A stretch of DNA of 40,182 nucleotides. Source: Lineolata rhizophorae. Taxonomy: Eukaryota > Ascomycota > Dothideomycetes > Lineolatales > Lineolataceae. The position numbers and the translations under genes are program-made. Numbering within the stretch: position 1 is the stretch's first letter; each line of letters opens with the position of its first letter. The notes below the pieces were generated by a model. That model worked only from the letters and a program-made list of their open reading frames with translations, was not told the DNA's origin and ran no database searches. This document shows, piece by piece, positions 1 through 40,182 of this stretch. Location: the NCBI GenBank assembly GCA_010093515.1, contig MU001677.1, positions 996,023 to 1,036,204 on the forward strand. The letters are read 5' to 3'.

Positions 1-2
1 CA

Positions 3-242
3 CAAAATAAAAGATTAAATAGTCAACTTGAGGCTCTTAAGCCTCAACAGCCACGAAAGAAAGTTCGTGTTAATCCAAATCAACGATTTGCAGATATAGA
101 TACAATCATGGTTGCTGTACAGGCCTCACAACTTCTTGAGGCACAACGGGATGCCGACGCTGAGGAACGGGCAGCAGAAAGAGTAGCAGCTGAAACAGCA
201 GCTCAAACACTTCAGTCTATGTGTACAGAGTGGCAATTGTAA
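3..242 (+). CDS. C-terminal end of a Fot1/pogo-like (Tc1/mariner) DDE transposase, 5' truncated by the window edge
   Basis: The first 79 codons are open from the window edge to a TAA at 240-242. The reading contains LEALKPQQPRKKVRVNPNQR followed by a phenylalanine and an alanine/glutamate-rich helix, then ends in CTEWQL. A basic KPxxxRKKV-NPNxRF segment followed by a coiled, Ala/Glu/Gln-rich tail is typical of the extreme C terminus of fungal Fot1/pogo transposases, behind the DDE catalytic domain. That domain lies outside the window, so activity cannot be judged. No frameshift is visible in the part present. The family call rests on the tail only and is an inference from remembered family features. 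Confidence 0.55.
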   Translation, partial: QNKRLNSQLEALKPQQPRKKVRVNPNQRFADIDTIMVAVQASQLLEAQRDADAEERAAERVAAETAAQTLQSMCTEWQL

Positions 243-289
243 CTACGTTGAGAGAATAAACACGATTTTTCATGAGGATGGGTGGTTTC

Positions 290-345
290 GGGTCAGTGAG
301 TTGGAACCCCGGGTGACTCGGAACCCGGTCAGCTAGCTTACCGAG
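290..345. repeat. Probable 3' terminal region of the transposon, with two imperfect direct subrepeats
   Basis: About 50 bp after the transposase stop, 296-312 (GTGAGTTGGAACCCCGG) is repeated imperfectly at 313-328 (GTGACTCGGAACCCGG). Tandem subrepeats inside terminal inverted repeats often serve as transposase-binding sites in this class. The matching 5' terminus is off the window, so the exact end and target duplication cannot be fixed. Confidence 0.35.
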
Positions 346-2364
346 CACTAGGAGAGTACATTACTGCGTTTAATTTACTACTACATCAAAAAAAGATACA
401 TGACACGCCTAGGGCCCTTACGTAGGTGCTCCACCGTTTCTAACCGATTCCGCAAGTACATTGCTCTGAGCTAAGATAGCAGTTCTGTCACGGACAACGG
501 CGTCAATAATCACGACCTCATGGCCCAGCTAGGCCATCTTATCCAAGTGCTGTTGGCCTTGGGCTGCATCCTGTCGTACAACGCAGGCAAAGATGACTAG
601 GTCCTAGTGGCGAGGTGCCAAACGACATTCGACTTTAGTACCGTTAGCTGTATCGTTTAGCAAGTGTTTGCGGGATCAGGACCGGTTCCTCGAGAAACTA
701 ACATTAGGTGAGATAGCGTGCGCACGTCTCAAATGATGCCAATACTTTCGCAAAATTTGTTTTCCATCTACACTTATACGCATGCAGATAAATGTTGGCC
801 TCTGCAGATAACCCTTCATCCATCGTCCCTCGGCATGAAGGGGGTCCCTAGAGGCTGGTGGTCGGGCAGATTAGAACGGATCTCCCCACCACCATATCAT
901 TCAATCTAGGCTCTCGAGTTGTCCCGCTTGGGCATGGAGGTAGCCACAGCAGCTGCAACTTGGTCTCGCCAGGTGTATTTCCGGACTCGCCGGAACCCGG
1001 ACGCTTGGTTATTTAAGATCTCATGGGACGTGCCGATTCACGATCGGAAATGTAGCGTCGAGCCAACTTCCCCCAGTCCCCTCCGCACCAGTTGCATGAA
1101 GGAGAAGGAAATTTGGTCTAGGGAGCCACGCGACCTTATAATGCGAAGTGGGCGACTATCACGTGACAGGGACCTGAACACGGGACATGTGGGATAGATC
1201 AAGGCAGACACTTAGAATTTGGTGACATGCCAAGTGGACGACTTTTCATGCAGCAAGTAACAGTCTATCGGGAGCAGGCTTGAATGTGCGGATATCGTGA
1301 TGCTGGTTATCATGGTGATGGCCAAGGTGAAGCTTTTCTAGGGTTATTCAACGGCTTGTGGGTTGTTTTTCAAAACAGACAGAGATATGGTAAGTTCGCA
1401 AACAATAGGCCTCGATTAAGTGTCAAAACTTGCATAGAATGAAGAAATCAGCCAACTAGACAGACTAACTACGGAACTTAGAAAGAGTTGGCTCCAACGA
1501 GAGCAATATACGCTCGACGCCCCGACAAGCACGCATTTCGCCGCCACTCATAACCATGGCTTGAACCGGGAAGGATAGATAGTAGCGTAAACGTATTGTA
1601 GACTTATAGGCGTCGGTTATTTGCGCGGTCGGGAACTATGTTTAGCATCATGCCGAAGTTTTGGGTGTAGGTACCATGCCGAATGAACGGCGGCGACGCA
1701 ACACGCCACATGTAAGCTTTGTAGATAAGGTTGGAGAAAATCTAATTAAGCCGGTACAGACCCATTCTGAAAACAAGCAAGGCAGTCGCCTCCGATACAG
1801 TGCACATGTATGGCCAGTTGGAGCGAGATATCGTTTCCGCTAATTGATGCGGCTGAAGCTTTGCAAGCAGCGACTTACGTGGAAGAAAAGCTATACACAA
1901 GCTCCGTCATGAGCATGAATAGTACCCTCGTAGCCTGCGAGGTTTGCCACCCAGACCCGCGACCCTACCTCGCGGCCTTGTTGCCCCTGCTACAACACTT
2001 CAATTCCAAGAAATTTAGCCGATGAACGCTCACAAACACACTAAGAGGTTTTCAAGCTTCCAAAGTGCGTATTTCTAAAGGATAGGCCCGCAATGGTCTG
2101 ATGGGGATATACAACATTATGGTCTTGAAATAACAGCTGCCAATACTTCCACGCTGAGCAATCCGATGATGCTCTCCACATCCTTGCAGCTTCATCGGTA
2201 GCGCAAAATGTCGTTGCTACTACAGCATTACATATATAAAGATATATTTTATACATTGCAACCCAAACATTTCCTCTGTTCCACACATCAACACCAATGA
2301 AAAAACCTAGAGATGAACTTTCTTCTTCAGACACCTACTCAAGGTAGGAAATATGATGAAAAAA
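346..2364. other. Gene-poor stretch, no supported gene
   Basis: Open frames here are short, overlap on both strands and resemble no family I recognise. No tRNA, rRNA or long terminal repeat structure was seen. It is probably old transposon flank or decayed sequence. The right end abuts the first U2-like gene. Confidence 0.5.
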
Positions 2365-2562
2365 GTGTTATAATTCGCATCAGCCCGAAACAGTGCAATA
2401 CAGGCGACACAGTGCTTAGGAGGATGAGCAAGCCCAGAAGGCCCCCCAAGCCATTCTCAAAAACTTGATTAATCGTGTGAGGCCCGTAGGCCCCGAAAAC
2501 AGCGATTAAACTGTATAGAACAGATACTTCGTTCTGATCAAAGCCAAGAGGCAAAGAGAACT
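2365..2562 (-). ncRNA. U2 spliceosomal snRNA-like gene, copy 1
   Basis: Read on the minus strand, this 198-nt stretch follows U2 snRNA from end to end. It starts with a stem I hairpin (GCC-UCUU-GGC), then GAUC, then GAAGUAUCUGUUC (2518-2530), which corresponds to the U2 branch-site region GUAGUAUCUGUUC. Next are stem IIa with loop UUUAAUCG, stem IIb capped by a UACG tetraloop, and the loop IIa complement CGAUUAA. An Sm-like AGUUUUUGAG follows near 2456-2466, then a 3' hairpin whose loop begins UAUUGCAC, like the U2B''-binding loop IV. A T6 run at 2359-2364 follows. Length fits U2 (about 185-200 nt). Odd points are U to A in GUAGUA, U in place of the A just before GAUC, and a C in the stem I loop. 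It may be a variant U2 or a pseudogene; ends are approximate. Confidence 0.72.
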
Positions 2563-2600
2563 GAAGAAGAAAAAAAGGAAGTTTAGGCAAACTTGGGCGG

Positions 2601-2630
2601 CCTTTTATACTTTTGGGGAAGAAGTTTCCA
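2601..2630 (-). promoter_or_regulatory. Proximal promoter of U2-like copy 1: TGGAAACTTC element plus TATA box
   Basis: On the minus strand TGGAAACTTC (2621-2630) precedes AAAAGTATAAAAGG (2601-2614). The TATA-like core lies about 44 nt upstream of the inferred RNA 5' end. The same two elements with the same spacing stand before copy 2. Confidence 0.6.
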
Positions 2631-2639
2631 CCGAGATTA

Positions 2640-5620
2640 CTAAGCGTGTGATATAAGGCTCTGGCACTTGCGTAGAGCTGACTTGGGTTGCAATACTCGG
2701 TTAACGTGCGTGTGAAAGTAGTAAGGCCCTGGAAGCTTCTAACGATTTCCATATTGTTGCAGGCTGCTAGATCCATGAACTAGGATTCACCTAGCATGTG
2801 TGATGTGTGAATAGCTAAACAAAATGTTCTAGACGTCACAGACTTGTTTCTGCTTTGAAGATACTAGCAACTTTGTAACGTAGAACCTGATCCTAATATC
2901 CAAACGGATATAGCGTTGGCGTATAAACAACAGCGTCTGCTGCTCGTTTGCCTTGTTACAGATGTTGATCAGCAGTATCAACACACAACAAACTTTTACA
3001 AACAGTAGAAAGCTTTCACGACAGATAGCGAACATATCTGAAAACTTTGAAGCTATTTACAGTAGTATCACAGCCCATATATTCTTCCCAAATCTGAGAA
3101 AAGCCCGCGCGAGGGTTAAGGTCCACTCAGGGGTTTATGCTAAGGGTTTGAAATATACTCTATTTCCGCTACCTTACGGACAGGAAGTCGCAAGGTGGTC
3201 AATAAACGTGAAGACTGTTGCTATACAGTTAAACATGGACTATGCCTTGGAGGGATACATAACATTTGCAGGGCTAATAAGAGGGTAGCTCCAGGTTGCG
3301 TGAAGATATTAGACTATGATGGAATCTAAGCCCAGTGCGCTCAATTTTCTATCTAAAAATGCCACGTTTGGGTAATGCGTGAGAGCCCTACCCAAAGTTG
3401 AGAAACCAGACGTATCAATAGAGCACCTATATACAGAAGAACGATGGCATTTCCGGTAGGGCCTTTTTGTCTCAGCCATAAGGACCAAATGTAGAAGCTC
3501 AGTTCCGACTTATGTCCAGAACAAGCCACAGTCCTCTCGTTAGCTTGCACGCGGAATTGCCCTAGGTGAAGACATAGCTATACTCGCTGGTCGGTCTGGT
3601 ATCCGGACCTACCAGAGAGCAGACGTAGCGATAAAGACATGGCCTCCGACCTCCGGACTACGCAAAGCCTTAAAAATTGGCCCCCAGGAACAGTGCACCC
3701 GTATAACTCCCTTATGTGTAGGTATATGTGTATGTGTGTGTATGTGTATATGTCGATTTCAAGATCGAGAATAGTGCCTGCCCTATTGATATACAAGTGA
3801 CATAGAGAACATGTCGGACAATCGAGAATCGACGGCAGATAGCGACCTTTGACGGTGGTATATAGCGTATAGGTAACGTAGGACGATCTTCTGGTGGAGC
3901 TGTGAGCATATTGTAACATATCGGCTTGGTTGACGATATCCCACTAGGAAACACTAGCGCCATAGGGCGACTTTAACTATGCGTTTTTGATGGAACCTAT
4001 TTATTTGAACTGACTTGGTTGCTGAGCTCTTATCGTTTCACGTTACCTTGTGCTTTCGATTAGTTGTAGAAGCCCGTAAAGCCCGTAATATTTTTATCAA
4101 AGAGTTGACAAGAAAATGGCGAGGAACGATGCAAAACCTAGACGTTAGCTATAGCTAAAGAGCTAGACATTGGGCGGCATATAGATTGGAGGAGATGGAA
4201 AGGTGAACCATTGTTGACACTGCAAAAATCCGCTGGAAGACTTTTGGATGGGCGCCTAAGTCTGAGCTGGCGCTGGAAGGATTGCCACCCTCCATGGCAA
4301 CTGCCCTAACGTAGTAGTAACTAAGTGGTTGACAGAAGTAAATTTCAAGCTATAGTAAGCCGGCCGTGAGAGCGTCTCGTCAACAGAGACTGAACGATGA
4401 TGGAATCGTTCTCTTCAGACGTTGTGCAGAAGTGTCGAGTATGACGTTGTGCGGAAGTGTCGAGTATGACGACGCGTCTCGGGCGCATAACACCATAGGC
4501 CGAAATCTGCGATATCACAAGAGACCGTACGGAAGGACAACACCTTTGAATAAGAAATAAATGCAACGGCCATGTTTTATAAGGACGAGGCTCCAAAAGT
4601 CAACATTCCGCCATGTTCGAACGTAGTATTTTGCGTCCTCTGTTTACACTAGACCCGGAACGACCGCGAATCGCCTCACGATACATCTCGCAAGGAAAGA
4701 ACGTGTAAGCTGCGTCTGTTTGAATAACGAGACGATGTACTGGGCCGCATCACATCAACCATCAATGGTAAGGCAAGACAAAACAACACTTGACATTATG
4801 TATCTAAATTACAAAAACATATACATAACAGATGAAATGTCGGCTTCAACAGGCTTTCCTGCTAGGCAAACCGCAATGAAGATGGCAGCAAGCATTGCAT
4901 TTCACCCAAGAAGCCATTTTACTGTCCGCCTTTGTAGTAGATAAATGGGCATGAATGCCGCCGCATTTCTTAATTAAAGGCGTGATGTAGTTATCATGAC
5001 TCTCCTCAAGGGAGAACATGACTCCGTTCTACTACCCGCACAAGGCGGGAAGCTGCGTAACGAAGAAGAAAGGGAAGAAAAAGAAACTTGGTCGCAGGAT
5101 GTGGGCAGGTATTTATAGGGAGAAGCAGCAAGTTGCCCCGTTGCCACGGCCGGGCCGACCTACGCCGCGCTAGGGTGAATGCAAGTGCGGTCGGCAAAGT
5201 GACTTCCTCGCATCACAGCGTACCTAGCCACCACTGCCCAAGTTAAGCCAACACACTCTTGGATATGACTTTGGCGTAATCGGAATAGGCGTTTCTAGTA
5301 AATACGAGATGATCATCCTATCCACATTGAAAATTATCGCATGGATGAGATGTGTCTTGAGGATTGAGAATGTCGCCACTAAGCAGCTCAAGCTACGAGC
5401 CCTAGAAGTATTTACGCTCCAATATACCTCCCATAAACAAGCCAATGATGACCAACACAAATTCCTTGATAAGAGACAGTGCGCCCAAAGAGCCCTGACA
5501 GCTCGAGCGGAAGAATGCTGCGAAGCAGAAGATACAGATCCAACAAGCTTAGCAAACGATGTGAGCTCCAGAACCATCCTACGGGCCAAAACGCGTGTTG
5601 CAATGCTTAAGAACTAATAT
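2640..5620. other. Gene-poor stretch with a TG-rich microsatellite
   Basis: No open frame here is convincing. The stretch 3715-3756 is an imperfect TG/TA simple repeat. The segment 5224-5617 has open frames of 102 codons (plus) and 121 codons (minus) lying over each other just beyond the YEN1 stop. Neither resembles a known family, and the region may be YEN1 3' flank. A minus-strand reading of 5411-5518 ends in a hydrophobic tail (EFVLVIIGLFMGGILERKYF, then stop) but has no start I can identify. Confidence 0.45.
4419..4468. repeat. 25-bp tandem duplication
   Basis: Two adjacent 25-bp units (4419-4443 and 4444-4468), each starting ACGTTGTGC and ending GTCGAGTATG, differ at one base (A versus G at the tenth position). 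The near identity suggests a recent replication-slippage duplication. No function is evident. Confidence 0.85.
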
Positions 5621-8600
5621 CTACATATGAGTCAGGTCCAAAACGCGAACTTCGCTTTCCTTCCATGGTGCAGAACGACCATGTATAGCCATTGAGACAC
5701 TATTGTTCACTCCCCCAGCAAACTCCTGCAAAGACACTCCGTGTGTTTTCCCATCGTCGACGTCTACAAGTTTCCATGCGCCTTCGAGACTCTCCCGCAC
5801 CTTGACGAAACGCTCGCGAGACGAAGTCTGCAAAATGCTTGAGGGAGGGTTGGGCAATGACACCGAGGACATACAGCTGAAGTGGGAAGATGCGGGCTCG
5901 GACGTCGTGTAAAGAGAAGTGTAAGAAGATTTAGCTTGTTGTACAGACTCTGAAGAGGCAGCTCCGTATGGTTGAGATCGTGATCGGAAAATATTTCCAG
6001 ACATTTGCGAGAGATGCTGCCCACGTGGTGGGCGCGAGTTGCGAAGCACTGTGAGATCCTCATCCCTAGCACTTTCTTGACAATCGGCGAAATTCGCCTT
6101 TTTTCTTGTCAACCGCGATTCTTGCACAACGTTTTTCTCTGTAGGAATGTGTAAATCACGGCCTGAAATCGCCTGAGACGACGGGATGCCGGTCATATCC
6201 AACACCGAGCAGGTAGTATTGACCTGAAATATCATTGGCCCACTTGCCGACGACATTGTTGAGTTCTCGCTTTGCGTTCTCATGAATATGCCTCGGGCCC
6301 TCGCAGGCCCTTCCCAACAATCGCTCGTTCTCGTCGGAGACCGCACTGAATTGCTCTTCTGCTTTGGTCTACCTTCCCCAAGCTCAGGCTGTTTAGAGCC
6401 CCAGAGTTCCGCCGGGGATGCCAGCTCAGGGCTTGATATGATCTCAATCGCCTCATCAAAAGTGCCACCTGTTGTCTTTGTGGGCGCGGGCGTGGGCGTG
6501 GGCGGGCGCCGTGGCGATCGTGACCATCCGACAGGAGATCTTGGTGAACGACTGAAGCCTCTATTAGTTGATGGCGACATGAAACTTGTGATGCTAGTTT
6601 GTCGTGTGCGATGACCCGTTTCGGGAGGAGCAGATGATTCGGCGCGTCGACGATGCCGAGGTGGTGTCTTTTGGGACAAATCGACAGCTGGGGTATTCTT
6701 CGTCGGCTCTCTCGGGTTTGGTCTGGACTTTTCTTCACCTGGAGCGGATTGGGAACCTGAGACACCAACAGTCGATTTTGAAGTTGACGCAGACAAATCT
6801 AAAATTTGCACCCCTTTGGACGGCAGGACTGGCCGAGAGCCGCTGACCGCATTAGCCGGACTATAGTCCTTTATGGGTGATAAGCCACAATTCGGCTTCG
6901 ACACCTTTGCAAACCGATTCAATGTGCCTTGCTGTACGTCTTTAGCAGGGCGAACTTTGCGTCCTCGCTTCGCTCTGCCCGCTCCCTCAGCTCCACTAGA
7001 GCTGGCACGCGTAGTACTGGCTCCTCTTTTATGCCTCCCCCCTTGACTACCTTGCGAAGAGGGAGCCGGGTTTCCGGTACCACCTTGCCAGTCCTCAAAT
7101 GAGACTGGCGCGCCCGATTTTATGACGGATTCCAGGACCCATACACGATGTAGTTTTGACGGGTCGTATGTTCTCTGCCTTCCCCTTGTTCCAGCTCCCA
7201 TAGGAACAGTAGAAGAAGGCTCACCATCGTCTGCCATGTCTTCGAGAGCGTCGAAAGGGAGGGGCTCCACAGCTCCTTCTGTGTCAACCGCCAGAGGATC
7301 ATGCAAGCCGTCGCCAAACTGATAGTTGTCATCAGGTTCCTCGGCTTCGAGGTCGATAGGCACAATGTCTAGCGGGCAGTATGAGATGCGGATTTCAGGG
7401 GTTGAGTCCGTGCTGGCATGCGTTCTACGGGAGTGGATTTTGGCGACATATTTGGCCTCCTGAGTTTTGAGAGCATCAGGATCGGTCCCAATAGAAGCAG
7501 CATCTGTGGAACGACCTTGACCCATCTCCTCGTCTGCCCTGCGGCGTGCACATTGAAGTAGATTCCGGACAAGGAGAGCAGGCGCAAGACTCCTAATGAA
7601 ATGCTTCGCCCCACTGAGGCAACCCCAATCGAACGCATCCAAAGTAAACCTCCTCAAACCAACATAATCAAAGTCAAATGCCCTTTCAACTGCTTCCAAT
7701 CTCCTTCTCACTAGCTCGAACGTCTCCGGCTTCGACAACACCGGACTCATATAAAACCGAAGCGCCTCTGCATGGGGGAAGTTGTCCGGCACCTTCAACT
7801 TAGTGTGCTTAGAGCGAAAGAACTTGCTCTCGTTAGTGCGTATCTCGTGGCGGAGTCGCTCACGCCAGGCATCCATGCCAGCCTTGTCGCTAGGCCGGAG
7901 AGAACAGAGTTCGCGGCCGAACCCGGCACGGGCGGCAGATGCAGCTGTCTTCGCGCCGCAACCCTCGATACCCTGCGGAATGTAGTCGCCGCCAGACATG
8001 AGAGCGAAGAGCACCATGCCAGCTGGATCGAGTGACGTCGCGAACTTGTCCACTCCTGTCCCTGTCGCCTCAGCAACTGCCGTGGCAGACGCATGCGGTA
8101 CTCTCATATTGACGTACACATCGACATGCGTTGGCGTCTTGTTGCTCATAGCAGCGCTGCCCTCCCCGCCTGCCGCAGCCGCCTTTGCCTTGACATCTCC
8201 ATTGTAGTTCCGCAGCGTGACACCGCAGCCAAACATGAGTGTATCGACATCATCTGAGAGCACGGCATCCACGACACCTGCGCGCTGCAATGCCGCGCAC
8301 TCAGCCTCGGCCTCCCCCTGCGCTACATGCACGACGATGCCGAACTTCTCCAGCACTTGCCTTGCGAAAAGCGTGGCGTCTGTGCCGCCGGCACCTGTCC
8401 GCGCCGCTAACGATGCAGGGCCGTCCCCTCCCGTGCCGAACGTCCGCTTGTTGCGCTTGAACGGCGGCTTGTGCGGCCCGTCGAAGACGAAGACTGGGTT
8501 AATACCGAGGGAGAGAAGGCGTAGAATTCGGTAGTAGAGAGTGCGTAGAGGCGCATTGGTGCCGCCTTTGCCCGCGCGCACTTGGAATAGCCAGATTGAG

Positions 8601-8816
8601 ATATCGATAGCGAGGCGTAGTGGCCGGTTGTGCGCGGCTAGGTGAGCGGATGAGAGGCTGGCCAGGGCAATGCGGCGCGATGATGCGGCCGTAGGGCTCG
8701 CATTGAGCTCTCCGAGAAGGCTGGATGGAGAAAAGGGGGTCGGTCAGTTTTGTTGTTTGTAGGACTGGCGTTGAAGCCAGTGGGAGAGCGGGGAAATCAT
8801 ACCCTTGGATACCCAT
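5621..8816 (-). CDS. YEN1: YEN1/GEN1-type Holliday junction resolvase (XPG/Rad2 family endonuclease)
   Basis: Two exons, 8816-8803 and 8720-5621, flank an 82-bp intron (GTATGA...CTGACC...CAG). Splicing gives MGIQGLLGEL, the canonical XPG-family start, and a protein of about 1,037 residues. The N-terminal XPG domain shows D44 (AIDISIW) and FVFDGPHKPPFKRNKR around D85. The XPG-I domain has GEAEAEC (E141, E143) and SDDVDT (about residues 161-165). The helix-hairpin-helix region begins GGDYIPQGIEGCGAKTA (D250). The acidic metal-binding residues of the family are therefore present. The long C-terminal half is low complexity with many S/T-P sites beside basic residues (TPPRHRRR, SPRSP, SPRRP). This suits the known CDK control of yeast Yen1 localisation and activity, though that is inference here. 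Members of this family cut four-way DNA junctions after replication and recombination. It is transcribed divergently from the AT-hook gene. Confidence 0.93.
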
Positions 8817-9242
8817 CGCACTGGCATGTTATGATGCAAAAAGTGGTTCCAAAAGACTATTTGTTTCCTATCTACTGTAGCGACCGATTTCGCATACTTG
8901 AGATAGTCGAAAAGAATCGTTGGTGGTAATAAAGCTGGCCGCGATGGATTGTGACTCTTACGCTTGGTGCCGGCGTTCCCGCGCTACAATGCGCTAACAT
9001 GGCTGGATATTTGGCGGGGATCCCTACGCCAAGCCGAGTTGCCTGAGCAACACCGACCCCTGGCGATGTTCCCCATAACAAACGGCGCGTTTGACGCCCT
9101 GTGCTGCGCGCACGCCAAACCCAAAGTGAAAATTAGTCAAAACAACACGATCACATAGCATACATGCATATTCAAACTCAACTTCAATATTCTTTCCCTC
9201 GTTGAAACATTATCAAAAGTGCACTCGTCAAGTTAATCCATT
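8817..9242. promoter_or_regulatory. Shared divergent promoter between YEN1 and the AT-hook gene
   Basis: The 426 bp between the two start codons contain no credible coding frame and must carry both promoters. Pyrimidine-rich tracts (TCAACTTCAATATTCTTTCC) lie just before the plus-strand start. No specific factor site could be named with confidence. Confidence 0.5.
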
Positions 9243-12200
9243 ATGCGTGGAACTCCCGCCGTTCGGCACCATGGAGGCGTCGACGATGATTCCCTGCCTG
9301 CCCCACCCTCATCGCCGGTATCCTCGTCTCCGGATCCATTGGCCCTGTCGACATTGTCACCAGCAATCACATCTCATCGCATTGGTTGTCGTGCCAAAAC
9401 ACCTCTGGGAATCCGCTCCGCAAACGCTTCAAATGTGGACGGCTCATCCAACAGAAGAACACCCCAAAAAAAAGACAGAAGCGGGCGTGACCGTGCCATT
9501 GTGCATACAGCTGATCGAGACGGCCATTCGAGTTATGCCAAAACATCCTCCCCTTCGAAGTCTGTCACCTTGAACACCCCTACTATCGCTGGCCCTCATG
9601 GCACTTCCTCCCCTTGGAAGATCCGTGTCACCGTTGAAGCCGAACCGAACACGTGCCCAGGATCTTGGAATGAAAATATCAACGAGTTTGGTGAGCGGGA
9701 GAATCCGGCCAACTTCCCAGGCAGCCCGACACCTGTGCGTCGCCGTGGACGCCCATCATCTGCGTCTCCTATGAAGAAGCGATCGCAAGGCCGCCTCTCT
9801 ACAAAGAATGATACTCGAACTACGACCGTGCCCCTCAAAGATGCGGAAGACTCTGCGCCAGTACGTCGACGGGGCCGTCCGCGGAAGAGCGATGTGGGCG
9901 CTGGGGCTACGCCTCCAGCGAAGAACAGGAAGAGGGCGGCCACCCCGGCAAGAAGAAAATCTAGGGGAAGAGAGGCCGAGAAGTATGTGGAGGTAGACGC
10001 GGCGGATGATGTCTTTGGAGGAGAGGTTCAGGCAGCCGACCATAAAGCCAGGGGAACCAAGACTACCGGGATCCTTGCAGTTGTCGCTGACGACGTTGCT
10101 GACGACGGTGATGTTGAGGCAGCCCGTGGCGAAGGCGTAGAGGAAGAGAGCCTCCATGCCAGTAATGCGATGTTCTCGGATCACATCTCAGGAGCTGAAA
10201 ACATTGCTCATCGTCCGTCGGTTGGCCAAGAATCGGGGAAGAAAAGGGGGAGAGGCAGGCCGCGGAAAGAAACTAAAGAGCCGATGGGTCAAATGACCCC
10301 ACAGAGGAGAGAAACAGCCGACCTGAAGAACATTGCTGCCCACTGCAAGGATCGCGGAGAAGGTGAAGAAAAGGTTATTTCCGAGCGTGCGCCGGGTTCT
10401 GTAGACTGCAGCAAGTCAGCATACCCTGCTTCCGAATCGCAAGAGAACCAAGATGTTGGAGAGTCTAAAGGGGTTTTGAAGCGGCGTAGTGGCGAAAGCT
10501 ATCAAGGCTTTCACGGTGCTTCACCATCCCCTGCTAGTGTCTGCACGGAGCCGCAAAACGCGCAAAAAAGGCAATATGCTCCTTCTAACAACTGCTCCAC
10601 CGACCTGGTGGGAGAGAGTAGCGTCCTCAGCGATAGTGACGCGTCCAGTGTTGGGGGGGCGAGGTACCCAGCTGTAGGTGGAAAATACCCGCGCTTACGT
10701 CTCCCGGAGCTTCAGTCGCGGCCTGGGACGCAACGAGAAATTCTACAGCGGCGACCCACGCCAGTTAAGCCGCGCGAGTGGGGCCAGGAAGAGATCGACT
10801 TGGTGCTGTCTTCAGATTCACTAGACCCAATGGAGAAGGAGTCAGACCACGATGACCAACACGAACAAGAGCACATGGATCAGAGTGATCCGTCTTTAGT
10901 AGCGCGAGACGCGTCTACACAGGAAGAGCGTGCCCAGAATGGAGAGAACGCACTTGGCAATAACTCTAGGTGCCTCGACGGGGAAGTAGGCTCTCGTGGT
11001 CCAGCCTTTGCTCCGCAGGGCGTATCAGAAGAGTATAAGGTGGCGGGCAACTCTGACGCCGAACTGGGCCACGATGACAGCGAGGTCTATCAACAGCACC
11101 AAGATGCCGATGACGAGGAAAAAGATGACTCTCCCGATCATGGTAACGGTCTATCTGAGACTGTTGGCGATCAGACAATTCTCGAAAGTGAGGGATTCAG
11201 TATGGTGTCTGTGGATTCTTTAACAGGTGAACTGGGAGGTGCAAGTGCATCTGCGGAGGATGTCATGTCAGGCATCGAGTACGGCACACGTCATTCCGAG
11301 TTGGGGCGCATACGGGAGCCCTGCAGCAAGCAGCGACAGGCAAACCCTTCCCCTTCTTCACTACCGCGCTCGACAGGCCTATCGGGACCCTCTAATTCGC
11401 ATACAGCATCTTCTGAGAATCCTCATTCTATCTCAGAGCTTTCACTCCATGAATCTCCTGACGCCCAGGCAACTTCTAATCGTCACCCTTCAACCAATCT
11501 GGACACATTATCAGCTACTGATGCTTTCTCGACAATCTCTCGGTCATCTATTCATTCAGCATCATCTGCCAGTCAGCCCCAATGTTCGGGACAGCACACC
11601 CATGTTCCGCCAAATCGGCAGTCTGTTGTGTTAGACCATTCATTTGGCGGTCAGCCATCTTTCCATTCTGTACATCAAGCGAGCTATTCGGTATTTGATT
11701 CGGTCGACTTAGGTCAGAAAGGTTTGTTGTTCCTTGTCTACTATCGTGCGCCCGTCCTAGCAACAAGTCAGCTTTTACACTGGTAAATGTCGAACTAACA
11801 CTAATCTGCTGCAGGCACGCCACCTATTACGGAACAGTCCAGTATCTCTCGAAGACCTTCGCCAAAGGCGCCATTTTCGTCTCTCCATCCACCCCCTTCA
11901 GCCTACGGGCATGGACGCCACAGTATGAGCTCTCGCGCCCGGGCGGCGACGTCTCCTGAATTTTCATACATGCCCTCGTCCCCTCCTGTCGCTTTTCCTG
12001 CTATCATGCAGCGAACCCCTGTCCAGCCTGCGCCGGCCTTTCACGTGTCCTCTCTTTCTACTCCTTCGGCACCTCATCTGCGATCGGTCGACAAGGCGCT
12101 CTTGACGCCGCCGCCAATCGAGAGCGCTGTCCGAGCTGGCATCGCACTACAAGGTCTCCTTGATGCCGGCAATGACGCGCCACAGAACTCGTCCGGACTC

Positions 12201-13814
12201 TCGATAAAAGATCGGTCGAGGCTGTCATCCCCCATGAAAGAATCGCAGCGAGCAAGCGTTTCGCCGGCGCAAGCATATGGAGGGCACTCTGCAGTTGGAA
12301 CCTCGGTGATAGCATGCTCAGAGCCACATAACCCTGATAAAGAATCGTCTCTAGAACCTAACCAACGTAGTGCGCTTAACGGTCCCCGCCAGCGCTACGA
12401 AAGACTCTGCGGTTCTACACGCAAATCGCACGTTTCGCAATTATCCAGCAACATAGTCGCAGCACCAATAGTCCAGATTGAACCGGTACACTATCCTTCA
12501 TTGCCATCAACACCAAATGACTCTCCGCAACTCATCACACCATCTCCTACCTCGGACGAAGACAACGCCCAAAAAGAGGACAAAAGTGCTTGCGATTGGC
12601 AATACATGTTTCGAGCCCGCCTGCGTTCGCGAACGTTCTCAGAGGAGCCGAATCCAATAGACCAATTACTCTGGGAGGAAACGGGCAGCGAACTTCCTTA
12701 TGAAGGGGATTCGCAGGGTAGTCTGACTGCCACAATTGGAGAGAAGCAAGCGTGCTCCGCAGAGAATCAGCCAGACTCTCAACAAAAGTCGAGACATCGG
12801 GATTCGAACTCTCGCTGGGCTCCCATTTCTGGAGAACTCCGTAATAACGATAAAGCTATGCCGACTCCCTCGCCACGACTATGTATCGAAACGACGAAAG
12901 GGGACCCTGACAATGCTCGTCGAATAATAGATTCAGCGAATCCATCGTTACGCCGCAGATCCACCGTCAATGAAGAATCTCGTGCTTGTGCTCAAATACA
13001 AGCGCACCACGAATCGCCGCTCCAGAGCCAACACTCTACCAGGCACAACACCGGCAACGATAGTCGTCGAGTCAGCCCTGGGCCGGCCCGCCAGACCCAA
13101 TCATCATGCCATGGTACCACCACGCACCGTCCCGACGCCAGTGCCTCGTCACAAAACCGCAAGTGCAAAGCTAGACTTTCTCGGGATTCACACCCCGCTC
13201 TCCGCGGCTTACCTCAACTTCCTCGCATCCAGCCATGGACCCGCACGCACTTTGCAGTCTTAGACAAGCTTTGGCAGCGGCGCAAGGCCAAGCCAGAACT
13301 ATTCTCCGCCAGCTTCGAGCTCAACGCCGGCCATCGGCTCTCACCGTGGCTTCGGAAGTGTCTCGACATGGAGTTCAGGGACTGGGGGTTACATGGCAAA
13401 TTTGGGCAGGAAGAGATCATGATCGCGAGTCTTTTCATAAGATTGTTGGCACTCGACAATGCGGCTGCGTACGAGCGGACCCAAGGAAGAGGCAAAATTG
13501 TGGTTGGGGAGTGTCTGCCGCTGGCGGGAGAGGAGGAACAAGTCGAGATCTCGGAATGGGAGGTAGTCCGTCGGCTCATTGGCCTCGCCATTGGCGAAGA
13601 AATCCGCGAAATGGAGCGATTGGACGAGCAAATTGATCGCAGCAAGTCGTTCATGGTGTGGTTTGCGGGCGTCGAGTACTCTGAGGACAAGGACGGGAGC
13701 CAGACGTGGGATGATTACTGGGATTATTGTCCCCATGCCGACGCCTTGGAGAAACATCGCATTGCTGCTGAGAATTGTGACGCTCGCGGCTCAAGCATTT
13801 CTGCGTCCTCATGA
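9243..13814 (+). CDS. Large AT-hook nuclear protein with a conserved fungal C-terminal domain
   Basis: Exons 9243-11721 and 11815-13814 are joined across a 93-bp intron (GTTTGT donor, AACTAACAC branch, CTGCAG acceptor), restoring frame as QKG-TPPITEQ; the product is about 1,492 residues. Three AT-hooks are visible: RRRGRP (about 166-171), RRRGRPRK (about 208-215) and KKRGRGRPRK (about 333-342). Such motifs bind the minor groove of AT-rich DNA. The middle is serine, proline and acid rich and probably disordered. The last 200 residues form the only clearly globular part, starting at PWTRTHFAVLDKLWQ (about 1290), then a tryptophan-rich helical region (WLRKCLDMEF, ISEWEVVRRLIGLAIGEEI) and an acidic tail. 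I recognise this as a fungal AT-hook protein type but know no established function. A role in chromatin is likely. The ATG chosen is the first in frame after the shared promoter. Confidence 0.85.
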
Positions 13815-14534
13815 TGCAGAAGACTGAGCGTCGGACGGCGAAGGGATTTAGTGGACACGAAGGGGGGTAGAAGTGAAAGGCGTAGGCAACCCCACCCGTG
13901 AAATTGCTTTGAGTTTGGTTTTGTAGCATGACACTCACGAGGACTTTGGTCCGTGCATTTTGTCAAATTTCGTAAGGTGCCGTGTATTCCTTATTAACTT
14001 CCTTGTTTATTGGAGGTGAAGCGTATAGCTTTTGCCTTGAAACCTTGCTCTACAAGTTTCACAATGCATCAAGAGAACCCACAATGGAGTTTTTTAGGCA
14101 CCCTGATTTTGATGCGAGAGGCCTCACACTTCAAAGCTCGTTGCCACCCATACCATGTGATCAGACCATTGTAAGTGGTTGCTTCGCAAATTATTCGTTT
14201 CTACAATCAATTGGCAAGTGATAAGTGCTGAACAGAATCCAAGTGAGGTCACATAAACGCGCGTTGTTTGAATCCCGGCCCACGTATGTATTGGTCATGG
14301 GTACGTTGTGTTCTTCACCTAGCAGGAAAACCACGTCAGAACTACAAGCAGGCCACAAAGAAAGCCTTACTAAATTCTTGCCTTGCGTCACTTTCCTAGA
14401 GAAAGAGATATATAAATGCATGGTTGACTCCCACGGTAGACAAAATTTGTTTCTCACGTCCACAACATCTTGGTCTCTAGCCTCTTACATTTGGAAAACC
14501 CATTACCGCTTCTTCCTTTCTCAAGTCCTCCAGT
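13815..14534. other. Intergenic stretch, 3' flank of the AT-hook gene
   Basis: No supported gene. Open frames are short, and nothing resembling an RNA gene or repeat was found. Confidence 0.5.
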
Positions 14535-14969
14535 ATGGTAGCCTATCCGTACCCCCCCAAAAAAATCGTCAAGCCTCAAATATCGGCCATCCCTAACAGT
14601 TGCCGGAAAACCACCCAAGATGACAACAAGGCCATGCCAGCAAGAGGCAATGGTAGTAGGCTAATGGAATTGTTGGAGAGGCTCATCAACGTTGGCTCCA
14701 GTAACAAGTCCGATATCGTCTTCCTCCCAATACCTAGACCGCCAAAACCGCCTCCCAGGCCTCCTCCCCCATCACCCACCAAGAAGTCCATCAATATTGG
14801 CCCCGACACGAACGCTGATACCGTCTTCCATCCTATCTCTAAACCGCCAAAGTCGCCTCCTGGCCCCCCTCCCTGGTCACCCGATGATCAAGTAAAGACA
14901 CCCATGGAGGTTTCCACGAAGGCAGTCACTGTTCCGCGCATGATATGCTCTTGTCGCTTACCCAAGTAA
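14535..14969 (+). CDS. Hypothetical proline-rich protein with two 35-residue repeats
   Basis: An ATG-started frame of 144 codons contains two diverged tandem units in phase. The first (from 14685) runs INVGSSNKSDIVFLPIPRPP and the second (from 14790) INIGPDTNADTVFHPISKPP; each continues into a proline block. The period is exactly 105 nt. Several differences between units fall at third codon positions. The frame ends MICSCRLPK. The opposite strand is also open across the repeat and reads as a glycine-rich protein (GGGLGGGFGGLGIG, 14576 to about 14890). Third positions of the two frames coincide, so substitution pattern cannot tell the strands apart. The protein family is unknown to me. Confidence 0.3.
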   Translation: MVAYPYPPKKIVKPQISAIPNSCRKTTQDDNKAMPARGNGSRLMELLERLINVGSSNKSDIVFLPIPRPPKPPPRPPPPSPTKKSINIGPDTNADTVFHPISKPPKSPPGPPPWSPDDQVKTPMEVSTKAVTVPRMICSCRLPK

Positions 14970-17900
14970 CGAGGCACACAAGTACGTTCTGGAGCATGGA
15001 GATCCATGGTGGACTTCAATTCCGAGTGTTCACCGGGACTCGGGACTCGATTTCTGACTACGTACAATTCTAGAACTCAATAGGACTGCTATGACGGACT
15101 TGAACATGCCGAATCCTCATCGGACCCGAGTAGTAATCTTTTATGAACGCAAGGTTTCTTTCAAAGTCCAAACTCTCCACTTTTTGTGAGCTCTAGCAAA
15201 ACATTCACACCAGGCTACTCAGATTGGCCATAAATCTTTCATACTCGCATGCTAGCTGCAAAAGCTGTATGGTCTCTTTTGATCGTGGTGCCAAATACAG
15301 GCTTTTGATTTCTGCAGTGCCGTTTCTTTCTTTGCAATAGTGAACGCTTTCATGACTGTCATATCTTGTTTAAGTCTTCCCCTCCAAAGGTATGCATTCC
15401 CGTACTTATTATGCCACCTTTTTGATAATGTCAAACCAAAAGCAACATTGGATATGACTCTAGTTTTATTCTTCTATAATTTTAATGCGGAGATCTTGCA
15501 GGTGTTTGTATAGAGGTATTTTAACGAGCGCGTGGGGGATTCGGGGTAGCGAACGAGGACGGTGAGGCGGGAACATATGCGAACTGAAACTTCCGTTCAA
15601 CAAAACAAAAATATCAATCACATTTAACTTTCCATGATCTAGCAGACCTGGATCACTCACTATGAGTACTGACCCCCCTTCCCCCACCCCCTCCTCCAGC
15701 ATCAACAGTAACTGCATCTATTGACTTGGTCTCAGAGGAGCGGCTGGTCCGGCCTGGATGTGGGCAGGGAGTAAGGGTCAACATAGTCCGGCCACTCGAT
15801 TCAAGCGTTGAACAGCTTCGGGGCTAACTTTTTGGGAATGGCTTTTGTTAGATATCTTGCAGAACCTCCGTGATAAGCCACGAAAGAGATTCACGGGGAA
15901 ATCTGTTTCTCCCTGGCCGCTCGGCCTTGCGGAATCTCGAAGCTGCACCACCTCTACCCCCAGTCGAGCCAATAACGGCCCACGCGAGCAACCCCGAGGG
16001 CGCCCACTAACGCCCTCGCAACGTTTGCGATTCCGTCAATTCCACGACTTCCAGCCTCTCCCCCCTGGCTCATTATCCCCTCGAAATACTCAATAGCAGG
16101 ATACCCGGACTCTAGGACAAGCGGTATTTGTCGGGAGAATGCCGTCACAAGAATGACAATAGCGATTTCGTGGATCCCCGTCGTCTTGGACGACGAGGTG
16201 CTGTCTTTCCACTGGATCGAGCAAGACTGGAACGTCGAGGCTACAAGCAAGCATTCAACGGCAGTAGTTAGTCATCAATAACAGTACACGCCTGGAGAGA
16301 AGTCGCACCTTGAAATCCGATGCTGGTTGCCGTAGAGCCCCTGAGAATTCTGCAGTCAGCATTTTGTTTTCACTCCCGGTAGAGGAAGAGCACCACTCCT
16401 TCAGCTCCGTATCCTCCTCGATAGCCACACGTCGTTTGTTCACGCTACAGCTCTGTAGACAACTAGGACAAAGATTCCAGCTGTCAGTCGCCGGAGTCGA
16501 CGCACACGAAAGGTGTTAAATACCCTCCACTCGAGTTTTGAAGCTAGTTCACCTTGGGAATTTCACGAGGAAAGAGCCATTGCCATTGACTTCGTACGAT
16601 GGTAATGAGGAGCGACGAGCTCGCGGGCCATGAGGTTTGACCAGGTTACCACGGATGCGGAGTATGAGACGGAGCTGGAAGAATGTAACAATGCGATAAG
16701 TATCAAATGCTGAGCATTATTAGCCAATGGCTACTCTCAATATAATTCATCAATGCTAGAGTAGCGAAGCTCTCTCTAGAGGGCTATAATGTACATATCG
16801 AGTAATGTATGGGAGCCTGGAATAAGAAGACGCACTGCTGGACGCCCGGCCAACAAATCAACACGACACTTTTGTCTTCTACAGCAGACGGGCGACCTTA
16901 ACTGGGAATGCCTCAGAACCTGGTGTGAGCAGGCCATAATATGCGCGCCTTGCCCCCCAGCTGGGGTACAAGGTTATGACACTGCATGAGAAGGCATCCG
17001 TTGGTCACTAACGACTAGAACCTTTGTGAGAAACCAAAGACTTGCAAGTTGTACCGGGACTTTTATGACTGGTATAAATCGCGGACCGATCGTGGAAAAA
17101 TGTGTTCGATCACCGAGCGTAGAAAAGGAGAGGTTGAGGGAAATATGCGGTCTAGATGAGGTTCTTGTATGCTGCTATGAGAGAAACTGTCAGAAATCGT
17201 CTATTTTATCTTGAAGCAGTCTACAGGTGGTATAAATGTGAAAATGCGGACTGCTTTTGCTGCAGAGGAAGAGCTTGAAGGACGAACCTGTCATAGTTGC
17301 GCATGTTTATGGCAATGCGATGTTCCATATTTCTCAGTATACTTCTCTTTGCCTCCTCCGTTTGATGTACTTGCAGTTTCCTCAAGCTCTTTCGAACCTA
17401 CTTTATGGGTGCGGATTTTGGCTTACGTGCCGTAGAGGTAAGGCTTGAGTTGTGCGACCGTTGACATACACAGTTTGCTAGGTGAGAGATGCTATCTTGC
17501 AATCGAAAATTAAATGTAGAACAGAGTTACACAGATATTAAAGCTTACGAGCGTCCGTGGACTTGAGCTCTCAGAGGCTTGGGCTTTGCGATCATCGTGG
17601 GTTTGGGTGTTTAGCTGTGTAAAAGCGGTGGTGATAATGTCAAGAGACGCATCCGAGAGCTACTGCAAAATGCATAAGTATTAGGATTAGAGCGATTCAA
17701 AAAAGATATCAGATCCTACCTTATTGGTTTCTACAACTTTGCTTTCACAGATCAAAGGTGTTGAAATGAAAGCCTTGGACGGGTGCGACTACTGCGGCGT
17801 GCCGTTACGGCGCGTGGTGAGAGCACCGCCAAGGAACGCGACACGCGTTAGAGCAACTTTAGGAGCAACGACGATGGTATACAACTGCATGCTGTAGACA

Positions 17901-18549
17901 ACACTTGCTAGACGCGTTAGAATCTCTCTAAAGCTGTTCTAAGTGCCACTAGAAGCGCCTGTCCGTTTTGACACGGCACGACGTAGACCAGCGGGTTCGG
18001 GCGTCGGTCCGCCACGGTTGCAAAACTTCAACACCACACAGCCATCAACACTTATTATGCGACAGTAAATCCACACAAAGCATCATCAGAAGCTAGAAAG
18101 AGCCTCATAATAAGCGTAGGCTGTACCACGTACGATGCCAACTGCATTTTCATAGCCACAATCGGCCTCAGACACGGCGTATTACGGGAACACTTCGTCC
18201 TTACTGTCCCAGATGCATACCCATTTGCCTTACTACGCCATAACCTGATCTTTTTACGCAATGAGAAAGCAAGGCATGATTTGTTCTTGCAACGTGCTAT
18301 GGGAAACCTATCATACAAGCGCCTGGTTATCATGAGATAGCCAGTTCAAACCTTCCCTCTCAACACCAAGACCACACAGCCACGTATGACACAGTAGGCA
18401 TCACGGCCAAATTATCATGTCCATCTTCATCATCAAAACAACCTCATTGTTAGCTGTTCAAGCCCACCAAGATGCCATGCAGAGCCAAGGTAAACACCAA
18501 ACATTTCTTCTTCAAACACCTGTTCAAAACAGGAAGAGTGATGAAAAAA
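14970..18549. other. Gene-poor block; possible decayed minus-strand gene around 15950-16700
   Basis: Most of this block shows only short overlapping frames. The exception is 15950-16700, which is GC-richer. On the minus strand it has a well-formed intron at 16241-16308 (GTGCGA donor, ACTAAC about 28 nt before the TAG acceptor). The upstream exon frame reads KRRVAIEEDTELKEWCSSST through QPASDFK. Splicing continues it as PRRSSLARSSGKTAPRRPRR and stops soon after. Other frames on both strands across 15954-16280 are also open, so the true frame is uncertain. No family is recognised. Confidence 0.3.
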
Positions 18550-18739
18550 GTTCGCATCAACCCGAGATAGTGCAAATACGAGTGACACGGTGCCCAGGGA
18601 GATAAGCAAGCCCAGAGCTCCCCGAACCATCTCTAAAAACTGGTTTAATCGTGATGAGGCCCGTAGGCCTCGAAACAGCGATTAAACTGTTTAGAACAGA
18701 TACTTCAAACTGATCCAAGCCAAAAGGCTAAGAGGAGCT
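18550..18739 (-). ncRNA. U2 spliceosomal snRNA-like gene, copy 2
   Basis: This 190-nt minus-strand segment aligns throughout with copy 1 and with U2. Stem I is AGCC-UUUU-GGCU, the usual U2 sequence. GAUC follows, then GAAGUAUCUGUUC (18694-18706). Stem IIa is a perfect AAACAG/CUGUUU around loop UUUAAUCG. Stem IIb is GAGGCC-UACG-GGCCUC with a UNCG tetraloop, followed by the loop IIa complement CGAUUAAA. The Sm-like site is AGUUUUUAG (18633-18641). The 3' hairpin ACUCG/CGGGU carries loop UAUUUGCACUAUCU, close to the U2B''-binding loop. A T6 run (18544-18549) follows. GUAGUA is again GAAGUA, and the A before GAUC is G. A 65-codon ATG frame (18433-18630) overlaps it but is not conserved in frame in copy 1, so an RNA product is the better reading. 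Ends are approximate. Confidence 0.75.
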
Positions 18740-18780
18740 GAAGAAGAGAAAAAGGAGGGATGGGGCGCGACCTTGGGGGG

Positions 18781-18810
18781 GTTTATATACTTTTGCCGAC
18801 GAAGTTTCCA
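18781..18810 (-). promoter_or_regulatory. Proximal promoter of U2-like copy 2: TGGAAACTTC element plus TATA box
   Basis: TGGAAACTTC (18801-18810) and AAAAGTATATAAAC (18781-18794) stand in the same order and spacing as at copy 1, with the TATA core about 47 nt before the inferred 5' end. A pyrimidine-rich CTTCTTCAG at the start site is also shared. Confidence 0.62.
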
Positions 18811-18830
18811 GAGTATATGCTTAGTAAGAA

Positions 18831-18870
18831 GGGAGTTAGTAAGAGGGGGGTAGAGGGTAGGGGGGGGGGG
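18831..18870 (+). repeat. G-rich tract ending in an 11-G run, potential G-quadruplex
   Basis: Runs GGG, GGGGGG, GGG and G11 occur within 40 bp, about 90-130 bp upstream of U2-like copy 2 (the U2 sense strand is the C-rich one). Four G-tracts with short loops are available. Copy 1 has no such tract at the matching place. Confidence 0.6.
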
Positions 18871-21337
18871 ATAGCATCACGTTGGAAAGAGCAAGAGGTG
18901 GGGTGAATGGGAGTTTGCTTCCATTAAACAATTACGCTAAACTAGGCACCAACGTGAATTTAGGATTCGAGGTGATTCTATAACAGATAGGCTACGTCAT
19001 TCGGCGTCTCTTGCTAAGGAGCGGATTCACGGTCTTGAGGGTTTGCGTGACGTATTTCTGGGAGACTTGGTTGCTTTCCTTGGACATCATACAATCACGA
19101 TCGTCGACCGGCTTCAGCCATTGCTTGGTCAGCCAACGCCCTCAATAAAGAGAATGGCGTCACCGCTCGACGAAACATGTCAGTTCATGAGTGACATGTA
19201 GGATACAGATTGTATATCGCTAATACATTATGGTTCTTTCTAATACTATTGATGTAATTTGCCAGTATGAGAGAGATGGCTTTGCGACATATGGCATACT
19301 ATCTAGAATTCCAGGACAAGCACCAGTGGCAACGACGATGCGCTATTAAGCTCCAATAGGCCGTGCAACTGCCCCTGGAAGGATAAATATCCCAATTATC
19401 AATTACCAAAGTGAATTGGCCTTCGTGCATACAAAGTAAATGTTAGTCTTGTCCTTGTCAACGAGGTAATAGAACGGGAGTTAGCTGCGACTCGTGCGTG
19501 CGTGGCCGCTAGCTCGGCCGGCCATGGCGTTGACGATGGTTGCCGGGGGACTCCCACGGCGCCGAGCCGCGAGCACGACTGTTAGAGCTCTGTTAGTCTC
19601 TGATATCTCTTTGAGGCAAGCTCCAAACGTGATCTCTTACTTGGAAGCCTGGATGTCTGAAGTACGCCACGGGCGATCTCCTTCCTCTTCCAGAATCGTA
19701 GATGCGGTGAACTCCAACCAGTGTTGAGATGGGATACGCATGAATTTAAGAGCGAAATTTCCGTGAGTAAACAGCGCAGAGACACAGTTATGTAAGTCAT
19801 TTGAATCTGAAGCAAGAAAAAGGCTAAAGTTGAAACGCTGTCAGATGTTGTGGTTCTGTCCATACCCTACCTCAACGTGATGGCGCTATCTAGCGTTCGA
19901 GCCGTGGAAATGTGGGTTCCCACTGTGATTCTCCATATAGCGACTACCACTTATACACATGCGCCCCAGAAAAACATCTTGACACCTGCGAATCAATCTT
20001 CCGCTACTGAACTTTCTTGAGCGCAACTCGTAGACGCGTCTTTCCATTTCACACTTTACAGGTATGCGTCTAGCTCGTGCCACCGTGCAAATACACGCGA
20101 AAGACCATACCCTGTACGCTATATACTGCCACCTGCGTCTATCCGCATGACTGGCAGAGGTTCTGCTAACATTTGTTTCCAAAAACACCTGTTCGACTTC
20201 AGACATCTCCTGCTTCCTACCACCTCTACCATCCCACTCACGAGAGGGTCTCTCGCATATTCCCAGTTATCGTACAACCCGCCGTCACATACGGCCTACA
20301 GGAACTTCGTCTGAGATTACATACTCCCAAAATATCTCCGGAAAAATTCTCCCACTTCGTGGAAAAGGAGGAAATACATGCCCACTACGACACGGGCAAG
20401 ATAAGCTCGGTATTGTGCCGGACCATGAGTATCGCTTCCGAACACCGCACGGAAAGACGCGGCGATATATCTAGGGTATTCGGTATGCTTGTTGACAACT
20501 GGAAAGCAAATAGATCTATAGATATTGACGTGCGAGACAGTACTTTGCAGGACCGGCCTATCATCGCGAGAGGACATGGAGCTTTCGGAGTTTCAGTGCT
20601 TCTTCATCATCAAGTGGCGGAATAGCCCTTCGGTCATGAGGCAGATAGCCAATGGACACCATAGTTGGGAGGACATGGAACGGACATGCTAGGTGTACGG
20701 ATGATTTAACAATTGTCCTGTTGGGCTGCTTTTGGAGCAATGGTATTCCAACGAATGCTTCTCACTCGAAAATGGAGCAAACAACATACCAAATCATCCT
20801 CCATATGCTATCCTGAGACTCTCAAAATACAATCCTTCAGTTGCAGTACCGGATTTAATTTGAGACACTGCCTGGTCTATATCGCAAGCCACACTCCAAT
20901 GAACCATCGACAGCGTACGCCGGAGGATAATCGAATAAAGCTGACAGCATATCTGTTTGAGAAGGCCCGGCGGGAGAAGGCGGAAAATGTTTAGCTTGGT
21001 TGAGTCCCCCTCGGTAGCGTGGAAAGCGAAATAGAACGCTTGATAGAATATGTGTATTAACGACGGCGTGGCAGGTTTACTCGAGCGTGTGCAATGTCCC
21101 TGAGATGATTCCACGAAGAATCCAGAATTTTTTTAGTTGAAAGAGCCTAACTCACTAGGCATAGCTTTCCAAGGCTTTGGATACTGAGATATACCGTAAC
21201 ACGATTACATACAAAGTTGATGCCCAAGCTACCGATAAAAGGAAAAGATGCCCCAAAAAGCCATACGGCGCCTCAAAAAGCACAGGAAAAGGGCTGTAGC
21301 GCCACTGCCTCTCCACAACCATTTCAACACTGCTCCC
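18871..21337. other. Gene-poor stretch with minus-strand coding-like remnants (about 19510-20577)
   Basis: No intact gene is supported. A well-formed minus-strand intron is visible at 19579-19640 (GTAAGA donor, ACTAAC branch, CTAACAG acceptor). The exon before it reads LKFMRIPSQHWLEFTASTIL and on to SDIQAS; the short exon after it stops soon. Further upstream on the same strand are ATG frames at 20206-19886 (MSEVEQVFLETNVSRTS) and 20577-20317 (MSSRDDRPVLQSTVSHVNIY). They could be exons of one broken or poorly modelled gene, but I could not join them without stops and recognise no domain. Confidence 0.25.
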
Positions 21338-22197
21338 TCAAAAGATCCCATTCACAATCTTACTTCCCACCGTCGCGCCCGCACCAAAGATCGCCGCATT
21401 CCCCATCTTCTTCCCAAACTTCTTCCCGTACTCCTCCGTCTTACTCGGCGCATGTGGACCGCCATGGCTTCCCCCACTCTGGCTAACCTCGAGCGGGACA
21501 TTCCCATAGTTCGTGCCCTGCTGCTGCCCCGGCGGCACGTACGGCGTGGGCGCGGGCATCGGACTCAGGCTGCCGCTACTGGCCACGCCCTTCTCCTCGA
21601 CGCGCACGTACGCGCGCGGAAAGATGCCTTCGGCCCCGCTCCGCTCGTTGCGTCCCTTCCACCATTCCGCGTTCATGTACTCCGTAACGGCGATGCGGTC
21701 GTGCGGCGCCAGGGCGAGGTCGCCGGCATCGGCGGCGTTGTAGGCGTACAGGGCCGTGGCACGGGCCAAGGGGGGCGGGCCAGCGGGCGGAGCAACGGGG
21801 GACGGGGCGCCGTATGCTGGAGGAGGCGCGATGGCTGCCGCAGCGTGGCCGGTGGCGTTGTCGGCGTAGTAGCCGGTCTTTTTCTCGTCGGAGGAGGGAG
21901 TGCTCACGGCGAGGTTGGACATGCCGGTCGTGACGGAGGCGTTGATGGAGGCGGCGAGGGGGGTATCGCGCAGGATTTCCATGACTTGGCTCAGTTGGGC
22001 GGGAGAGATGGCGTTGATGTTGCCGAGGAATTCAAGTTCCTGTTTGTTAGGGGCTTGTTAGTATTGCTTCTCTCGAGATGTCTACAGTCGAAAATCAATC
22101 GAGGAGAAAGATAAACGTAGGAGAAGAAACGAACCGTCTTAACATTTTGGAGCGACTTCTTGGCCATGGCCTGTGAAAGCTCGTCGTGGGCACCCAT
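21338..22197 (-). CDS. LSB1: SH3-domain protein of the LSB1/PIN3 (Las17-binding) family
   Basis: Exon 1 (22197-22135) and exon 2 (22039-21338) flank a 95-bp intron with GTTCGT donor, CTAAC branch and ACAG acceptor, giving about 254 residues. The spliced N terminus reads KKSLQNVKTELEFL-NAIS, matching the RSLTxIxTELxFLxxxxxIS start of the yeast proteins. One SH3 domain spans about residues 113-170, with ALYAY, the acidic AGDLAL, EWWKG and GIFPRAYV. Before it is an Ala/Pro linker; after it a Pro/Gln/Gly-rich region. The C terminus is GNAAIFGAGATVGSKIVNGI plus F, the family hallmark. Yeast homologues bind Las17/WASP, restrain actin nucleation and influence prion induction. ATGs at 22233 and 22167 are also in frame; 22197 has the best context (AACATGG) and a family-like length. 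Confidence 0.9.
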
Positions 22198-22233
22198 GTT
22201 GTCGTCGTTGCCCGCGCGATGTCTAATCGTCAT

Positions 22234-23862
22234 AAAACAAAGCGGCCGAATTTCTCCGGACGATTACGATGGCGGAAGATGTTCGCTGCCTACAAGGCAA
22301 AAATTGGAGGGCAGAAGAAGAGTTGGAGGGTTGCGGATGGTGAGGCGAGGGGTGCGCGAGGGCGAGATGTCGCTCTCTAATAAAGGAGCGCGCGTTCCTG
22401 CGGCGTCTGTCGGCCGACGGACGGCTTGGGGGCCGGGATGTGCCGCGGGGCTGTGCAGGATGCACGCCATGTCTCGGGACGACCCAGTATTGGTCCGTGG
22501 AGCACGATTAGAGTGGCCGGCTAGCCCTTTGAGGAAAATTTGATTGAGAGGGGGCGCAGCCAACGACGCGCGCCGTGGTCTGGACTAGACTGCCGTTCAG
22601 TGTTGAGCATTGCGCTTTTTATGGTCGCGTTTGGCTGACAAGTCCATATCTAATAAGTCGTCGTTCCGAAACTCAACTATTATTTTGTACTATACGGGAG
22701 GCAGCCATCTGACGGTCGAACAAAATGCCAAGAACTTTATACGCCAGCGTGAATTGACTTGTGACTCGACTGAAACTAGGCCGGTAGGTTCATGGAAACC
22801 GGTCTGTTCCTTTGGCGGTTGAATCGCACAATGGTTGTCTACGTTTCTTGATTGAATTGTCTAGTTAGAAAGGAAATCCCGCAATCCACGGGAAGCCGAG
22901 TAGTATGTACTGTTCAAAGACTGGAACATATTTTCCGCTGCTTGTCGACCGACCTCTGTTCTGGGCACTCTGTAAGCATCTCGATCAACCCAATTTCAAA
23001 CACTTCCGCGCATGGGACCCCACGTCGCACCGCACACCGCTTTTGATAACATTACTTTTCTACTTATCCGGTAGCAATGATTGTATCAGCCACCGGTTCT
23101 AGCGCTTTTACCGCAGATTACCTAACACAAAACAATGTAGGAAACCCTACAAGAAAGTCGTTCAACTTCAATACTAGGACAGAAAATCGGTTGATCCAGG
23201 GACTCAGTAGCTCCGTAGACTCCATGCTTAAGGATAAAGGTGCCACCATGTATGCCAGCATTTCCCGAAACAAAGGCTTGCTGAAACTCGGAAGGATAGG
23301 GCTATTGGTACAGGACAGAGGAAGCTCAGAGTAAGTCAAGAAAAGAAAAGAAAAGAAAAGAAAAGAAAAGAGAAAGGGGAAAACATATGTGGAAACACAA
23401 AGTTTGAAGAGTATCGGGTCCATGCATGAAGTCTGCGCCTGAGAATTGAGTGCTGACTCCTATTTGCTTTTCTCCAACTCGCCCAGCTTTCGTAGACACT
23501 GTCTTTTGAAAAACAAAAAACATATAAACAGGAATAGAAAAGGAAAAAGAAATGAAAACAGGAACACATGCAACCAGGAACCTAATTACTTGCTCCGTTT
23601 TAGGCCATGCTTCCTAAAACCGGGGGTCTCCGGCAGGTCTAAGAGAAAAGATGCATAGAAGGACATGTAGAAGCCTTGATACCCGCAGGTTCTCTAGAAG
23701 GCTCGAAGAAACTCAGGGCATCCACTGAAATACAAGAGGCAAACACAGAAACTAGTCAAAGAAAAACTCTCCTCGCAAGTCCATACCATGGGGCCTCCAC
23801 ACTCAATCAAGAATTACTTCATCCACACCATCGTACACCACAATCCACGCCCCCAACCGTAC
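22234..23862. other. Intergenic stretch upstream of the LSB1-like gene
   Basis: The first few hundred bases hold the LSB1-like promoter. The rest shows only short frames with no family resemblance. A pentanucleotide repeat lies inside it and is listed separately. Confidence 0.5.
23338..23371 (+). repeat. (AAAAG)n microsatellite
   Basis: About six and a half perfect AAAAG units, followed by an interrupted purine tract. It is a length-variable locus by nature. Confidence 0.9.
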
Positions 23863-26800
23863 CTAGGCAGCTCCAGCACCTCCGTCGACATCCTTTTTCT
23901 CCTCAGTATCCGCACCACTATCGTCCACATTCATGCTTTCCTCAGCACCCGCATCAGTCTGAGCACCGCCTTGCACTATATATCCCGAGCTAGAAGCCCC
24001 CGCTAGCCCCGAGACAAATCCCGCATCGACAGCGGCGTCGTCGGTCATCCCGGTAACACGGTGAAGGGCGGCTCCGGCTCCAGCTACTCGCGCTTGTTGT
24101 TCGTCGCGCTGGGGTTGCTGTTGCGGTAACGCGTTAGCCAGATAATTGCCGTTTGAACTAGTTGTCCTAGTCGGCGGAATCGGAGCAGTGCTACGGGCCT
24201 CCTGGGTTCCGAGTTCTGGTCCCGCCGTGGGTTCTTCCGGCTCAGGCGAGGAGCAGAGGTCCACGACGACAGCGCCATCGGGTATGTGGCTCTCGCGCGG
24301 AGCCTGCACTTGCTGGGGGGTCCGAGGGGGTTGTTGTTCCTGTGGGGCCTGCGACTGTTGGTGGTGATGGTGCAAGCCCTGGAATCCATGTGCCAGCTGT
24401 GGAGGGCCAAAACCAGTCATTTCGCCAGGTCCAGGAAGGAAAGGAGCCTGCTGGGCAAGCTTCGGCGGCATCTCCGCGTGAGCCTGTTCGAGCCGTCGTC
24501 GCAGCTGCTGCATCTCCATCCCATCCCCTTCGAGCCGCTGTCGCACATGCTGGATCCTAAGTTGATGCCGCTTATACTCCGCTCGGCGGCGGTCTATTTC
24601 ATGCATTTTACGCAGCAGCCGATCAAATTTGGGGGGAAGCTGTTGCGATTGCGGCTGCGGTTGCGGATGGCCAAAACCAGTCATTTCACCAGGTCCAGGA
24701 ATGACAGGCGACTGTTGGACAGGTTGCCGCAGCATCTCCGCATGATCCTGCTCGAGCTGTCGTCGCAACTGTTGCAAGTGGATTTGGTCCTGCATGAGAC
24801 GTTGTCGCTGGTGCACAGCCTCCGCATTGTCACGCTTGAGCAATTCGTAGTCCCAGCGAGCAAGATGCTCAGCGTATCGCAGCCAAATAGAATGAGTAGG
24901 GTCAAGCTCCTCATGTCGATTTGGCTGGGCGATACGCTCGCGAGACTGAAGTTGCAATTGCTGCCTATCGAGACCCGGCTGCCCCATAGGTTGTTGAAAC
25001 TGTGGTTGCATTTGTTGTCTAGTAGGTCCCGGCTGCGTCAACTGTCCAGGATTGGGTCCGACCAAAGGCAACGGTGTTGGTTGCTGCACTTGCGCAGGCG
25101 CAGACAATGGCGCCGGCGCTGGCGTCGACCTACGCATGGCTCCTCCCGACGGCGGCGGAACGAATGAACCCGGACCCGGAGCATTGGTGACAAAAGAAGG
25201 GAAATTCCTATCCGGCTGCTGGGAAGGTAAAGGAAAGGCTTGTTGTACATACCCATGGTATTGTTGTGGTTGCTGTGCATAGTTAGGGTAAGCAGGAGCC
25301 GTGCTCAGAGGGCGCGGGAATGACATCGGTGGCACGCGACGAGGTTGCTGCTGTTGTAGGGGATAATGTTGGTGCGTATTTGCCGGATTCGGGCCATGCT
25401 GGACACCAAATGGTATAATAGGATCCTGCATCTGTTGAAAGGGCGCGTTTTTATGCCGCGGTTGTGCAAACGATGGAGGGCGTTGATTAGCAGTGTTGGC
25501 CATTCCAGAACCCGCGCTCGGTCCAGCCGCCGGCGCTGGGCTAGGCGCGTTCGTCGGTATACCCGACGGCGGTCTACCAGCACCAGGATAACCTGTACGG
25601 CTCGCTCCAGCTGCAGGTGGTGGTGCCCCAGCCGCAGTCGCCATACGCTCCGTCTGATCGCGCTCATGCTTTCGCTTCTTGGCTTGTACAATACTCCCCT
25701 TAGCACCACGTAAGTATTTGGCCGCCGCATCACGCAGCTCGGGCGCCTCTGGACTGGAGTTGACGGCGTCAATCATAGCGCGCACCTGCGTCTCGGACTG
25801 CAGATGGGGACAATTGCGTGTCTGGCCCGTGCCACCATAGTGCGCCGTGTCGCAGAGGTTGCAGTACTCGGGGCCCGCCAGCTTGAGCGGGCAGGAGCCC
25901 GGCGCATGATGTGTTGAGCAAGCCGGGCACGCCTGGTACAACGGCTGGTGTGGATGACCAGGCATAGGCGGCTCAGAGACCGTAGGCACCTTGGCGCGCG
26001 AAAAAGGGCGCGGCGTCGTCGGCGGTTGGTGGCCCAGGACGCCACGCGCCTTTACGCCAGAGTTGCTTGCCTGTTGATTAGAATTAGATTGGGCAGGGGA
26101 GAGATTATCCAGGCGATCCAGCTTATTGTCTTCCACGCCAGACATCTCATCGTCTTCCGGTGGTTCGCCTTCGACCTGAAAGTCCGTATCGGAGTCTTCG
26201 CTGCCGTCCACCTTCCTCCGCTTCTGGTCCTTGGATGAAGGGCTAAAATCAACACCTTCGATGCCCGGTCCCAGAGAGTAATCAACGTTCATACGCGCGC
26301 GCTTTCCACGGCCTAACAGCTGCTCACGCCGCGCAGCTTCCTCAGCAGCTGCCTTCTCGCGCTCCTTGAGGATCTTGTCCCAGACATCCAAGTCTGGCGC
26401 CTGATCGGCCTCCGGAGCATTCTCAGGTAAATCGTCCGTCAGCGCGCCCTGCTCGTTTGCCCATACGCGTGCAAAGCTGAACTGGCTCTCGGCCGTATTA
26501 TCTGCGTCGGACTTGGTGTTCTCCATCTGAGAGCGGTCGAGCAGTTTATCCACGGAGGTAGCGTCGTACTTAATGTCGTGATCATCTGCAGTATCCTTGA
26601 ACAGTTCGGCGGCACCGTGCTTGAGGATACTCTCTAGGTCTTTCTCGTCGCTATTTTCCTCATCGAGCGTCTCCACGACCACGTGGTCTAGCGCCATCTT
26701 TTTGCGGCCGATTTGAACGATCTTTTCTTCGGCCGAGGCACGCGTCATAAACTGGAAGCACAGGACCTTCTTTTTCTGGCCGATGCGGTGCGCACGCGAA

Positions 26801-29800
26801 AGCGCCTGAATATCCTGGTGCGGGTTGAAGTCCGGATCCATAATAATGACCGTATCAGCCGTCGCGAGATTGATACCCACCCCACCAGCACGAGTAGACA
26901 GTAAGAAGGCGAAGAGCGGCGAATTTGGTGCGTTGAACTCATCGATACGTTTCTGCTTCTCAAGACTGCCCATACGGCCGTCCAGCCGCTGGAAACGCAT
27001 TTCGAGACCATCTAGAAAGTCTTCCACGATGTCGAGCATATCTAGGAACTGGCTGAAAATAAGCACGCGATGGCCGCGCTCCTTGAGCTTGGGCAGCATT
27101 ATATCGAGCAGCTGCAGCTTTGCTGATGCCTCGACAAGGTTCCGGTGCGAGATAGCCTGGACATCAGAACGCTCTTCAATCTCGCGGCTATAGACGAACG
27201 GATGGCATAAGCACTTGCGTAACTGCATTAGCAGGTTGGACAAGTTGGCGCGCTCTTGCTGCTTGAGCGTGTGCTTCGTCGTAAAGATTGCCCGAAGCAG
27301 CTGCTGGTTCTTTGCTAGGATGGACTTGTATAGCTTCTTCTGTAGTACACTCATGGACAATGGTACGATAATCTGCGCCATAGGAGGCAAGAAGCTCAGT
27401 TGCGCCGCCTTTGTACGACGTAGAATGAAGGGCCGAATCAAGTCGTGCAGCTCGGCAATCTTCTCCTTCGTTAAGTCCTGGTATTCCTGCTCCAGACGCT
27501 CGGCCTGGATGTCGTCGTCCAAGAACTGTAGCAAATTGAACAATTCGCGTGCGTTATTCTGCAGAGGAGTTCCCGTCATAAGCACGCGGAATGGAACCTT
27601 AAAGCCCGACAATGCCGTATATAGCTGGCTACTGTCGCTCTTAAGGCGATGGCCTTCATCTACGATAAGGCCAACCCAGGAAACGCTGCGAAAGAAGCGG
27701 CGGCAGTTTTCGTCTCCAGCTGCGTCGTACGAGGTTACGACGACGTGGCAGCGTAGGTCCTTGCTACCCTCAGGGAACATCTCGTAGCGATAGGCCTTTT
27801 CGCGAGCCATGGCGGAGCCGAAATACGTGACGATACGGAGGGATGGCGCCCACTGTTTAAGCTCGCGACGCCAGTTGGCACAGGTCGAGTTGGGTACTAC
27901 GACCAAGAAGGGGAAGCAGTTGTAGTCCTGAACCAGGGTCGCCATAAAGCCGATAATCTGGACTGTCTTGCCAAGGCCCATCTCGTCCGCCAGAATGCCA
28001 TTCTTCTTCGCATACCACTGATAATATAGCCAATTAAGGCCTTCCATCTGGTACTTCATAAGCTGGCCACCATCGAGGTTCTCTGGCTGCTTCTTCTTTT
28101 CGAGCTTCGAAAAGGGTTGTGCGCGAACGTTCTCCAATCGCTTCTTAAGCGGCGAGGGCTTCGGTACGTGAACGTAGCGGCCAAGCACCCAGTCGTCGTA
28201 CGCAATGACGAAGTCGGTCCAGCGATCACCATCTTCGGGCGTCGGCACCTTTTCCCATACGGCGTCCTCGTAGCCAAGTCCCTTGAACTTTAGATACGCC
28301 TCGTCGACCTCCTTGATACGCGCCTTGTCAACCTCCTCGGTGCGGATCTCGACGTACGAAGTATATTTAACGTCGAGCACGATGTCGATACGCAAGAAAT
28401 CCTCAGGGATAGCGTCCTCAGCGCGCATGCAGGGAGCTTGAGCTTTCTTAAAGAAGGCTTTCCGCGTGCCAGGGGCCGTAGTCGCCCATACCCATGCACC
28501 CGGCATCCAACGCGCCTGGAAGTAAGACCTATGCTCCCACTTGATGAGGTATTCCTTTAAGTCCTCGTCGACCTCGTCCGCCGCGCGACGCGCCTCGTAA
28601 GTCATCTCATCTGCCGGACGCCAAGCAATGAGCGACGAGACCTTGCCCGGCTTCTCCTCGCAGAGCGCGCACTGCCAATCGTCATTGTATTGGTTGAAGC
28701 GTTCGTTCGCCAGCTCGCCTTCGTCCTCCTCGTCACCTTCATCGTAGCCGCTGCTCGTCCGCGCCGGCAGGTGGAGGAAATGGTATGCGCGGTAACATAC
28801 GGCACAACGGAAGAGCACATTTCGTACATTGTCGATCAGCTCAGGCTTGACAGGGACGACGGGATCGTCGCCGCCGTTATCCTCGCGCTCCTTTTGCTCC
28901 TGCGCTGGCGTCTTACGTGCACGGAACGGCCGGCTTGAGGGGTTGACGCTGCGGCAATCCTGGCACATAGCTTGGTCTGGCGCTGTAGCATCCTTGCGGC
29001 GTGCGGCATTGACGCAGCGACGGCACTGAACTACAAAGGTTTCATCGCCGACCTTGGTAACGAGATGTTCGCGACTGGTACGGTTGCCGAGACAGCTCTT
29101 ATGGTACGCGAGGCAGCAGCCCTGGCAGTAGATAAGTGGTGCCGTAGAAAGGCCATGCCCACAAGTATCACACTGCTGCATGTGCCTATTGCGAAATACG
29201 TCATTAGGAGGTAGCGCGGGGAACACTTCGCGGATAGCGGTCATCTTTGCCGGTTTCTTAGCTGACGAATCTTCCGATGATGAGGAGCGGTAGATATCGT
29301 CGGCCGCCACCTCTTTCATGCTCCGCGCGTACATGTTCGAGCGTCTAGAGCGGCGAGCATTAGAACTATCGCCCCGTATTGTAGCCGCACGACGAGAACG
29401 GCTGGATTTCTCTTGGCGGCGCCGGCGCGAAGCACGCGGAAGAACGTCGGAGACAAGGATCGGGTCGCTATCATCATTTTCATCCTCTTCCGACTCGCTG
29501 TCCGACTCGTCAATGTCCATAGCATCATACCGGGTCGAAGGCCGAGTCTGCTTCTTCCGGTGACCATGTGTTGACGATCGGGCAGCTACAGATTTCTTGT
29601 CGTACTCGTCGCCGTCGAAAGCGTCGTCCTCCTCGGCATCGACATCTTCATCACTCTCTTTCCGGGTCACCCGCTGAGAAGGGCGCCGAGAAGAGCGCAC
29701 ATTAACCTCCTTGCGGAAAAGATCGTCCTCATCATCAAAGTGGAGGCGGGTGGTGTCCACGTGGGCAGAGCTACGATAGGTAGAGCCACAAGACTTTGAC

Positions 29801-29841
29801 CGGCGAGCCGGCGGGCGACGCTGGCGCCCGTGCGACGCCAT
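23863..29841 (-). CDS. mit1: CHD-type SNF2 chromatin remodeller, Mit1-like (SHREC/NuRD-like complex)
   Basis: A single uninterrupted frame of 1,992 residues. The N-terminal 220 residues are basic and acidic low complexity. A PHD-like finger follows (CDTCGHGL...CQGC...HKSC...CRRC, about 224-276), with further cysteine pairs to about 395. Chromodomain-like segments are EYLIKWEHRSYFQARW (about 430) and AYLKFKGLGYEDAVWEK (about 515). The SNF2 ATPase has DEMGLGKT (619-626), DEGH rather than DEAH (about 728-731) and MTGTPLQNN. The helicase C half includes LIFSQFLDMLD, STRAGGVGINL and RAHRIGQ. A cysteine/histidine zinc-binding cluster at about 1305-1346 (CPAC...CPLK...CNLC...NCPH), typical of filamentous-fungal Mit1 proteins, precedes a long Gln/Pro-rich tail with an 88-residue internal duplication. 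Mit1 slides nucleosomes in heterochromatin silencing; orthology is inferred from domain order. No intron is needed. Confidence 0.88.
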   Translation of the reverse strand: MASHGRQRRPPARRSKSCGSTYRSSAHVDTTRLHFDDEDDLFRKEVNVRSSRRPSQRVTRKESDEDVDAEEDDAFDGDEYDKKSVAARSSTHGHRKKQTRPSTRYDAMDIDESDSESEEDENDDSDPILVSDVLPRASRRRRQEKSSRSRRAATIRGDSSNARRSRRSNMYARSMKEVAADDIYRSSSSEDSSAKKPAKMTAIREVFPALPPNDVFRNRHMQQCDTCGHGLSTAPLIYCQGCCLAYHKSCLGNRTSREHLVTKVGDETFVVQCRRCVNAARRKDATAPDQAMCQDCRSVNPSSRPFRARKTPAQEQKEREDNGGDDPVVPVKPELIDNVRNVLFRCAVCYRAYHFLHLPARTSSGYDEGDEEDEGELANERFNQYNDDWQCALCEEKPGKVSSLIAWRPADEMTYEARRAADEVDEDLKEYLIKWEHRSYFQARWMPGAWVWATTAPGTRKAFFKKAQAPCMRAEDAIPEDFLRIDIVLDVKYTSYVEIRTEEVDKARIKEVDEAYLKFKGLGYEDAVWEKVPTPEDGDRWTDFVIAYDDWVLGRYVHVPKPSPLKKRLENVRAQPFSKLEKKKQPENLDGGQLMKYQMEGLNWLYYQWYAKKNGILADEMGLGKTVQIIGFMATLVQDYNCFPFLVVVPNSTCANWRRELKQWAPSLRIVTYFGSAMAREKAYRYEMFPEGSKDLRCHVVVTSYDAAGDENCRRFFRSVSWVGLIVDEGHRLKSDSSQLYTALSGFKVPFRVLMTGTPLQNNARELFNLLQFLDDDIQAERLEQEYQDLTKEKIAELHDLIRPFILRRTKAAQLSFLPPMAQIIVPLSMSVLQKKLYKSILAKNQQLLRAIFTTKHTLKQQERANLSNLLMQLRKCLCHPFVYSREIEERSDVQAISHRNLVEASAKLQLLDIMLPKLKERGHRVLIFSQFLDMLDIVEDFLDGLEMRFQRLDGRMGSLEKQKRIDEFNAPNSPLFAFLLSTRAGGVGINLATADTVIIMDPDFNPHQDIQALSRAHRIGQKKKVLCFQFMTRASAEEKIVQIGRKKMALDHVVVETLDEENSDEKDLESILKHGAAELFKDTADDHDIKYDATSVDKLLDRSQMENTKSDADNTAESQFSFARVWANEQGALTDDLPENAPEADQAPDLDVWDKILKEREKAAAEEAARREQLLGRGKRARMNVDYSLGPGIEGVDFSPSSKDQKRRKVDGSEDSDTDFQVEGEPPEDDEMSGVEDNKLDRLDNLSPAQSNSNQQASNSGVKARGVLGHQPPTTPRPFSRAKVPTVSEPPMPGHPHQPLYQACPACSTHHAPGSCPLKLAGPEYCNLCDTAHYGGTGQTRNCPHLQSETQVRAMIDAVNSSPEAPELRDAAAKYLRGAKGSIVQAKKRKHERDQTERMATAAGAPPPAAGASRTGYPGAGRPPSGIPTNAPSPAPAAGPSAGSGMANTANQRPPSFAQPRHKNAPFQQMQDPIIPFGVQHGPNPANTHQHYPLQQQQPRRVPPMSFPRPLSTAPAYPNYAQQPQQYHGYVQQAFPLPSQQPDRNFPSFVTNAPGPGSFVPPPSGGAMRRSTPAPAPLSAPAQVQQPTPLPLVGPNPGQLTQPGPTRQQMQPQFQQPMGQPGLDRQQLQLQSRERIAQPNRHEELDPTHSIWLRYAEHLARWDYELLKRDNAEAVHQRQRLMQDQIHLQQLRRQLEQDHAEMLRQPVQQSPVIPGPGEMTGFGHPQPQPQSQQLPPKFDRLLRKMHEIDRRRAEYKRHQLRIQHVRQRLEGDGMEMQQLRRRLEQAHAEMPPKLAQQAPFLPGPGEMTGFGPPQLAHGFQGLHHHHQQSQAPQEQQPPRTPQQVQAPRESHIPDGAVVVDLCSSPEPEEPTAGPELGTQEARSTAPIPPTRTTSSNGNYLANALPQQQPQRDEQQARVAGAGAALHRVTGMTDDAAVDAGFVSGLAGASSSGYIVQGGAQTDAGAEESMNVDDSGADTEEKKDVDGGAGAA

Positions 29842-30349
29842 CCTAAGCCCTGAACTAGACTCGACGCTATCGGTCGCTTCTTCTTGGTGGGATTGAAAGA
29901 CTTGAAGAGCAGATACTCCGTTTGGAAGGCTGAACAGAGCTTTTGAAGAGACCTGGGAGGAGGGTGTAAGCAGAATGGATGCAGGATTTATCTGTTAGAA
30001 AAGCCGGGTGAAAGCTATAGCTCGAGGACTATAAATCTAAGGACCATCAATTTAAACGAAAAGAGACTTGGACCCAGCCATAATACTAAATTAAGCATCG
30101 TGATGACAAATGTGCATATAGTACGAGCTAACACGTAACAAATAGTTTGTAGCGAACTAACTATAACTAGACGCAGTAGATTTGAAGAAAGTGAATCGCA
30201 CGGTGGATTTTGTAGACAACAAAATAAAGTGGGATTAATGTAAGCGATGTACTGCGTTGAGAAGTAATTATGTGGAATGACGTAGTAATGCTTAAAAGGT
30301 GCGCAATAGTGATAGTGTATCCATAGCCATGAAGTGAACAGACCCTAGT
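29842..30349. promoter_or_regulatory. Intergenic region carrying the Mit1-like promoter
   Basis: About 500 bp of AT-richer DNA between the Mit1-like start and the end of the chromodomain-like gene, both on the minus strand. No defined element is recognised. A long start-less minus-strand frame crosses it (about 30344 to 30017) and is treated as chance. Confidence 0.4.
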
Positions 30350-30838
30350 TTAAGGGCCAGCAAAAGGCCTCGAACTAAAGCAAAGGGAAATAGGAAGGTC
30401 CCAACTCACCAACTCGGTAGAATTATCACCGTACTGTACCAAGTACTTGCTCTCTCTCTGGTCTTGCTGTTCTTCTAAGATCTTCCTAACCTTATCTGCT
30501 CCTCGCACCGGTTCATATTTCCCCCTCCGGTTGCTCTTTGGAATTGGGACCATGACTACCCGCCGTCTAGATTCTGTCCGCACTACCGGCTCCACCGACA
30601 CTACCGACTCTGCCAAATCAGATGCTTGTGCAGGAGATACAGGGCGATCGAAATTTCTAACGGCTTCATCGACTGTCTCCATTGCCATAACGTAGTCGGA
30701 ATTATCGTCGGACTGTTGCGATTGTGCAGATGCAGCGGCTGTCGCTGGCTGCGAGGGGGAGTTAATGGCGTTCCAGGAAGTCCTAGTCGCACTACTAGTG
30801 GAGCGATGTGAGATGGACTTTTTGCGTTTGGGGAGCAT
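30350..30838 (-). CDS. Small chromodomain-like protein
   Basis: ATG at 30838 opens a 162-residue frame. Residues 1-105 are Ser/Ala-rich and basic (MLPKRKKSISHRSTSS). The C-terminal part reads YEPVRGADKVRKILEEQQDQ then ESKYLVQYGDNSTELVSWD. This resembles the fungal degenerate chromodomain pattern in which a linker (PVxGxxxVxxI) leads to YxVxFxDGxxELVxFDxL. Chromodomains bind methylated histone tails, but the aromatic cage here is incomplete, so binding cannot be assumed. A GTGAGT donor-like site at 30409 lies inside the motif. Splicing there would remove SWD, and the nearest acceptor leaves only a 35-nt intron, so the unspliced reading is preferred. The 3' end is therefore less certain than the start. 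It is adjacent to the Mit1-like gene on the same strand and divergent from MRM1. Confidence 0.6.
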   Translation of the reverse strand: MLPKRKKSISHRSTSSATRTSWNAINSPSQPATAAASAQSQQSDDNSDYVMAMETVDEAVRNFDRPVSPAQASDLAESVVSVEPVVRTESRRRVVMVPIPKSNRRGKYEPVRGADKVRKILEEQQDQRESKYLVQYGDNSTELVSWDLPISLCFSSRPFAGP

Positions 30839-31386
30839 GGTGACGGCGCGAACACCGTGCGGTTTTGAAGGGAATTCCGAGAAAATTTGAACGTCGGAGG
30901 GAGAGGGGCTGTGATAAGAGCCCTGGTAAAGTTAGCGGTGTTGAAGGTTGGAGGCGAAGTTGGGATTACCACGAAGGTGGGAGAAGCAGCTAGAGTTTTG
31001 CAAGGCGCGGGTAGAGCTGTGCCAGATACGGGAGGGAACTTGACAAGCCCATTCTAGCCCTAACCTTGCAAGTGGCGAAGCTGCGCGTGGGTGCCTCGAT
31101 ATGTCGAAAATCGAATGAGAAGGAAGACGCGCGACACGGAGGAGCGCGTTGGCGTTCGACGTGGACCGCGGCAGCACCCTAGCTGCTGCCAAGAGCCCCA
31201 CCACAGGCGCATGCATACACACACACAGGTAGGGCTGCAGCGCTACTCCCTGCAGTGGTCTAGCGCCGACTGCTCCCTGCAGCTCCAACCTTTTTCTCAG
31301 TTCTTCTGTTCTGCGCTTCGAACTGCTCGCAGCGTCAATCGAGGCCGTTCTGCCAGTTACTGGGATATGCCCGCGACAGTGTAGGT
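30839..31386. promoter_or_regulatory. Shared divergent promoter between the chromodomain-like gene and MRM1
   Basis: The 548 bp between the two start codons show no supported coding. A short CA repeat (about 31212-31226) is the only simple-sequence element. Confidence 0.4.
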
Positions 31387-33049
31387 ATGCTCGGTGCTCT
31401 ACCACGACAGCGGCTAGTTGCGCAGGCGTCTCCTTTTCTAGGACTCGGGACCAGGCCAATATCGACCCTATCGGCGGTCAGGCGTGGTTTACGCGATGCT
31501 GAAAATGCAGAGCGTAGGGGAGGCAGAAGGGGGAGACTGATAATGGGAGTAGAGAGAAAGCCGTCGCCTTCAACAGCACGTCAGGGGTCACACAAACGTC
31601 AGGGTAAATTCCATGACAGAGGTATGTTGGATGCGACAGCCGAATCGAGGAATAAGCTGATAACAATATTCAATAGCAGCATCATTGAAACCTCAGCCAT
31701 CTCCACTACAGCACTCCGTGCTGGGGAGAAACGGCACCGAAAGCAAAGCTACCGCTCGCAGAGATGCCGGCATCTCTATCCCCTATTCCACAGCGACGTC
31801 AGAGTTTCTCTACGGTAACTCTGTCACCCTAGCCGCCCTGCGCGCGCGTCGGCGAAAGCTCTACCGTCTCTACCTACACCCGCGCGCCTTGCGCGAAGGT
31901 CGTGAGATTGATGCACATGCTATCGAGGCTCTTGCGCAAGAAGGCGGGGTGAAGGTGGTCAGGGTCAAGAACAAATTTCTAAGCGTGATGGACAAGATGA
32001 GTGGTGGGAGGCCGCATAATGTAGGTACGGGGCGAGTCCATTCCTTGTTCTCCAGCTCAATGCAGAATCAAGATCCTTCAAAGAAGGTCTCGGAGCTGAC
32101 GAGTTTATGTATTAGGGATGCATTCTCGAAGCCTCACCGTTGCCACAGCTCCCCGCAGCAGCGTTACGACGCGTGAGGGCTCTGGATAAGCATGTCGACT
32201 TTGAGCTCGGACATATACACGAAGATAGCGCGAGGCTTTTGGGTCGTGACAACAGAGTACCTTGTCTAAGCAGTTCGTGGCGCTCTCCGTTTGTTCTCTT
32301 TCTAGATGGCATAGTATGTCTCGAGTCTCCTGTTTGATATATACGCAATTGTTCTGTCCACGAGGGTGCAAGAGACGAGAACTTATTTTCAATCCATTAC
32401 AGCTCGATCCCGGTAACCTAGGCTCCATCATCCGTACCGCGTTCTTCCTGGGCGTAGATGCCCTCTTCCTCAACAAGAAGACCTGGTGGGTCTTTTTCTT
32501 TACAATCCTCTTCACCTTTGTCTCACCACAACAACGATCTAATAAATCATCCACCGGCATAACAGTGCTCCTCTCACGCCTACGGCCTTGAAATCTTCTG
32601 CGGGCGCCGCCGAAGCTCTCCCCATACACGCCGTTGACCTTGCCGCCTCCTTCCTAGACATTTCGCGCCGTGCCGGCTGGCGCGTCATCGCCGCCGACTG
32701 GCCCTCTTCCTCGCCCACCAATTCGCCTTCCTCTTCTAGAACTACGTTCAAAACTGGACCCCGCTTCTGGGATCATTCTTCTAGTACCGCACCAGCGCTT
32801 ATGCTTCGCTCAAATGCCGCGGGAAGAAAGGGCGGCACGGGGGTTGTGGATAAGGACTTCCCGACGATTCTAATACTTGGTGGGGAAGGGGAGGGGCTAA
32901 GACAGGGTTTAAAGACGAGAATAGATGGGTATGTGGGCGTGAGTGCTGGAAGGGATATCCAGATGATTGGACTAGATAGCTTGAATGTAGGTGTGGCGGC
33001 AGGAGTAGTGGTTTGGGAGGTGTTAAGGAAGATGAAGGGACGTAGTTGA
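31387..33049 (+). CDS. MRM1: Mitochondrial large-subunit rRNA 2'-O-ribose methyltransferase (SPOUT/TrmH family)
   Basis: Five exons: 31387-31621, 31677-32020 (or from 31680), 32116-32313, 32403-32485 and 32566-33049, giving 447 (or 446) residues. All introns are 55-95 bp with GT/AG ends. The N terminus (MLGALPRQRLVAQASPFLGL) is arginine-rich and free of acids, as in a mitochondrial presequence. The substrate-binding N domain has FLYGNSVTLAALRARRRKLY. Exon junctions restore RPHN-GCILEASPLP and NKKT-CAPLTPTALKSSAGAA, both family signatures. The SPOUT knot motifs are LDPGNLGSIIRTAFFLGVDA (about 260), ILILGGEGEGLR (about 388-399) and MIGLDSLNVGVAAGV (about 420-434). In yeast Mrm1 methylates one guanosine of 21S rRNA in the peptidyl-transferase centre using S-adenosylmethionine. 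A low-complexity serine stretch is inserted before motif 2. Confidence 0.93.
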
Positions 33050-34501
33050 GATTTAGGCTCAAACATTGGGATTGTACGATGTATTAACGTTTGTATTATA
33101 GTGTACCCTGCATGAACTACTATACATGCCTCAAGGTTTTGGCCAATCCAGTTTTGCGCGTATATTTAGCGCCTCTTGCCATATTTCCTTACCTGCGCTC
33201 AGGAGGTAAGCTAAACCTTCAAACCTCTTTGCTGGATGGCCACCAAACAGAGCCAAACAAGCAATTGGCTGTTGATGTCATTCCTAGTCATAATTACAAG
33301 GCTCTAGAACACGTAGTCGTGTTCCAGCAATTTCTTTCTGTTCCAAGCCTACTGAAGTCTCAGCTTGTCTTATCTTCCCCTTCCTGTCCAATAAAGTCAG
33401 CCGGCTGAGTGTCTTACCATTCTTACCTCCTAACAAACTCAAAAACTAGACAGACGCCGCCCCAAATCGCACGCTACAACGCCTGTCCTACGTACCACGA
33501 GCCCCTCACCGGTCCAAACACAAACCCCATCACTTAACCAAATTGCGCGCTATAGAGCACTAGAAGCACGCGCGTACCGGACCGCTCCTATGGTGCACAG
33601 CCCCGTCACGGAGCAAAGTCCCATCTGCCGAGACGGTATTACAAACTGCGGCTGCGACGCGTTTGCTGCTCCTGTGTGGAACAACTGCGCCGCGCGAACA
33701 CCCCGACACTGTCTAAGTCGTGCCACGTTAGATCGGCCACATGAAGGGCAGTATTGCGAAGTTGCGAGAACGGTGCACAGAAGGTGGATTAGGTTAGATG
33801 AGGCAAGCAGCATGTGTATGACAGCAGACACGTGAGCAAGCCCGACAAACTAGGCTACAAACACAAAGCAAATCGTCTATTTGCCTAGGATGCTTATTGT
33901 CGGGTAACTGCACCGGGGATATACCACCTCTCTTTGACGCGCTTGCTTCCGTCATTCCCTAGGGTAATTTGGATTTGGATCGCGAGGCGCCGTGCTGACT
34001 GTTTATGGTAGTGAGGCTAGAGTGTACTTCCAAGGTTAATTTTGTTTCTCCACTGGTAGAGTTGCCTGTGTTCTACGGCAACATTTCGAACAGGGGGTTT
34101 GCTCGTTTTGCTCTGCTTCCAAAGGCGAGGCAACAGACCTCAAATGCTTGCTTGTTCGGCGCTGAGACAAGACACAAAGACTTAAGAGGAGGATATTGAA
34201 GGAATGTATAAAGTGTTTGTCTTAAGCTCGCTCGTTTGGCTTGGGCCCTATGAGATTGTTTCGACGCTAGCCAATAACTCTAAAGATCTCACTTACGCTT
34301 CGCCAGAAGCAAGGCGTAAAAGTTTGAAGATATTTATTTCATGAGTTCGCTTTCATTTTCTCTCTTCAACATCTGCCTACCAGGTCTTTCAAACTTTTAT
34401 TGGTTCAGAACTTGCCGAAGAACGCTTGTGATCATATATCTTTATATTTGCCTTCCGCACTATCTTCGGCTTCAATCCCGCCATCTCTTTCATACTCAAC
34501 A
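33050..34501. other. Intergenic stretch between MRM1 and the CCCH gene
   Basis: Only short, unconvincing frames. It contains the MRM1 3' flank and the promoter of the CCCH gene, with a pyrimidine-rich tract at 34341-34400. No RNA gene or repeat was seen. Confidence 0.5.
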
Positions 34502-36550
34502 ATGCCAGCATTTACCTCCTCTACGTTTCATACTCAGCCCAACTTTCCTCTTCAACGGCCCTCATTCGGGCCTCCAGCGCGTACTTCCAGACCGCCTCCA
34601 AGCTATTCTGCCAATGATTCAACGGCGACAGCTACAAATACTATCGCTCTCGCCAGCAATTCTAATACTGAGGTTTATCCAACTCTCCGCCCTCAGTTCT
34701 ACCTCACCCGCGGCCCCAACCATCTAACCCCTCTCGTTGCCGCCGATGAGCTCCCGCTGAGCGTCCAGTTGCGCGGCGTACCGCGCGCCATGACAGCGGA
34801 GCTGGCGCAGGTGATGGGGATGACGTGCGTTGGAGAAGCGAGCGGAACTGGGAGAGTGTACGGGTTAGAGAGCGGAGTATTAGGAGAAGTAGGTGAGAGA
34901 ATAGAGGAGGAGAGGCGGTTCAGGGCGCCTGATGCTGAGGTGAGGTTAGGAAGGGAGCACGATAAGAAGGAGCAAGCTCTTGATCCAGCTGAGCAGGAGA
35001 GGAATGACAAGGCCAGAGAAGGCAGCTCGGCCCAGAGGCCCGATGTACAGGTAAGTTGATATTTCTAAATTTGCAGTAAAACTATTAGCAGTCTGTTCTT
35101 TAGGCTAATATAATGTTCGCTTGCCTTATAGTCTGCCAGTCTCTCTCGCATTGCCACTTCTACTGCGCTTTGCCGTACACCATCCTGGCGCGTAGTAGCT
35201 CCTAATGTCCACCAGCCCTTTACAACCCGTTCCCTTCCTCCGTCCGGTGCAGAACCCGACCCAGAAAAGAAAGAATACTGCACCTACTGGATTCGCACTG
35301 GCGAGTGCGACTATACCCAGCAAGGCTGTCTGTACAAGCACGAGATGCCGGATAAAGCCACTCTAGCCCGCATCGGGTTTCGCGGCGTACCCCGCTGGTG
35401 GGCAGAGAAGCACGCTGTCCGGATGCGGCCCATTCTGTCGGAGAATAGGACAGATGAAGGCGCCAGAAGCTCCGGGGCAACGATGAGCTGGAGGAGACTC
35501 ACTACTACGCCGGACGCGCTGAGGCAAGCGCCTGGGAAGGTGCTGGCAAAAGAGGATAACAATACAACGAGTGGAGAAGAGAGCAGCGAGAAAGAATCGG
35601 ATAGCGAGTCGGAGGACGCAAGTGCCAGGGATGTCACCGTCAAGAATGTGAAAAGACAAAGTGGGCAACACCTTCGGGTGAGTTCCATGGGAACAGTTGG
35701 AGTCGGTCGTCCTCGCGTTCCCATCGACCCTCGTGCAGTGTCGGTTTCTTCTGCGCTGACGGCTACGCAGTCCAATCCGACAGCGCCGAAGGATTCGAAA
35801 TTCTACTTTTCGCGCACAGCTAAGCTCAAGGACGCAGATCCTGAACTAGTTCACGTTCAGAGCTCTTCCGCAGTGCAAGAGCCCAGGTCAAATCGCGCTC
35901 TTACCTGCGCAGATATTAAGTTCCCGGCGCTCGTCCCACAAAAGTCGCGGATGGTAACAGGCGAGAGTTCTGGAGATGACTCTTTGATCGAACTACAAAT
36001 GCCTGGTGCGCACGAATCCAACAAAAATCTGAACCATCAGAAGCAACACCGTGTCGAAATCGCCAAGGAATCTCTTCGACCCGACGTGACTATTGCTTCC
36101 AAGGAGCGCACAACGGCTGGCAAATCCAAAATTTCTCAACCGGCCAGTCAAGCTGCTCCCATCTCTTCAGATTGCGGTTCCCTTCTCGATATTGAGCCCG
36201 AATCGTGCGCTCCCTCTTCCGCGAATATTAAATCCGCTGCTGGTCAGCAGGTGTCTACCGAAACCCTGATAGGTTTCCTCGCGAAGCAGGGCCTTCTGAA
36301 GGATCCCAACGTGGCCCTGAAGCAACTTCTGGGCTCGGCAGCCTCGGCTAATAATACCGCTGACTTGAAGACGAACGTTGATAAGGAAGGAAAAGCGGCG
36401 AGCAAGGCGGAGAAGTCGCGAGGTATGCTGGCGTCTAAGTACGCGGATAATTCGGAAGAGGTTGCGGAAGAGAGCGGGAAGACTAAGAGGAAGGCAGTGA
36501 ACCAGAAAGTGGCAAAGAAGGGCAAGAATACTGCGGCTATACCCAAGTGA
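34502..36550 (+). CDS. C-x8-C-x6-C-x3-H zinc-finger protein
   Basis: Exons 34502-35050 and 35132-36550 flank an 81-bp intron (GTAAGT donor, TATAG acceptor) in phase 0, giving 655 residues. The single recognisable domain is a CCCH finger at residues 233-253 (C233, C242, C249, H253) within CTYWIRTGECDYTQQGCLYK, followed directly by HEMPDKATLARIGFRGVPRW. This finger and the GFR-VPRWW extension are a conserved fungal arrangement. CCCH fingers of this spacing usually bind single-stranded RNA. The N-terminal 180 residues are Ser/Thr/Pro-rich and then acidic-basic. The C-terminal 380 residues are largely disordered, with a Lys-rich end (KTKRKAVNQKVAKKGKN) that may serve as a nuclear signal. RNA metabolism is a reasonable inference, but no specific role is known to me. 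The ATG at 34502 is the first in frame. Confidence 0.88.
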
Positions 36551-37805
36551 GGCGTTCGTAGGAGTGTCGTCGAGAGTGTTTCGTCGGATCGAGCCGCGAA
36601 TCGCAGCTGAGAGCATAGTTCATCGTATCAGAACTGTTATGACGGCATCATGAGATGCTAGATTAGAAGATATAGAGCGAGATTTTATAGACTAAAACTT
36701 TCCTTTCATAGATCACTACATCACACGCATAGTTCCACACCATTGCCACGGCACCACGCGATCAGACGTGATTCTCCTCCAAATACCAGCATCGAGGCAG
36801 GACATTTGATGAAGGAAAAAAAGGAAATCACGCAACACTGGAGGTAGTGCAATACCAGCGCAACGTGTTAAGCTCCAAAAATTCACAGGCACAGCGCACG
36901 AGGAGCGTCGAGCCCCCAGATCCCACAAACTCGCAGGTCGACAGGGCCGACCACACACCGAACTCGCCGGGAGGCTCCGTAGAGCGCGAGTGGACAGATA
37001 CAACGAATTATTTGACGTCTCTCTGGTGGCTGGCCTGTGTGGTGAAGAAAGAGAAAAAGAAAAGAAAGTGGGATGGGGCAACGGCAGAATTTATACCTTG
37101 CACAAGCCATGACAGCTTGGCGCCAAGCCTTGAGCCAGAGGTGAATGATAACCTCTTGCAAGCAAGAGCTTCAATTGAAACACCTCACCACCGGGCAAAT
37201 GCCCCACTGGACAGCGGGAGACAAAACCGAACTTAATGGCTTTCTCTCCAGCCAGGGAGGTGGGCCATTAAAGAAGATATTTTTGCCCTTGAATAGACTT
37301 AGCTATTTAGGTGTTAGACAAGTGTTTGAATTTATAGAGATCTAATTCTATTTGGTGGAATGTTCCATTGTGACCTAGCTAGAGTAGAGGTCTCGCGCAG
37401 AGTGTGGTTCGGTGCGTACGCTAAAGTTAGTCGAAATAGTTATCCACGGTTCCGGAGATGCGTGTTGGTACAGGAGAATGATTTTAGAGGCACTCTCGAA
37501 GAAAGCAAGCAACAGCGATGAAAATCTGCGACCTCGAATTCAATTCCAAGGCCGTCCGCTCTAGCGCGAGGATCAAATGCAGCCAAGATCTAGCGTGCGC
37601 CACCCCCGGATGCTGAGAGTGAGACAACCTAACGTTCGCGAAACTCAGCCACATTTTGGCGATCCTCCGCCGTGCCGCGCGTGACGGTTCAGCCTTCCGA
37701 AACCTATCCAACGACGAGAAGTCTAGATGGCTAGGCACAGGTGTAAAGCTCCGCTATAAAGCCTGCGCTCCTGTCTCATGTCTACTCTTTACCATCGATT
37801 CGCCC
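36551..37805. other. Intergenic stretch between the CCCH gene and the CorA-like gene
   Basis: Several frames of 80-130 codons overlap on both strands with no family resemblance. It should hold the promoter of the CorA-like gene. Nothing else was recognised. Confidence 0.45.
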
Positions 37806-39971
37806 ATGACCGTGATGCCCATTGAACGAGCCGTTGAGCCGCAGGTCGACTGGGGTGCGGACCCGTATTGGCGCTCGCGCCGCCTCTCCCCGGCGCAGAT
37901 CCTGGTCCACGACGTGCGCGTCGAGCGCTGGCGCGCGAACCAGTACGAGGCGCTCCTTGAGATCAAAGAGGTGTTGTCGTCGAGCTTGGAGCCAGATCTC
38001 GAGGGACGTGATCGTGTCCATGATGGGTTTGCGATCGAGGAACTGACGAGCCATCGGACGGAGCAGACACGCTTAAGGACGGTGGCGCGGGAGTATGGCT
38101 GGCTGAATTGCTTGAGGTGTCGGGGTGTGCAGGAGTCTGTAGATGACCCGGAAGAGTTTAAAAAATGTCGATGGATGTAAGTCAAAAGCAGACCTATTTG
38201 TGAACCTGAGCTCACTAGAGTGATCGTCAGTCATATTTCGGCAAAGTTCTCTGAATACTTGGATGGGGTCAGTACTTACCATCTACAAAAGAATAGGTGA
38301 AATCTTTTTTGAACTTCGTTGCTGATGAGTAGCTCGCAGTGCTTATTGGCCCTTAGCGAATGGAATTCTCCGAAATCGATTAGCAATCTATATGCTATCC
38401 GTCAACTCGAACACTGTATCCAACAACATGAGCGATTCTCCAAACATGGACGGTACTTTTCGCCCTTCGTCCAACCGTTATGTCCGGACGCATTCCTGAA
38501 TTCGAAAGGCCAATCCGTTGTCACGCCCCTTCTCATCAGTGTCCCCTTCTTGGACTGGACTGTCGAAGGCGATCCGCCTCCGCTGCGCTTCCAAGTCGAC
38601 AAGCGCGAAGGCTACGTCTCCTCGCGCACCCAGTCGCATCCGCTTCGCAGCATCCTCCAGCATTTCTACCGGCTCGAAGACACGTCGGACCGCGAGGGCT
38701 CCCAGGTATTTACCAAGCACAAGCCGTGGTTGACAGACCGGGATCTCGACCTCAAGGTGCGTCGCTGGTATGGCCACTATCCGATGGGACTCAACGTCGA
38801 CGAGCTCTGGATCCTAGTTGTAGATGACCGCCACGTAGTCACTTTCAGCAGCAACCAGAGCTGGAAGAGCCGCTGGCCGCCACAGCAACTGTCTGCGAGG
38901 GTAGCGGAGGTTAGTTTTAGAGGCATCAGGAATAACTTTCTTAGACAGGAGGTGAACCCGGATTATACGGCACTGACACATGTCGTGGCTTGTTTGAGCA
39001 GTGCGGTTGGAATTTTGCATAGGTCGTTTTGGTCGGATATGCCGTTGTGTCTAACAGATAGATATGCGGGTTATTTGGGACATTTGGTAAGTCTTAGGGA
39101 AGCGATGTTCTTCACGGTGGCAGGGGCTCGGCTATGCCATCTGACAAGCAGGACCCATACACTGAGTTCATTCCATGCCAATATCACAGCAAACTTTAAC
39201 AAATTCAGCACTTGTTCTAACCCAAAGAAACTGTCCTTTGTTTTTCCTTGTTCAGCATTTAATTCAAAGGAATTGCTAACATTTGCAACCGCCCAGCAAT
39301 ACCGCCTGCACCGCGCTCCATCTACCACGCTCGTCATGGACCTCCTCCAAGTCCAAGAAGAGCTCAACATCGTCATCAAAATCACCCAGCAGCAGCTCAA
39401 CGTGCTCCACCAAATCGACGAGATCCTCAAGTCACACAATGCCACACAGGCTCCTCAATCTCCTCGCTCCACCACCTCGGCCGAACCGCCGCCTGCCTTC
39501 AACGCTTTCAGCACGCCCAGCGTGCCCGCTCCTATCCTCTCGACGTACCGCCAGCTCTCCGCCAGCAGCCTCGCCGATCCCTCCACGCAGCTACTTTCCA
39601 ACCTCTCCCGCGAGCTCGCCGACCTCCAAGAACTTCATGCGAACAGCACGAATCTGCTGAACCGGACGATTCAGCTGGTCAACATACGGTTGGAGGACCA
39701 TGGCAAGGCTATCTTGGTCTTCACCATCGTGACCATCGTCTTCCTGCCGTTGTCGTTCGTAGCGAGTTTCTTTGGCATGAACGTCACTGATATTAGGGAC
39801 ATGAAGCAAGACCAGCGCGTCTTTTGGGTCGTGAGTTGCTCGGTCACGGTGGTGGTCGTGAGTTTATCTACTGTGGTAGCATTTTACGGTGGGGATATGG
39901 TTAATACTTTTTTTAAATGGAAGGAGAGGAATAGGGCAAAAAGAGGTCGCCAAGTAAGAGTGGGTTGGTGA
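37806..39971 (+). CDS. CorA-like divalent-cation transporter domain protein
   Basis: Four exons: 37806-38176, 38219-38267, 38340-39086 and 39297-39971, giving about 613 residues. The 49-nt exon 2 joins as CRW-IVIVSHISAKFSEYLDG-CLLALSEW, the fungal CorA-like family pattern, and continues to ERFSKHGRYFSPF. Splicing at 39087-39296 gives YLGHL-QYRLHRAPSTTLVMD followed by LLQVQEELNIV, again the family pattern. Two C-terminal membrane segments occur at about 527-548 and 566-586. FFGMN at about 547-551 supplies the GMN signature at the end of the first helix. Bacterial CorA and yeast Mrs2 form Mg2+ channels with this topology. The large, divergent N-terminal domain of this fungal group is not experimentally understood, so transport is inferred. 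A TTG-started extension upstream is open but lacks an ATG, so 37806 is used; ATG 37815 is an alternative. Confidence 0.88.
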
Positions 39972-40093
39972 TTAATGTTGGATTATAATATCATGACTCA
40001 GAGAATTTAGTAAGGCAACATTCAAATGCTAATCGAGATATACAGCCAGAATGTTTTAATGGTATTCCATCTTTGTGTTGCTGCATCATACTA

Positions 40094-40182
40094 ACGTATT
40101 CCACCACCGAGTCGCTCACCCCACCGAGTCGCTCAGAATTTCTTGGCAACCATCACCACCACTACTACGCGCGATGTTTCAA
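40094..40182 (+). mobile_element. Probable 5' terminus of a TA-inserting DNA transposon, truncated by the window edge
   Basis: Directly after a TA (40092-40093) the sequence begins ACGTATTCCACCACC. Two identical 15-bp units, CCACCGAGTCGCTCA, follow at 40104-40118 and 40121-40135, separated by CC. An ATG at 40174 is the last possible start before the edge. A TA followed by ACGTA and tandem subrepeats fits fungal Fot1/pogo termini, but only sequence past the edge could prove it. Confidence 0.4.

What the first reader, a model, noticed from the sequence alone, without database searches (positions are those of the whole stretch)
2365..18739. Two diverged U2 snRNA-like genes 16 kb apart on the same strand
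Segments 2562-2365 and 18739-18550 (minus) both reproduce U2 from 5' hairpin to loop IV at the right length (198 and 190 nt), each with its own promoter. U2 is a core spliceosomal RNA, and haploid fungi often have one or a few near-identical copies. Two clearly diverged copies near each other in gene-poor DNA suggest an unrecognised U2-variant family or an old local duplication. ORF-based annotation would miss both, and copy 2 could be miscalled as a 65-residue secreted peptide.
Basis: partly seen in the sequence, partly recalled or inferred. Interest (0 to 1): 0.85.

Follow-up and report, generated by a model that had tools for sequence, protein, structure and literature searches.

The report
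Sixteen diverged U2 splicing-RNA genes
A filamentous fungus carries at least sixteen diverged genes for U2, a core RNA of the splicing machinery, and both copies in this window belong to a sub-family with an altered intron-recognising letter, which suggests a set of variant splicing particles.

Summary
In detail: Rfam U2 matches at 2369-2564 (-, 101.5 bits) and 18546-18739 (-, 127.8 bits), both full length. The 31-Mb genome (a Pezizomycotina ascomycete, judging by window proteins) holds 16 U2 loci on 7 contigs and 7 U1 loci, but 1 U4, 1 U5 and 1 U6 over threshold. Copies are 74-95% identical within classes and share only a unit of promoter, RNA and 3' hairpin. Helices are kept by paired changes. 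Thirteen share a GGAAACTT..TATA promoter that the most canonical copy lacks. Seven copies, both window ones included, read GAAGUA instead of GUAGUA at the branch-site-recognition sequence; all seven lie in two clusters, on C8 and C13. A matching CTTAC intron class was sought and not found. Rfam-invisible relatives exist: a U2 3' domain and a U1-like 3' end on foreign 5' domains, and a third snRNA-like gene in the window near 36.8-37.0 kb. Expression was not testable. Best reading: a diversified variant-U2 family, probably working.

The parts
2369..2564 (-). U2 snRNA variant, copy 1 (GAAGUA sub-family; same gene as L021)
   Evidence: Rfam U2 101.5 bits; own U2 model 208.9 bits (a training member)
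2525..2530 (-). branch-site-recognition sequence GAAGUA (canonical GUAGUA)
   Evidence: sequence
2603..2629 (-). promoter of copy 1: GGAAACTT box plus TATA, 1 mismatch to the family pattern
   Evidence: (C8:998625-998651)
2317..2359 (-). 3' hairpin box of copy 1 (presumed 3'-end signal)
   Evidence: 43.2 bits (training member)
18546..18739 (-). U2 snRNA variant, copy 2 (GAAGUA sub-family; same gene as L014)
   Evidence: Rfam U2 127.8 bits; own U2 model 198.3 bits (a training member)
18701..18706 (-). branch-site-recognition sequence GAAGUA
18783..18809 (-). promoter of copy 2: GGAAACTT box plus TATA, 0 mismatches
   Evidence: (C8:1014805-1014831)
18502..18544 (-). 3' hairpin box of copy 2
   Evidence: 41.6 bits (training member)
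36822..37042 (-). third snRNA-like gene, ends inferred: GUUGUAUCUG (36995-37004), Sm-like GAAUUUUUGG (in 36873-36884), U2-type loop IV hairpin (36838-36859)
   Evidence: fold z -2.60; stem IV only, 15.6 bits, E 0.38; no Rfam U2 match at E up to 10
36772..36812 (-). 3' box of the third snRNA-like gene
   Evidence: 13.7 bits, E 0.017 over 331 kb
37087..37100 (-). TATA region of the third snRNA-like gene

Best explanation
The two segments are real U2 genes of a dispersed, diversified U2 family of at least 16 copies, most of them probably working. Shown from sequence: full-length U2 fold kept by paired changes, U2/U6 pairing stretches, Sm-like site, loop IV, a Pol II snRNA-type promoter and a common 3' hairpin. 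Inferred: they are transcribed as ~195-nt RNAs, bind Sm, U2A'/U2B'' and SF3 proteins and enter spliceosomes with the few U4, U5 and U6 RNAs. Both window copies carry GAAGUA, which on the usual CTRAC branch site loses the pair at U2 position 34 (and the pseudouridine there). I think most likely that they act as weaker or conditional U2 snRNPs on ordinary introns, made under a promoter shared with most other U2 copies, so that changing their share tunes splicing.
For: 16 of 16 genome hits exceed the Rfam threshold. In 14 copies 97.1% of 545 pair cells are standard pairs against 92.4% when shuffled; 11 of 39 pairs have changes on both sides against 5.3 (0 of 500 shuffles reach either). Stem IIa: 82 of 90 own pairs in 15 copies, mean 3.21 of 6 when arms are swapped (arms picked by hand). 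Matches between copies end at promoter and 3' box. 13 of 16 U2 copies carry the GGAAACTT..TATA element, which has 25 sites in the genome and 0 in the backwards control. The 7 GAAGUA copies keep GAAGUAUCUGUUC unchanged, the longest invariant run, while 80 of 196 columns differ or hold a gap, and the letters just upstream differ in sequence and length. The helix I motif GCU..GAUC is in 15 of 16 copies (by regex 14; L024 has it behind an A, seen by eye).
Against: No transcript data. No second species to show conservation. An invariant run of 13 columns arises in 648 of 10000 column shuffles, so the run alone is weak. Fold z-scores on plain shuffles are poor for some copies (L017 -1.65, L020 -0.95, L022 -0.58, L024 0.03). 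L023 and L024 look decayed or rebuilt. U2/U6 helix II scores are often reached by shuffles in L015 (39 of 500), L016 (80), L017 (77), L022 (160) and L023 (185). Introns show no class fitted to GAAGUA. The shared promoter also drives the near-canonical copies L010 and L011 (140.2 and 137.9 bits), so it is not a mark of altered copies alone.
Confidence: 0.5

Rival explanations
1. Birth-and-death relics: U2 cassettes duplicate now and then with their promoter, and most copies are old, poorly expressed duplicates on the way to decay, without a function of their own.
For: L023 and L024 score only 48.2 bits each; GAAGUA drops a nucleotide that is otherwise conserved; a U6 copy below threshold (L035, 43.6 bits) suggests that snRNA duplicates decay here.
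Against: Paired changes in helices, promoters and 3' boxes are kept at 75-95% RNA identity. In the 7 GAAGUA copies the recognition segment is unchanged.
Confidence: 0.25
2. Altered-specificity U2: GAAGUA copies read their own set of branch sites (CTTAC, pairing A34 with U), a separate class of introns.
For: GAAGUA is complementary to UACUU(A)C (inference); an intron of a Ras-family gene beside U1 locus L028 appears to use CTTAC; CTTAC is in 5 of the best 50 ab initio introns, of which 2 also hold a CTRAC site.
Against: GTAAGT..GCTxAC..CAG genome-wide: x=A 120 against 21 in the backwards control, x=C 30 against 12, x=T 21 against 15: T shows the least excess. Introns in 11 Ras-family loci have mostly CTRAY sites by eye (one CTCAC, one unclear, one with both CTGAC and CTTAC).
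Confidence: 0.08
3. Non-splicing or dominant-negative use: variant RNAs assemble Sm and U2 proteins but pair poorly with branch sites, acting as competitors or sinks, like the chimeric RNAs L068 and L073 that keep the 3' part and lack recognition sequences.
For: L068 keeps the U2 Sm site, stems III and IV and the 3' box (100.2 bits) with an unrelated 5' domain; L073 keeps a U1-like 3' end and 3' box without AUACUUACC.
Against: GAAGUA copies keep stem I, the helix I motif and stem II, which a sink would not need.
Confidence: 0.12

Closest known systems
Canonical U2 spliceosomal RNA (Rfam RF00004)
   Same: Full-length fold, Sm-like site, loop IV, size, snRNA-type transcription unit
   Different: GAAGUA for GUAGUA in 7 of 16 copies; the base before GAUC (A24 in human numbering, recalled) is G or U in all 7; 74-95% identity within each class of one genome
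Human variant U1 snRNAs (abstract and outline seen, PMC5159530)
   Same: Diverged paralogues of a core snRNA with a reported regulatory role
   Different: U1 in an animal; here mainly U2, in a filamentous fungus, most copies with one shared promoter element
Drosophila and mouse snRNA isoforms (abstract and opening text seen, PMC4291461)
   Same: Multi-gene snRNA families with isoforms
   Different: That text says that multi-copy snRNA genes appear to have undergone concerted evolution; here copies differ widely
Trypanosomatid U2 (passages seen, PMC4950102)
   Same: Departs from GUAGUA (UUAUAA in Leishmania major)
   Different: Pseudouridine 34 is described there as the only one conserved in all organisms analysed; GAAGUA has A at that place

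Membership tests
U2 snRNA (RF00004) | Covariance-model score over the gathering threshold | tested here: met
   127.8 and 101.5 bits against 46
U2 snRNA (RF00004) | Branch-site-recognition sequence GUAGUA | tested here: not met
   Both window copies and 5 others read GAAGUA; 8 of 16 read GUAGUA, L024 GCAAUA
U2 snRNA (RF00004) | U2/U6 helix I (GCU..GAUC) | tested here: met
   GCUUUGAUC and GCUUGGAUC in the window copies
U2 snRNA (RF00004) | Pairing of U2 5' end with U6 3' end (helix II) | tested here: met
   Copy 1 score 9, reached by 0 of 500 shuffles; copy 2 score 7.5, reached by 9 of 500
U2 snRNA (RF00004) | Sm site and loop IV for U2A'/U2B'' | tested here: met
   GUUUUUGA / GUUUUUAG and UAUUGCACU / UAUUUGCACU; protein binding not testable
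U2 snRNA (RF00004) | Expression as a capped ~190-200-nt RNA | not testable with these tools
   No RNA data held
Altered-specificity (CTTAC) U2 | A matching intron class | tested here: not met
   limited to GTAAGT/GCTxAC/CAG introns
U2 pseudogene | Loss of promoter, structure or 3' signal | tested here: not met
   Both window copies keep all three

The most novel reading that the evidence does not exclude
The fungus runs a co-regulated set of variant snRNPs: 13 U2 genes, at least one diverged U1 and chimeric U1- and U2-like RNAs, switched on by a GGAAACTT..TATA promoter that the most canonical U2 gene lacks. Within it a U2 class has given up the U at position 34, making alternative spliceosomes with changed branch-site behaviour.
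Probability: 0.25. Interest if true: 0.88.

Novelty: new variant of a known kind. Interest (0 to 1): 0.66.

Why it matters
U2 is among the most constrained RNAs (established knowledge), and multi-copy snRNA genes are described as evolving in concert (PMC4291461, opening text). A compact fungal genome with 16 strongly different U2 genes, 7 of the 14 well-preserved ones altered at the branch-site-recognition sequence, would make it directly testable whether spliceosome composition is regulated through its RNAs.

Tried and rejected
Altered branch-site class (CTTAC): tested genome-wide with patterns, no excess over CTCAC. The counts include places matched twice from one start: the GCTTAC list has 19 distinct starts of 21, the GCTCAC list 29 of 30; the GCTAAC list was cut and could not be checked. 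Ab initio introns from held sequence were noisy; in the best 50 CTTAC occurs in 5, two of which also hold a CTRAC site, and CTTAC is the reverse complement of a 5' splice-site start, so I gave this little weight.

Old local duplication: rejected as sole cause. Repeat-induced mutation as source of GAAGUA: rejected, the change is T to A (inference). One clade for GAAGUA: 96/95 support with all columns, 76/76 without the trait columns, not one group from the 3' half alone; likely, not shown. The second tree was wrong (my cut found a T-run in stem I) and was redone.

Promoter as an snRNA-only mark: of 25 sites, 16 are snRNA-like by RNA and 3' box (13 U2, U1 L030, L068, L073). The other 9 showed no 3' box at E below 1 in the roughly 300-430 bases read (L067, L069-L072, L074, L075; L077 and C13:961924); L071 may be a protein gene. 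So the promoter is not proved exclusive to snRNAs. L009, L023, L024 and 6 of 7 U1 loci are not among the 25.

rRNA for naming the species: two searches failed, 5.8S not found (22). Literature: searches gave no paper whose listing describes diverged U2 families in filamentous fungi (two returned no paper at all; for the others I saw listings and abstract starts; of the Neurospora snoRNA paper PMC2780460 I saw passages, and of the review PMC11482624 passages). This is an open-access library only and does not show that none exists.
Full report
1. Check. Rfam U2 matches both segments over the whole model: 18546-18739 (-) with 127.8 bits and 2369-2564 (-) with 101.5 bits, threshold 46. The copies agree at 156 of 192 aligned positions.

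2. Genome. The window is C8:996023-1036204 of a 31-Mb genome in 48 contigs. Its ORFs match Gen1, Mit1 (with the MIT1 chromo domain) and a CorA-type transporter; from established knowledge this points to a Pezizomycotina ascomycete, not closer. The same genome has 16 U2 loci, all over threshold, on 7 contigs; 7 U1 loci with E at most 7.4e-12, none over the U1 threshold; 1 U5; 1 U4; 1 U6 over threshold and 1 below. Counts are lower bounds by the tool's own note. All 7 U1 start AUACUUACC, so 5' splice-site reading looks unchanged.

3. Anatomy. All 16 U2 loci have a TATA element 43-65 bases before the matched RNA and a 3' hairpin box of the type TCATCATTCTTCCTACCTTGTGTAGGTGTCTGAAGAAGAA, also found after the 7 U1 and the U4 locus but not the U5 locus (the boxes of L024 and L031 were placed by hand, and these 24 trained the model). 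Pairwise matches of 150 bases or more cover only this ~330-390-bp unit.

4. Constraint. On 14 copies (L023 and L024 left out) 97.1% of pair cells are standard pairs and 11 of 39 pairs changed on both sides; 0 of 500 shuffles reach these (the structure came from the same alignment, which favours it; sliding by one to three columns gives 39-51%). For stems IIa and IIb own arms form 82 of 90 and 74 of 75 pairs, swapped arms 3.21 of 6 and 3.9 of 5 on average (15 copies, L023 left out, arms by hand). Folding of the segment alone gives a IIa and a IIb hairpin in those 14 copies, but whole-RNA fold z-scores against plain shuffles run from -4.08 to 0.03 over the 16, weakest in L024, L022 and L020. Identity within the GAAGUA class is 74.6-94.9% (mean 81.6), within seven GUAGUA copies 74.0-94.0% (mean 82.7).

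5. The recognition sequence. GUAGUA is read in 8 copies, GAAGUA in 7 (L012-L016, L020, L021; L021 is window copy 1, L014 window copy 2), GCAAUA in L024. By human numbering (recalled) this is U34 to A. A passage in PMC4950102 calls pseudouridine 34 the only one conserved in all organisms analysed there. The base before GAUC is G or U in all 7 GAAGUA copies and A in seven of the eight GUAGUA copies; L023 has no GAUC. The GAAGUA copies all lie on C8:991-1074 kb (4) and C13:923-997 kb (3); no other Rfam U2 match lies there, but a diverged U1, L030, does (C13:936263), and so does the third gene of section 8.

6. Does GAAGUA have its own introns? Genome-wide pattern counts against the backwards control: GCTAAC 120 against 21, GCTCAC 30 against 12, GCTTAC 21 against 15. 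The predicted CTTAC class is not enriched. This covers GTAAGT..CAG introns only.

7. Promoter classes. GGAAACTTNNTCGNCAAARGTATAWAA with up to 3 mismatches has 25 sites and none backwards: 13 U2 (L010-L022), U1 L030 and 11 new sites. L009, the highest-scoring U2 (153 bits), lacks the box, as do U1 genes L028, L029, L031 and U4; U1 L025 has a looser form, by eye. L010 and L011 are near-canonical and do carry it. Ten of the 11 new sites were read, the eleventh from L008 joined to L076. L068 is a U2 3' domain (100.2 bits with a model built from the 14 copies) behind an unrelated 5' domain without GUAGUA, with a 3' box (E 1.3e-8, not in training). L073 ends like U1 (GGCAUAAUUUUUGAUGUCC) with a 3' box (E 5.2e-7, not in training) and lacks AUACUUACC. 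Rfam at E up to 1 finds neither. The other 9 new sites showed no 3' box.

8. A third gene in the window. Apart from L068 and L073, the only further 3' box with E below 1 in 331 kb is at 36812-36772 (-), E 0.017. Upstream lie an Sm-like site, a hairpin with the U2 loop GGUAUUGCACUACC, GUUGUAUCUG and a TATA; fold z -2.60, 2 of 200 shuffles as good. The U2 model sees only stem IV (15.6 bits, E 0.38), and Rfam none of it. I hold it likely to be an snRNA, its kind unknown.

9. Reading. Sequence shows a family of U2 genes with kept structure, promoter and 3' signal; expression, particle formation and effect on splicing are inferred. I favour weak or conditional U2 snRNPs, since a fitted intron class was not found. 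Decay, sink and altered-specificity readings keep the weights given.

Noticed in passing
window 36772-37100 (-): Third snRNA-like gene: TATA, GUUGUAUCUG, Sm-like site, U2-type loop IV hairpin, 3' box; no Rfam U2 match.
   Followed up: partly
L068 (C12:260868-261298): U2 3' domain with Sm site, stems III and IV and 3' box behind a wholly different 5' domain, under the shared promoter.
   Followed up: partly
L073 (C12:369462-369772, minus): U1-like 3' end and 3' box behind a different 5' domain without AUACUUACC.
   Followed up: partly
L023 (C12:327473-327660, minus): U2-like RNA with rebuilt 5' domain: 8-bp hairpin CACUUAGC/GCUAAGUG, GUAGUA kept, GAUC of helix I absent.
   Followed up: partly
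L030 (C13:936263-936409, minus): Diverged U1 inside the C13 cluster of GAAGUA U2 genes, with the shared promoter (2 mismatches).
   Followed up: partly
L034 and L035 (C17:515728 and C17:441854): U6 gene and a diverged U6 copy 74 kb apart with similar downstream flanks by eye; the copy scores 43.6 bits, just below threshold.
   Followed up: no
L067, L069, L070, L072, L074, L075, L077, C13:961924: Promoter sites without a recognisable 3' box in the stretch read; L074 has a long hairpin (32 of 34 bases self-complementary), C13:961924 a GGAATTTTTGG Sm-like site.
   Followed up: partly
G000 genome: No 5.8S rRNA match in the assembly, so rDNA may be missing from it.
   Followed up: no
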